Part shown: piece by piece, positions 1 to 51,781 of the stretch
How positions within the stretch are numbered: the stretch's first letter is position 1
Layout: each line of letters begins with the position of its first letter
Assembly (NCBI GenBank): GCA_017635465.1
Contig: JAGBLL010000052.1
Coordinates: forward strand, 1-51,781
Direction of reading: 5' to 3'
Source: Bacilli bacterium
GTDB taxonomy: Bacteria; Bacillota_I; Bacilli_A; RFN20; CAG-826
Length of the DNA stretch: 51,781 bases
Notes under the pieces: model-generated
What the model was told of the DNA's origin: nothing
Seen by the model: the letters and a program-made list of their open reading frames with translations, nothing else
The model's database searches: none
Made by a program: the position numbers and the translations under genes

Positions 1-829
<829 letters not shown>

Positions 830-851
830 CTAATATTTAAGATGTCGACTT

Positions 852-857
852 ATTATA
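852..857 (-). promoter_or_regulatory. Candidate -10 box for ftsH
   Basis: On the minus strand a perfect TATAAT lies 34 nt before the ftsH ATG, leaving room for a leader with the AGGAGG ribosome-binding site. No good -35 is seen at 16-18 bp. ftsH may also be read through from the upstream tilS operon. Confidence 0.4.
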
Positions 858-901
858 ACCACATTTCTTTATTTATAAAAGAAAAACACACCTAATGAAA
901 A

Positions 902-2107
902 CTATTTAACGTAAAAATTGCACTTTTCTTCTTTAACAAAATCACTTTTGTAACGAGGAATGTAGATAATGCGGCCGTTTTTATCAATAATTACTGGCCA
1001 CCTTTTTCTTATCAAAATTGGCATCTTCCAGTCAATAAATAAGCGCCTAATTTTTTTCTCATAACCTTTAATGAAATAGCTATCATCACTATGTGCATTT
1101 CTGATAGTTAAAGGATAATCATCAATAGTGATATTTCGATTAGTTGTATCGCCTGTAAAATCTAAATAAAAATATGGGGTGTCTAGCTCAATTGGTTTAT
1201 CAATTTTGTATTCATATTTTATAACTTCATCAGCGTCTTCCAAATAGAAAGAATCATAGCTTTTAACGAGCAATAAATTAGAAACATTTACTGAGATATT
1301 TGCCTTATCTGAATTGAAGATTTTTCTTAATTCTAAGCCTTGATTTCTACTTAAAGTGAAGTTAGGTTTTTTGTTTCTTCCAAGCTTTACAATAGCGTAT
1401 AAGAACTCATCATCAGTTAACCTATTATAATCAGATACTTTATTGCTACTAATGATCGAAGAGATTCTTTCATTAAGAGCGGATAGTTCATCGTTTTTCT
1501 CTTTGATTTCTTTTAATATATTATCTCTTTCTTCACGTGACATTTTTTCAACAACTTGATGACGAATTTTATTACGAAGAAAAACATCTTCTAAATTAGT
1601 TTTATCAATCGAATATTCAACACCATTTACCTGACAAAAAAGCAAAAGATCTTGTTTTGTAAACTGTAGCACAGGTCGAATGATTTTTACGTCAAAGATA
1701 ATGGAATTTTGCTTAATTCCGAAAAATTCAACCAAGTTTTGCCGAGTTTTTTGCATTAAATAGGTCTCAATAAGGTCATCTTCATTGTGGGCCACTAAAA
1801 CGGCATAAAAATTGTATTTATTTACTAGCTCTTTAAAGAATGTATAACGAATGATTCGACATTGTTCTTCTAGGTTAGATTTTCCTAACGATTCATTGAC
1901 TTCTTTAACATATAATTCGATGTTATTTTTATGACAATAATTGGCTAATTGTTTTTGTTCTTCATCCGCTTCTTTACGGAGGTGATAATTAACGTGAGCG
2001 ACTGAAAAGTTATAACCTTCATTTTTTAGCATGTATAAAAGCGCCATTGAGTCTGGTCCATGGGAACACGCTAATAAATATTTTTGGTTTTTATCCAAAT
2101 CAAGCAT
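902..2107 (-). CDS. tilS: tRNA(Ile)-lysidine synthase TilS
   Basis: Uses ATP and lysine to convert C34 of the CAU-anticodon tRNA-Ile to lysidine, so that it reads AUA. The N-terminal PP-loop ATPase motif reads SHGPDSMALL (~residues 15-24) where most TilS have SGGxDS. AHVNYHLRKEADEE and the RNKIRHQVV motif are typical of the family, as is the C-terminal substrate-binding region (401 aa, near normal). The ATG at 2107 gives MLDLDKN and overlaps the rqcP stop by 8 bp, so the two are translationally coupled; a GTG three bases upstream is an alternative. The essential role and conserved order (rqcP-tilS-ftsH) make the call firm despite the divergent PP-loop. Confidence 0.93.
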   Translation of the reverse strand: MLDLDKNQKYLLACSHGPDSMALLYMLKNEGYNFSVAHVNYHLRKEADEEQKQLANYCHKNNIELYVKEVNESLGKSNLEEQCRIIRYTFFKELVNKYNFYAVLVAHNEDDLIETYLMQKTRQNLVEFFGIKQNSIIFDVKIIRPVLQFTKQDLLLFCQVNGVEYSIDKTNLEDVFLRNKIRHQVVEKMSREERDNILKEIKEKNDELSALNERISSIISSNKVSDYNRLTDDEFLYAIVKLGRNKKPNFTLSRNQGLELRKIFNSDKANISVNVSNLLLVKSYDSFYLEDADEVIKYEYKIDKPIELDTPYFYLDFTGDTTNRNITIDDYPLTIRNAHSDDSYFIKGYEKKIRRLFIDWKMPILIRKRWPVIIDKNGRIIYIPRYKSDFVKEEKCNFYVK

Positions 2108-2357
2108 CACTATTTACCTTCTTAGTAAGCGCTTCTTTATAGACTGGAAATTCCTTTTTAAATTTAAGAACATAATTAATTTCTACGACTAAAATTCTGT
2201 TACCTAATCTGAGCTCCAAAGTGTCACCTTCTTTGACTTCACTTGATGGTTTTGCAACGCGATCATTAATCAAAATTTTGCCACGTTCGGCAAGCTCTTT
2301 TGCAACGGTTCTTCTCTTAATCAAACCTGATAATTTTAGTACTAAATCTAAGCGCAT
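2100..2357 (-). CDS. rqcP: RqcP (YabO), S4-domain ribosome quality control factor
   Basis: An 85-aa protein consisting almost entirely of one S4 RNA-binding domain: MRLDLVLKLSGLIKRRT, then AKELAERGKILINDR, then EVKEGDTLEL. In Bacillus RqcP stabilises the P-site tRNA on stalled 50S subunits and works with RqcH to add C-terminal alanine tails. Length and position between mfd and tilS match B. subtilis yabO. It starts 2 bp after the mfd stop and overlaps tilS, so it belongs to the same transcript. Hsp15-type S4 proteins are the alternative, but they are longer and have a different context. Confidence 0.88.
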   Translation of the reverse strand: MRLDLVLKLSGLIKRRTVAKELAERGKILINDRVAKPSSEVKEGDTLELRLGNRILVVEINYVLKFKKEFPVYKEALTKKVNSDA

Positions 2358-2359
2358 AA

Positions 2360-5300
2360 TTAATTGATTTCCTTTATGACAAAATGGGTCTGAATTTCTA
2401 ATAAACTTTTAAGAATATTTTCTAAGTCATGAATCCAATTTTTACCCTTGTTTAATAAGATTCTAAATACGTTATTAGCGTAGCTGATTTTGACAAACGC
2501 TAAAAATGGGATTAATGCTTCAAAAAGAATATTTCCTATACCTTTGATATTAACATATTCGTCTCCTAAAGTAATTTCCACAAACTTTGGTTTATCAGTT
2601 AACTTCAAAACATGAGCTTCTTTTGTTAATAAATCAATGCTTCTTTTAGCGAATAAGGATTCAACTTCTTCTGGGAGACGACCATAAACATCTCTAGTTT
2701 TTTCTTTAATATAATCTAAATCGAATAATGTCGGTGCATGAAGGATCTCTTGATAGAGTTCGATTTTGTCTCCTTCTTTTGCGTAGCTATTTGGAATATA
2801 AGCATCAACATTAAGTGTTGGATTGATTTCAACTTCTTCTTCAACAGTTTCTGTTCCTTCCATCTTTTCCTTAACGGCTTCATTTAATAATTTGATATAC
2901 ATATCTAAACCGATGGAATCGATGAATCCTGCTTGTTCTGGTCCTAAGATATCACCTGCACCTCTAATCATTAAGTCGCGTTGCGCAATCTTATAGCCAC
3001 TACCAAGTTCTGTGAAATCTTGAAGAGCTTTTAATCTCTTTTGTGCTTTTTCGTTTAAGACTTTATATTCGCTGTACATTAAATAAGCATAAGCAATTCT
3101 AGAAGAACGACCAACTCGACCTTTGATTTGATATAGCTGTGATAAACCATAGTTCTCACTATCTTCAACGATAATCATATTAGCGTTAGGAACATCAATA
3201 CCATTTTCAATAATAGAAGTAGAAACTAAAACATCGATTTCACCTTCATAGAAACGCATCATCACATCTTCGATATCTTCTCTATCCATCTTGCCATGCG
3301 CCACACCAATATGAACATTTGGCATCATCTTTTGTAATGTGGCCACACGGTTATATAAAGTCGCGATATTGTTATGAAGGAAAAATACTTGTCCATTTCT
3401 TCCAAGTTCTCTTTCAATTAATTCTTTAACAACGTCTAATTTAAATGGAGTGACATATGTTTGGATTGGCATTCTATCTTGTGGAGGAGTATCAATCTTA
3501 GACATACTTCTTACACCGATAAGAGATATTTGTAATGTTCTAGGAATAGGAGTGGCACTTAATGTTAGGACATCGATATTATTTTTTAATTCTTTGATTC
3601 TTTCTTTTTGTTCCACACCAAAGCGTTGTTCTTCATCAATGATTAATAGACCTAAATCTTTGAAGTGAAGATTTTTAGAAAGTAGACGATGAGTACCAAT
3701 AATGAGATGAGTCTTACCTTCTTCAACTTCTTTAATATATTTATTTTGTTGTGAAGTTTTAACTAGTCTAGAGAAGACAGCAATATTAACATCAAAATTC
3801 GCAAAACGTTTCATCGCTAATTCGTAGTGTTGTCTCGCTAATAAGGTAGTTGGACATAAAATAGCAACTTGTTTACCAGAAAGGATAGCTTTAAAAGCCG
3901 CTCTAAAAGCAACTTCAGTTTTACCAAAACCAACATCACCACATAATAGCCTATCCATCGGAGAAGATGATTCCATATCATGTTTAATTTCATCTAATGC
4001 TTTTTGTTGATCACGAGTTAAAGGATATTCAAATTCGTTTTCAAATTGTTCTTGAAATTCATCATCTTTTTGATAAGAAAACCCTACCGTCTTGCTTCTT
4101 TCGACATAAAGTTGCATTAATCGTTCCGCTAAATCGTTAACACGTGCTTTAACTTTCTTCTTAGTGTTTTCCCAGTCTTTGCTATGTAAATGAGATAATC
4201 TAGGCGCAGCGCCTTCTTTGCCTAAATACTTTCTAACTAATTGGAACTGGATAACTGGAACATATAAGAATTCATTACCCCAATAAGCGATTTTAAGATA
4301 ATCTTTATGCGCTCCATCAACTTCTAAAGTTTGTAAGCAAATAAATTGACCAATACCTTGATATTCATGAACCACATAATCACCAGGTTCGAGTTCTTCA
4401 TAACTTCTTAATATTGTTGCTTCTTTAAATCTATTATCAAATCTAGCGGTTCTAACTTTTTCATTAAATAATTCCGCGCTTGTTAAATAAGCGATTTTTT
4501 CTTCGCTTAGTGCAAAGCCACTGGATAAGTTAGTTAAAGTAATACCTACATAGCCTTCTTTTGGCAAATCAAAGCCATTTAATAATTGATGCTTAATATG
4601 TTGGAAGTCTAATATTTCCTCAATTAAGTGGATATGTTCTTTGTTATTAAGGGCGACGACGACTTGATAGCCATCATTGTAATAAGAAAAAATAATATTT
4701 ATCGCATCTGATTTCTTAGATGCTTGGAATGGAATACTTTTAACAGGGAAACTAATCGCGTTTGGTGAATCAATTAGTGAAGAAGTGGTAATGTTATGAT
4801 TAAAATCCACTAGACGAGTGATGTCTTGATAAATCTGTAATCTAGGTAATGCTTTACCATTTTCATATAATTCATCTAAATAGACTCTAGAATCGTTTTG
4901 AAGAATATCGTGAGCGTTTTTAATGCCGTTAATGTCCACTAAAACGTTTTTATAGTCCTTGCAATAATCAAATATCGAATAATGGTTATTAGTTAAAAAA
5001 CCATAATACTTATATACTTTTTCATCGATTTGTCCATCATTGATTTGGAAGACTAAATCATCTACCGTGTCCCTTAATTTTTCAAATAACGTCAGACCAA
5101 TGATTTCTTTTTCTCTTTCAATATTGTTATATAACTTATCCGCGCATTCCTTCTTTTCTTCTTCGTTAAATAAGATATCGGAAGCAGGTAAGATAGTGAC
5201 TTCTTTTAATTGCTCAATTGATGTTTGCTTAGCTAAATCAAAATATCTAATGCTTTCAACTTCATCATCGAAAAACTCAATACGTACTGGATTATCGTTA

Positions 5301-5839
5301 TTTACAGAGAAGATATCTAAAACATCACCTCTAATAGCGAATTGTAATGATTGGTCTACTTTATTAACGGAAATATAGCCATTATTAACTAATTGTCTTC
5401 TTAAATCTTCAAGTTTGTAGTTCTTACCAACTTTAATATTAAATGTTTGTTCTTTAAATAGTTCTGGTGAAGGTAAATAGCGACATGCACTAGCGATATT
5501 AGCGATAACGATAATATCTTTTTTATTTAAGATTTCATTTAACACAAATAGGCGATGCGCCGCCATTTCTTTAGATTGCGCAATTGTTTCCGCTCTAATT
5601 AGTTCATCACTTGGAAAAAGATAAACATCATCTTTAGAAAGGAATGTCACTAAAGAAGAATATAATTTCTGTGCTTTGAATAAATTAGAAGTAATTAATA
5701 AATATGATTCTTTTTTATTTTTATAGGAAGAAGCTACTAAAAAAGCGATTCCATTATTATCATCAACGACAAAATGGCCCATTTTCTTTTGGAAGAGGGG
5801 GGTAACATTATTATTTTTTAATTTGCTAAAAAGGTCCAA
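2360..5839 (-). CDS. mfd: Transcription-repair coupling factor Mfd
   Basis: Superfamily 2 DNA translocase that removes RNA polymerase stalled at lesions and recruits UvrABC. 1159 aa, normal family length. Order: N-terminal UvrB-like modules (residues ~1-450), RNA polymerase interaction domain (~470-540, with GDYVVHEYQGIGQF), RecG-like helicase with motif I GDVGFGKTEVAFRAA and motif II DEEQRFG, motif III LSATPIPRTL, motif VI QIKGRVGRSSR, then the TRG and D7 domains (IPNSYAKEGDKIELYQ). The start is the ATG at 5839 after AAAAGGAGG. It lies 15 bp downstream of pth, as in Bacillus. Confidence 0.98.
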   Translation of the reverse strand: MDLFSKLKNNNVTPLFQKKMGHFVVDDNNGIAFLVASSYKNKKESYLLITSNLFKAQKLYSSLVTFLSKDDVYLFPSDELIRAETIAQSKEMAAHRLFVLNEILNKKDIIVIANIASACRYLPSPELFKEQTFNIKVGKNYKLEDLRRQLVNNGYISVNKVDQSLQFAIRGDVLDIFSVNNDNPVRIEFFDDEVESIRYFDLAKQTSIEQLKEVTILPASDILFNEEEKKECADKLYNNIEREKEIIGLTLFEKLRDTVDDLVFQINDGQIDEKVYKYYGFLTNNHYSIFDYCKDYKNVLVDINGIKNAHDILQNDSRVYLDELYENGKALPRLQIYQDITRLVDFNHNITTSSLIDSPNAISFPVKSIPFQASKKSDAINIIFSYYNDGYQVVVALNNKEHIHLIEEILDFQHIKHQLLNGFDLPKEGYVGITLTNLSSGFALSEEKIAYLTSAELFNEKVRTARFDNRFKEATILRSYEELEPGDYVVHEYQGIGQFICLQTLEVDGAHKDYLKIAYWGNEFLYVPVIQFQLVRKYLGKEGAAPRLSHLHSKDWENTKKKVKARVNDLAERLMQLYVERSKTVGFSYQKDDEFQEQFENEFEYPLTRDQQKALDEIKHDMESSSPMDRLLCGDVGFGKTEVAFRAAFKAILSGKQVAILCPTTLLARQHYELAMKRFANFDVNIAVFSRLVKTSQQNKYIKEVEEGKTHLIIGTHRLLSKNLHFKDLGLLIIDEEQRFGVEQKERIKELKNNIDVLTLSATPIPRTLQISLIGVRSMSKIDTPPQDRMPIQTYVTPFKLDVVKELIERELGRNGQVFFLHNNIATLYNRVATLQKMMPNVHIGVAHGKMDREDIEDVMMRFYEGEIDVLVSTSIIENGIDVPNANMIIVEDSENYGLSQLYQIKGRVGRSSRIAYAYLMYSEYKVLNEKAQKRLKALQDFTELGSGYKIAQRDLMIRGAGDILGPEQAGFIDSIGLDMYIKLLNEAVKEKMEGTETVEEEVEINPTLNVDAYIPNSYAKEGDKIELYQEILHAPTLFDLDYIKEKTRDVYGRLPEEVESLFAKRSIDLLTKEAHVLKLTDKPKFVEITLGDEYVNIKGIGNILFEALIPFLAFVKISYANNVFRILLNKGKNWIHDLENILKSLLEIQTHFVIKEIN

Positions 5840-5854
5840 TTAGATACCTCCTTT

Positions 5855-6409
5855 TTAGTTGTATTTGTTCATCGCCCGATCAAAATCAGACCTTAAATCC
5901 TCCTTTAATGCTTCGACAGTGTTTTCAATTGCTTGATCGATTAAAGGTTGTTCGTCTTTAAGGGGTTTAGATAAAACAAAGTCAACAGTATCCCATTCAC
6001 CAGGTTCACCAATACCAATACGAATACGTTTAATCTTGTCGGTTGATAAACAATCAATAATATTTTGCATGCCTTTATGACCACCAGAAGAACCTTCTTT
6101 GCGTAATCTAATCTTCCCTGGTTCTAAAGCCATGTCATCATAAACAACGATGATGTCATCCATTTCTATCTTAAAATAATGGACAACTTCTTGCACCGCT
6201 GTTCCGGATAAGTTCATGAAAGTTTGTGGCTTAAACAATATCACGTCTTCGTTATAAATCTTTCCACGACCTAGTAAAGCATGAAAAACTTCTTTATCGA
6301 TATCAATCTTCGCTTGATCCGCTAAAAGGTCGATAGCCATAAAGCCCATATTATGACGTGTCTTGTCATATTTTTTACCAGGATTACCTAAACCAACAAT
6401 CAGTTTCAT
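5855..6409 (-). CDS. pth: Peptidyl-tRNA hydrolase
   Basis: Cleaves peptidyl-tRNA released from stalled ribosomes. 184 aa, usual length. MKLIVGLGNPGKKYDKTRHN at the N-terminus contains the catalytic His of TRHNMG; FKPQTFMNLSG and VVYDDMALEPGKIRLR, then SGGHKGMQNII, are the classic Pth motifs. First gene of the pth-mfd-rqcP-tilS run, with a divergent promoter region of 85 bp shared with the PopT-like gene. Confidence 0.97.
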   Translation of the reverse strand: MKLIVGLGNPGKKYDKTRHNMGFMAIDLLADQAKIDIDKEVFHALLGRGKIYNEDVILFKPQTFMNLSGTAVQEVVHYFKIEMDDIIVVYDDMALEPGKIRLRKEGSSGGHKGMQNIIDCLSTDKIKRIRIGIGEPGEWDTVDFVLSKPLKDEQPLIDQAIENTVEALKEDLRSDFDRAMNKYN

Positions 6410-6424
6410 AAATATCCGTGAGTT

Positions 6425-6430
6425 ATTATA
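6425..6430 (-). promoter_or_regulatory. Extended -10 promoter for pth-mfd-rqcP-tilS
   Basis: Minus strand reads TGATATAAT, an extended -10 (TGnTATAAT), ending 15 nt before the pth ATG. The leader would be about 8 nt. It sits back to back with the plus-strand promoter at 6457-6485. Confidence 0.5.
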
Positions 6431-6456
6431 TCACAATGATAGAAAAAGACACTTTA

Positions 6457-6485
6457 TTTACTTAATTAAATAACTCTCGTATAAT
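6457..6485 (+). promoter_or_regulatory. SigA-type promoter for the popT-galK operon
   Basis: TTTACT (6457-6462), a 17-bp spacer and a perfect TATAAT (6480-6485). Only 9 nt separate the -10 box from the ATG at 6495, so transcription should begin at or within 3 nt of the start codon, giving a leaderless mRNA. No SD is present. Confidence 0.75.
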
Positions 6486-6494
6486 TGTTTAGGT

Positions 6495-7496
6495 ATGAAA
6501 ATTAAAGAATGGTTTAGAAAACTAGTGGCTGGTTTAGCCATCGGTGCAGGGGCCGCGATCCCTGGAGTTAGTGGAGCGGCGATAGCTGTTATATTCCACG
6601 TTTATGAAGATATTATTGGTGCAGTCAATAATTTTAGAAAGAGATTTGGCTGGGCGATTAAGGTATTAATTCCTATCTTACTTGGTATTCTTATTGCCGT
6701 AGTAGCGTGCATTATTATCTTCTCATATGCCTTTGAATATTTAATGTTTGTTTTAATTTGTGTATTCGCTGGTTTCTTAATTGGTTCATTCCCTGGTATT
6801 ACTGATGAAGTGAAAGGCACTAAAGTTAATAAGAAATATGGTTTACTTATTGCACTAGGTGCACTATTTGTCATTGGTTTAGGTGTTTTAAATGTTATTG
6901 CTGGTTTAAATGATTTCAGTGTTGAATCTTTATTCTTACCACAACCTCAATGGTGGCTATATCTATTATTAATTCCAGTTGGCGCTGTTGCAGCAGTTGC
7001 TTTAACTGTTCCTGGTTTATCTGGTTCTTTAATTCTTTTGATTTTAGGGTTTTATAGACCACTTGTAGATAACGCTAAGGGCTGGGCCAGTGAAATGATT
7101 AAACAAGGTGATTTTAGCCACACTGGTGCATTGTTTGGTGTTCTAGGATGTTTTGCTGTTGGTTGCTTAATTGGTGTTGTTCTTGTTTCTAAAATCATGA
7201 ATGTCTTGCTTAAAAAATGGCGTAAGGAAACATTCTTTGCCATTATTGGATTCATCTCCGGATCAATTATCGTTTTATTCTTAAATTCTAATATTGTTAA
7301 TTATTATCGCGTTTGGGCGGATAACTCATTAGGCGATAAATATAATATCCATCCTGTTTTACCAATGTGGGCAGAAATATTAATCGGTATAGCCACATTA
7401 GCTTTATGTGCTTTCTTAAGCTATCGATTAGTTGTTGCTCAAAGAAAAAGAGCGGAGTTAGAAAATAAAGAAAATGAAGAATTACCTCAAGAATAA
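6495..7496 (+). CDS. popT: DUF368 family undecaprenyl-phosphate translocase (PopT-like)
   Basis: Polytopic membrane protein of 333 aa with about eight hydrophobic segments. The N-terminal LVAGLAIGAGAAIPGVSGAA and the internal repeat VALTVPGLSGSLILLILGFY are the paired PGxSG motifs of the DUF368 family. Family members (PopT) are known to return undecaprenyl phosphate from the outer to the inner leaflet for reuse in cell-wall and capsule synthesis. Here it is the first gene of a galactoside-use operon: its last 23 bp overlap galK. The link with galactose is unexplained; it may only share the promoter. The start is fixed by the -10 box 9 nt upstream rather than by an SD. Confidence 0.8.
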   Translation: MKIKEWFRKLVAGLAIGAGAAIPGVSGAAIAVIFHVYEDIIGAVNNFRKRFGWAIKVLIPILLGILIAVVACIIIFSYAFEYLMFVLICVFAGFLIGSFPGITDEVKGTKVNKKYGLLIALGALFVIGLGVLNVIAGLNDFSVESLFLPQPQWWLYLLLIPVGAVAAVALTVPGLSGSLILLILGFYRPLVDNAKGWASEMIKQGDFSHTGALFGVLGCFAVGCLIGVVLVSKIMNVLLKKWRKETFFAIIGFISGSIIVLFLNSNIVNYYRVWADNSLGDKYNIHPVLPMWAEILIGIATLALCAFLSYRLVVAQRKRAELENKENEELPQE

Positions 7497-8634
7497 ATTT
7501 ATTGAAACATTTAAAAATGAACCAGAACTATATCTTAGTTGTGGTGGTCGATTTGAAGTATTAGGCAATCATACTGACCATAACCATGGTTTATGTATTG
7601 CTGCGACTTGTTCTTTATCAATATTTGCCTCGATTAGAAAAAGAGATGATTTATTAGTAAGAGTATATTCAGAAGGATTTGATGAATACACGATCGATTT
7701 AAGTAATTTAAATAAGCTAGATAACGAAATTGGTAAATCAAGTGCTTTAATTAGAGGTATAGTTTCATATTTAGCAAAAGATTACCGTTATGGTGGCTTT
7801 GATATTTATATGATGAGTCAAATTCCCGGTGGCGCAGGTGTATCTAGTAGCGCGGCTTTTGAATTATTAGTAGCGCAAACAGTTAATAAGTTATTCAATA
7901 ACGAACAAATACCATTAATGACTTTATGCAAAGCTTCCCAATTTGCAGAAAGAAACTATTATGGCAAGATGTGTGGCTTATTAGATCAAATAGGTGTGGC
8001 TTATGGTGGCCTTGTCTATATTGATTTCGTAGATATCGCTAACCCAGAAGTTAAAACATTAAAGAGCCATATGGATGATTATTCATTTGTGATTGTTAAT
8101 TCTGGTGGTAGTCACGCTGGTCTTGACCATTTATATAAAGCGATACCTGATGATATGTTTAAAGTTGCCCACTACTTCGGAAAAGAGTACTTAAGAGAAG
8201 TTGACGAAGAGCAATTTAGACAAAATAAGCAAGACGTCATTGAAAAATGTGGCTTATCTGCTTATCAAAGAGCGGAACATTTCTACGGGGAAAATAACCG
8301 CGTAAGAAATGCATATAAGGCAATAAATAATAACGATATTGATGCACTTATCAAATTAATTAATGAATCACGTGTTTCATCAACTGATTTATTAAAGAAT
8401 ATGTATGTTGGTAAGATTGAAGGTTCACCACTTGAAGCGTGTGAATTGATTTTAAAAGCATCTAATAATAAAGCTGGTGTCAAGATTAACGGAGGTGGCT
8501 TTGCTGGTTCCGTTATTGCCCTTGTCCCAAATAGCGAACTTGAAAACGTTAAAAACGCAGCGATTAGTCGATATGGTATTAAAAATGTCCATCTAGTTAG
8601 CGTGCGCAATGATATACCTTCCGAAATAAAATAA
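7474..8634 (+). CDS. galK: Galactokinase (GHMP family)
   Basis: Phosphorylates galactose to galactose-1-phosphate in the Leloir pathway. 386 aa, normal length. GGRFEVLGNHTDHNHG is the galactokinase signature (usual GRxNxIGEHTDY), GGAGVSSSAAFE is the GHMP ATP-binding loop (usually GGLSSSA), CGLLDQIGVAYG contains the catalytic Asp, and KINGGGFAGSVIAL is motif 3. The signature differs from standard GalK at several places (Phe-Glu for Leu-Asn, Asn for Glu before HTDH), so another GHMP sugar kinase is possible. It overlaps the PopT gene by 23 bp; the transporter follows after 10 bp with an AAGGAG site. No galT or galE is visible. Confidence 0.83.
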   Translation: MKNYLKNKFIETFKNEPELYLSCGGRFEVLGNHTDHNHGLCIAATCSLSIFASIRKRDDLLVRVYSEGFDEYTIDLSNLNKLDNEIGKSSALIRGIVSYLAKDYRYGGFDIYMMSQIPGGAGVSSSAAFELLVAQTVNKLFNNEQIPLMTLCKASQFAERNYYGKMCGLLDQIGVAYGGLVYIDFVDIANPEVKTLKSHMDDYSFVIVNSGGSHAGLDHLYKAIPDDMFKVAHYFGKEYLREVDEEQFRQNKQDVIEKCGLSAYQRAEHFYGENNRVRNAYKAINNNDIDALIKLINESRVSSTDLLKNMYVGKIEGSPLEACELILKASNNKAGVKINGGGFAGSVIALVPNSELENVKNAAISRYGIKNVHLVSVRNDIPSEIK

Positions 8635-8644
8635 GGAGTTTCAT

Positions 8645-9985
8645 ATGGATAATAAAATCGGCATTCGTCGATGGCTAATGTTCATTTTAGCGGGCTTTGT
8701 CGGTCAACTAGCCTGGGCTATCGAAAACAATTATTTTAACGTGTACGTTTTTGACTGTACTTCTGAATATGGATTTATTCCAGTGATGACCGCTTGTAGT
8801 GCCGCTGCAGCCACTATCACAACATTATTAATGGGTGCAGTTAGCGATAGATTGGGTAAAAGAAAATTATTAATATCAACTGGTTATATTTTATGGGGAT
8901 TATCCATTATTGCTTTTGCCTTTTTAGATCCTCATTCTTCAATTACCTTTGTTGCGCATAATGTCTTTTTAGCAGGTACTTTAATTGTCATTATGGACTG
9001 TGTGATGACATTCTTTGGTAGCACCGCGAATGACGCGGCATTTAATGCTTTTGTTACTGATAACACTACTGAAAATAATAGAAGTAAAGTCGAGAGTGTT
9101 TTATCAGTATTCCCTTTGTTAGCATTAATCGCTGTTATTCTTGTAGCGGGTATATTTGTGGATGTTGAAGGTCCTAAGAGATGGGATATCTTCTTCTATA
9201 TCTTTGGTGGTATTACATTAGTTATTGGTATTGCTACTATCTTCCTAGCGCCTAAAGATATCGTTAAAGCAAATAAAGAAGAACCATATTGGAAGAATAT
9301 TATTCATGGCTTTAGACCAAGCGTAATCAAAGCTAATCCTATTCTTTATATTACTTTAATAGCGTTTATGGTTTTCAATATTGGCTTACAAGTATTTATG
9401 CCTTATTTCATCTTATATGTTCAAAACGTTTTAGGTATTACTGGTGATAGCTTCACCGTGAGCTTAGGTGCTGTTTTATTAATTGCTAGTTTGATTACTG
9501 TTGTCTTTGGTCTATTCATGGATAAGATTGGTAAAAATAAGATTATGATTCCCGCTCTTATTGTTGGCGCTGTTGGTGGCATTACAATATTTGCCATTCC
9601 AGGTGGACAAGGAATGGGCACTCAAGTTGGTCTAATCATCGGTGGTATTGTCTTAATGTCAGGTTATTTGATTAGTACCGCTGTATTAGGGGCTAAAGTT
9701 AGAGATTATACACCAAGCAATGAAGTTGGTTTATTTCAAGGTGTAAGAATGATCTTTACAGTTTTAATACCAATGCTTATCGGACCAATGGTTATAGCCG
9801 AAATCATCTGCCGATTAGGTGGTAATCCTTATAAAAATGAATATGGAGTAACTGTCTATCCTCCAAATAAATGGTTGTTCTTTGCTACTGGTGTGATCTT
9901 CGCCTTAGCAATCATTCCAGTAATTATTATGATTAGAAAAGAAAGAAGAATTAAAAGCAATGAAACAATTAGTTCCTCTAAGTGA
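8645..9985 (+). CDS. MFS sugar transporter (GPH/SLC45-like)
   Basis: 446-aa major facilitator with about 12 membrane segments. MGAVSDRLGKRK between TM2 and TM3 is the MFS/GPH loop motif, repeated in the second half as GLFMDKIGKNK. Likely imports a galactoside or glucuronide for the GH2 enzyme encoded next to it (inference from context). The start is the ATG at 8645 after AAGGAGTTTCAT. Its stop (TGA, 9983-9985) lies 26 bp inside the GH2 gene. Confidence 0.85.
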   Translation: MDNKIGIRRWLMFILAGFVGQLAWAIENNYFNVYVFDCTSEYGFIPVMTACSAAAATITTLLMGAVSDRLGKRKLLISTGYILWGLSIIAFAFLDPHSSITFVAHNVFLAGTLIVIMDCVMTFFGSTANDAAFNAFVTDNTTENNRSKVESVLSVFPLLALIAVILVAGIFVDVEGPKRWDIFFYIFGGITLVIGIATIFLAPKDIVKANKEEPYWKNIIHGFRPSVIKANPILYITLIAFMVFNIGLQVFMPYFILYVQNVLGITGDSFTVSLGAVLLIASLITVVFGLFMDKIGKNKIMIPALIVGAVGGITIFAIPGGQGMGTQVGLIIGGIVLMSGYLISTAVLGAKVRDYTPSNEVGLFQGVRMIFTVLIPMLIGPMVIAEIICRLGGNPYKNEYGVTVYPPNKWLFFATGVIFALAIIPVIIMIRKERRIKSNETISSSK

Positions 9986-11645
9986 ATATCCACGTCCTCA
10001 GTTTAAAAGAGATTCCTATATTTGCCTTAATGGATATTGGGAATATGCGATTAGAAAAAAAGAAGAAATTCCCACTATTTTTGATGGTCAAATTTTAGTA
10101 CCTTTTTCTCCTGAAGTTACTAAGAGTGGCGTCAATAAAACTGTCATGCCAGATGACTATCTTTTCTATCGTTTAAATTTAGATTTGCCTAAGGAATTTA
10201 TTAAAGATAAAGTTATACTACACTTTGGTGCGGTTGACCAAATAGCAGAAGTATTTGTTAATGGTCAATTTGTGATGAAACACATTGGTGGTTTTTTACC
10301 TTTTGAAATGGATATCAAACCATATTTAAATGATGGAAAAGGAGTATTAATTGTTAGAGTTATAGACACCACAAATAGCTCATATCATAGTTCAGGAAAG
10401 CAACATTTAAAGCCAGGTGGAATATGGTATAAACCGCAATCTGGTATCTATATGCCAGTGTGGTTAGAAAGCGTCAATAACGGTTATATTGAATCGATAA
10501 AGATTACACCAAATATTGACGAAAAAGTCGTCAGAATAAGCTTTAAATCTTCCAATAAGTCTGCAAAACTCAATTTAAAAAATCGAATTTACGAAATTGA
10601 AGCGGAAAAAGACAATATCATTCCAATTGAAGATATGAATCTCTGGTCACCAGAAAATCCATACCTTTATGAATTCAAAATTTATAATGAAGTCGATGAA
10701 GTTTCTTCTTATTTTGCGATGAGAAAAATTTCTTTAATGCAAAATGAAAATGGAATGAAAGTTATCACTCTTAATAATAAACCATACTTCATGAAAGGTG
10801 TCCTTGATCAAGGCTATTATGAAGAAGGTTTATTAACACCAAATAGCGATGAAGATTACATCAATGATATTAACCTCATTAAGTCACTTGGATTTAATGT
10901 TTCTAGAAAACATATTAAGATTGAATCTATGAGGTGGTATTACCATTGCGACAGGCTCGGTTTATTAGTGTGGCAAGACTTTGTAAATGGCTGCACAAAA
11001 TATGATTTTTGGCTTAACCAAGTACCACTATTTGTGAGATATAAAATTAACGATCATAGATATAAAAAATTCTTTAGAGAAAATGAAGAAGGAAGAAAAG
11101 AAGCATATCAAGAATTCTTAGATACAATTGCTCTTCTTTATAACTGTCCTTGCATCGTTTATTGGACAATATTTAATGAAGGTTGGGGACAATTTGACGC
11201 TAAAGAGATATACCAGAAATTAAAGTTTGTTGACCCTACTAGAATCTATGACCACGCTTCAGGATGGCATGACCAAGGTAGCAGCGATGTTAAATCAATG
11301 CATATCTATAAATGGAAAGTAAAAGTTCCTGCTAAATATAAATTAAAAGGAAGAGCCTATGTCTGCTCTGAATGTGGCGCGTATATTCTTGATAAACGTT
11401 TAAAAGAAGCAAAGAAAAAGGAAGGCTTCATTTACTTGCTATTTAATAACAAAGAAGACTTCCAAAAAGAATATATAAGATTTATTAATGAAGAGATTAA
11501 ACCCGCTAAAGAAAAAGGTATGTCAGGATTTATCTATACTCAACTAAGTGATGTCGAGGAAGAAATGAATGGCTTCGTTACGTACGACCGTAAAGAAATC
11601 AAAGTGGACATACCTGTTATTAAAGAGATTAACGAGTCTTTCTAA
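9960..11645 (+). CDS. Glycoside hydrolase family 2 (beta-galactosidase or beta-glucuronidase)
   Basis: 561-aa intracellular enzyme (no signal peptide). Residues ~1-160 form the sugar-binding jelly roll (NGYWEYAIRKKE, then GGFLPFEMDIKPYL), ~165-250 the immunoglobulin-like domain, and ~260 to the end the TIM barrel. The acid/base Glu is in IFNEGWGQF (~residue 405) and the nucleophile Glu in CSECGAYI (~470). Galactokinase and a sugar carrier in the same operon favour a beta-galactosidase; sequence alone does not separate it from beta-glucuronidase. The last 17 bp overlap the convergent regulator gene. Confidence 0.85.
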   Translation: MKQLVPLSEYPRPQFKRDSYICLNGYWEYAIRKKEEIPTIFDGQILVPFSPEVTKSGVNKTVMPDDYLFYRLNLDLPKEFIKDKVILHFGAVDQIAEVFVNGQFVMKHIGGFLPFEMDIKPYLNDGKGVLIVRVIDTTNSSYHSSGKQHLKPGGIWYKPQSGIYMPVWLESVNNGYIESIKITPNIDEKVVRISFKSSNKSAKLNLKNRIYEIEAEKDNIIPIEDMNLWSPENPYLYEFKIYNEVDEVSSYFAMRKISLMQNENGMKVITLNNKPYFMKGVLDQGYYEEGLLTPNSDEDYINDINLIKSLGFNVSRKHIKIESMRWYYHCDRLGLLVWQDFVNGCTKYDFWLNQVPLFVRYKINDHRYKKFFRENEEGRKEAYQEFLDTIALLYNCPCIVYWTIFNEGWGQFDAKEIYQKLKFVDPTRIYDHASGWHDQGSSDVKSMHIYKWKVKVPAKYKLKGRAYVCSECGAYILDKRLKEAKKKEGFIYLLFNNKEDFQKEYIRFINEEIKPAKEKGMSGFIYTQLSDVEEEMNGFVTYDRKEIKVDIPVIKEINESF

Positions 11646-12342
11646 TCGGTTTAACTGCGTATTGAATTACCATCAAAATTAGCGTTAGTGTAAATGAAAA
11701 ATAGAAAAACACTGTCATATGGACGTTATAGCTTCTAAGAGCAATCGTTAATAAGGCAAAAAGTAACATTAGAACAAATAGGACAATATTTGATACCCTG
11801 ATTGCTATTTTTAATCCTTTAAGATCAAAAAATATAAACATGAAGCTGGTGATTGCTTGAAGCGATAGAAACACTATCGTGACAATACTAAGATTTTTTA
11901 AAGCCGCTGCATTAACAACTGGATCGCCCACTATTTTTGTTAAACCATAAAAGCTAGAATTAATAGTCATTATAACGCCACTATTGGTTATAAAATACCC
12001 TTCACTGATAAGCCAAGGAAAAGCAAAGAATATAAATAAAAAGAAATAAGTACTTAGCGAAGAGATGATAAGAGGCATTCTTTTTCTAATGAGTAGCCAG
12101 ACGCTCCCATGCGCTTCGTTATTATTCTTTTTAATGTATTCATCTATTTGGGCGTTTAAAAGATAATCAATAGAGCAATTATATAACTTAGATAAAGAAA
12201 TTAGCTTTTCAGTTTCTGGAAAAGCGACATCACTTTCCCATTTAGAAATTGACTGGCGAGAAACATTCATAATCTCAGCTAGTTCTTCTTGAGTGTAATT
12301 ATTTTCTTTTCTTAATTTTTGTAGCTTTTCACCTGTTGTCAT
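11629..12342 (-). CDS. XRE regulator with four C-terminal membrane segments
   Basis: N-terminal HTH_3 domain (residues ~5-60: YTQEELAEIMNVSRQSISKW), linker, then about four hydrophobic segments (~90-230), so the DNA-binding domain would be tethered to the cytoplasmic face of the membrane. Such XRE-TM proteins are common one-component sensors in Firmicutes; target genes are unknown. It is convergent with and overlaps the GH2 gene, so it may act on that operon, but no operator was recognised there. The start is supported by GGAGGGC before the ATG. Its HTH is the same subtype as the one fused to GlmM in this window. Confidence 0.82.
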   Translation of the reverse strand: MTTGEKLQKLRKENNYTQEELAEIMNVSRQSISKWESDVAFPETEKLISLSKLYNCSIDYLLNAQIDEYIKKNNNEAHGSVWLLIRKRMPLIISSLSTYFFLFIFFAFPWLISEGYFITNSGVIMTINSSFYGLTKIVGDPVVNAAALKNLSIVTIVFLSLQAITSFMFIFFDLKGLKIAIRVSNIVLFVLMLLFALLTIALRSYNVHMTVFFYFSFTLTLILMVIQYAVKPIRKTR

Positions 12343-12481
12343 AATTAGCCCTCCTATAAGTGTCGGGTATATTTTATTAGATGTTATTATTCACATACCA
12401 CCAACTTGAGGTTGTTTTTATGTAAACTTTGAGGCGCATTTTATGAAAAATAGCCAATAAGAGTATATATTATGAAGGCAA

Positions 12482-12515
12482 AAAGAAAAACCCTTACTTT
12501 TGCAATAAGGGTTGT
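12482..12515 (-). terminator. Intrinsic terminator after the 12534-13055 gene
   Basis: Perfect 8-bp inverted repeat AACCCTTA (12489-12496) / TAAGGGTT (12506-12513). On the minus strand it is followed by TTTCTTTTT. It ends the transcript of the small membrane protein. The rest of 12343-12533 shows no gene. Confidence 0.8.
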
Positions 12516-12533
12516 TTCTATCAAACTTTTTAT

Positions 12534-13055
12534 TTATTTAAGTTTCTTGTTTGTCAAGGTTAAGATTAAATCAAGAACGCCATAGGCAGCAATTAAGATG
12601 CCGGCGATGATCCAGAAGACTGTTCTGAAGTCTTCGACATTTAAGTAAACAATAACTAATGCCACCACAACTAAGCCAATAACAAGTTGGGCAATGCCAA
12701 CAGGAACTTGTTTGGTTAAGATAAGTGTTAATAAGCCAAAGATTGCTAGCGCAATGCCCATGCCTAAGACTAATATAACAATTAAGTTTACTAGTATAGC
12801 AAATGAGACATAATGGGTTGTTAATAATGTGATACCAATTGTCGTAAATGCCGCAGCAAGGAATACTTGACCAAATGAGATGATTTTGTTTTTGGTTAAG
12901 CTGATGATGTCTAAGACGATTAAAACAGCGCCTGTGACGACAAAGCCAATACCAAAATACAAATCAAGAGCGGTACCCGCACCACAAACGGCGATGATGA
13001 TACCCATCACGATCATGATAATCGCGGAAATAATTCTAATGTATTTTTCTTTCAT
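12534..13055 (-). CDS. Small integral membrane protein, DUF308/HdeD-like
   Basis: 173 aa with about six hydrophobic segments arranged as repeated pairs with G-rich turns (IIMIVMGIIIAVCGAG, then FGIGFVVTGAVLIVLD, then GILIAAYGVLDLILTL). This is the pattern of the HdeD/DUF308 acid-resistance membrane family; no catalytic residues are evident. The ATG at 13055 follows GGGAGG; upstream ATGs lack an SD. Single gene with its own terminator. Confidence 0.6.
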   Translation of the reverse strand: MKEKYIRIISAIIMIVMGIIIAVCGAGTALDLYFGIGFVVTGAVLIVLDIISLTKNKIISFGQVFLAAAFTTIGITLLTTHYVSFAILVNLIVILVLGMGIALAIFGLLTLILTKQVPVGIAQLVIGLVVVALVIVYLNVEDFRTVFWIIAGILIAAYGVLDLILTLTNKKLK

Positions 13056-13110
13056 AAGAAAACCTCCCTTATACATGCAATATTGTAGTATTAATAAAAT
13101 TATTTGCAAC

Positions 13111-13134
13111 AAAAAACCTCTCTTTTAGAGAGGT
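13111..13134 (-). terminator. Intrinsic terminator after the GT2 gene
   Basis: ACCTCTCT (13116-13123) pairs with AGAGAGGT (13127-13134) around a 3-nt loop. On the minus strand it is followed by TTTTTTG. It ends the glycosyltransferase transcript 7 nt after its stop codon. Confidence 0.85.
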
Positions 13135-13140
13135 CATTAA

Positions 13141-14175
13141 TTAGCCAAGCTTTAATTTCTTTTGATATGTTCCGTAAACTTTTCTAGAAGCAAATGATTT
13201 TAAATTATAACCAGGAACCGCAAAGGCGAATGCCGCTAAGGAACGATGACGAATCTTGTTATATAATTTTCTATCAATTTGTTTAAGTTCCTTAAAATAT
13301 TGTTTAAATGTTTTCCAACGTGTTTCTTTATCGTCTTTAACACCAACGATTGTCATGTATGTGATACCACAGATAGTCATTAACCATTTAATCATGTATT
13401 TTCTTAAATGATATGGTTGTTTATAGATTTCATCATATGTGTAGGCTGTAAACATGATTTTGAACACTCTCATTTGTTGTTCATAACGTTGACACATTGT
13501 CTTGTAGTTAATGGATTGATCCGCTCTACCGATGAAATAGTGATATAAATCAATATCATGATAGAAAACTTTCTTCATGAATGGTAATGGCTGGTAAGCA
13601 TAGATATCATCAACATAGAAAGTATGGTTTGGAAGTTCCATCTTACTTTCTCTTAATTTAGATGTTCTATACATTAATGAATGCATTAAGAAGACTGTTT
13701 CTAATTTCACGCGTTTCATCTTTTCCCAGGTGAATATTTGTTCCGCTGGTAAACATTTGCGATAATGCATGACAAATTGTGTATTATCCGCAGCATGTTC
13801 ATAAACATAGTTAGTAATATATAAATCGATATTAGCTTTTTCTTCTTCATGCTTTTTGATTAATGAAAGCATGTCTAAAATATCTTTTGTTTCAATCCAG
13901 TCGTCACTATCGACAACCTTAAAGAACATACCGTTAGCGTTATGGATACCCGCCATAACACCTGAACCGTGTCCACCATTTTCTTTTTGAATGGCTTTAA
14001 CGATTGTTGGGTACTTCTTTTCATATTCGTCAGCGATTTTTCCTGTGTCGTCTTTGCTACCGTCATTGACGATGATGACTTCAACTTCTTCACCAGCCGC
14101 AACGATATTATCGATGCAGTGACGCATATAGTCTTGTGAATTGTAGCAAGGGATTGTAAATGTAATGTACTTCAT
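13141..14175 (-). CDS. Family 2 glycosyltransferase
   Basis: 344-aa inverting GT-A enzyme. ITFTIPCYNSQDYMRHCIDN opens the nucleotide-binding fold, VIIVNDGSKDDT is the second motif, and VVDSDDWIE holds the metal-binding DxD. The C-terminal half (LPFMKKVFYHDIDLYHYFIGR) resembles capsular or teichoic-acid glycosyltransferases. It lies downstream of glf on the same strand and may add galactofuranose or another hexose to a surface glycan or glycolipid; this is inference from the neighbour. Candidate promoter at 14214-14241. Confidence 0.85.
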   Translation of the reverse strand: MKYITFTIPCYNSQDYMRHCIDNIVAAGEEVEVIIVNDGSKDDTGKIADEYEKKYPTIVKAIQKENGGHGSGVMAGIHNANGMFFKVVDSDDWIETKDILDMLSLIKKHEEEKANIDLYITNYVYEHAADNTQFVMHYRKCLPAEQIFTWEKMKRVKLETVFLMHSLMYRTSKLRESKMELPNHTFYVDDIYAYQPLPFMKKVFYHDIDLYHYFIGRADQSINYKTMCQRYEQQMRVFKIMFTAYTYDEIYKQPYHLRKYMIKWLMTICGITYMTIVGVKDDKETRWKTFKQYFKELKQIDRKLYNKIRHRSLAAFAFAVPGYNLKSFASRKVYGTYQKKLKLG

Positions 14176-14213
14176 AACTTTTTTGTAATAATTCAGCCTC
14201 TTAGCCTTACAAC

Positions 14214-14241
14214 ATTATAGTAAAGAAGAATATTTAAGCAA
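14214..14241 (-). promoter_or_regulatory. Promoter for the GT2 gene at 14175
   Basis: Minus strand TTGCTT (14236-14241), a 16-bp spacer and TATAAT (14214-14219), leaving a leader of about 30 nt. Confidence 0.55.
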
Positions 14242-14246
14242 GTTAA

Positions 14247-15356
14247 TTATCCAATTAATGACTCTACTAATTGTAAAGCTTTCTCTACTACCACATCCAT
14301 ATTGTAATATGAATAGGTACCTAAACGTCCACCAAAGTAAACATTTTTGTTTTGTTTGGCTAATTCTTGATATTTAGCGTATAACTCACTATTTCTATCG
14401 TTATTGATAGGATAATAGGCCTCATCCCCTAATGTCCAGTTCTTGGAATATTCTTTAGTGATGACAGTTTTATTATGCTTTTGACCCGGTTCAAAGTATT
14501 GATGCTCTGCAATACGGGTATATGGCACTTCATATTCCGTATAATTAACAACTGCATTACCTTGATAATCTGGCTTATCGATGATTTCTTCTTCAAAACG
14601 GAGTGATCTCCATTCTAAAGCGCCCAAACAATAATCAAAGTATTTATCAATCTCGCCTGTGTAGATAATTTTATTAGCGAGTTTATTAAGTTCTTCTTTG
14701 TGCTCAAGATAATCACAATTGAGTCTTACTTCTATACCGTCTAGCATATTTTCAATCCATTTGGTATAGCCACCGATTGGAATTCCTTGATAGATATCAT
14801 TGAAGTAATTGTTGTTATATTCATATCTCACTGGTAAACGAGTGATGATAAATGGGGGTAGTTCGTTACATGGCCTACCCCATTGTTTTTGGGTATAGCC
14901 TTTGATGAGCATTTCGTAAATTGTTGTGCCAACCATAGAAATGGCTTTTTCTTCAAGATTCTTTGGTTCTTTGATATTTGCTTCTTTAATTTCTTTTTCG
15001 ATGCGTGCTTTAGCTTCTTCTGCGGTATTAACACCAAATATTTGATGGAATGTATTCATGTTAAAAGGCATGTTATAGTATTTGCCCTTATAGAACGCTA
15101 AAGGCATGTTCACAAAGTCATTAAATTTAGCAAATTGATTAACATAGTCCCATATTTCTTTTTTGGAAGTATGGAAGATATGTGGCCCATATTTATGAAC
15201 TTGAATGTCTTCTATTTCTTCTGTGTAGATATTGCCTGCGATGTTATTTCTTTTTTCCACCACGAGCACTTTATAGCCGCGTTTATATAGTTCATGGGCG
15301 GCAACGGCGCCATAAAGACCAGCGCCAACAATTAGATAATCATAATTAGTTTCCAT
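14247..15356 (-). CDS. glf: UDP-galactopyranose mutase
   Basis: Flavoenzyme that interconverts UDP-galactopyranose and UDP-galactofuranose, supplying Galf for surface glycans. 369 aa, usual length. FAD-binding Rossmann motif YLIVGAGLYGAVAAHEL at the N-terminus, then KYGPHIFHT, KGYTQKQWGRP and RLPVRYEYNNNYFND, and the C-terminal GGRLGTYSYYNMD, all family signatures. The start is the ATG at 15356 (METNYDY): no SD, but TATAAT at 15366-15371 lies exactly 9 nt upstream, implying a leaderless message. It is divergent from the ABC operon. Confidence 0.95.
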   Translation of the reverse strand: METNYDYLIVGAGLYGAVAAHELYKRGYKVLVVEKRNNIAGNIYTEEIEDIQVHKYGPHIFHTSKKEIWDYVNQFAKFNDFVNMPLAFYKGKYYNMPFNMNTFHQIFGVNTAEEAKARIEKEIKEANIKEPKNLEEKAISMVGTTIYEMLIKGYTQKQWGRPCNELPPFIITRLPVRYEYNNNYFNDIYQGIPIGGYTKWIENMLDGIEVRLNCDYLEHKEELNKLANKIIYTGEIDKYFDYCLGALEWRSLRFEEEIIDKPDYQGNAVVNYTEYEVPYTRIAEHQYFEPGQKHNKTVITKEYSKNWTLGDEAYYPINNDRNSELYAKYQELAKQNKNVYFGGRLGTYSYYNMDVVVEKALQLVESLIG

Positions 15357-15422
15357 AGCATTATAATTATATACCACTTATTATACTTATCGCCAAATTT
15401 GATATTCTTTAGTGTCTTTTTA

Positions 15423-15451
15423 TTGACAAGTTTGTTATCAAACTTTACAAT
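15423..15451 (+). promoter_or_regulatory. Promoter with embedded palindromic operator for the ABC operon
   Basis: TTGACA (15423-15428), a 17-bp spacer and TACAAT (15446-15451). The spacer is filled by a perfect inverted repeat AAGTTTG-TTAT-CAAACTT (15428-15445). A repressor dimer bound there would block RNA polymerase, as with MarR- or TetR-type control of drug exporters. Confidence 0.75.
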
Positions 15452-15485
15452 TTCATAGCAATTAATGAAAGGGAGGGAAAAATCG

Positions 15486-17270
15486 ATGTTTAAAATGATC
15501 GCTAAAGTCTTAAAAAGCGTCAGAGAATATAAAATATTCGCTATCATCACTCCTTTATTCATGATTGGTGAAGCGGCTGTTGAATGTGCTTTGCCATTTG
15601 TCATGTCACAATTTGTCGACAAAATCGAATTTGTGACATCAATAACTGAATTAGTTCCTTATTTCTTAATTATTTTAGGTTTAGCGATTGTTTCTATTGC
15701 CTGTGGTATTTTAGGAGGTAGATTTGCCGCTTACGCTGCTAGTGGCTTTGCTAAAAACTTAAGAAGAGATTTATATAAGAAAGTTGAATCATTCTCTTTT
15801 GAGAATATTGATCATTTCCATGCTTCTAGTTTAGTAACAAGAATGACCACTGACGTCACCAATACACAAAACTCATTTGCGATGGCCATCAGAATTGTTG
15901 TAAGAGCACCATTAATGCTCATCTTCTCCGCTGTCATGGCATTTATTGTTGGTGGCAATTTAGCGTGGATCTTTGTTATTGCTATTCCTGTCATTGGTAT
16001 TATCTTCGTTGTGGTTGCAAAATTTGCAATGGGTATCTTTAGAAGAGTCTTTAAGCGTTATGACGCATTAAATGAATCTGTGCAAGAAAACGTTGCAGGT
16101 ATGCGTGTTGTTAAATCTTATGTTAGAGAAGAATATGAAGATAATAAATTCTCCACTGCCTCTAATAACTTAAGTAAAGACTTTATTAAAGCGGAAAAGA
16201 TTGTCGCCTTAATGACGCCACTAATGAACACATCTATCCATGTCGTTTATTTAATCACTATGTTCTTATCCGCATTAATCATCTTTAATACATCGACACC
16301 TGAAGCGGATGGCAAAGGTGGAGTAAAGATTATTTGGGGTCAATTAAGTACCGCGCAAATGTCAGCGTTACTTACATATGGAATTCAAATCTTAATGTCT
16401 ATCATGATGATTTCCATGATTGTCACCATGTTAGTTATGTCATTTGAATCAATTAGACGTATTAGTGAAGTATTAGATGAAGAATCAACAATTAAGAATC
16501 CTGAAAACCCTGTGATGGCAGTTAATGATGGTTCTGTAGTATTTGATAATGTTTCATTCAAATATAAAAAAGAAGCCGAATGTTATGCAGTTAGTGATTT
16601 AAATATCAATATTAAAAGCGGTCAATTCGTTGGTATTATCGGTTCCACTGGTTCTGGTAAATCCACATTAGTTAATTTAATTTCTAGATTATATGACACC
16701 ACTGAAGGACATGTCTTTGTTGGTGGTCATGATGTTAAAGAATATGATCTCAAAGCATTAAGAGATTCTGTTGCGGTTGTTTTGCAAAAGAACTTCTTAT
16801 TTAGTGGTACAGTTGCTTCTAACATGCGTTGGGGCAAAAAAGATGCGACTGAAGAAGAAATGATTAACGCTTTAAGAGTGGCCCAAATCTCTGAAACAAT
16901 TGAAGCCACTAAAGAGAGACTTGATAAAGTCGTTGAACAAGGCGGCGCTAACTTCTCTGGTGGTCAAAAACAAAGATTATGCATCGCTAGAGCGTTATTA
17001 AAGAATCCTAAGATTTTAATCTTAGATGACTCCACTTCCGCTGTTGATACCAAAACAGATAGATTAATTAGAAAAGCATTAAAGAATGATTTACCAGAAA
17101 TGACAAAAATTGTCATCGCTCAAAGAATTAGCTCTATTGAAGAAGCTGATCAAATCATTGTTTTAGATAACGGAAGAATTAACGATATTGGTACACATCA
17201 AGAGTTATTAGCCAATAACGAGATTTACCGTGAAATTTATCAATCGCAAACACAGAAAGGAGGAGAATAA
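15486..17270 (+). CDS. ABC exporter half-transporter with degenerate catalytic site
   Basis: 594 aa: six membrane segments (~15-310) followed by an ATPase domain. Walker A GSTGSGKST, signature FSGGQKQR, and Walker B ILILDDSTSAVD in which the catalytic Glu is Asp. This is the degenerate partner of heterodimeric type IV exporters such as TM287/288, BmrCD and LmrCD. The next gene supplies the canonical partner. The start is the ATG at 15486, 8 nt after AAAGGGAGGG. Probable multidrug or lipid exporter; the substrate cannot be read from sequence. Confidence 0.9.
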   Translation: MFKMIAKVLKSVREYKIFAIITPLFMIGEAAVECALPFVMSQFVDKIEFVTSITELVPYFLIILGLAIVSIACGILGGRFAAYAASGFAKNLRRDLYKKVESFSFENIDHFHASSLVTRMTTDVTNTQNSFAMAIRIVVRAPLMLIFSAVMAFIVGGNLAWIFVIAIPVIGIIFVVVAKFAMGIFRRVFKRYDALNESVQENVAGMRVVKSYVREEYEDNKFSTASNNLSKDFIKAEKIVALMTPLMNTSIHVVYLITMFLSALIIFNTSTPEADGKGGVKIIWGQLSTAQMSALLTYGIQILMSIMMISMIVTMLVMSFESIRRISEVLDEESTIKNPENPVMAVNDGSVVFDNVSFKYKKEAECYAVSDLNINIKSGQFVGIIGSTGSGKSTLVNLISRLYDTTEGHVFVGGHDVKEYDLKALRDSVAVVLQKNFLFSGTVASNMRWGKKDATEEEMINALRVAQISETIEATKERLDKVVEQGGANFSGGQKQRLCIARALLKNPKILILDDSTSAVDTKTDRLIRKALKNDLPEMTKIVIAQRISSIEEADQIIVLDNGRINDIGTHQELLANNEIYREIYQSQTQKGGE

Positions 17271-17271
17271 T

Positions 17272-19263
17272 ATGCCAGCGCCACGCATTAAAAATTATGC
17301 TAAGCCTAAAAAAGGCACTGTTGCACGTTTAATTAAATCGCTTTGGAAGAATTTTAAATTTGAACTTATTCTTTCATTAGTTACTCTCACCCTTTCCATT
17401 CTTGTTAATTTAAGTGGTTCTATTTTCGCTAGCTTAATTACTGATTTATTAACTAAAGCTATTCCTCAAAAATTAGATCCCGCTCAACAAGTAAGTATCT
17501 TAAACGGCACATTTGAGGTGTCATTGTTTGGGGCTATTAGTTTCAACGCTAATTTAACTGTCTTAATTATTGCTTTGGCGAGCATTTACGCTGTTGGTGT
17601 TATTTGCTCTTGGACATGGAATAGAACAATGGCGATTGTTACACAAAAGTATTTGAATCTCTTCCGTAACAAGATGTTCTCCCACATGCAAAAATTACCA
17701 ATTAAATATTTCGATACACACCAAAACGGTGCAATCATGTCTTTATACACTAACGATATCGATACAATTAGACAATTAATCTCTCAATCATTACCAAATA
17801 TCGTTACTACATTGTTAACCGCTGTTGGTTGCTTAACAGTCATGATGTTCTTCTCTATTTGGATGACATTAGTGGTTATCTTAGGTACCATTGCGATGAT
17901 ATTCAATACCAAGATAATTGGTGGACGTGCTTCACGTTATTTCGTTGCCCAACAAATTAGTGTGGGTAAAGTTGAAGGTAATATTGAAGAAAGTATTACT
18001 GGCTTAAAAGTCATTAAAGTATTTACCCATGAAGAAGATAGCTTAGATGACTTTGATAAAGTTAATGATGAATTATATAAGAATGCCACTATCGCTAATA
18101 TACATGGCAATATCATGATGCCAATTAACGGCAATATCGGTAACTTCATCTATGTCTTTATCGCTATTTTAGGTTGTATTCTTTATATCACTCCTAACAC
18201 ATTTAACTTATCATTAACCGGTTTAGCGGAAGTTAACGCCTCAACATTCTATTCTCAACTCTTAGTGCCTTTCTTAATGTTATCTAGAATGTTTACTCAA
18301 AACATTGGTAACTTCTCTCAACAAGTGACATTCGTTGTTATGGGTACCGCTGGTGCATCTAGATGTTTTGATTTATTAGACGAAACAAAAGAAGCAGATG
18401 ATGGTTACGTTACATTAGTTAATATCAAATATCATGATGATGGAACCTTTGAAGAGACAAATGAAAGAACTAGATATTATGCTTGGAAACATCCTCATAA
18501 AGCGGATGGCACGATTACATATACCGAATTAAAAGGTGATATTGTCATCGATGATATTGATTTCAGTTACGATGGCAAGAAAACTGTTCTTAAAAACGTT
18601 TCTGTTTACGCTCACCCAGGTCAACAAATCGCTTTAGTGGGTGCAACAGGCGCAGGTAAAACCACTATTACTAATTTAATTAATAGATTTTATGACATCG
18701 CAGACGGCAAAATCCGTTATGATGGCATAAATATCAATAAGATTAAAAAAGACGACTTACGTCACTCTTTAGGCATGATTTTACAAGACGTTAACTTATT
18801 CACTGGTACTGTCATGGACAATATTAGATATGGTCGACTTGACGCTACTGATGAAGAAGTCTATCAAGCGGCAAAGATTGCTAATGCTTATGATTTCATC
18901 ATGAGATTACCACAAGGCTTTAACACCATGTTATCTGCAAACGGTGATAATTTATCGCAAGGTCAAAGACAATTAATTTCTATTGCAAGAGCGGCAATCG
19001 CTGACGCTCCTGTCATGATTCTTGATGAAGCGACATCTTCTATTGATACTAGAACCGAACGCTTAGTGCAAAAAGGTATGGATCAATTGATGAAAGGTAG
19101 AACAACATTTGTTATTGCTCATAGATTATCCACTATTCAAAATGCTGATTATATTTTAGTTCTAGATCATGGTGAGATTATCGAAAGAGGTAATCACGAA
19201 AGCTTAATCGCGGAAAAAGGTGCCTATTATCAACTTTATACAGGCGCTGTTGAATTAGAATAA
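17272..19263 (+). CDS. ABC exporter half-transporter with canonical catalytic site
   Basis: 663 aa: six membrane segments and an ATPase domain with Walker A GATGAGKTT, signature LSQGQRQL, and Walker B VMILDEATSSID with the catalytic Glu. The extracellular part between TM1 and TM2 and the linker before the ATPase (~375-440, charged) are longer than in the partner. The start is the ATG at 17272, after AAAGGAGGAG and one base after the partner's stop codon. The two encode a heterodimer. Confidence 0.9.
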   Translation: MPAPRIKNYAKPKKGTVARLIKSLWKNFKFELILSLVTLTLSILVNLSGSIFASLITDLLTKAIPQKLDPAQQVSILNGTFEVSLFGAISFNANLTVLIIALASIYAVGVICSWTWNRTMAIVTQKYLNLFRNKMFSHMQKLPIKYFDTHQNGAIMSLYTNDIDTIRQLISQSLPNIVTTLLTAVGCLTVMMFFSIWMTLVVILGTIAMIFNTKIIGGRASRYFVAQQISVGKVEGNIEESITGLKVIKVFTHEEDSLDDFDKVNDELYKNATIANIHGNIMMPINGNIGNFIYVFIAILGCILYITPNTFNLSLTGLAEVNASTFYSQLLVPFLMLSRMFTQNIGNFSQQVTFVVMGTAGASRCFDLLDETKEADDGYVTLVNIKYHDDGTFEETNERTRYYAWKHPHKADGTITYTELKGDIVIDDIDFSYDGKKTVLKNVSVYAHPGQQIALVGATGAGKTTITNLINRFYDIADGKIRYDGININKIKKDDLRHSLGMILQDVNLFTGTVMDNIRYGRLDATDEEVYQAAKIANAYDFIMRLPQGFNTMLSANGDNLSQGQRQLISIARAAIADAPVMILDEATSSIDTRTERLVQKGMDQLMKGRTTFVIAHRLSTIQNADYILVLDHGEIIERGNHESLIAEKGAYYQLYTGAVELE

Positions 19264-19706
19264 TGAAGACCATTATATTTGTTTGTCATGGTTCTATATG
19301 CCGTAGTCCTGCTGCGGCTTTTATTGCTAAACAGTATTTAAAAGAGCAAGGACGTGATAAAGAATTCAATATTTTAATAAGAGCGACATCAAGCGAAGAA
19401 ATCGGTAACGATGTCTATCCTCCAATGAAAAGAGAATTATATAGAAGAGGTATACAAATGTATCCTCATGCTGCCACTCGTATTAGACAAAGCGATTATG
19501 ATAAAGCTGATTATATCTTTTGTATGGATGATGAAAATTATTATTCGTTATTAAGACAATTAGATAATTATAAAAACATTATTTATCGTATTAATAAATA
19601 CACTCCTAGTATCTATGAGATTGAAGATCCATGGTATACAGGTAGATATGAAAAAGTCTGCGATGAAATCACAGACTGCATTCATGATATATTCGCTAAT
19701 ATCTAG
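19263..19706 (+). CDS. Low-molecular-weight protein tyrosine phosphatase
   Basis: 147-aa cytoplasmic phosphatase. The P-loop CHGSICRS (Cys8 to Arg14, C-X5-R) gives the nucleophilic Cys and phosphate-binding Arg; DPWYTGRYE near residue 122 holds the general-acid Asp. The start overlaps the ABC stop (TAATG), so it is translationally coupled to the exporter. Relatives reverse tyrosine phosphorylation of capsule kinases or stress proteins; no tyrosine kinase is visible here. Its 3' end overlaps the convergent gene by 4 bp. Confidence 0.92.
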   Translation: MKTIIFVCHGSICRSPAAAFIAKQYLKEQGRDKEFNILIRATSSEEIGNDVYPPMKRELYRRGIQMYPHAATRIRQSDYDKADYIFCMDDENYYSLLRQLDNYKNIIYRINKYTPSIYEIEDPWYTGRYEKVCDEITDCIHDIFANI

Positions 19707-21373
19707 CGGCGTTTAGCTTGAATCTTCACTAATGAATTATCAGTGACGTTATTGCCTTCGATAACAACTTTTAAATCAGCATTATTTTGTAAGAATGTCT
19801 TATATTGAGCGCTAATTGGATTAGATGTATCAATGGAATTAATCGCTGTATTAATTAAGCCATCAAAAGATATTGTTAATGTACCATCATTAGAGAATTT
19901 AAATGATGATTGATTCATGGCTTGAGATAAGGTATCGAAGATGACTTGTTGTGTCTCTTTAGAGATATTTAAATTCTTATCTTCTTTACCAAAATATACT
20001 TTTGATGTTTTATACACTAATTTATCAGTGGACGCCACTTTATCTAAAGCCATCTTAATAGTTAAGAATGTTTCTAAACCGTTTAAGTTTAAACCAACAC
20101 TGATAACTAGGTCATCACCATAAATATTTAAATAAGCATTATCAACAGCGATATAGTTAACTTTATTTTTGCTATCCGCGACCGCTCTTTGGAGGAAATA
20201 TTTATGGCCTAAAGCACTTTGTGTTTTTAAGAATAAATTGATTTCGCTTTCAGTTAATGTCGCGATATCAAATGTATCTAAACTTGGAGTGTAGCTAGAG
20301 AATGTTGCAATGGCGTTTTTCATCATATCGTCAATGGAATCAGAACTGACGAGATTGAAACCTTGATATGCTTCTTTAACTGGAATACCAATGCTAGATA
20401 AATTAACATCAGGAGCGTTATTGATCTTATAGCCTTCAAATAAATAATTAGAGACTAAACTCATATCTTTAGTTTCAATAATGCGGTCATCTAATAAAGA
20501 AACAATCGCATCTCTAATAGTGTTTAAAGACAATTTCTTTTCTTGACCGTTAATTGTTAATTTTGTGGTGGTGTCATCATAGTTCATTGGGTAATAGACA
20601 TATTCACCAGCGTCCGCACCATAATCATTACCGGTTAATGGTTCTAAGTTAACATTAAGTGTTAAGGCATCGTCAGCGTAGAAATCAACACTTACTAAAT
20701 TCATATCAAAGAAATCATTAATGAATGAGAAATAGAATTCAGAAGTGCCTGAGCCACCAGTGACATTTTTATTAATCATTTCTCTAAAATCTGAAACATA
20801 TAAGAATAAACGAGAATTGGCTAAATCGGTATGTAACTTAATAGAGGAAGTTAAAGCGTCAATTGTTTCATTATTAACAAAAGTATTTAAGAAGAACATG
20901 ATGATTGGTTTTAACTGAGAAAGTCTACCTAATTGCATCTTATCAACGGATAAGACAAATGCTTCTTTTTCGCCTTCATCAGATGCAACTACTTCTTTAG
21001 ATAATTTCGCAGTGAGCTTCGCTCTTGTTTCAAAGAAAAATGCTTTACCAGAAATATTTAAAACATAAGAATCATTCTTAATGTCCACCGCTAATTGGGT
21101 GAGATATTTTTGTAATTGAGTATTATTTTTGATTTGTGAATGGATAAAGTTATTTAAATCATTTTCAGTTAAAACGAATTTTGCTTTTGCATTCGTTGGA
21201 GCGTTATCTAACGAATCCACTACTAAACTTTTAGACCAATTTTCCACTGTGAAATTGTCATCGTAAGTGACTTTCATTTTTCCAGTATCAAATAAGAAAA
21301 TAAACGCTAAAGCGATTGGAAGAATTATAAGAACAACAAGGGTAATTAATAAACCTCTAAAAAACTTTTTCAT
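19703..21373 (-). CDS. Membrane-anchored extracytoplasmic protein of unknown function
   Basis: 556 aa. A single N-terminal membrane segment (~8-30, with no Cys lipobox) is followed by a long soluble region rich in beta-strand-like stretches and Asn/Asp. Repeated themes such as KAKFVLTENDLNNFI and DIATLTESEINLFLKTQ suggest two or three related lipid-binding-like modules. No catalytic motif and no family recognised with confidence. A monocistronic gene with an SD (GGAGGTCT region upstream of 21373), convergent with the phosphatase gene. Confidence 0.7.
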   Translation of the reverse strand: MKKFFRGLLITLVVLIILPIALAFIFLFDTGKMKVTYDDNFTVENWSKSLVVDSLDNAPTNAKAKFVLTENDLNNFIHSQIKNNTQLQKYLTQLAVDIKNDSYVLNISGKAFFFETRAKLTAKLSKEVVASDEGEKEAFVLSVDKMQLGRLSQLKPIIMFFLNTFVNNETIDALTSSIKLHTDLANSRLFLYVSDFREMINKNVTGGSGTSEFYFSFINDFFDMNLVSVDFYADDALTLNVNLEPLTGNDYGADAGEYVYYPMNYDDTTTKLTINGQEKKLSLNTIRDAIVSLLDDRIIETKDMSLVSNYLFEGYKINNAPDVNLSSIGIPVKEAYQGFNLVSSDSIDDMMKNAIATFSSYTPSLDTFDIATLTESEINLFLKTQSALGHKYFLQRAVADSKNKVNYIAVDNAYLNIYGDDLVISVGLNLNGLETFLTIKMALDKVASTDKLVYKTSKVYFGKEDKNLNISKETQQVIFDTLSQAMNQSSFKFSNDGTLTISFDGLINTAINSIDTSNPISAQYKTFLQNNADLKVVIEGNNVTDNSLVKIQAKRR

Positions 21374-21463
21374 GGTAGGGAGACCTCTATAGGGATATAC
21401 CTATTATACTTGTAAAAATATTATTTTCATTAAAAAGTGTCATTTGTGATGTATTATAAAAGC

Positions 21464-22537
21464 ATGAAAATTAATATTAATAAGTTTCTCAAAGAGAAAA
21501 TAGATAAAGTCATTGTCACTAATCAAAAAAATATTTGGGCAGCGGATCTTTTTAATGATGCTTGTAACTACACTGATTTCTTTGACAAATCAAAAATTAG
21601 TGAATTAGTAAAAGAAGGATTATCAGAACAAGAAGCAATGATTGATTCTTTTTATGATATTTATTCTTTAGATAGAGATGATAAAGAAACTAATGAAGTC
21701 ATTAATGAATATTGTACGAAGCGTCTTAAATGTTTGAACACTAATAAATATAAAAACAATGAATACACTAAAAGAATTAAAGCTACTGGTAAATATGGTC
21801 CATATTCTTTAAGAATGATTAAATATTTTCCTTATCAAACTTTCCCATATGATGAGATAACAGTCACTAGTGATTATAAAGAATATAGCAACATTGGTTA
21901 TTTTAAAGAACCATTCTCTTATTTAGCCTTATGTGAAGGTAATAATATCTGGATGTCGCTTAATCCTAACGAAATAGAAACAATGGAACCTTTTATTAAA
22001 GAAGCGAAAGGTAATGTTTTAGTGTTAGGTCTAGGTATGGGCTATGTCCCATTTATGATGGCTAATAAACCTGAAGTAAAGCACATCACCATTATTGAAA
22101 AAGATCAAAACATTATTAATTTGTTTAATAAATTATTGTTCCCTTCTTTCCCATTTAAAAACAAAATTACAATCATTCACGATGATGCAATTAATTATTA
22201 TAAAAGCAACAAAGGTTTTGACTATGCTTTTGCCGATTTATGGCATTCTCCAGAAGATGGTCTAGATTTATTCATCAAGTTAAAAGCAATCGATACAGGC
22301 ATTAATTGTTGGCTTGAAACTTCACTTATTGCCTTACTTAGAAGATGTATGATTACATTAATTGAAGAATCTCTTGAAGGATTAGATGAAAATGCCTATA
22401 AACATGCGAGAACCACAACTGATAAAGTGATTAACCACTATTACCAAAAAACAAAAAACCTCGTCATTAATAACGAGGATGATTTGTGTAATCTATTGAG
22501 AGCAGACTCATTACTGGAATTAATCCTATCTAAATAA
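21464..22537 (+). CDS. Spermidine-synthase-like class I methyltransferase-fold protein
   Basis: 357 aa. The C-terminal half carries a Rossmann SAM/polyamine-synthase fold: NVLVLGLGMGYVPFMMA (motif I), HITIIEKDQNIINLF (motif II acidic residue), and FDYAFADLWHSPEDGLD. The N-terminal ~150 residues are not recognised. The true substrate is unknown; polyamine synthesis is not established because DxE details of spermidine synthases are not obvious. The ATG at 21464 lies 6 nt after TATTAT (21452-21457), with no SD, so a leaderless start is preferred to the ATG at 21437. Its 3' end contains the terminator of the opposite gene. Confidence 0.7.
   Translation: MKININKFLKEKIDKVIVTNQKNIWAADLFNDACNYTDFFDKSKISELVKEGLSEQEAMIDSFYDIYSLDRDDKETNEVINEYCTKRLKCLNTNKYKNNEYTKRIKATGKYGPYSLRMIKYFPYQTFPYDEITVTSDYKEYSNIGYFKEPFSYLALCEGNNIWMSLNPNEIETMEPFIKEAKGNVLVLGLGMGYVPFMMANKPEVKHITIIEKDQNIINLFNKLLFPSFPFKNKITIIHDDAINYYKSNKGFDYAFADLWHSPEDGLDLFIKLKAIDTGINCWLETSLIALLRRCMITLIEESLEGLDENAYKHARTTTDKVINHYYQKTKNLVINNEDDLCNLLRADSLLELILSK
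22452..22478 (-). terminator. Intrinsic terminator inside a convergent coding region
   Basis: CCTCGT (22459-22464) pairs with ACGAGG (22473-22478); on the minus strand it is followed by TTTTTTGTTTTTTG. It would stop transcription from the GT2 gene at 22583-23398, about 105 nt past its stop, within the last 30 codons of the opposing gene. Confidence 0.75.
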
Positions 22538-22582
22538 GTCTGAATGTGAACCGACTTTATAGAGTGTCAAGATTGATACAAA

Positions 22583-23398
22583 TTAAAGATCTGTTTCATT
22601 CCTTAATTCGTCAATCGAAGAGCATCCCTTTGAATTCTTATCTGTGGCGATTTTGTGTCCTTCTTCAATAGCGATCTTAGTTGTGTTGTTTGGCTCATCA
22701 AATAGATAAGCCTTTTTATGTTTTTTGATAAATGATAAGTCCTTAAAGAATTTAACGGATGATTTTAATGGTGAAACAGTGCTACCTCTATCATCTGACC
22801 AGATAACACCCATTTCTTTAATTGATAAATTATTCAATTTAGCGATATAGAGATATTCAACGTCAAAAGCGAAGTTATTAACTACTTGTTTAGAGACAAT
22901 CTTTTTAGCAACATCAATTCTCATGGCTTTAAAGCCACATTGAGTGTCTTTATAGTTGAAATGGAACTTCATATTGACAAGTTTACGGCAGCACCAACCA
23001 ATGAACACTCTTAAGGCTGGTTGTTTCTTTTTGATGACACTATCTTTAGCGTGTCTACTGCCGATAACAACATCATATTGAGGTAATAATGGTATTAATT
23101 TTTCAATAGCTTCTAACTTGGTGGATAAATCAGCGTCCATGAATAAAACATAATCACCACTTGCGTTTTCAATACCATATTTAACCGCGCCACCTTTACC
23201 GCGGTTAACGTCATAAGATAACGCTTTAATACCTTCGATAGATTCGATGACTTGTTTAGTCTTATCTTTACTACCATCGTTAACTAAAATAAGCTCGTAA
23301 TCGATTTTGAGGTTACGAAGATATTCTTGCACCATTAATGTATTTTTCTTTATATCCTTGCTTTCGTTATAGCAAGGAATAACTATGCTTAATTTCAT
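22583..23398 (-). CDS. DPM1-like family 2 glycosyltransferase
   Basis: 271 aa, related to dolichyl/polyprenyl-phosphate sugar synthases. LSIVIPCYNESKDIKKN, LILVNDGSKDKT, VNRGKGGAVKYGIENASG and FMDADLSTKLEAIEKL (DxD) are typical; the conserved IGSRHAKDS and DTQCGFKAM follow. Such enzymes charge undecaprenyl phosphate with a sugar for use outside the membrane. No C-terminal membrane segments are present. The start at 23398 has no SD but lies 8 nt after a -10 box with a matching -35. Confidence 0.85.
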   Translation of the reverse strand: MKLSIVIPCYNESKDIKKNTLMVQEYLRNLKIDYELILVNDGSKDKTKQVIESIEGIKALSYDVNRGKGGAVKYGIENASGDYVLFMDADLSTKLEAIEKLIPLLPQYDVVIGSRHAKDSVIKKKQPALRVFIGWCCRKLVNMKFHFNYKDTQCGFKAMRIDVAKKIVSKQVVNNFAFDVEYLYIAKLNNLSIKEMGVIWSDDRGSTVSPLKSSVKFFKDLSFIKKHKKAYLFDEPNNTTKIAIEEGHKIATDKNSKGCSSIDELRNETDL

Positions 23399-23406
23399 AC
23401 CACATT

Positions 23407-23434
23407 ATTTTACACACTTAGTGAAGTTATTCAA
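23407..23434 (-). promoter_or_regulatory. Promoter for the DPM1-like gene (leaderless)
   Basis: Minus strand TTGAAT (23429-23434), a 16-bp spacer and TAAAAT (23407-23412), 8 nt before the ATG at 23398. Confidence 0.6.
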
Positions 23435-23442
23435 AGTAAATA

Positions 23443-23451
23443 TGCTATAAT
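23443..23451 (+). promoter_or_regulatory. Extended -10 promoter for the YbjN-like/NERD pair
   Basis: TGCTATAAT, an extended -10, 28 nt before the ATG at 23480, with AAGGAG in the leader. It overlaps the divergent promoter at 23407-23434, so the two directions may compete. Confidence 0.55.
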
Positions 23452-23479
23452 AACTAGGCCTAATAAGGAGCCACTAGAT

Positions 23480-23911
23480 ATGAATCTCACAAACTTAAAA
23501 GAACAATTATTAAAATTTGGAGAAAAGATTGGTTTACAAGTTCATGAAGAAACAGCTGATCAAATTACTTTCCATACTCAAATAACCGCGAAAGATTATT
23601 TTATTAATTCTGTTTACTGCAGATTCGTCGCCTATCAAAGTGGCACTATTCATTTATTCTTAACATTCGATGTTATCGAAAGCACTTACGATAACTTATA
23701 TTTAATTAATGCATTTAATGAAAACAATCCTTGGTTTAGAGCGTACATCACTAATATCAAGGATAGAGATTATTTAGAACTACATTACGCTGCAGTTGGT
23801 TTAAATCATGAAAATGAAGCCATTGATACATTTGGTTTCTTACTTAATGAATTATTAAACGAACCAGTTTTAAAATACTTAAAACCAATTCTTAATGGGG
23901 AAGCAGAATAA
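23480..23911 (+). CDS. YbjN-like small protein of unknown function
   Basis: 143 aa, soluble, no membrane segment. The pattern of an N-terminal helix, a beta sheet (DQITFHTQITAKDYFINS, then YCRFVAYQSGTIHLFLTFD) and NAFNENNPWFRAYI resembles the YbjN/type III chaperone-like fold; this is a weak fold-level guess. Its start follows AAGGAG, and its last 17 bp overlap the NERD gene, so the two products are likely made together. Confidence 0.55.
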   Translation: MNLTNLKEQLLKFGEKIGLQVHEETADQITFHTQITAKDYFINSVYCRFVAYQSGTIHLFLTFDVIESTYDNLYLINAFNENNPWFRAYITNIKDRDYLELHYAAVGLNHENEAIDTFGFLLNELLNEPVLKYLKPILNGEAE

Positions 23912-24587
23912 ACTTAAACGTGGAGAACAAGGAGAATTATTGGCCGCGTCCACATTAGAGGCTGACCAATCATTTCATCGTTTAATAAATAACTTAGTTT
24001 TGCTAGGGGAAAATAAAGTATCTCATCAAATCGATCACATTCTTATTAGAGAGAACGGCGTTTTTGTTATCGAAACTAAAAACTATTATGGCAATATTAC
24101 TGGTTTAGAAGATGATTCTTATTGGAAAAAATCATTCTTTGTGAAAGGTAAAATCAAAACAGAAACATTTCATAATCCCTTAAAACAAAATCAATCACAT
24201 ATCAGAATAATCAAAAGAGTTATTGGTAAAGACTACCCTATCTATTGTTTTGTGGTTTTTATTCAAAATAACGCTGATGGTATTGATTTATTCAATGTCT
24301 GTGACCTTAAAGACATCTTAAAAAGAATTAATTTAATCACTATTGACAATCCTTTAAGTAGAACCACGATTGAACATATCTATAACACTCTTTTAGATAA
24401 CGAAGCATACGTCAATGATGAGATGCATTTACAAAGTATTGAAAAAATAAAGAAAGATAGAAGAGATTATCAAAAAGAAATGCGTCAAGCGATCGAAAAG
24501 AAAATATGCCCCCAATGTGGAGGCATACTCTCTATTGCGCCTAATGGTTTAAAATGCACTAGGTGCAACAATTTTATAAAGATTTAA
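23895..24587 (+). CDS. NERD-domain nuclease-related protein with zinc ribbon
   Basis: 230 aa. N-terminal NERD domain (~8-125): GEQGELLAASTLE, then HQIDHILIRENGVFVIETKNYYG, where the Asp and the ExK dyad match the restriction-endonuclease-like core. A charged helix follows, then a C-terminal four-Cys zinc ribbon (CPQCGG and CTRC, ~204-222). NERD proteins are predicted nucleases or DNA-processing factors of unknown role. It overlaps the YbjN-like gene and ends directly against nagB on the other strand. Confidence 0.85.
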   Translation: MGKQNKLKRGEQGELLAASTLEADQSFHRLINNLVLLGENKVSHQIDHILIRENGVFVIETKNYYGNITGLEDDSYWKKSFFVKGKIKTETFHNPLKQNQSHIRIIKRVIGKDYPIYCFVVFIQNNADGIDLFNVCDLKDILKRINLITIDNPLSRTTIEHIYNTLLDNEAYVNDEMHLQSIEKIKKDRRDYQKEMRQAIEKKICPQCGGILSIAPNGLKCTRCNNFIKI

Positions 24588-25310
24588 TTATTTAACTAAG
24601 CTATAAGCATCTTCATCGACATAGATTGTGCAATCTGGGTGGTCTTGAAGGATGGAGCAAGGAACTTCTTCAGTCTTTGGACCTTTTAATAAGTTATAAA
24701 TAGCTTGAGCTTTGTTTTTGCCTGTAGCGATTAAGACGATTTTTCTAGCGTTCATAATGCTCTTTAAGCCCATGGTAACCGCTTTTGTAGGAACTTCAGA
24801 GATATCATTGAATAATCTTGAATTATCTCTAATTGTTTGTTCTGTTAATTCAGCGACGTGAGTTAAAGAATCAAATGGTGTGCCTGGTTCGTTGAAGGCG
24901 ATATGACCATCACTACCGATACCTAAGATTTGAAGATCAATGCCACCGAAAGAAGCGATTTCAGCGTCGTATTGATTAGCGTAAGCTAAATAGTCACCAA
25001 CACCTTTTAAAACGTGTGTGCGAGCTTTATCGATATCTAAACCATCGAACAAATATTTATTCATGAAGTAACGATATGATTGATCGTGTGTACCTTCTAA
25101 ACCAATGTATTCATCAAGGTTGAATGTAGCAACATCTTTGAATGACACTCTACCTTCTTTATTAGCCTTAATCATGTTAGCGTACACTTCGATTGGGGAT
25201 GTACCTGTGGCTAAACCTAAGACACTGTTTGGTTTCTTTTGAACTTGTTTGATAAATTCTTCAGCAATTAATTTGCTGATTTCTTCATTTGTGCCAACGA
25301 CAACTTTCAT
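24588..25310 (-). CDS. nagB: Glucosamine-6-phosphate deaminase
   Basis: Converts glucosamine-6-phosphate to fructose-6-phosphate and ammonia. 240 aa, Firmicutes-type length. LGLATGTSPIEVYANMIK binds the phosphate; VATFNLDEYIGL carries the Asp-Glu active-site region; LGIGSDGHIAFNEPG has the catalytic Asp-His pair; KAVTMGLKSIM follows. Third gene of the amino-sugar operon, 6 bp after the GlmU-like gene. Co-transcription with glmM places synthesis and breakdown of amino sugars under one promoter. Confidence 0.95.
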   Translation of the reverse strand: MKVVVGTNEEISKLIAEEFIKQVQKKPNSVLGLATGTSPIEVYANMIKANKEGRVSFKDVATFNLDEYIGLEGTHDQSYRYFMNKYLFDGLDIDKARTHVLKGVGDYLAYANQYDAEIASFGGIDLQILGIGSDGHIAFNEPGTPFDSLTHVAELTEQTIRDNSRLFNDISEVPTKAVTMGLKSIMNARKIVLIATGKNKAQAIYNLLKGPKTEEVPCSILQDHPDCTIYVDEDAYSLVK

Positions 25311-25316
25311 TTTTGT

Positions 25317-25988
25317 TTACCTCTTTTCTTTGACAACAATATTATCTTTTGCTTTATAAATGCTATTTTCTGGGACAACACCTCTCACCATGCTTAATGG
25401 ATAAACTTGAGAATGTGGTCCAATGACTGTACCTGGATTTAAGACGGATTGGCAACCAATATCAGCATAATCGCCTAAAATCGCACCGATTTTTCTTAAA
25501 CCTGTTTCATATTCTTCTTCACCGTGTATAACAATATTCTTACCATCGCTCTTTAAGTTAGAGCAGATAGAACCCGCACCCATATGAGCGTAGTTACCTA
25601 AGATGGAATCACCAACATATGAATAATGTGGAACTTGAACGTGATATAAGATAATGGCGTTTTTAAATTCGCATGAATTACCTAATACACAGTTATCACC
25701 ACAGATGAGGTTACCTCTAATATAGGCTCCTGGTCTAATTTCAGTATTGCTACCGATAATAGCTGGAGGAATAATTGTGGCGGTTGGAGAAATGGTAACA
25801 TTTTCACCAACGAGGACACCTTCTTTAAGTAAGGTATATCCTGGAAGACCATTTTCTAAAACTTTCTTAATGATCTCTTTAATTTGTGGAAGTAATTCCC
25901 AAGGATATTTAGCGGCGTCAAAATATTCTCTTAAATATGGAATACCACAGTCGAATAATTCGCTAGTTAATACAACTTTCTTATTCAT
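25317..25988 (-). CDS. Left-handed beta-helix acyltransferase, GlmU acetyltransferase-like
   Basis: 223 aa. A short helical N-terminus (~1-50) is followed by hexapeptide repeats (~55-210). HVQVPHYSYVGDSILG aligns with the catalytic His segment of GlmU (NHLxYIGD), and YAHMGAGSICSNLKSDGKN with its acetyl-CoA-binding loop. The pyrophosphorylase half of GlmU is absent. Probably acetylates glucosamine-1-phosphate made by the preceding GlmM, leaving uridylylation to a gene elsewhere; other LpxA-like acyltransferases are possible. The start at 25988 overlaps the glmM stop as ATGAATAA; the longer frame upstream lies inside glmM. Confidence 0.75.
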   Translation of the reverse strand: MNKKVVLTSELFDCGIPYLREYFDAAKYPWELLPQIKEIIKKVLENGLPGYTLLKEGVLVGENVTISPTATIIPPAIIGSNTEIRPGAYIRGNLICGDNCVLGNSCEFKNAIILYHVQVPHYSYVGDSILGNYAHMGAGSICSNLKSDGKNIVIHGEEEYETGLRKIGAILGDYADIGCQSVLNPGTVIGPHSQVYPLSMVRGVVPENSIYKAKDNIVVKEKR

Positions 25989-27621
25989 CGATGACATATC
26001 CTCTCTTTTTGATGACACTATAGATAGCGTCAATATATTTATCACATTCCGCTAAAGAGCCGTGTTCGACCATGATACGGATAACTGGTTCAGTACCGGA
26101 TTGTCTTAATAACGCTCTACCATTATCACCAATTTCTTTATTCACTTCTTCGAATTTAGCTTTGACAACTTCATCTTCGACAGTAGCGTTCTTATCAGTG
26201 ACTCTGACGTTCTTTGTTTTTTGTGGTAATAATTTAACTGGGGCCACTAATTTAGATAATGTTTCTTTTCTTTCTAAGATTTCTTCTGTGACCATGATAG
26301 CAGTTAAGGCACCATCACCAGTGGTCGCGTATTTTCTAATAATGATGTGACCAGATTGTTCACCACCTAATGAATAGCCCTCGTTCATCATTCTTTCAAA
26401 GACGAATCTATCACCAACTTTGGTTCTTTCTAATCTACAGCCAATGCCTTTTAAGGCTTTTTCAAGACCACTGTTGGACATAATTGTAGCGACGACTGTA
26501 TTCTTTTCTAAAGAACCTTCGCTTTGGAGTTTGCAGGCTAATAAGTACATAATCTTATCACCATCAACTTCTTTACCATTTTCATCAACAGCAATACATC
26601 TATCAGCGTCACCGTCAAAGGCAAAGCCTAAATCTAATTTATTTTCTTTAACGTATTTGCAGAAGTTTTCAATGTGTGTACTACCAGCATTAAAGTTAAT
26701 GTTTAAACCATCTGGATGGTTATTGGTAATAAACACTTGAGCGCCTAATGCTTCAAAAACTGATTTTGCAATCATCCAAGAAGCACCATTAGCGGTATCT
26801 AAACCAATTTTTAATCTCTTCATGGAGTGTTTGGCTAAAGAAATCAAATAACCGATGTATCTATTTCTACCAGAAGAATAATCGTTAATTGTGCCAATAT
26901 CACCACGTTTAGCAAATGGTAAATCACTTTCACCTTCTAAACCGAGTGTTTTGAAATCACCATCTAAATAAGCTTCCGCAAGATAAGCAACACCATCTTC
27001 TAATTTTTCACCATTACCGTTAATGACTTTAATACCATTATCATAGAATGGATTATGTGACGCTGTGATCATGACACCACAGTCAAAGCAATCTTGTCTA
27101 ACAATATAGGACACTGATGGAGTGGTTGTAACGTGTAATAATTCAACGTCCGCACCACTTGATGCCGCACCAGCGGCCACACTATATTCAAGCATATAGG
27201 AAGATCTTCTTGTATCTTTACCAATAACGATTCTTGGTCTATAGCCTGGTTTTTGCATATTGTATTTAGGATTGGAATAGAACCAACCTAAGAATCTACC
27301 AATTTTATATGCTCTATCGGAGTTAAGTAATTCGTTAGCTTCTCCTCTAAAGCCATCTGTACCAAAATATTTGGTTTTAATGTTTTCATCAGGTAATTCA
27401 ATTTTTTTACCTTTATGAATAACAATGTTATCGTCAATCAATTCATCCGCACTGACTTTAAAGATTTGACATAATTCTTTAGTTTTATCTAATGGAGGTA
27501 ATGTATCACCATTTTCCCATTTAGATAATGATTGTCTTGAGACCTTTAAGATCTTAGATAATTCTTCTTGTGAGATGTTGTTAACGATTCTCAAGTGAAC
27601 GATTTTCTCGCCAATTGTCAT
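25981..27621 (-). CDS. glmM: Phosphoglucosamine mutase fused to an N-terminal XRE helix-turn-helix
   Basis: 546 aa: residues 1-60 are a complete HTH_3 domain (ISQEELSKILKVSRQSLSKW), ~61-83 a linker, and ~84-546 a full-length GlmM that interconverts glucosamine-6- and glucosamine-1-phosphate. GlmM landmarks: KYFGTDGFRG, the phosphoserine loop ITASHNPFYDNGIKV, the metal loop FAFDGDADRC, the sugar loop GGEQSGHII and the phosphate loop RQSGTEPVIRI. Fusion of an XRE domain to this enzyme is unusual and could make it an autoregulator. The ATG at 27621 has GGGAGA 8 nt upstream; an ATG 11 codons earlier lacks one. One uninterrupted frame, so not an assembly join. Promoter with an inverted repeat at 27663-27702. 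Confidence 0.93.
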   Translation of the reverse strand: MTIGEKIVHLRIVNNISQEELSKILKVSRQSLSKWENGDTLPPLDKTKELCQIFKVSADELIDDNIVIHKGKKIELPDENIKTKYFGTDGFRGEANELLNSDRAYKIGRFLGWFYSNPKYNMQKPGYRPRIVIGKDTRRSSYMLEYSVAAGAASSGADVELLHVTTTPSVSYIVRQDCFDCGVMITASHNPFYDNGIKVINGNGEKLEDGVAYLAEAYLDGDFKTLGLEGESDLPFAKRGDIGTINDYSSGRNRYIGYLISLAKHSMKRLKIGLDTANGASWMIAKSVFEALGAQVFITNNHPDGLNINFNAGSTHIENFCKYVKENKLDLGFAFDGDADRCIAVDENGKEVDGDKIMYLLACKLQSEGSLEKNTVVATIMSNSGLEKALKGIGCRLERTKVGDRFVFERMMNEGYSLGGEQSGHIIIRKYATTGDGALTAIMVTEEILERKETLSKLVAPVKLLPQKTKNVRVTDKNATVEDEVVKAKFEEVNKEIGDNGRALLRQSGTEPVIRIMVEHGSLAECDKYIDAIYSVIKKRGYVIDE

Positions 27622-27662
27622 AATACTGTCTCCCTTTTTCGTATGCATTAACATTAAAGGTT

Positions 27663-27702
27663 TTTATATTTATTTGCAAGAAGTTTGTAAAGTTTTCTTT
27701 AC
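27663..27702 (-). promoter_or_regulatory. glmM promoter overlapped by an inverted repeat
   Basis: Minus strand TTTACA (27686-27691), a 17-bp spacer and TATAAA (27663-27668). A perfect inverted repeat GTAAAG-N4-CTTTAC (27687-27702) covers the -35 box. Two more short inverted repeats (TTACA/TGTAA, 27769-27795) lie upstream. These are candidate operators, possibly for the HTH of GlmM itself. Confidence 0.6.
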
Positions 27703-27822
27703 TTTTATATCATTTTAATTTGTTTATAACTTTGTTATATCATTTAAAAACAATTATTTAATTTTTCTTTACAAAAAATGTAACTATTCTTTACATTGTC
27801 TTGAAAAAATAATTGGAAAGTA

Positions 27823-27851
27823 CAATAAAAGAGCACACTAGGTGCCCTCTT
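27823..27851 (-). terminator. Intrinsic terminator after the lipoprotein gene
   Basis: AAGAGGGCAC (27842-27851 read on minus) pairs over 10 positions (two G-U) with GTGCTCTTTT, followed by TTTTATT. It separates the lipoprotein gene from the glmM promoter. Confidence 0.75.
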
Positions 27852-27871
27852 ATTGCAAACGTTATTATCGA

Positions 27872-28483
27872 TTACTTTTTAGCGTTCCACTTAACGCTAG
27901 CGCTAAGAGAAAGATTTAGTTCGCCGTTCGTCTTTTTAACTTCTTCGGTTTCTCCACCACTAATTTTTAAATTCAAGGTAGCCTTTTCTTTTTCGACTCT
28001 ACCATCATCTAAAACATATAATTCTGCTTTAACAGAACCACTCATTTTGGCGCCTTGATACTCTTGATCAAGTTTTGCAGAACCACTAATTTTTAAGCCG
28101 TTGCTCTTATAAGAATAATATGTGACTTCAGCATTTTTGGTTTCGCCTGAAACAGCACTGAAAGAAGTCATTAATGTTTCAAACATCTCACTAGTATAAA
28201 CATATTCTTCTGCTGGTTGACCTTTTTGCTCACCATCTTCACCCGCATTTTTCATAAGGCTGACAAGCATATACATGCTTCCGCCTTCAGCGAATGCACC
28301 AGTATTCTTTTTAACATCGACTTTCATAGTGACATCGCAGGATTCATATTTTTCTGCGACTTTAGCGCTGTCATAAGCATTCACTCTTTCTTTAGCCTTA
28401 GCTTCATCAATTTTAGCTTCGCAAGCTGTAAGTGACATAAGCATCACTGGGGCTAGAACAAATAATTTTCTTAAAGATTTCAT
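27872..28483 (-). CDS. Lipoprotein of unknown function
   Basis: 203 aa with a type II signal peptide: MKSLRKLFVLAPVMLMS then the lipobox LTAC, predicting a lipid-anchored mature protein starting at Cys20. The rest is Lys/Glu-rich with alternating strand-like segments (KANLNLKISGG-type pattern near the C-terminus) and a Ser/Ala-rich tail, like LolA-type or uncharacterised lipoproteins. No function can be assigned. Single gene with its own terminator. Confidence 0.8.
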   Translation of the reverse strand: MKSLRKLFVLAPVMLMSLTACEAKIDEAKAKERVNAYDSAKVAEKYESCDVTMKVDVKKNTGAFAEGGSMYMLVSLMKNAGEDGEQKGQPAEEYVYTSEMFETLMTSFSAVSGETKNAEVTYYSYKSNGLKISGSAKLDQEYQGAKMSGSVKAELYVLDDGRVEKEKATLNLKISGGETEEVKKTNGELNLSLSASVKWNAKK

Positions 28484-28529
28484 TTTTTAAAACTCCCTTT
28501 TTCAAACATTTTAATTATAGTGCTTATAG

Positions 28530-28562
28530 ATAAAAACCGCATCACTTTTTTGTGACGCGGTT
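28530..28562 (-). terminator. Intrinsic terminator after gdhA
   Basis: On the minus strand AACCGCGTCAC pairs with GTGATGCGGTT (one G-U) around an A-rich loop, followed by TTTATC. It lies 20 nt past the gdhA stop. Confidence 0.85.
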
Positions 28563-28582
28563 GAATATTATTTATTGTTTTA

Positions 28583-29929
28583 TCACACAATTCCTTCTGC
28601 AAGCATTGCATCATAAACTTTTAAGAAACCAGCGATATTAGCGCCTAACGCTAAGTTCTTTGGTTCCCCGTATTTCTTCGCGGTTTCATAGCATTGTCTA
28701 AAGATATTCTTCATAATGCCTTTTAGTTTTTCATCAACTTCTTCAGCTGTCCAAGATAAGTGCATAGCGTTTTGGCTCATTTCTAATCCAGACACCGCGA
28801 CACCACCAGCATTACTTGCTTTACCTGGTGAGAAGATAACATCATTTTCATTAAAGAAACGGATAGCTTCTAAATCGCATGGCATATTAGCGCCTTCCAC
28901 AAGCATATAGCAGCCATTAGCTTTTAATTCTTTAGCGTTTTCTAAATTGATTTCACCTTGTGTGGCACATGGTAAGGCAATATCACATGGTGTCTTCCAT
29001 AAGTCTCTACTGACTTTGCTATATTTAACATTTGGATATAACTTGACGTAATCATTAACGAATTCGCCTTTAGCTTTAGCAAGTTCGATAATCTTATCAA
29101 CATCTAAGCCATTAGGATCACTAACACAACCATTGATATCAGACATACCAACGATAATAGCACCTAATTCTTTAGCCTTTAAAGCGGCCATTGAGCCGAC
29201 TTTACCACTGCCAGAGATAACAACTTTCTTACCTTTAATATCATCATTAAAGTAAGCTTTTAGCATTTCTTCAGCGAAATATAATAAGCCATAACCTGTA
29301 GCTTCTGGTCTATATAAGGAACCACCATAGGAAATGTTTTTACCAGTGAAGACACCAGACCATTCATTTCTAAGTTTCTTATAATAACCAAACATATAGC
29401 CAATTTCTCTAGCGCCGAAACCTAAGTCACCCGCAGGAACATCGGTATTAGGGCCAATATGACGGAACATTTCCGCCATAAAGGACTGGCAGAATCTCAT
29501 CACTTCAGCGTCACTCTTGCCACGTGGATCAAAATCAGAACCACCTTTACCACCGCCCATTGGTAAACCAGTTAAGGAGTTTTTAAATGTTTGTTCAAAG
29601 CCTAAGAATTTAAGAATTGATAAATTAACAGACTTATCAAATCTCATACCACCTTTATATGGACCAATCGCGGAATTAAATTGGACACGGTATCCAGTAT
29701 TGACTCTAATTTTGCCATTATCATCAACCCAAGGCACTCTAAATTGCACAATTCTTTCTGGGACCACTAATCTTTCAAGAATAGCGTTCTCTTCAATTCT
29801 TGGATCCTTATCAACAATGAAATCCATAGAATCTAAGAATTCTTCTACCGCTTGGATAAATTCTTTTTGTTCAGCGTATTTGACTTTCACATCGTCTAAA
29901 ATACGGTTTAAATATTCGTTCTTATACAT
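28583..29929 (-). CDS. gdhA: NADP-type glutamate dehydrogenase
   Basis: 448 aa, hexameric class I size. Makes glutamate from 2-oxoglutarate and ammonia. GPYKGGMRFDKSVNLSILKFL and LPMGGGKGGSDFDPRGKSD hold the substrate Lys residues; PAGDLGFGAREIGYMFG follows; VVISGSGKVGSMAA is the dinucleotide-binding loop; ASNAGGVAVSGLEMSQN is near the C-terminus. The SD AGAGG precedes the ATG at 29929. It is divergent from the tandem RNA that starts 137 bp away. Confidence 0.97.
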   Translation of the reverse strand: MYKNEYLNRILDDVKVKYAEQKEFIQAVEEFLDSMDFIVDKDPRIEENAILERLVVPERIVQFRVPWVDDNGKIRVNTGYRVQFNSAIGPYKGGMRFDKSVNLSILKFLGFEQTFKNSLTGLPMGGGKGGSDFDPRGKSDAEVMRFCQSFMAEMFRHIGPNTDVPAGDLGFGAREIGYMFGYYKKLRNEWSGVFTGKNISYGGSLYRPEATGYGLLYFAEEMLKAYFNDDIKGKKVVISGSGKVGSMAALKAKELGAIIVGMSDINGCVSDPNGLDVDKIIELAKAKGEFVNDYVKLYPNVKYSKVSRDLWKTPCDIALPCATQGEINLENAKELKANGCYMLVEGANMPCDLEAIRFFNENDVIFSPGKASNAGGVAVSGLEMSQNAMHLSWTAEEVDEKLKGIMKNIFRQCYETAKKYGEPKNLALGANIAGFLKVYDAMLAEGIV

Positions 29930-30032
29930 AAGTAAGACCTCTTTTATGGAAAAATAATAACACTATGAAAAACAACATCATACAAAAAACGTATCAAAAC
30001 TATATATTTTTTATATGTAAGATTATCAATCG

Positions 30033-30061
30033 TTTTGAAAAGGTGAGAAATAATGTATAAT
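30033..30061 (+). promoter_or_regulatory. Promoter for the tandem structured RNA
   Basis: TTTTGA (30033-30038), a 17-bp spacer and a perfect TATAAT (30056-30061); an alternative -35 TTGAAA at 30035-30040 gives a 15-bp spacer. Initiation about 7 nt later would start the RNA at the first base pair of helix P1. Confidence 0.7.
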
Positions 30062-30065
30062 GAAC

Positions 30066-30258
30066 TTGTCAAAGGTGGAGAATCAGTGCGCGACCACGAC
30101 GCATCTAGAAATAGATGGCTACTGCGATCCGGGATGGTAACTGCCCCGGTTGACAAAACAAACTAATAATTACCGAAGGTGGAGAATCAGTGCACGACCA
30201 CGGCGCATTCAGAAGAATGGGTACAGCGATCCAGAATGGTAACTGCTCTGGTCGGTAA
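30066..30258 (+). repeat. Two tandem copies of the ~90-nt RNA unit
   Basis: Direct repeat with a 13-nt spacer (30157-30169). Invariant blocks include AGGTGGAGAATCAGTGC, CGACCACG, GCGATCC and ATGGTAACTGC; differences cluster in paired stems. Confidence 0.9.
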
Positions 30259-30261
30259 GCA

Positions 30262-30293
30262 AAAACGTTTCCGATTAAAAGAAACGTTTTTTT
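30262..30293 (+). terminator. Terminator of the tandem RNA
   Basis: Perfect 10-bp inverted repeat AAAACGTTTC (30262-30271) / GAAACGTTTT (30281-30290) followed by T. The long T run is on the plus strand, fixing the direction of the RNA, though the hairpin could also serve the HEPN gene that ends at 30299 on the other strand. Confidence 0.88.
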
Positions 30294-30298
30294 AGTTA

Positions 30299-30643
30299 TT
30301 ACTCATTATCATGCAAAATGAATATGCAGTACTCTTTCAATTTTGTAATATCAGAAGATGATGATTTCCACACTATTTCAAAACTGATGGTCATATAATC
30401 ATGTCCGACCCAATCTCTCATACCTTTGATATCTTTCCACGGCACATCTTGATATTTGAATAGCAATTCATTGGGTAATTTTTTAGCCAATTCGCCGATT
30501 TGAAAAATATTGAAACACACAACGTCTTTCGCGTTTTCATCCTTATAAAAATCATCTTCAGTAATGTTGTTAATTGTTTTTTCCACTCTTTCACAGTGGC
30601 GGATAATTGATTTTAAGATTCCTTTTTCTTTTGTTGTTAGCAT
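30299..30643 (-). CDS. HEPN-domain RNase toxin (DUF86 type)
   Basis: 114 aa, all helical. RDWVGHDY (Arg76, His81, Tyr83) is the R-X4-H-X-Y ribonuclease motif of HEPN toxins; FNIFQIGELAKKLP is the usual helix before it. In HEPN/MNT modules the toxin cleaves RNA until its tyrosine is AMPylated by the MNT partner. Its start overlaps the MNT gene by 7 bp. It ends 6 nt from the terminator of the convergent tandem RNA. Confidence 0.92.
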   Translation of the reverse strand: MLTTKEKGILKSIIRHCERVEKTINNITEDDFYKDENAKDVVCFNIFQIGELAKKLPNELLFKYQDVPWKDIKGMRDWVGHDYMTISFEIVWKSSSSDITKLKEYCIFILHDNE

Positions 30644-31092
30644 AACTTGATTAGGTCCTTTTCGAGTTGTTCTTTAAAATATTCAGGCATTTCTGAGCCA
30701 ATTATTACAAGATCAACCTCTTTGCCTAGTGCTTTTTCTAATTCGTCGCGAAAAGCAGATTGTTTCCATAATGTATCAACATCCCCTTTATCACAATAAA
30801 TGTCGATGTCACTATTTCTTTTAGCCTCGCCTCTAGAATAACTACCAAACAAGTACACCTCTTTTATGCTGTGTTTGTCCATCACCGGCTTAATGATTTC
30901 TTTTATTTGTTTGAGAGTTAAAACACTAGGATGCAAATCTTCCATAATTAAATTAGTGATATAACTATTTTTACTAGAAACACTTTCCAATTTGTTGATT
31001 AGTTCTACGTCACTTCTTTTAACACGGAATGGATACATCTTGTAATTCTCTTTATTGTATTCGTTTATATACCTAGTTTGTCTTCTCTCCAT
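30637..31092 (-). CDS. MNT nucleotidyltransferase antitoxin with N-terminal ribbon-helix-helix-like domain
   Basis: 151 aa. Residues ~5-50 (RYINEYNKENYKMYPFRVKR, then a helix ending in YITNLI) look like an RHH DNA-binding domain, uncommon in front of an MNT. Residues ~57-151 are the minimal nucleotidyltransferase with GS-X10-DxD (Gly83, Ser84, Asp95, Asp97). It should AMPylate and silence the adjacent HEPN toxin; the RHH part could repress the operon. The ATG at 31092 is chosen because the domain starts there and TATAAT lies 12 nt upstream; an upstream ATG falls inside the operator. Confidence 0.88.
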   Translation of the reverse strand: MERRQTRYINEYNKENYKMYPFRVKRSDVELINKLESVSSKNSYITNLIMEDLHPSVLTLKQIKEIIKPVMDKHSIKEVYLFGSYSRGEAKRNSDIDIYCDKGDVDTLWKQSAFRDELEKALGKEVDLVIIGSEMPEYFKEQLEKDLIKLC

Positions 31093-31104
31093 AACCCTAA
31101 TCCA

Positions 31105-31128
31105 ATTATATGCTATCATATATGCTAT
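31105..31128 (-). promoter_or_regulatory. -10 box and direct-repeat operator of the MNT/HEPN operon
   Basis: TATAAT on minus (31105-31110) overlaps two direct copies of TATATGCTAT (plus strand, 31107-31116 and 31119-31128) spaced 12 bp, close to one helical turn. This fits cooperative binding by an RHH autorepressor such as the antitoxin's N-terminus. Confidence 0.55.
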
Positions 31129-31170
31129 AATATGTAAAGTATAAAAATGAAACCAGTGGCGCGAACTTAC

Positions 31171-32382
31171 CTATTTGTTACAAACCATCTTGACCGCTAA
31201 GCAAATAACTTCTGTCGCTAATTTAAGTTCTTCTAATGATGGATAGCTAGGACAAATTCTTATATGTTCATTATTAGGATCTTTATGATATGGATAAGAA
31301 GCACCGACATCTGTAAGTGTTACTCCTAATTCTTTACACGTTTTTACGACTTCTGAGGCGTTTTTAACGTAAAGGGATATAAAATATCCACCTGTCGGTT
31401 TACTCCATCTAGCGATGTCTTTTATTTCTTTTTCAAATATATCTAAAACGATATCAAATTTTGGTTTTAATAATTTAGCGTGTTTATTCATATGTTCTTT
31501 AATGGTTTTATCATCTTTAAAGAACAATGCATGTCGATATTGATTTAATTTATCATAACCAATGGTTTGATATTTTAATGTGTTCTTAATATCTTTGATG
31601 TTATTTTCACTACACCCTAACGCGGAGACACCTGAACCAGGGAAAGTCATCTTAGAAGTTGATGCAAACATATAAACAATTTCTTCATTATGATATTTTT
31701 TACATTCATCATAGATATTTAATATAGGTTCATATTGTTGATCAAAAGATTGTTGGGTGAGGTAGGCTAAATCCCAGTAGATTCTAAAATCATTAGCAGC
31801 GGGTTTTAATTTAGCGAATCTTCTTATCACTTCATCACTATAATTAATACCAGTTGGGTTTGAATATTTTGGTACACACCAGATGCCTTTAACTTCTGGA
31901 TCTTTAATATATTGCTCCACCTTATCCATATCTGGGCCATGTTCATCCATTGGGATATTAATCATTTCAATACCTAATGACTCACATATTGTAAAGTGTC
32001 TATCATATCCAGGAACTGGACATAACCATTTGATATGTTCTTGTTTAGAAAATGGAAGATTATTATTAACACCATGAAGAACACTTTTTTCCACAAGTGA
32101 GGCCATGATATATAAAGAAGAATTGCCGTAAACAATAATATTTTCTTCTTCAATACCCATGATATTAGAGAACATCTTCTTACATTCATGGATACCATCT
32201 AATATGCCATAATTACGATAATCAGCATTATTAATAATTAAATTAGAAGAAGAATTTAATAAATCTAACATTGGTAAAGATAAATCAACTTGCTCTTTAC
32301 AAGGTTTACCTCTCGCCATAGAGATATTAAGATTTAAAGATTTATAATAATTAAATATTTTTAGTAGTTCATTATTGTTCAT
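31171..32382 (-). CDS. PLP-dependent aminotransferase (aspartate aminotransferase type, MocR-like clade)
   Basis: 403 aa, fold type I. MARGKPCKEQVDLSLPMLDL at the N-terminus and the early YRNYGILDGIHECKKMFSNI motif mark the Asp_aminotransf (PF12897) group rather than ordinary AspC. WCVPKYSNPTGINY is the Asn-binding turn and FASTSKMTFPGSGVSA contains the PLP lysine. Probably acts on aspartate or another dicarboxylic amino acid; exact substrate not readable. No SD precedes the ATG. Confidence 0.8.
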   Translation of the reverse strand: MNNNELLKIFNYYKSLNLNISMARGKPCKEQVDLSLPMLDLLNSSSNLIINNADYRNYGILDGIHECKKMFSNIMGIEEENIIVYGNSSLYIMASLVEKSVLHGVNNNLPFSKQEHIKWLCPVPGYDRHFTICESLGIEMINIPMDEHGPDMDKVEQYIKDPEVKGIWCVPKYSNPTGINYSDEVIRRFAKLKPAANDFRIYWDLAYLTQQSFDQQYEPILNIYDECKKYHNEEIVYMFASTSKMTFPGSGVSALGCSENNIKDIKNTLKYQTIGYDKLNQYRHALFFKDDKTIKEHMNKHAKLLKPKFDIVLDIFEKEIKDIARWSKPTGGYFISLYVKNASEVVKTCKELGVTLTDVGASYPYHKDPNNEHIRICPSYPSLEELKLATEVICLAVKMVCNK

Positions 32383-32455
32383 ATTTTTAGTGTATCACTA
32401 TATTTCACTAAGGTCTAAACCAAGTTTTAAACTTGATGTCGTATGAATAAGCCTT

Positions 32456-32562
32456 TGTAAACCGTATCGTAAACCATATCGTAAACCATATCGTAAACCA
32501 TTCCGTAAACCATTCCGTAAACTAGATGGAGCGGTTATCGTAAACCGTATCGTAAACTAGAG
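32456..32562. repeat. Tandem 12-bp repeat array (about 8 units)
   Basis: Unit CGTAAACCATAT/CGTAAACCATTC. Six contiguous units from 32456 to 32527, an 11-bp interruption, then two more to 32562. The last unit includes the stop codon of the aminotransferase gene that ends at 32557. No spacers, so not CRISPR. Confidence 0.9.
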
Positions 32563-33696
32563 TAATCTTAAAACTTCGATTAGTCTTTCTAATTTATCCA
32601 TGCCCGCGGCATAGCTAATTCTAATATAGCCTTCACCACTGTCACCAAAGGCGGTACCAGGCACAACAAGGACATCATATTCTTGTAATAGTTTTAAGCA
32701 GAATTCTCTAGAAGATAAATTATATTTCTTAATAGATGGGAATAAATAGAACGCTCCTTCAGCATCAAAGCATTGAATATCTAGTTCCTTAAATGATTTT
32801 AATAGATATTCTCTTCTATTGTTATATTCCTTAACCATGTTTTCCATATCACTAATGCAGTAATCTAACGCCGAGATTGCGCCATACTGCGCCATGGTGG
32901 GAGCGCTTAACATAATGTATTGTTGGATCTTTAATATTTGATCTAAGACATCTTTAGGCGCACAGACATAACCTAGTCTCCAACCAGTCATTGCAAAAGC
33001 TTTAGAGAAGCCGTTTATTAATATTGTTCTTTCTTTGAAGCCTTTAAAAGAAGCGATAGAACAATGCTTCTTGCCATATGTTAGTTCAGCGTATATTTCA
33101 TCACTAATAACGTATAAATCATTCTTTAAGATGAGAGGCGCTATATCTTCTAAGTCTTCCTTAGTCATGATTGCCCCAGTTGGGTTATTAGGGAAAGATA
33201 AGAAGACCGCTTTTGTTTTAGAAGTAATATGAGCTTCTAATTCTTCTTTTGTTAATTTAAAGTTATTCTCTTCTTTTAATGGGATAACCACTGCTTTACC
33301 ACCACACATCTCAATATCAGGGATATAGCAGATATATGTTGGTTCAGTAACGATTACTTCATCTCCTGGATTAATGATGGCCATTAACGCGGCAAGGATA
33401 CCTTGAGAAGAACCTGCAGTTAGAATCATTTCATCAGGTTTATAATCTATATCAAATCTATCTAATAAATATTTAGATATCTTATTTCTTAATTCTGGTA
33501 AGCCTTGGTTAGAAGTATAGAATGTTTTACCTTTATCTAAACTATCTTTCGCAGCATCTATAATAGCTTTAGGTGTAGTGAAATCTGGTTCACCAACTCC
33601 TAAAGAAGTTACTTCTGGTCTTTCAGAAGCATAATTGAAGAATTCTCTGATACCAGAGGGTTTCATGTTAGAGATAAGGCTAGATAATGGTTTCAT
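32557..33696 (-). CDS. PLP-dependent class I aminotransferase (PatA/AspB type)
   Basis: 379 aa. GVGEPDFTTPKAIIDAA, SNQGLPELRNKIS, FPNNPTGAIMTKEDLE, SDEIYAELTYG, and the PLP-Lys segment INGFSKAFAMTGWRLGY define subgroup I-gamma aminotransferases, which include aromatic, aspartate and N-acetyl-diaminopimelate enzymes. The substrate cannot be fixed. No SD: TAATAT lies 8 nt before the ATG, consistent with a leaderless start. Its 3' end runs into the 12-bp repeat array. The 278-bp stretch upstream (33697-33974) holds no recognisable gene. Confidence 0.9.
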   Translation of the reverse strand: MKPLSSLISNMKPSGIREFFNYASERPEVTSLGVGEPDFTTPKAIIDAAKDSLDKGKTFYTSNQGLPELRNKISKYLLDRFDIDYKPDEMILTAGSSQGILAALMAIINPGDEVIVTEPTYICYIPDIEMCGGKAVVIPLKEENNFKLTKEELEAHITSKTKAVFLSFPNNPTGAIMTKEDLEDIAPLILKNDLYVISDEIYAELTYGKKHCSIASFKGFKERTILINGFSKAFAMTGWRLGYVCAPKDVLDQILKIQQYIMLSAPTMAQYGAISALDYCISDMENMVKEYNNRREYLLKSFKELDIQCFDAEGAFYLFPSIKKYNLSSREFCLKLLQEYDVLVVPGTAFGDSGEGYIRISYAAGMDKLERLIEVLRLL

Positions 33697-33974
33697 AGTT
33701 GTGAATATTATGAACCAAGATTACTTATAGATGAAAGAGAAAAGTGTATTACAAAGAATAAGCACAGTATTCGTACGTAGTAATACCGTCAAAAGAACAA
33801 AGAAGTTTTTTCTTTAACAATTTTCTTTTTTCTTATCTTCTAAATAATAAACTGAGCCAATTACAGGCAAGCAATGGTAGCAAGGCTCTTTTGTGGAAAA
33901 CACTTCTGCCATTTGCAATTTGTTTTTATTTTTGTGCTGACTATTTCAAAGAAAATGTTACAATCACGCTAAAA

Positions 33975-34295
33975 TTACCAGCGTCTTAAAAATATTTTTA
34001 AAGCTTTTTCTATATTTATTAGTCTCTTTTTTAGTCTTCTAAGATCTCTTTTTGTAAGTTTATAGTCTTGACTAAGGTGTATTTGTCTTTTGACTTCTAG
34101 ATTATCAACATTTCCAAGATACTCTGAAATAACCTTTCCGTTTTCCTTTCTTTTACGATAAGCAAAGGAAGAGTTTCCCATTTTTCTAATGAATATCGAT
34201 CCACGAGGTAAAGATAAGAGTTTTGCTTCGCATGCAGCAATTTCTCTTTTCAACTCAGAAACCTCATCTAACAATGTACTTTCTATGAACCTCAT
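33975..34295 (-). CDS. Small basic protein, paralogue of the 40038-40343 protein
   Basis: 106 aa. An N-terminal coiled-coil-like helix, then LLSLPRGSIFIRKMGNSSF, then GKVISEYLG, then a basic helical C-terminus. The middle motif (LP-GSI-x5-GN-x4-Y-x5-GK-V-S-Y-G) is shared with the protein encoded at 40038-40343, the first gene of the DUF3990 cassette, so this may be an orphan of such a cassette. Function unknown. Good promoter at 34314-34341 and AGGATAG before the ATG. Confidence 0.7.
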   Translation of the reverse strand: MRFIESTLLDEVSELKREIAACEAKLLSLPRGSIFIRKMGNSSFAYRKRKENGKVISEYLGNVDNLEVKRQIHLSQDYKLTKRDLRRLKKRLINIEKALKIFLRRW

Positions 34296-34313
34296 AGTAA
34301 CTATCCTAATAAT

Positions 34314-34341
34314 ATTATAATTTATTGCACTACTATATCAA
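34314..34341 (-). promoter_or_regulatory. Promoter of the orphan cassette-like gene
   Basis: Minus strand TTGATA (34336-34341), a 16-bp spacer and TATAAT (34314-34319). Confidence 0.65.
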
Positions 34342-34467
34342 TAATTTTAAGCATAGGTTGTGCAAGAGTTTTATAACGACTGTTAATGATAAATTATATA
34401 GATTAAATCACATTTTTTAATTGATTCAATTAGTGTTTTCTTAAGAAGCGTTTTCGGCGTTTTGAAA

Positions 34468-34513
34468 GAATTTCATTCGGTGAAATGAAAGAGTTTCGTT
34501 TAGTGAAATGAAA
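34468..34513. repeat. Two tandem 23-bp hairpin repeats
   Basis: 34468-34490 and 34491-34513, consensus GARTTTCRTTYRGTGAAATG then AAA. Each folds as TTTCRTT/AATGAAA. Part of the 317-bp gene-free stretch 34296-34612. Confidence 0.85.
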
Positions 34514-34516
34514 AAA

Positions 34517-34607
34517 GTGCAACGCATTTGTTTTCGTTGCATTTGCGTTGCATTTTCGTTGTGCAACGTATTTTCTTTCGTTGCATTTACGTTGCGTTTA
34601 TACAACG
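34517..34607. repeat. Two tandem ~44-bp repeats built of GTTGCATTT/GTGCAACG words
   Basis: Copies begin at 34517 and 34561, each starting GTGCAACG and containing CGTTGCATTT then CGTTGC. The internal GTGCAACG and CGTTGCA words are complementary, so the region can fold. It lies directly after the capF stop codon. Confidence 0.85.
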
Positions 34608-34612
34608 AATAA

Positions 34613-35809
34613 TTACTTAACTACCTCAAAGAATGTATCTGGTCTATCTTTATTGAATATCTCATTACATGTCATCACAGTAACAAGGTTTTCTGTTTTA
34701 GATAGATTGATAATATTATGGGTCCAACCTGGAATCATATAGACCGCTTCAACTTTATCGCCACTGACTTCGAATTCAACGAATTCACCAGTGTTGATAT
34801 TTCTTTCTTGGATTAAACCATGTCCAGCGACAACGATGAATTGTTCCCATTTAGAGTTATGCCAGTGATTGCCTTTAGTAATTCCTGGTTTAGTAATATT
34901 AATAGATACTTGGCCACAATCTAATGTATGCACTAATTCTGTAAAAGAACCCCTATCATCAACATTCATCTTTAATTGATATTTAAATTTATCTTTTGGT
35001 AAATAAGATAAATATAAACTAAATAACTTTTTAGCAAAGCTACCATTAGGCATCTTTGGCATCATTAATGATACTGGTTGAGTTTTAAATTCTTGAAGTA
35101 GATCAACGATTTCCCCTAGAGTCACTTTATGAGTAACAGGAACAACGCAGTATCTACCATCATCTTTTAAGATAGCGTCCACTCCATCAAATTCGCAGTG
35201 CTTTTCCTTACCTTCTAATAAATCGAACATTCCTTCAACAAGGTCATCAATATATAAAAGTTCTAATTCTGTATTTCTATCATTAACAGTAAATTCTTCA
35301 TCATTAGCAACCGCCCAACAAAATGTTGATACCGCACTGTTATATTTAGGTCTACTATGGCCCATAAGATTTGGGAATCTATAGACATATGCTTTAGTAT
35401 TATTCTCTTTAGCATATTTAAAGAACAATTCTTCTCCCGCTAATTTAGACTTACCATATTCACTATTACCAAATCTGCCACTTAAAGATGCTTGAGTGGA
35501 ACTAGATAACATAATAGGCGCTTTGTTATGATGCTTCTTTAATGTTTCTAATAATGTAGAAGCAAAACCAAAATTACCTTTCATAAAGTCTTCTTGATTT
35601 TGTGGTCTATTAACTCCCGCAAGATTAAAGACAAAATCACAATTAGCACAATAAGCATCTAATTTATCTTCATCACCTAAATCATATTCATATATTTCAT
35701 CAATATGGATATTAGGTCTTGTTTTGTTTTTACCATCTCTTATATTTTTAAGATTATTGATTAAAGCGGTTCCCACCATGCCTTTAGAACCAGTTACTAG
35801 AATCTTCAT
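34613..35809 (-). CDS. capF: CapF-type UDP-FucNAc pathway reductase: SDR plus cupin
   Basis: 398 aa. Residues ~1-250 are an extended SDR (ILVTGSKGMVGTAL; catalytic Tyr-Lys in SEYGKSKLAGEE); ~270-398 a cupin (SINITKPGITKGNHWHNSKW, metal His residues). This two-domain architecture is that of S. aureus CapF, which epimerises and reduces the CapE product to UDP-2-acetamido-2,6-dideoxy-L-talose. With CapE and CapG it completes UDP-N-acetyl-L-fucosamine. It starts 5 nt after the TIR-like gene with AAGGAAT upstream. Followed by repeats, not by a clear terminator. Confidence 0.92.
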   Translation of the reverse strand: MKILVTGSKGMVGTALINNLKNIRDGKNKTRPNIHIDEIYEYDLGDEDKLDAYCANCDFVFNLAGVNRPQNQEDFMKGNFGFASTLLETLKKHHNKAPIMLSSSTQASLSGRFGNSEYGKSKLAGEELFFKYAKENNTKAYVYRFPNLMGHSRPKYNSAVSTFCWAVANDEEFTVNDRNTELELLYIDDLVEGMFDLLEGKEKHCEFDGVDAILKDDGRYCVVPVTHKVTLGEIVDLLQEFKTQPVSLMMPKMPNGSFAKKLFSLYLSYLPKDKFKYQLKMNVDDRGSFTELVHTLDCGQVSINITKPGITKGNHWHNSKWEQFIVVAGHGLIQERNINTGEFVEFEVSGDKVEAVYMIPGWTHNIINLSKTENLVTVMTCNEIFNKDRPDTFFEVVK

Positions 35810-35814
35810 ATTCC

Positions 35815-36615
35815 TTATTCTTCCTCACTCTTTTGAATTGGCAAACCAACTTTTTCAAATTCTTTAATAATCATTTTTCTCCAGTCTCCGGAATATAAAA
35901 CATATACTAGCCCATCTAAATCTCCTGGACGTTCAACATCTTTCTTTACAATGGCGCACACTTTTTCTCTTGATAATTTGGAAAGCAAATACCCATGTTC
36001 AAAAACAACATTTTGTCTTGCTCTATTCTTAACTTCGTTCGGTTTATTTTTATCATATCCTTTATCACATGGAGAATACAAAACAATGGCATACGCAACA
36101 TTTGAATAAGTCTCAATTTTTTCAATTATTGTTTTTCCTTGATTTGGTTTCTCTTTAAGAATGATTGGATTATAACCTATCGACTCAATAAATGCTTTAA
36201 CATTTCTCATCATGGATTCGTCATGTCCGTGGACAACAAAAACATCTTTGTTATTCTCGATCGAACTATCCAAAGCTTTTGCTTTATTATTTTGCAGTCT
36301 GCTTTTTGCTTTTAACAGCAACTCGTCAAATTCATTGTAACAAGAGGCATATGAAAAAATATCGCTTAGAGAATACTTATCGTAACCGCGTCTCTGATTC
36401 ATTGTCTTTGTAACACTACCGATATCGTTATCAGTATGAATAGCATAGAATCTCTCTATTTCTTTTGGGTTGATTTTTTTACCAGAAAAAACAAATTCTT
36501 CATTATTAAGATAACTAATTAAATACCCATCAATAACAAGATTCTCATCAATCACATCATATTTGGTCAAGAGCTTTCCTGAATGTAAAAAAATCCCAAT
36601 GTGATAATAACTCAT
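35815..36615 (-). CDS. TIR-like nucleotide-binding effector (PF10137 type) with unknown N-terminal domain
   Basis: 266 aa. Residues ~125-245 form the TIR-like domain: DVFVVHGHDESMMRNVKAFI, IILKEKPNQGKTIIEKIE, AYAIVLYSPCD, and RARQNVVFEHGYLLSKL with the probable catalytic Glu206. Relatives act as NAD-cleaving effectors in anti-phage systems (CAP12/Pycsar TIR). Residues 1-110 are an unrecognised, perhaps sensing, domain; no membrane segment. Its ATG overlaps the capG stop (TAATG) and capF begins 5 nt after its stop, so it is embedded in the cap operon. No cyclase is next to it, so the trigger is unknown. Confidence 0.85.
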   Translation of the reverse strand: MSYYHIGIFLHSGKLLTKYDVIDENLVIDGYLISYLNNEEFVFSGKKINPKEIERFYAIHTDNDIGSVTKTMNQRRGYDKYSLSDIFSYASCYNEFDELLLKAKSRLQNNKAKALDSSIENNKDVFVVHGHDESMMRNVKAFIESIGYNPIILKEKPNQGKTIIEKIETYSNVAYAIVLYSPCDKGYDKNKPNEVKNRARQNVVFEHGYLLSKLSREKVCAIVKKDVERPGDLDGLVYVLYSGDWRKMIIKEFEKVGLPIQKSEEE

Positions 36616-37775
36616 TATTCTTTTCTCCACACCATTCTATTAACGATATTTGTGTAGCTTTGAATGATTCTCACTACTTTCATAGAGACACATGTATCAG
36701 TGTAATCTGGACATGGTTTTCCTAATACGTTATTGTTCTTCATTTCTATAGCCATATCTGTAGCTTGTAATAATTCTTTTTCAGTAATACCAGCGATGAT
36801 GAAATCACCCGCTTCAATGGCTTCTGGTCTTTCTGTAGATGTACGGATACAAACCGCTGCGATTGGGCTATTAATTGATAAATAGAAACTGCTTTCTTCA
36901 GGAAGAGTGCCACTATCAGAGACAATCGCTAAAGCGTTCATTTGTAGATTGTTATAGTCATTAAATCCTAATGGTTCATTAACTCTCACTCTTGGATCAA
37001 GTTTAAATCCACTAGCGTCTAATTTCTTTTTACTACGTGGATGGCAAGAATAAAGAATTGGCATATCATATTTTCTTGCTAAAGCATTAATGGCGTTAAA
37101 GAGATTATTGAAGTTCTTATCACTATCTAAGTTTTCTTCTCTATGCGCGCTTAAAAGGATGTATTTATTCTTTTCTAAACCTAAGCGTTTAAGAACATCA
37201 CTCTTTTTAATCTTATCTAAGTTCATAGATAGGACTTCCGCCATTGGGGAACCAGTGACATATGTTCTTTCCTTAGGCATACCACATTCAATTAAATATC
37301 TTCTTGCAGCTTCACTATATGGAAGATTGACATCAGAGATGATATCAACGATTCTTCTATTTGTTTCTTCTGGTAGACATTCGTCTTTGCAGCGGTTACC
37401 CGCTTCCATATGGAACAATGGGATATGTAATCTTTTCGCGTTAATTGCGCTTAAGCAGCTATTTGTGTCACCTAACACTAAGACTGCTTCAGGTTTAAGC
37501 TCCACCATGAGGTCATATGTTTGAGAGATGATATTACCACATGTTTCACCAAGGTTTTTACCAGCGACATGTAATAAGATATCTGGACCACCTAAATCAA
37601 AGTCTTCCCAGAAAACTGTTGATAAGTTTTTGTCATAATTTTGATTTGTATAACAAATACATGTATCTAGATATTCTCTACTTCTTTTCATCACCGCGGC
37701 TAGTCTAATGATTTCTGGACGTGTGCCACAGATGATTAAGAGTTTGGTTTTACCGTTATCTTGCCATTTGAACAT
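36615..37775 (-). CDS. capG: UDP-N-acetylglucosamine 2-epimerase family enzyme (CapG)
   Basis: 386 aa, GT-B fold. LLIICGTRPEIIRLAAVM, VLVLGDTNSCL, HMEAGNRCKDECLPEETNRR, LSAHREENLDS, and SDSGTLPEESSF are WecB/CapG signatures. In the UDP-FucNAc route CapG inverts C2 of the CapF product. The CapE and CapF neighbours distinguish it from WecB. It has a strong SD (AGGAGG), lies 11 bp after capE, and is coupled to the TIR-like gene. Confidence 0.92.
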   Translation of the reverse strand: MFKWQDNGKTKLLIICGTRPEIIRLAAVMKRSREYLDTCICYTNQNYDKNLSTVFWEDFDLGGPDILLHVAGKNLGETCGNIISQTYDLMVELKPEAVLVLGDTNSCLSAINAKRLHIPLFHMEAGNRCKDECLPEETNRRIVDIISDVNLPYSEAARRYLIECGMPKERTYVTGSPMAEVLSMNLDKIKKSDVLKRLGLEKNKYILLSAHREENLDSDKNFNNLFNAINALARKYDMPILYSCHPRSKKKLDASGFKLDPRVRVNEPLGFNDYNNLQMNALAIVSDSGTLPEESSFYLSINSPIAAVCIRTSTERPEAIEAGDFIIAGITEKELLQATDMAIEMKNNNVLGKPCPDYTDTCVSMKVVRIIQSYTNIVNRMVWRKE

Positions 37776-37786
37776 ATAGGGGCCTC

Positions 37787-38992
37787 CTATTTTTCATTTA
37801 ATCTATCTTTAATATAATCTAAAGACGCAATCTTTGCTTTAGTTTCTTTAACGTCTAAGATTTTTGTGTTATTGGAATTGAATTCATCAATCGTGGCTCT
37901 CTTCTTATCACCTTCAATAAAATATTTATCATAATTTAAAGAACGGTTATCCGCAGGTACGCGATAGAAGTTACCCATATCAACCGCTTTAGCGCATTCT
38001 TCTTTGGTTAATAATGTTTCATACATCTTTTCACCATGTCTGATACCGATAACTTTGATATCGGATTTCTTACCACCGAATAGTTCACATACTGCTTCCG
38101 CTTGTGTACGGATGGTGCACGCTGGTGCTTTTTGAATTAATAAGTCACCATTTTCACCATTCTTAAAAGCGAATAAGACTAAGTCAACAGCTTCATCTAA
38201 GGACATGATAAATCTTGTCATAGATGGTTCTGTTAAGGTAATTGGGTTACCACTTCTAATTTGATCAATCCATAATGGGATAACACTACCTCTTGAGCAC
38301 ATAACATTGCCATATCTAGTGCAGCATATACGTGTTTGACCACTGTTACGTGATTTAGCGATAGCAACTTTTTCTTCTAAGGCTTTAGAAATACCCATGG
38401 CGTTAATTGGATAAGCCGCTTTATCTGTCGATAAGCAGATGACACATTTAACACCCGCTTCAATCGCAGCGGTAAGCACATTATCAGTACCAATAACATT
38501 TGTTCTTACAGCTTCCATTGGAAAGAATTCACAAGATGGAACTTGTTTTAATGCCGCAGCGTGGAAGATATAGTCAACACCAGGCATCACACCTTTACAT
38601 GATTCTAAAGAACGAACATCACCGATATAGAATTTAACTTTAGAAGCGTGTTCTGGATATTTAGTTTGCAATTCGTGTCTAAGATCATCTTGTTTCTTTT
38701 CATCTCTAGAGAAGATACGGATTTCCGCTAAATCGGAAGTGATGAATCTTTTAAGAACTGCGCCACCGAAAGAACCAGTACCACCAGTAATTAATAAGAC
38801 TTTATCTTTTAAGACATTGATATCGTTATCAGCGTATTCTTCTAATAATTGTTTAATCCTTTGAAGTTTAAGTTGATCTGCTTTATCTTCATCTTTTTCA
38901 TATGAACAATATGTTCTTAAAGAAGTATGAGTAATATCGCTAGCTTCTTTTTGTGTTAATTTACATTTATTTCTTATTTCTAATAATGTCAT
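37787..38992 (-). CDS. capE: UDP-GlcNAc 4,6-dehydratase/5-epimerase CapE fused to an N-terminal helix-turn-helix
   Basis: 401 aa. Residues 1-55 form an XRE-like HTH (LLEIRNKCKLTQKEASDITH, then SLRTYCSYEK); ~60-401 are a full-length CapE/FnlA short-chain dehydratase: LLITGGTGSFGGAVLKRF, RIFSRDEKKQDDLRHEL, HAAALKQVPSCEFFP, STDKAAYPINAMGISKALEE, RYGNVMCSRGSVIP. CapE commits UDP-GlcNAc to UDP-FucNAc. Normal CapE is ~342 aa, so the HTH is an addition. GGAGG precedes the ATG at 38992, fixing the start. First gene of the capE-capG-TIR-capF operon. Confidence 0.92.
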   Translation of the reverse strand: MTLLEIRNKCKLTQKEASDITHTSLRTYCSYEKDEDKADQLKLQRIKQLLEEYADNDINVLKDKVLLITGGTGSFGGAVLKRFITSDLAEIRIFSRDEKKQDDLRHELQTKYPEHASKVKFYIGDVRSLESCKGVMPGVDYIFHAAALKQVPSCEFFPMEAVRTNVIGTDNVLTAAIEAGVKCVICLSTDKAAYPINAMGISKALEEKVAIAKSRNSGQTRICCTRYGNVMCSRGSVIPLWIDQIRSGNPITLTEPSMTRFIMSLDEAVDLVLFAFKNGENGDLLIQKAPACTIRTQAEAVCELFGGKKSDIKVIGIRHGEKMYETLLTKEECAKAVDMGNFYRVPADNRSLNYDKYFIEGDKKRATIDEFNSNNTKILDVKETKAKIASLDYIKDRLNEK

Positions 38993-39021
38993 AGTGTGCC
39001 TCCATTATTGATTGTGAAGTC

Positions 39022-39053
39022 ATTATAAAAGAAATATGCAAACTTTGCAAACT
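39022..39053 (-). promoter_or_regulatory. capE promoter with overlapping direct repeats
   Basis: Minus strand TTGCAA (39045-39050), a 17-bp spacer and TATAAT (39022-39027). Two copies of TGCAAACT (plus strand, 39037-39044 and 39046-39053) with 9-bp period cover the -35 region, a plausible regulator site. Confidence 0.6.
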
Positions 39054-39118
39054 ATATAATTATTGATATCAAATAAATCAATTATTTTTCTAAATTTTTA
39101 AGCAGTATTTGCGTATTT

Positions 39119-39325
39119 CTAGTTAGAAGCTCTTGACTTTAAATAAAGATCGATATCATTGACTATATATTTAGAGCCAGTAGTATGCAAAGCCTCATAA
39201 AAAGTTCTTATATAGTCACAAACAGAATAACGATTAAACAAAAGCAGCACATCTTTACCAGACATGTTTTTTTGATTCTTATATTCTTCGATGTAATAAA
39301 TGATAAAAGGCAATTCTTTACTCAT
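39119..39325 (-). CDS. DUF3791-like small protein
   Basis: 68 aa from the ATG at 39325 (MSKELPFIIYYIEEYKNQ). The sequence GKDVLLLFNRYSVCDYI and LHTTGSKYIVNDIDLYL matches the short DUF3791 family that accompanies DUF3990. A longer frame from 39406 is rejected because it overlaps the previous gene and lacks an SD; the chosen ATG has CCGGAGG upstream and a 4-bp ATGA overlap. Possibly a partner or antitoxin of DUF3990. Confidence 0.8.
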   Translation of the reverse strand: MSKELPFIIYYIEEYKNQKNMSGKDVLLLFNRYSVCDYIRTFYEALHTTGSKYIVNDIDLYLKSRASN

Positions 39326-39561
39326 AATTCCTCCGGAAAGTTTATCTCTCCTTTTTCTTTTTCTTCTTTCCACATTTGGTATAAGGTCATCGGACTGTAA
39401 TGCCACATTTCTGTGTTTTTATCAGATAACAATTCATAAGTTTTAGACTCATAAAAACTTGTAAGAGCAGAGTCCTCATCAAGTGATTCTCTTGTAACGA
39501 TTAGTTCCATTATTTTAGGGATAATAGAAATGCTCAAAATAGCATTAAATTTTGAATCCAT
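39322..39561 (-). CDS. Small protein of the DUF3990 cassette
   Basis: 79 aa, acidic. The ATG at 39561 directly follows the DUF3990 stop, with GGAGGAAG upstream. Sequence (ISIIPKIMELIVTRESLDED, then SPMTLYQMWKEEKEKG) is of the type found between DUF3990 and DUF3791. Function unknown; the tight coupling suggests a partner or antitoxin. Confidence 0.75.
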   Translation of the reverse strand: MDSKFNAILSISIIPKIMELIVTRESLDEDSALTSFYESKTYELLSDKNTEMWHYSPMTLYQMWKEEKEKGEINFPEEL

Positions 39562-40041
39562 TTATACTTCCTCCGATTTGATGAACCTTATAGCTTTTAA
39601 AGACGATTCGGTCTTGAATACATATTGGTTAAATAGTTTTTTAATTTTGAGAGCTTCTAATGCCTGCTCTTTTGTCAAAACGCCACTTGCATAAACTTGC
39701 AATGTTCTATAAACATCATCATCGGCGACTGCGCCAATGATGGCATCATATTCTTTGCCAGAATAAGTGCCATTACGATTATCTGACACAAAATCAAGCC
39801 ACTCTTCATTTGGTCCATCAAATTGTTTGATATCTAGTCTTGAGGTAATCGTTTCATCAAACTCATAAATGTTTACAATCGGTTTTCCTTCTCCTTTGCG
39901 CTGGACTACCTTTTTTGCAAAATTAATAGCTTGGTCTTTATTGGTGGTTGTATAGAAGCCTATACCAAAATCTAAAAATCGATTACTTTCGATTATGCGC
40001 GGTTCTTTAACGATTACATTACTACCATGATATAGGATCAT
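39562..40041 (-). CDS. DUF3990 family ADP-ribosyltransferase-like protein
   Basis: 159 aa. MILYHGSN (His5) and FGIGFYTTTNKDQAINFA are the two N-terminal signatures of DUF3990, which belongs to the ADP-ribosyl clan with an H-Y-[E/Q] type active site. Targets are not known. The start overlaps the preceding stop as ATGA. Within a four-gene cassette resembling a toxin-antitoxin or defence module embedded in the capsule region. Confidence 0.85.
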   Translation of the reverse strand: MILYHGSNVIVKEPRIIESNRFLDFGIGFYTTTNKDQAINFAKKVVQRKGEGKPIVNIYEFDETITSRLDIKQFDGPNEEWLDFVSDNRNGTYSGKEYDAIIGAVADDDVYRTLQVYASGVLTKEQALEALKIKKLFNQYVFKTESSLKAIRFIKSEEV

Positions 40042-40343
40042 AGAATTGCCTCCAATTTCTTGATTTGTAATTGTTCACTTTTTAAGTGTTTAATCATAAG
40101 TTCGATATGATGGCGTTTAGCAAGCTGGTCTTTGACATATTCGATGTTGCTTTCATCTTTTCCAATATATTTGCTCACCACTTTTTTGCCATCGCGATAA
40201 TTGAGATAGTAGTAGCAATTATTTCCAATAACTTTAGTTTTTATGCTTCCCTTTGGGAGAGATTCTAACTCTTTTTCATATTCAGAAATCATTTTTTGAT
40301 TGCGGATACTTTCTTTTTTTATTAGTGCACTAATCAAACTCAT
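40038..40343 (-). CDS. First gene of the DUF3990 cassette, paralogue of the 33975-34295 protein
   Basis: 101 aa. Helical N-terminus, then LESLPKGSIKTKVIGNNCYY, then RDGKKVVSKYIGKDE, then a helical C-terminus. Shares the LP-GSI/GN/GK-V-S-Y-G motif with the orphan gene. May bind DNA or DUF3990; not known. Strong promoter with the ATG only 13 nt after the -10 and no SD, so essentially leaderless. Confidence 0.75.
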   Translation of the reverse strand: MSLISALIKKESIRNQKMISEYEKELESLPKGSIKTKVIGNNCYYYLNYRDGKKVVSKYIGKDESNIEYVKDQLAKRHHIELMIKHLKSEQLQIKKLEAIL

Positions 40344-40356
40344 ATTATCTATTTAT

Positions 40357-40385
40357 ATTATACCCTACATATCGTTGATTGTAAA
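40357..40385 (-). promoter_or_regulatory. Promoter of the DUF3990 cassette
   Basis: Minus strand TTTACA (40380-40385), a 17-bp spacer and TATAAT (40357-40362). Confidence 0.7.
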
Positions 40386-40486
40386 CTATATTTGTTGGGT
40401 AATTTTCTGCAGTGAAAGCATAACAAAACAAGTTATTATCTATAGTAATAATGCTATTGGTAAAATATTACTTAAACTAAGAATAC

Positions 40487-42187
40487 CTACTTATTCAATT
40501 TCTTAAATTTCTTAATTAATAACAAGATGCCAACTACTAATGCAAGACCAATAGTGACACCAGATAAATCAATTAGAACATCGATAAATGTACCACTTCT
40601 TAATGGAATAAAGAACTGTATTAATTCAGAAATGCTTGCTAAAGCAATACCACACCCTAATGATATAAGCGCTAAGAAATGCCACTTCTTATCATAGAAG
40701 AACATATAGATAGCTAAGAATGTGAATATTTGAGTCACGCCAAACATCATTGCATGACCAATAGATTTTCTAATTGTTAAATTAAGATCTTCATAATCGT
40801 CTTTAGTGATTGCGCCTGCTTTAGAAATAGTAAATGTTGTTGTTTTACTTAATGTAGGTACTAGTTCAGAAGTAATAGTTATATCCACTGTTCCTTCTTT
40901 TTTGAATTCTAAAATAACACTGCTACCTTGATTAACAATATCAACCATTTCATCATTAGATGCGTTAACAATGATATTTAGATTATCAGCGGATACTTCG
41001 TAATAGACTTTCGCTGTCACTACATCACCCACAAAGGCTGTTAATTGTGTTGGTGACCACATTTCACGCTCACCCATAGTAAAGCAAGTAGTGATGCTTT
41101 CTGGTAATTGTTTCTTTAGTGTCACTACTTTACTAACTGATTGACCTGTCTTTTTACTTGTCGCAGTAATAGTAACTTGTTCATCAGTATTTGATAGTTT
41201 TGTAAAGCCCCACATTACACCATTAGTGTTCACCTTAACATTCAAGTTATTAGAGCTTTCCCATATGAAATCTTTTGGATCTAAAGTTTCACCATCATTT
41301 TTAATTGTTAATGGATAACAATACTTATTGCCTTTTCCTTTATCTTTAACGTAATCATTTTCATAGCAGACATCACTGCCTTCTAATTCTAAACTAGAAT
41401 ATGGAGTAGGTGATGTTCCTGCTACCACTGTAATATCATAGTTATGAACTGTTAAACCACCATCGCAATAGATAGAGATAAGGCTAGTCCCTTCGCTTAT
41501 TGGATGGATGACACCATATTTATCAACTGTAGCGACACTTTCATCAGATGAATCAAAACGTAGCTTTGTAAAATCATAGGCAATTGAATAACGATATGAC
41601 TTGTCTATATCTTTATCAGTATCTAGATACGACAAATTAATTGTTTCTGGATGACCAATAGCGATTTGTTTATTTTTTATTTCTGTGTAAAACTCTATTG
41701 GACCAACATTATCAACAACTTTAACTATTACATCTTTACTAACGGTTTTATCACTATTACTAATTGTAATAGTAGCTTCACCTGTTCTTAAACCATAGAT
41801 AAAAGCGGAATCAAGTTTTGATTCGATTCTTACAATATCATTTTGTTCTGTAGTGAAGTTAATCGCTTTATTAGTAGCGTCAAATGGTCGAAAATTAGCG
41901 CTTATTTCTTTGCAATACCCTAACGGTATTTCATCTAGCTCATAACCAGGAAGTTTATTGTATGTACGATCAGCATCAATTTCTGGATATAAAGCGGTAA
42001 TAGGAATTACTTCCACTTCTTTATGAGTCACACCATTAACGATATTAGTAAAGATATTAGAAACAAAACGTGACCACTCATTAGTAACCGTGTCGCTTAA
42101 ACATGAATAGACAATAATAAAACCATTAAAAAGAATAGCTAAAGAAAGCATGATCCATTTAGAGATTTTAAATCTATTTGTTTTCAT
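40487..42187 (-). CDS. VanZ-like membrane protein with large extracellular Ig-like (BIG2) insertion
   Basis: 566 aa. TM1 (~13-33) is followed by ~430 extracytoplasmic residues with bacterial Ig-like strands (for example DKTVSKDVIVKVVD, then SDESVATVDKYGVIHPISEG, a BIG2 signature), then IRKSIGHAMMFGVTQIF, FLALISLGCGIALASISELI and two more segments, typical of VanZ TM2-TM4. The insertion lies where VanZ proteins normally have a short loop after TM1. VanZ domains are linked to glycopeptide resistance and cell-surface lipid II or polymer handling, without a firm activity. It overlaps the Wzy-Wzx gene by 14 bp. Confidence 0.75.
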   Translation of the reverse strand: MKTNRFKISKWIMLSLAILFNGFIIVYSCLSDTVTNEWSRFVSNIFTNIVNGVTHKEVEVIPITALYPEIDADRTYNKLPGYELDEIPLGYCKEISANFRPFDATNKAINFTTEQNDIVRIESKLDSAFIYGLRTGEATITISNSDKTVSKDVIVKVVDNVGPIEFYTEIKNKQIAIGHPETINLSYLDTDKDIDKSYRYSIAYDFTKLRFDSSDESVATVDKYGVIHPISEGTSLISIYCDGGLTVHNYDITVVAGTSPTPYSSLELEGSDVCYENDYVKDKGKGNKYCYPLTIKNDGETLDPKDFIWESSNNLNVKVNTNGVMWGFTKLSNTDEQVTITATSKKTGQSVSKVVTLKKQLPESITTCFTMGEREMWSPTQLTAFVGDVVTAKVYYEVSADNLNIIVNASNDEMVDIVNQGSSVILEFKKEGTVDITITSELVPTLSKTTTFTISKAGAITKDDYEDLNLTIRKSIGHAMMFGVTQIFTFLAIYMFFYDKKWHFLALISLGCGIALASISELIQFFIPLRSGTFIDVLIDLSGVTIGLALVVGILLLIKKFKKLNK

Positions 42188-44927
42188 CTTTACTAACCTC
42201 TAAATTTTTAATGCGTTTATTAATAGCGATATGATTGATAACTATCATTAATATTGATGCGATTAGCATAATCGCTGTATCGATAATAATTAAACTTATC
42301 CAATCAAGATTAGGCACAACTTTATTTAATAATATAAATACTGGTACTTTAGCGATAGCGCCAACGCCATAGACGATTAACTGTGGTTTTAATATTTGTA
42401 ACCCATTAGCGAAAGCACTAGCAAAATAAGAGATAATCGTTGTTACCGCCCATAAGGCAAACATACCCGCTTTAAAATAATCAACTTTAATAGTTTCATC
42501 CCCTAGCCATAAATTAAATATGAGCTGCAAGAATGATGCCGCTAAAGCGGCCCCTACAATAAATAATATGACCATATAAACTGTCATCTTTTGGGTGCGT
42601 TTCATCCAGATATAATCTTTATTAACGTCCGCTCTTACGGTTAATGTCCATAGCGGTAAAGATACCGCACTCCCTACCATCGTGATTGCAGAGAATATCT
42701 TTAGATATGGTTCATATTCAGTAACTACAGATGCCCCATATGTATGAGAAATAATAACTTTATTCGTGGAATTAATAATTAATAAGAATATTTGAATTAA
42801 GAAATATAAACCACCTAAGGCAATAATGCTTCTTGCAACAGGGAATGACCATTTCTTAAGTGATGGCTTACAGTCTTTTAACGATGTAGTAAAAAGAATA
42901 ATAGTTAATATAATTAAAGGAACATTAACGGAAGCAATGTAGAAGCCAGATATAGCAATTAATGCTTCATCCATTCTTTCAATACGAATAATAGACACAA
43001 ATATTAATAATAAAACTGTAGATATTAATGGAATTAAAGACGCAATTGTTTCTTTTTGTAATGCTTGATAAATATTTAAAACAATCTTTAAGAAGAATTC
43101 TAAGCATATTGATATAAAGGCAAGAGTGAACGCTAATTGGAGAGTTTTAAGTGGCACTACTTGTTCAGAAATATTAAGTAAGGTGTTGAAATTGATTGAT
43201 TTAATAACAAGAACACCAAATGCTAAAACAACAATGATAATCGCTAGATTAGTAATATAAGCACATGAGATATATTTACGAACATCATCTCTTCTATTTT
43301 CATTTAATGCTACTACTACTTTATTCTTTAAGCCATTGCCAATACCAATATCAAAAGTTAATATCCAAGATAATATTTGTAATATAACTAGCCATGCACC
43401 TAGTGCTATCGCTCCATATGTTGTTTCACTACCATTAACACCCATAATAGGAGTCATATTAGCGAAGTACTTGATGTATAAAGGATAAGTAAATAAACCG
43501 ATTAAAAGCGCTAATACTTTAACCACTAATGAACCAGATAAATTAGTGAATGTTAACTTAGTGCCTGTACTAGAATTAGTGACCGATTCATCTAATGTCG
43601 TAACATAACCATGTTTGACATAACTCTTCTTAATTAAGCTAGCAATTGGATACATCGCTAATACCCAGAAGATTGAGAAAGCATACATTGGTTCACAGTT
43701 AGTAATAATAACTGTAAACACTAAGACAGATAAGGCTGTTCTTAAATTGTTCTTTTTAAAGAAATACCAGAATAAGGCAATAACAAAGACAATTAAGAAA
43801 TATAAGCCCATAATACCAAAGGCACCCACTAGCCAACCAAATGTTGATGTTTGAGCAATACCTAATGATTCATAAACTGTATCAAAAAGATTTGGACCAT
43901 AACCGATACCATGACTAATTAAAAACAATTGGAAACCATATTGAGGTGAATCAATTCTTGTTTTAAATGAACCATTAGCACTGCTAGTGTTAAACATCTT
44001 AGCGAACACTTTAGAAAAGAAAGGAACTTTGCTAGAAGGATCACCTAAATAGATAAATAAGAACACTATCGCTAAAGAGAGGATCAATGAAATATAGAAA
44101 GGCAATCGATGTTTCTTTTTAGCGAAATATAAAGGTGGGCAGCATATTAATAAAATTAATCCTGATGTCGAGAATGTTGAAATTAAAGTTAAAGCAAAAA
44201 CAGTGATATTAACCCAGTTAGGTTTTTCTTTAACTAATAATTCAAAAACAATACCAATAATTAATATTAATGAGAATATTCCTGGTTCCCAGAATGGACC
44301 ATAATTACGAGGATCACCAACATCAATTCTAAAATAGACATCTAAGAACGAACGATACTGTGCTTCATTAACAGATATAAATGTTGATGTATAGAATGGT
44401 AACTTACCAATTGTTAATGTTGTTAAGAATAATACTAAAGCGATAACTGATAAGACCACGAGTGTCTTATTAAAGAAATCAATAAACTTCTTAATAGGGA
44501 CAGTTAAAGCAAAACAGAAACCAAATGTAATTAATAATAGATAATGGCCAATTGTGGATAATGAATTAACATGTCTCCAATAATAGAAAGAGAATACCGA
44601 TAAAGCGATAATAGGAATAATAACGGTATATATTAATGGATTCTTATATAGTTTATCTTTGATTGGATGTAGGAATGATTTATATAACTTTGTTGGTGTT
44701 TTAATAAAGAATAAAACAATAAAGAAAACTGTAAATATAAATAATGTGATTAAAGTAAATCTATTAAAGTCACCTTGTCTAGTTGTGGTTCTTGCGTGAC
44801 CACTGGTTAATAAAATGAGGATAGCCACTAAAGTTGGGAATAGATAATCTTTAATAAACTTAAAAGCACCATTAATAATGGCTGGGCGTTTAGTATTGAT
44901 GTTTTCCATATTAACTACCCTATCCAT
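42174..44927 (-). CDS. Wzy polymerase-Wzx flippase fusion (polysaccharide polymerase plus oligosaccharide flippase)
   Basis: 917 aa, a single open frame. Residues ~20-435 look like an O-antigen/capsule polymerase (Wzy): 10-12 membrane segments, a large external loop with YGPFWEPGIFSLILI (~210-222), and a second loop with ISHGIGYGPNLFDTVYESLG. Residues ~450-900 look like a Wzx-type flippase: FTNLSGSLVVKVLALLIGLF, LTFDIGIGNGLKNKVVVALN, then paired segments to LKPQLIVYGVGAIAKVPVFI. A Gly/Ser/Thr linker (~440-455) joins them. It would flip lipid-linked units and polymerise them with one protein. The ATG at 44927 has GAGGAAAC upstream and overlaps the previous stop by 8 bp. No second Wzy or Wzx is in the cluster. 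Confidence 0.8.
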   Translation of the reverse strand: MDRVVNMENINTKRPAIINGAFKFIKDYLFPTLVAILILLTSGHARTTTRQGDFNRFTLITLFIFTVFFIVLFFIKTPTKLYKSFLHPIKDKLYKNPLIYTVIIPIIALSVFSFYYWRHVNSLSTIGHYLLLITFGFCFALTVPIKKFIDFFNKTLVVLSVIALVLFLTTLTIGKLPFYTSTFISVNEAQYRSFLDVYFRIDVGDPRNYGPFWEPGIFSLILIIGIVFELLVKEKPNWVNITVFALTLISTFSTSGLILLICCPPLYFAKKKHRLPFYISLILSLAIVFLFIYLGDPSSKVPFFSKVFAKMFNTSSANGSFKTRIDSPQYGFQLFLISHGIGYGPNLFDTVYESLGIAQTSTFGWLVGAFGIMGLYFLIVFVIALFWYFFKKNNLRTALSVLVFTVIITNCEPMYAFSIFWVLAMYPIASLIKKSYVKHGYVTTLDESVTNSSTGTKLTFTNLSGSLVVKVLALLIGLFTYPLYIKYFANMTPIMGVNGSETTYGAIALGAWLVILQILSWILTFDIGIGNGLKNKVVVALNENRRDDVRKYISCAYITNLAIIIVVLAFGVLVIKSINFNTLLNISEQVVPLKTLQLAFTLAFISICLEFFLKIVLNIYQALQKETIASLIPLISTVLLLIFVSIIRIERMDEALIAISGFYIASVNVPLIILTIILFTTSLKDCKPSLKKWSFPVARSIIALGGLYFLIQIFLLIINSTNKVIISHTYGASVVTEYEPYLKIFSAITMVGSAVSLPLWTLTVRADVNKDYIWMKRTQKMTVYMVILFIVGAALAASFLQLIFNLWLGDETIKVDYFKAGMFALWAVTTIISYFASAFANGLQILKPQLIVYGVGAIAKVPVFILLNKVVPNLDWISLIIIDTAIMLIASILMIVINHIAINKRIKNLEVSKDENK

Positions 44928-46098
44928 TATCAGTTTCCTCATCAATTTTCTTTCTTTCGTAATTAAAGAAAGCAAGTGTATAAATATAAGCGATTAAAGA
45001 GATGATCATAAAGACCATAAAACATATTAAAGATAAGCGAGAAACAAATAGACCCGCTTTTAGTTGTGTAGTAAAGAAATAAGTAATTAAGAATTGATAA
45101 CCAAACAAAAGCAAAGCACTAGGAACTTTAATAAACCACTTCACTTTTTTGAAATCATAAAAGATAACTAAAGCAATATAGATTAATAAAGTAATGGCAA
45201 TAACAAATATGGTAATAAATGAATAGAAGTCACTACCTTTATCATCTTTAAATCTCGCTGATACTGTCGTTGAATTAGAAGTGATATAGTTACCTTCAAC
45301 ATATGATTTATATGAACTTACTCTTATCCAGGCATCGTTATATTTAAGATATGATTTGTTATATGTATCAATAAAATCTAATGCATCATTAACAAAATAT
45401 TCATCAGTGGATGTAAACATTAAATCAGTAAAGCCGTATTTATATAATGAAGCACTACCAAATAAGATATAACTACTATCGAATAGATGATTAAAATGGA
45501 TACCGGAATCCGCGGGAATGCTTTCATGAAGTACACCACCGATGATATATTCCTTGTTCTCATTTAATGATAATTTAATCTTTTTACCAACTGCATCATT
45601 AGCGGTTAAGCCAGTGATGTTTTTTAAAAATGATGGAGAGATATAAATGTAGTTATCATTAGTGATATTCGCATAACTACCATTAGCTAATCTAAATCTA
45701 CTAGTGGTAAAACTATCATTATAAAAATCACCATAAACAATATAAGAACAATTGAATTTGATTTCTTCATATTGAACTTCATATTGCTTATTACAAACAT
45801 AGGTCACACTTCTACCTAATTCTTTTATTCGATAAGCATTAAAATCATTAACGGGATTAATAAAAGATAATCTAGAAGCTTCTGATTGATTAGCTAAGCT
45901 ATATCTAATATGAATATTTGATCCTGATTCAATTTGTAAATTAGTTAACGCTCTTTCTGTGGCCACTAATGATGAACCACTGAAACCATAAATAATAGAA
46001 CCATCAATGATAATGGATAAAAACAAAATTAAAATGAAGATAACCGCAGTTGGTATCTTATTGATTAAGCGAGATAATGGATTGCTATTTGTCTTCAT
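44920..46098 (-). CDS. FtsX/MacB-like membrane protein of the capsule cluster
   Basis: 392 aa: one N-terminal TM (~17-38), an extracytoplasmic domain of ~240 residues with a MacB-type core (YIYISPSFLKNITGLTANDA, then KIKLSLNENKEYIIGGVL), then three TMs (~295-375). The layout is that of MacB/FtsX permeases, but no ABC ATPase gene is nearby. It may instead act as a chain-length or transport accessory in polysaccharide assembly; that is guesswork. It overlaps the genes on both sides. Confidence 0.6.
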   Translation of the reverse strand: MKTNSNPLSRLINKIPTAVIFILILFLSIIIDGSIIYGFSGSSLVATERALTNLQIESGSNIHIRYSLANQSEASRLSFINPVNDFNAYRIKELGRSVTYVCNKQYEVQYEEIKFNCSYIVYGDFYNDSFTTSRFRLANGSYANITNDNYIYISPSFLKNITGLTANDAVGKKIKLSLNENKEYIIGGVLHESIPADSGIHFNHLFDSSYILFGSASLYKYGFTDLMFTSTDEYFVNDALDFIDTYNKSYLKYNDAWIRVSSYKSYVEGNYITSNSTTVSARFKDDKGSDFYSFITIFVIAITLLIYIALVIFYDFKKVKWFIKVPSALLLFGYQFLITYFFTTQLKAGLFVSRLSLICFMVFMIISLIAYIYTLAFFNYERKKIDEETDNG

Positions 46099-47176
46099 TT
46101 CTTAACAAGTTGATATAGATTGATGGGGAGAAATGTTCTTTAGAAGATTCTAAAGCATTTTTAAACATTATAGACCTATTCTCTTTATTATCTAATGCTT
46201 TTTTAATAGCACTAGATAAATCATCTATATGAAACTCGTCAATTAAATAGCCATTATAACCATCTTTTAGGTACATATGTACATCACTTACGTCATTAGC
46301 AATAACCGGTCTAGCATAGCCTAATGATTCACTAAATTTAGTGGGGAATCCGGACTGTGTTACCAATAACATTGGGTCTCTTAAAATAATCGAATAATCA
46401 GACACGTAATATAGTTTTCTTATTTCTTCTTTAGATAATTGTCCATGGAATTTAGTAAATGAATTAATGATATCTTTATCAGCATTTAGATAGGGATATT
46501 TATTAAAGAAATCACTCTCTGATATACCCGCAATATTAAATATAAAATCATTTCTAATTTTATAAATATTAATTAATGCTTTAACTATCATATCTAAAGC
46601 ATCTTTCTTTTGTGGATAACCAGCGAATATAAATGATACTTTATCTTCTTTTCTATCAACGATAAAAGATGAATAATCAACATTATCATCAATTAGATTA
46701 GGAATGAATAATGTTCTTATTCCTTTTTTAGCGTAGTATCTAACAAACCAATTAGATATCGCTATGACGGTCATATTCTTTTTAACTGATTTATTAATCA
46801 TATGGTGATTAAGAATTAAAGAAGGAGATAAATTACCTATCTTCTTTTCTTTAGGATCAGCATATTCAACGATATCGATATAAACTTTAATATTGTGTTT
46901 TAAAGCGTATTTATTTAATAATTTAATACTTCCTGGTTCTAAAGTATCTATTAAAAATATTTTTGTATTATCATCTAACGATTTTAGATATTCTTTTATT
47001 CTTTTTTTAGTTTTAATAAATAATTTAATTCTATTTATTGGTTCATATGTATTAAATAGTTCTACTTCTGTGTTATAAGCACTAGCAAATAAATCTTTTA
47101 ATTTTAAGATACGTAAGTATTGGGCTAATGTTTCTTTAGGCTCTTGCCTAGTAAAGAAGATAATCTTATTACTCAT
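46085..47176 (-). CDS. Family 4-type glycosyltransferase
   Basis: 363 aa, GT-B fold. SFIFAGYPQKKDALDMIVKA is the donor-domain start, IRKLYYVSDYSIILRDPML is the middle, and SGFPTKFSESLGYARPVIAN contains the E-x7-E type region of glycosyl transferases group 1. Adds one sugar of the capsule repeating unit, likely from a nucleotide sugar to the lipid-linked acceptor; donor unknown. Overlaps the FtsX-like gene by 14 bp. Confidence 0.85.
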   Translation of the reverse strand: MSNKIIFFTRQEPKETLAQYLRILKLKDLFASAYNTEVELFNTYEPINRIKLFIKTKKRIKEYLKSLDDNTKIFLIDTLEPGSIKLLNKYALKHNIKVYIDIVEYADPKEKKIGNLSPSLILNHHMINKSVKKNMTVIAISNWFVRYYAKKGIRTLFIPNLIDDNVDYSSFIVDRKEDKVSFIFAGYPQKKDALDMIVKALINIYKIRNDFIFNIAGISESDFFNKYPYLNADKDIINSFTKFHGQLSKEEIRKLYYVSDYSIILRDPMLLVTQSGFPTKFSESLGYARPVIANDVSDVHMYLKDGYNGYLIDEFHIDDLSSAIKKALDNKENRSIMFKNALESSKEHFSPSIYINLLRNEDK

Positions 47177-47183
47177 AATAACT

Positions 47184-48167
47184 TTATTTATTGATAAATG
47201 ATTTATCAGGATACATTCTTAATAGCTTTTTAGTAAATGTAATAAATGGGAATAATAGTCTGATATATAGAGGGACTAAAACAATCTTAGTAATATTCTT
47301 TTCCCATATTTTATTTATTTCTACTTTTTCTGGTCCTTTTAAAATTTCAGGTAATTCATATGTCGGTATTTCACAAAACTTCGCGGTATTAGGCTTTTTC
47401 ATGGAATTACCACCATGAGTGGAATGGATATCCACACCGATATTTCTAATCTGATTATATTTAGGGGCAATACCATATTTATTAAAATATCTAAGTGACA
47501 TCGCCATATGGAAATCCCATGATAAATATCTTCTATGATGGTCTTCTCTATATTTTTCCATTTTGAAATTTCTTATTTGTTGACTATATAACCATTTATA
47601 TTCATAAGCTTTTTTAATTTTCTTAATATTATTTTTATTATTTAAGATATTAAAAGAAGCTAAATAATATTTATTAAATTTATGAGCCCATGAGGCCCAG
47701 CCACATGGGAGCATATGTTTAGTAAAGATATAATCAGTATCTAGATATTCGCTTTTGCTTTCATAATTAGTGCCACATATCCATATAACATCTTCGTTAT
47801 TTTGATATTTATTAAGCATCTCTTCACAATATCTAAAAAATGATATTTCAGGTAAATTATCATCTTCTAAAAAGATTGCTTTATCTTCCACTTCAAATAC
47901 TTCTTTCGCGCCCATCGCGATGGAATTAAAGACACCTTTATTTTCAGTGGCGAACTTCTTAATGACTTCACAGTCCCAATCAATCATCTCCAATATTTCT
48001 TTTCGAGTTTGTTCCACTAGAGCTTTTTCTTCTTTGTTACGACCATAATCAGAAAATAGATATAGCTTGGATACCCCTACTGTTTTGAATACTTTTAAAA
48101 TACGTTCCACAGTGTTAGAACGTTTAAATGTAAATAAGACAACAGGAATATTAAATTTATTATTCAT
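47184..48167 (-). CDS. GT-A glycosyltransferase (family 2/GNT-I-like)
   Basis: 327 aa. IPVVLFTFKRSNTVERILKV opens the fold; KAIFLEDDNLPEISFFRYCE holds the acidic metal-binding motif (EDDN); HMLPCGWASWAHKFNKY follows, a pattern seen in hemolysin-like and GNT-I-type bacterial transferases. The ATG at 48167 overlaps the stop of the preceding gene as ATGAATAA; an earlier ATG is 6 codons up. Second transferase of the cluster. Confidence 0.82.
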   Translation of the reverse strand: MNNKFNIPVVLFTFKRSNTVERILKVFKTVGVSKLYLFSDYGRNKEEKALVEQTRKEILEMIDWDCEVIKKFATENKGVFNSIAMGAKEVFEVEDKAIFLEDDNLPEISFFRYCEEMLNKYQNNEDVIWICGTNYESKSEYLDTDYIFTKHMLPCGWASWAHKFNKYYLASFNILNNKNNIKKIKKAYEYKWLYSQQIRNFKMEKYREDHHRRYLSWDFHMAMSLRYFNKYGIAPKYNQIRNIGVDIHSTHGGNSMKKPNTAKFCEIPTYELPEILKGPEKVEINKIWEKNITKIVLVPLYIRLLFPFITFTKKLLRMYPDKSFINK

Positions 48168-48792
48168 TTTGTTCTTTCTCTTCAAATATATCTTTTCTTG
48201 TTAATATTTTAAATATTGTGACAAAAAATATTTTGATATCTAAAAAGAAAGATACCTTTTGATAATATAAACCATCGTATTCACTTTTCTTTTCTGGAGA
48301 AGCATTAACGCGACCATTAATTTGGGCTAATCCTGTAATACCAGGTCTTAAATTAATAGAGCCATTTTCTTTACGATATTCATTAGTTAAATGATCCACA
48401 CCTAAATCTATTAATGGTCTAGGACCAATAAAAGACATTTGACCAATGAAGACATTAAATATTTGTAATATCTCATCTAATGAAGTGACTCTTAAGAATT
48501 TACCAAAGCCTGTTAGATATTGTTTTTCATTTTCTATTTCTGCGCTTGTTAAATTTTCATCAACACCATATTTCATAGTTCTAAATTTAAGAACACCAAA
48601 GGATTTACCTTTTTTACCAATACGTTGTTGGACGAATACTGGATGACCCTTAGAAGAAAATAAATTAATAATTAAAAGTATTAAGATAAACCAAGATAAG
48701 ATAACGATGGCTAAAAAAGAAAATAATATATCCATTATTCTTTTAAAAAATAGATATACATATTGTGACTTTCTTAATACATACTTTTCCAT
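48160..48792 (-). CDS. Initiating undecaprenyl-phosphate sugar-phosphate transferase (PglC/WbaP family)
   Basis: 210 aa, the short monotopic form. One re-entrant N-terminal hydrophobic segment (~20-45), VFVQQRIGKKGKSFGVLKFR, the catalytic Asp-Glu pair in VTSLDEILQIFNVF (Asp106-Glu107), MSFIGPRPLIDLG, and LRPGITGLAQINGR. It transfers the first sugar-1-phosphate of the repeat to the lipid carrier; UDP-FucNAc-derived or related 6-deoxy amino sugar is plausible because of capE/F/G, but not shown. No SD before the ATG. Confidence 0.95.
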   Translation of the reverse strand: MEKYVLRKSQYVYLFFKRIMDILFSFLAIVILSWFILILLIINLFSSKGHPVFVQQRIGKKGKSFGVLKFRTMKYGVDENLTSAEIENEKQYLTGFGKFLRVTSLDEILQIFNVFIGQMSFIGPRPLIDLGVDHLTNEYRKENGSINLRPGITGLAQINGRVNASPEKKSEYDGLYYQKVSFFLDIKIFFVTIFKILTRKDIFEEKEQNE

Positions 48793-48817
48793 TTGTTAAT
48801 ATATTAATTATTATTAA

Positions 48818-48852
48818 TAAAAAAAGAAACACTTATTTCTTTTTGTGTTTCT
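48818..48852 (-). terminator. Terminator whose loop contains a stop codon
   Basis: AGAAACAC (48825-48832) pairs with GTGTTTCT (48845-48852) around a 12-nt loop that includes the TAA of the GT2 gene (48833-48835). On minus it is followed by TTTTTTATT. It separates the GT2 gene from the PglC-like gene. Confidence 0.8.
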
Positions 48853-49651
48853 TCCTTAATAATCTAATTAATAACCAATTAGGTAATATCCGCATTAACT
48901 GTTGACCCCAGTACATATATAGATAATCACCATATGTCACATAACCATTTTTATAAGCTTTCTTAGCCACTTCTATCGTGGCTTTTCTATAGGCTTTGCC
49001 TCTTCTTCTTTTAAAGTTATCAGCATTACTTCTAAATAATAATAATGATTCCCCTATGTTAGCCCCTTTACATCCCATATTCATCATTCTAAAGAATAAG
49101 TCTTTATCTTCCATATGTTTGATATGAGGATATGAACCCACGCGTAAGACTTCACTTTTTTTAAACATAATTGTGGGATGATTAAATGGCTGCCTCTTAT
49201 GCATATATTTTTTAATACCTTCATCAGTGGTTGGAACCACTCTGGAAGATATTATGACATTAGGATCATCATAAAATTCATCAATATCAGTGCCAGCGAT
49301 CGATAGCGCTGGATCGTTATTAAATAGTTCTAATAATCTTTCACATCTCGTTGGTAAAGATATATCGTCCGTGTCCATACGGGCCACTAGTTCATTTTTA
49401 CAAAATGATAAGCCATAATCTAAAGCGGCGCCAATACCACTGTTATGTTCTAACATGACAACATTAATATGGTTATCTTTATTAGAAGCATATTTATCAA
49501 TAACAGCATCCAATTCTTCTGTTACTGGTCCATCTTTAACGATAATAAAATCATTGGACTTAACAGTCTGATTAAGCATACTTTCAATACTTAAAACTAA
49601 GTATTCTGGTTTATCTTTGATATAGACAGGTAATAGAATCGAATAATCCAT
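48833..49651 (-). CDS. Family 2 glycosyltransferase
   Basis: 272 aa. YSILLPVYIKDKPEYLVLSI, DFIIVKDGPVTEEL and LVARMDTDDISLPTRCERLL (DxDD metal motif) are typical GT2 (EpsE/AmsE-like). Short basic C-terminus (RLLRKKHKKK) encoded inside the terminator hairpin. Adds one sugar of the surface polysaccharide. No SD; TAGAAT lies 11 nt before the ATG. Confidence 0.88.
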   Translation of the reverse strand: MDYSILLPVYIKDKPEYLVLSIESMLNQTVKSNDFIIVKDGPVTEELDAVIDKYASNKDNHINVVMLEHNSGIGAALDYGLSFCKNELVARMDTDDISLPTRCERLLELFNNDPALSIAGTDIDEFYDDPNVIISSRVVPTTDEGIKKYMHKRQPFNHPTIMFKKSEVLRVGSYPHIKHMEDKDLFFRMMNMGCKGANIGESLLLFRSNADNFKRRRGKAYRKATIEVAKKAYKNGYVTYGDYLYMYWGQQLMRILPNWLLIRLLRKKHKKK

Positions 49652-49689
49652 ATTTATAGATTATTCTACATTAAAATATTATTCAATTA

Positions 49690-51666
49690 CTACTTTGGTT
49701 GTTGGACTTCGAGTTCGACGATATTAAAGAAGATATCATTACTGTTCTCAACAGTGGCTTCAATTGTTAACACTAGTGCTTGATCTAAAACCACAACATT
49801 ATTGTTTGCGCCACCTGTTAAGAATTGAGCATAATCAGGAAGATTAATAAAGTCACTATAGCCAAAGCCACCTCTTACGCCCCATACGTTATTAACAACA
49901 AACTTAAATGCTTGATGTGCTTCTACACGAACTTGGTTAAGATAGAATGTTTTGTCGCCACTTTTCATCATGACCATGCCACCACTTGTGACATTCCAAT
50001 CATTGAAATCACCGACCATGGTAATGGAATTGACTTCATCTTCCACTGGTGGTTCTGGTTTATCTTCATGGAATACACGGATAGTTACAACACCACTATA
50101 GGCATCACTATCATCATAGTTGACATATAGGTATTTATTGTTTACTTCTTTACGGTAATATCTACCTTTATATGAGCCATAGTATTCATAATCAGCGGCG
50201 AAACCACTGTTAGTGAGTTTTGTTTTATATGCTTGAGCTTCGTTGTATCTAGTATTTGTAATTTCTAGTACATATGGCTCATGATTATATTCTTGATTGC
50301 CAAACATAATTCTTTCACCATCATATTCAGGAATACCTAAGTCTAACAAGACTTTAGGGAACGTTGGTTTAACATATGTATCTGGTAAATCACTAGCATA
50401 AACAAATTCCATTAAGCCACCGATATTTTGATTATCCATGAAGGCAATATATAACCATCTACTTGTAATTTTACCTCTGACCATAATGTCATATAAGGTA
50501 TCTGTTAGACTGACTTCAATAGCTTCATCATTATCTTGCTGTCTAACAAAATATCTTAATGATGTTAAGTCAGTTATTTCAGATAGTAGTGATTGATTTT
50601 GATCAATGTAATATAGATGAATATTAACAGTATCACCATAATTATCTTTAAAGCTGGTTAATAACTGACGGATAGTTACATCAGAAGGAACACTATAATT
50701 ACCCGCGCCTCCTGATAGGTCAGCGTTCATCGCGCGAATACCACTAGCAACTTTATCTTCTTCACCATTATCGCCTTTACACACTAGGCTATAGATAATA
50801 TCTTCTTTTGCTATTTTAGAGAAATCACTATAGCATTCTTTAAGCTTGTTATTTACTTCACCAGTTTTATTGAAGAAAGCATCAGCGTTAATCTCATTAG
50901 TGTTTAACCCTAAATCTTTGAACAAGGCATTCGCTATTATTTTAGCGGGTTCGCCTTCTTGTCTAACTTTCTTATTTTTGTAATAAGTGCCATCTTTAAA
51001 CCAAGCACAAGCATCTACTTTATATTTACATCCTTCATTAATATATGAATTAAAGTCAGTATGGGTATCATCCTTAATTAATCGATGATCATTATCCATA
51101 CAGAATTTCCTCCATTCATTAATGGATGAATTCTTAACATCAACATAATCATATTCATATGTATATCTATTATAGAAAGGTAATTCTCTTTCATCATTTT
51201 CTGTAACCATAGACATGGTATAGTTAGGGGAACTATTAGCCATATCATAATTAAGTTCTATTCCTACATACCATTTAGCACTATAACTCTCATTACCTTT
51301 TTTAAGATTGATATCAAAAGATACGTCACATGTTATGAGATTATTATCATCAATATTAACACTCATACCTAATAAGAAGGTGTAGTTATATTTATATTCA
51401 TCTCCTTCTTTTTTAAGTCCAGTATTAATATCTAAATACATGTCACCGGTCACGGTGTCATAATATTTCTTATTAAATTCATAACCACTTCCAACTTTTT
51501 CTAATACTTTCTTAACATATTGGAACTGCACCATTGGAGGTTCGTTATATGATATATCATCTAAGAAATCATCTCTTTTATCTTCGTCAGTATATAAACT
51601 AAAGATTGTATTAAGTCCACTTTCAGTGTTAGATCCACCTATCTGTATGCCTAAAAGATATCCACT
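49690..51666 (-). pseudogene. 5'-truncated surface or secreted protein
   Basis: The open frame runs 658 codons from just after an in-frame TAG (51667-51669). The first ATG (51534) has no SD, and the 44 codons before it (LLGIQIGGSNTESGLNTIF, then SLYTDEDKRDDFLDD) read as ordinary protein, so the original start and signal peptide seem to be lost. The rest is Asp/Asn/Tyr-rich with beta-like stretches and a C-terminal carbohydrate-binding-like segment (SITMVGDFNDWNV, resembling the CBM48/starch-binding GDFNxW motif). It could still be expressed as a shorter protein from 51534. No enzyme motif recognised. Confidence 0.6.
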
Positions 51667-51691
51667 CTAACGTAAATTATTAAAGAATGTT

Positions 51692-51713
51692 ATCCTCCTA
51701 GCACCAGGAGGAT
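51692..51713 (+). promoter_or_regulatory. Hairpin covering the SD of the rightmost ORF
   Basis: Perfect inverted repeat ATCCTCCT (51692-51699) / AGGAGGAT (51706-51713) with a 6-nt loop, followed by TCATTTTTT. It can be an intrinsic terminator or attenuator on the plus strand, and its 3' arm contains the AGGAGG that would serve the ATG at 51723. Confidence 0.6.
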
Positions 51714-51722
51714 TCATTTTTT

Positions 51723-51781
51723 ATGGGATATAACGTTTATTCTGCCGAATATAAGATGGCTACTGTTGAAGAATATATTTC
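51723..51781 (+). CDS. Partial ORF at the right edge
   Basis: Begins MGYNVYSAEYKMATVEEYI and continues beyond the window. AGGAGG lies 11 nt upstream inside a hairpin. Divergent from the truncated surface gene. Not recognised; too short for assignment. Confidence 0.45.
   Translation, partial: MGYNVYSAEYKMATVEEYI

Follow-up and report, generated by a model that had tools for sequence, protein, structure and literature searches.

Few families of RNA antitoxins acting on a protein are known. In the type III toxin-antitoxin systems (ToxIN, TenpIN, CptIN and AbiQ), as reviewed in PMC5086642, the RNA precedes the toxin gene within one operon, with a terminator between the two, and the toxins share the ToxN (MazF/Kid-like) fold. 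The AbiF/RCd22 module of C. difficile (an Abi_2-ncRNA module) already extends this kind of system beyond ToxN while keeping the usual gene order (PMC12373285). Among nucleases of another fold, the predicted RNases of the BECR type (which include the PBECR3 and MuF_C domains of phages) typically have a histidine in a helix and a C-terminal serine or threonine (PMC5512222).

In this work we analyse an RNA locus found in the window (the whole stretch of DNA studied, 51,781 nucleotides of contig JAGBLL010000052.1, assembly GCA_017635465.1, from a Bacilli bacterium), together with its relatives. The relatives resemble the type III systems in forming an RNA-protein pair with a small predicted endoribonuclease, a pseudoknotted RNA, present in the window in tandem copies, and a rho-independent terminator. 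Nevertheless, the RNA lies here downstream of the gene, has its own promoter and is followed by the terminator, which is the reverse of all the systems in PMC5086642; the putative toxin is BECR-like rather than of the MazF/Kid-like ToxN fold; the RNA units are 87-145 nt long (about 34-50 nt in type III) and many are single, whereas arrays are typical of ToxIN; and many of the RNAs are orphans. AbiF/RCd22 is likewise type III-like and has a short structured ncRNA in tandem, but that ncRNA is a different one and precedes, in one operon, the gene for an Abi_2/AbiD/F protein. The protein of the relatives shares weak profile and fold similarity with PBECR3/MuF_C, including the helix histidine and a Ser/Thr in the last strand, but its chromosomal gene stands alone, outside polyvalent phage proteins, and is paired with an RNA, and its matches are below gathering scores. 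With type II toxins of the RelE/YafQ/BrnT type it would share a BECR-like fold and presumed RNase action; those have protein antitoxins, whereas none was noticed beside the gene here on unsystematic inspection. We found no description of this RNA-protein pair in the limited open-access literature consulted.

Results

On the plus strand of the window, positions 30033-30293 comprise a promoter-like sequence (30033-30061, with TTTTGA at 30033-30038, a 17-nt spacer and TATAAT at 30056-30061), a first RNA unit of 91 nt (30066-30156), a 13-nt linker, a second unit of 89 nt with the same architecture (30170-30258) and an intrinsic terminator (30262-30293), whose perfect 10-bp stem pairs AAAACGTTTC (30262-30271) with GAAACGTTTT (30281-30290) around a 9-nt loop and is followed by a T-run up to 30293. 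An initial annotation, made from the window alone, had described the tandem units, the promoter-like sequence and the perfect terminator stem, and all of them are present in the sequence; a promoter and terminator scanner, used at its own thresholds, returned neither the promoter nor the terminator site. The upstream flank is marked by the divergent glutamate dehydrogenase gene gdhA (28583-29929, minus strand; Pfam ELFV_dehydrog). Past the terminator, the next gene is a convergent hepT-like RNase gene, separate from the RNA (30299-30643, minus strand, ending at 30299; Pfam HepT-like, 5.8e-20), and the other flank is marked by an aspartate aminotransferase gene (31171-32382, minus strand; Pfam Asp_aminotransf), which in relatives (L002-L007) comes directly after the RNA. 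The two units are 87% identical by column, with P1, P3 and P4 changed and their pairing kept. Since the single-sequence folding energy of the window RNA is ordinary (z -0.88), the case for it rests on comparison.

The structure, drawn up from the first 16 units, consists of P1 (in unit 1, 7 bp between 30066-30072 and 30150-30156), the invariant P2 (GTGG/CCAC), a P3a/P3 hairpin, a P4 hairpin and a pseudoknot joining the P2 loop to the P4 loop (CAGT/ACTG in unit 1). Including this kissing helix, 95.3% of the cells are paired in the 16 units, a share that drops to 50% or less once the partners are slid. A covariance model (R1), built without the pseudoknot, served to gather 60 units, 56 of them distinct, in the window and at loci of an independent pattern scan; it scores the window units at 108.8 (unit 1) and 96.9 bits (unit 2). 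Across the 56 distinct units, 95.5% of the cells of the full structure are paired (29-49% in slid versions; none of 500 shuffles reached this value) and 21 of the 29 pairs show two-sided changes, so that the covarying helices and the free-standing, tandem structured RNA that had been proposed are borne out far beyond chance. The pseudoknot helix taken alone has 87.9% of its cells paired, and four of its five pairs covary with two-sided changes (e.g. columns 20/94, with A-U in 29 and G-C in 25 units). Because this covariation appears even though the model omitted the pseudoknot, the kissing interaction, which had been raised only as something the two loops could do, is on comparative grounds a real, covarying pseudoknot.

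A plain DNA search found the RNA in 12 of 59 relatives, and the covariance model found it at 120 places in 64 of 196 genomes of the same bacterial family. Class-wide it occurs in 6 of 296 genomes, all six from the window's family, and a scan of 84,980 species for the core pattern yielded 82 stretches, almost all of them in genomes of uncultured Bacilli, Erysipelotrichaceae or Bacillales that come largely from rumen and gut samples; a dozen or so of these stretches, in GC-rich unrelated taxa, were taken as chance matches. No credible Rfam match was obtained for the window RNA at gathering or permissive thresholds, and among 14 related or variant RNA loci Rfam recognized tRNAs only, in agreement with the earlier statement that the unit fits no known class. 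PADLOC and NCBIfam searches gave no match either. An origin in phages or plasmids was considered and rejected, no match being obtained for the RNA in IMG/VR, GenBank phages or PLSDB plasmids, nor for the protein described below in phages. The RNA is a previously undescribed family of uncultured gut and rumen Bacilli, and both it and its partner protein are essentially confined to the window's bacterial family. Two units are found in the window, in its sister genome (G005) and in G066, three at G005:C6 and one at many loci; long-P4, P2-insert and short subtypes can be distinguished, and the subtype goes with the subgroup of the neighbouring protein.

At most loci, an open reading frame for a protein of about 125 residues ends just 5' of the RNA. 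Searched on its own, this protein occurs at 63 places in the 196 family genomes (adjoining fragments of one broken gene being counted as one place), and at 58 of them the RNA follows 21-176 nt downstream, mostly 33-46 nt, on the same strand. This genetic pairing of the RNA with a small toxin-like gene is directly seen, the antitoxin role of the RNA being predicted. The five remaining places include two with variant RNAs directly downstream (L126 and L127, at 24.1 and 25.5 bits), a divergent one that keeps the architecture with a weak RNA-like match downstream (L128, 17.5 bits), one with a doubtful and uncounted 14-bit match on the opposite strand (L129) and one about 130 nt from a contig end (L125). 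Class-wide, the protein was found in 7 of 296 genomes, six of which are the RNA-bearing ones and the seventh a single weak protein match. Distances between the proteins correlate with those between their RNAs (Mantel r 0.80, 0 of 2000 permutations, 25 pairs), a correlation that is confounded by species relatedness.

Five residues of the protein family are invariant (R41, H49, H55, D61 and R91), and position 117 is serine or threonine in 26 of 27 proteins. The AlphaFold model (pLDDT 84, pTM 0.76) has helices, one of which (46-50) carries H49, followed by four strands (74-77, 84-90, 98-105 and 112-121). The best profile matches are PBECR3 (2.4e-4) and MuF_C (2.2e-3), both below Pfam gathering scores as far as shown, and the best Foldseek matches are phage polyvalent/MuF-C proteins (probability 0.96-1.0, E 0.004-0.04). 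In the PDB, Foldseek retrieved the RNase toxin BrnT (probability 0.80) and no strong fold match, with E-values of 0.004-0.3 overall; no profile or fold match to ToxN was obtained. These weak but consistent matches point to, rather than prove, a BECR-like protein, predicted to be a metal-independent endoribonuclease.

The RNA of the relatives appears to be a gene of its own. A -10-like hexamer lies 1-16 nt 5' of P1 in 50 of 59 relatives (4% of random places), an extended -10 precedes P1 in 41 of 59 (2% of random places) and a terminator-like hairpin is found within 70 nt 3' of the RNA in 55 of 58 (10.9% of random places), so that a predicted extended -10 promoter and a terminator would be kept together with the RNA. 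The -10 of the window is placed similarly, 4 nt before P1, but this promoter-like site is without the extended -10 (TGnTATAAT) of the sister genome, and RNA expression at the window is therefore uncertain. Since only a few tens of bases separate gene and RNA, transcription of the toxin gene probably continues into the RNA, and we infer that the RNA is made both in this way and from its own promoter. A divergent promoter (TTGACA-17-TATAAT-like) that drives a short hairpin (GTGAACCCAAG.TGGC...GCC...GGTTCATTTTTT) recurs 5' of the RNA at several loci, as at L009 and L011; the hairpin is possibly a second small RNA or an attenuator. Additionally, tRNA genes lie close 5' of several of the toxin-RNA loci (L126:1801-1873, L015:800-952 and L012:2028-2100), as if the modules inserted, or were carried, near tRNA genes.

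About 50 of the 120 RNA places are without the protein within 1.5 kb (a few of them near contig ends), unrelated genes being found 5' of these orphans, and in 19 genomes the RNA is present and the protein was not found. Pairing is kept equally in orphan and toxin-linked RNAs (97.6% in both), in a comparison whose 23 orphans include about two wrongly assigned ones, as the ORF filter accepted only ATG starts. Broken toxin genes adjoin high-scoring RNAs (G183:C20, 79 bits; G141:C102, 73 bits) as well as weaker RNA matches (G192:C96 and G002:C11). In one of these genomes, G183, the RNA occurs at seven places or more and the protein at several, in different subtypes and with the degraded gene at C20 among them, which makes this genome well suited to a study of cognate pairing.

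The window itself is such an orphan. In the sister genome the order is gdhA, a toxin-like gene at L002:1755-2138 for a 127-residue BECR-like protein, a tandem RNA 89% identical to that of the window, and the aminotransferase gene; in the window the site of that gene corresponds to 29930-30060 and the gene is missing. Alignment of window positions 29925-30075 with the sister locus (L002) shows about 90 bp of near identity beside gdhA and about 560 bp, including the gene, that are absent from the window. In a tree of the aminotransferase, the window groups with the sister (support 96/98) and a second orphan, G006, with three toxin-bearing genomes (95/93), placements that force at least two label changes. 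Most simply, the toxin gene would have been lost twice independently at the gdhA/aminotransferase locus, with the RNA kept. One complete pair of the long-P4 subtype is still present elsewhere in the window genome (G000:C69, locus L015), its toxin-like gene lying at L015:320-688.

In the window, a hepT/mntA-like pair (HEPN-MNT, type VII-like; 30299-31119) separates the RNA from the aspartate aminotransferase gene, and in G005 and G006 the aminotransferase gene directly follows the RNA, without such a pair in between; the window locus has lost one toxin-like gene and gained another toxin-antitoxin pair. Elsewhere, two RNA copies that lack the protein gene follow, at a distance of 7 nt, other genes of toxin-antitoxin type (L116:1665-1976 and L114:1519-1971), one for a YafQ toxin, which is BECR-like too, and one for an MqsA-like antitoxin.

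Discussion

Because nearly every protein gene has the RNA about 35 bases downstream, the window RNA is most likely a protective antitoxin that has lost its toxin gene, and we consider it probable that it is the orphan of a type III-like toxin-antitoxin module in which the gene order is reversed and the toxin has a predicted BECR fold. A protein almost never without the RNA, an RNA often found alone, an RNase-like fold and a pseudoknotted RNA with its own promoter together have the look expected of a toxin and a protein-binding RNA antitoxin. In the intact module, the BECR-fold protein of about 125 residues, a predicted endoribonuclease and presumptive toxin, would be encoded first, and some 35 nt past its stop codon would follow the compact pseudoknotted RNA (about 90-145 nt), transcribed from an extended -10 promoter of its own and ended by its own terminator. 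The RNA, produced in excess from this promoter and also as the 3' part of the toxin mRNA, would bind the RNase and block it. In the window, deletion of the toxin gene has left the promoter, both RNA units and the terminator, and RNA copies retained in this way could guard the cell when the same toxin comes in from outside (anti-addiction).

Other readings of the same data were weighed. The RNA might be a guide, a substrate-specificity cofactor or an activator of the BECR-like nuclease, the pair acting as a ribonucleoprotein effector; the same tight linkage and covariation would then arise, and the compact, highly conserved fold, with its invariant GTGG/CCAC and CGACCACGRCGC core, would suit such a role. 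However, the many RNA places and genomes without the protein, the high-scoring RNAs beside broken protein genes and the lack of any variable guide-like segment in the RNA make this improbable. The number of orphans could also mean a protein-independent function. A base-pairing regulator, either antisense to the mRNA of the protein (as in type I systems) or another trans-acting sRNA, would be expected to be free-standing, with promoter and terminator, and to expose conserved single-stranded stretches, as is found here; but the loops with the strongest conservation are engaged with one another in the pseudoknot, and the predicted duplexes with cognate mRNAs are no better than those with non-cognate ones (start region, -22.9 against -22.8 kcal/mol; coding region, -38.6 against -38.7 kcal/mol). 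A type I antitoxin was rejected on this lack of cognate complementarity, and base-pairing regulation in general seems to us highly improbable.

The idea of a ligand-sensing tandem riboswitch, to which the initial annotation had likened the two units, has in its favour the two adjacent folded units with conserved cores and a pseudoknot as in several riboswitch classes. It is scarcely credible, since the RNA of the relatives ends in a terminator (55 of 58) followed by unrelated, variable genes, its constant neighbour lies upstream and not downstream, and no Rfam class was matched. The accompanying view that the RNA controls nothing in cis holds; of the two roles offered for it there, ligand sensing is unsupported and protein titration comes close to the explanation preferred here. 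The constant partner gene, directly upstream of the RNA in the relatives and deleted in the window, is invisible from the window alone. There remains the question of whether this particular copy is a functionless, decaying remnant of a lost module, which would fit the antitoxin explanation for the family and not for the window. The toxin gene is deleted in the window and in G006, the extended -10 of the sister is altered in the window, and for the window taken by itself the loss may be recent; against this, the helices are intact in both units, whose model scores are no lower than that of the toxin-linked sister copy, and orphans in general are paired as well as linked copies, so that we regard a remnant as unlikely.

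Extending the orphaned-antitoxin reading beyond the window, we tentatively propose a new class of RNA-protein toxin-antitoxin systems, in which BECR-fold toxins would be silenced by a downstream pseudoknotted RNA with its own promoter, and toxin-free RNAs would be widely kept across the family as inherited anti-addiction protection. If true, this would add a new, RNA-based means of inactivating enzymes of the very common BECR RNase fold, and the orphan RNA of many gut and rumen Bacilli would be explained. Rfam would gain a pseudoknot class that is new and strongly covarying, and the frequency of toxin-free RNAs allows RNA-based anti-addiction to be tested directly.

Two other genes of the window, both on the minus strand, deserve mention. 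One is a 557-residue open reading frame (25981-27654) in which an N-terminal XRE-type helix-turn-helix precedes an entire phosphoglucomutase/phosphomannomutase (GlmM-like) enzyme; the fusion is unusual, and its neighbours are a sugar-nucleotide enzyme gene and a NagB-like gene. The other (35815-36630) encodes a protein with a TIR domain (CAP12/Pycsar effector TIR, E 9.5e-36) that may act as an effector against phages.
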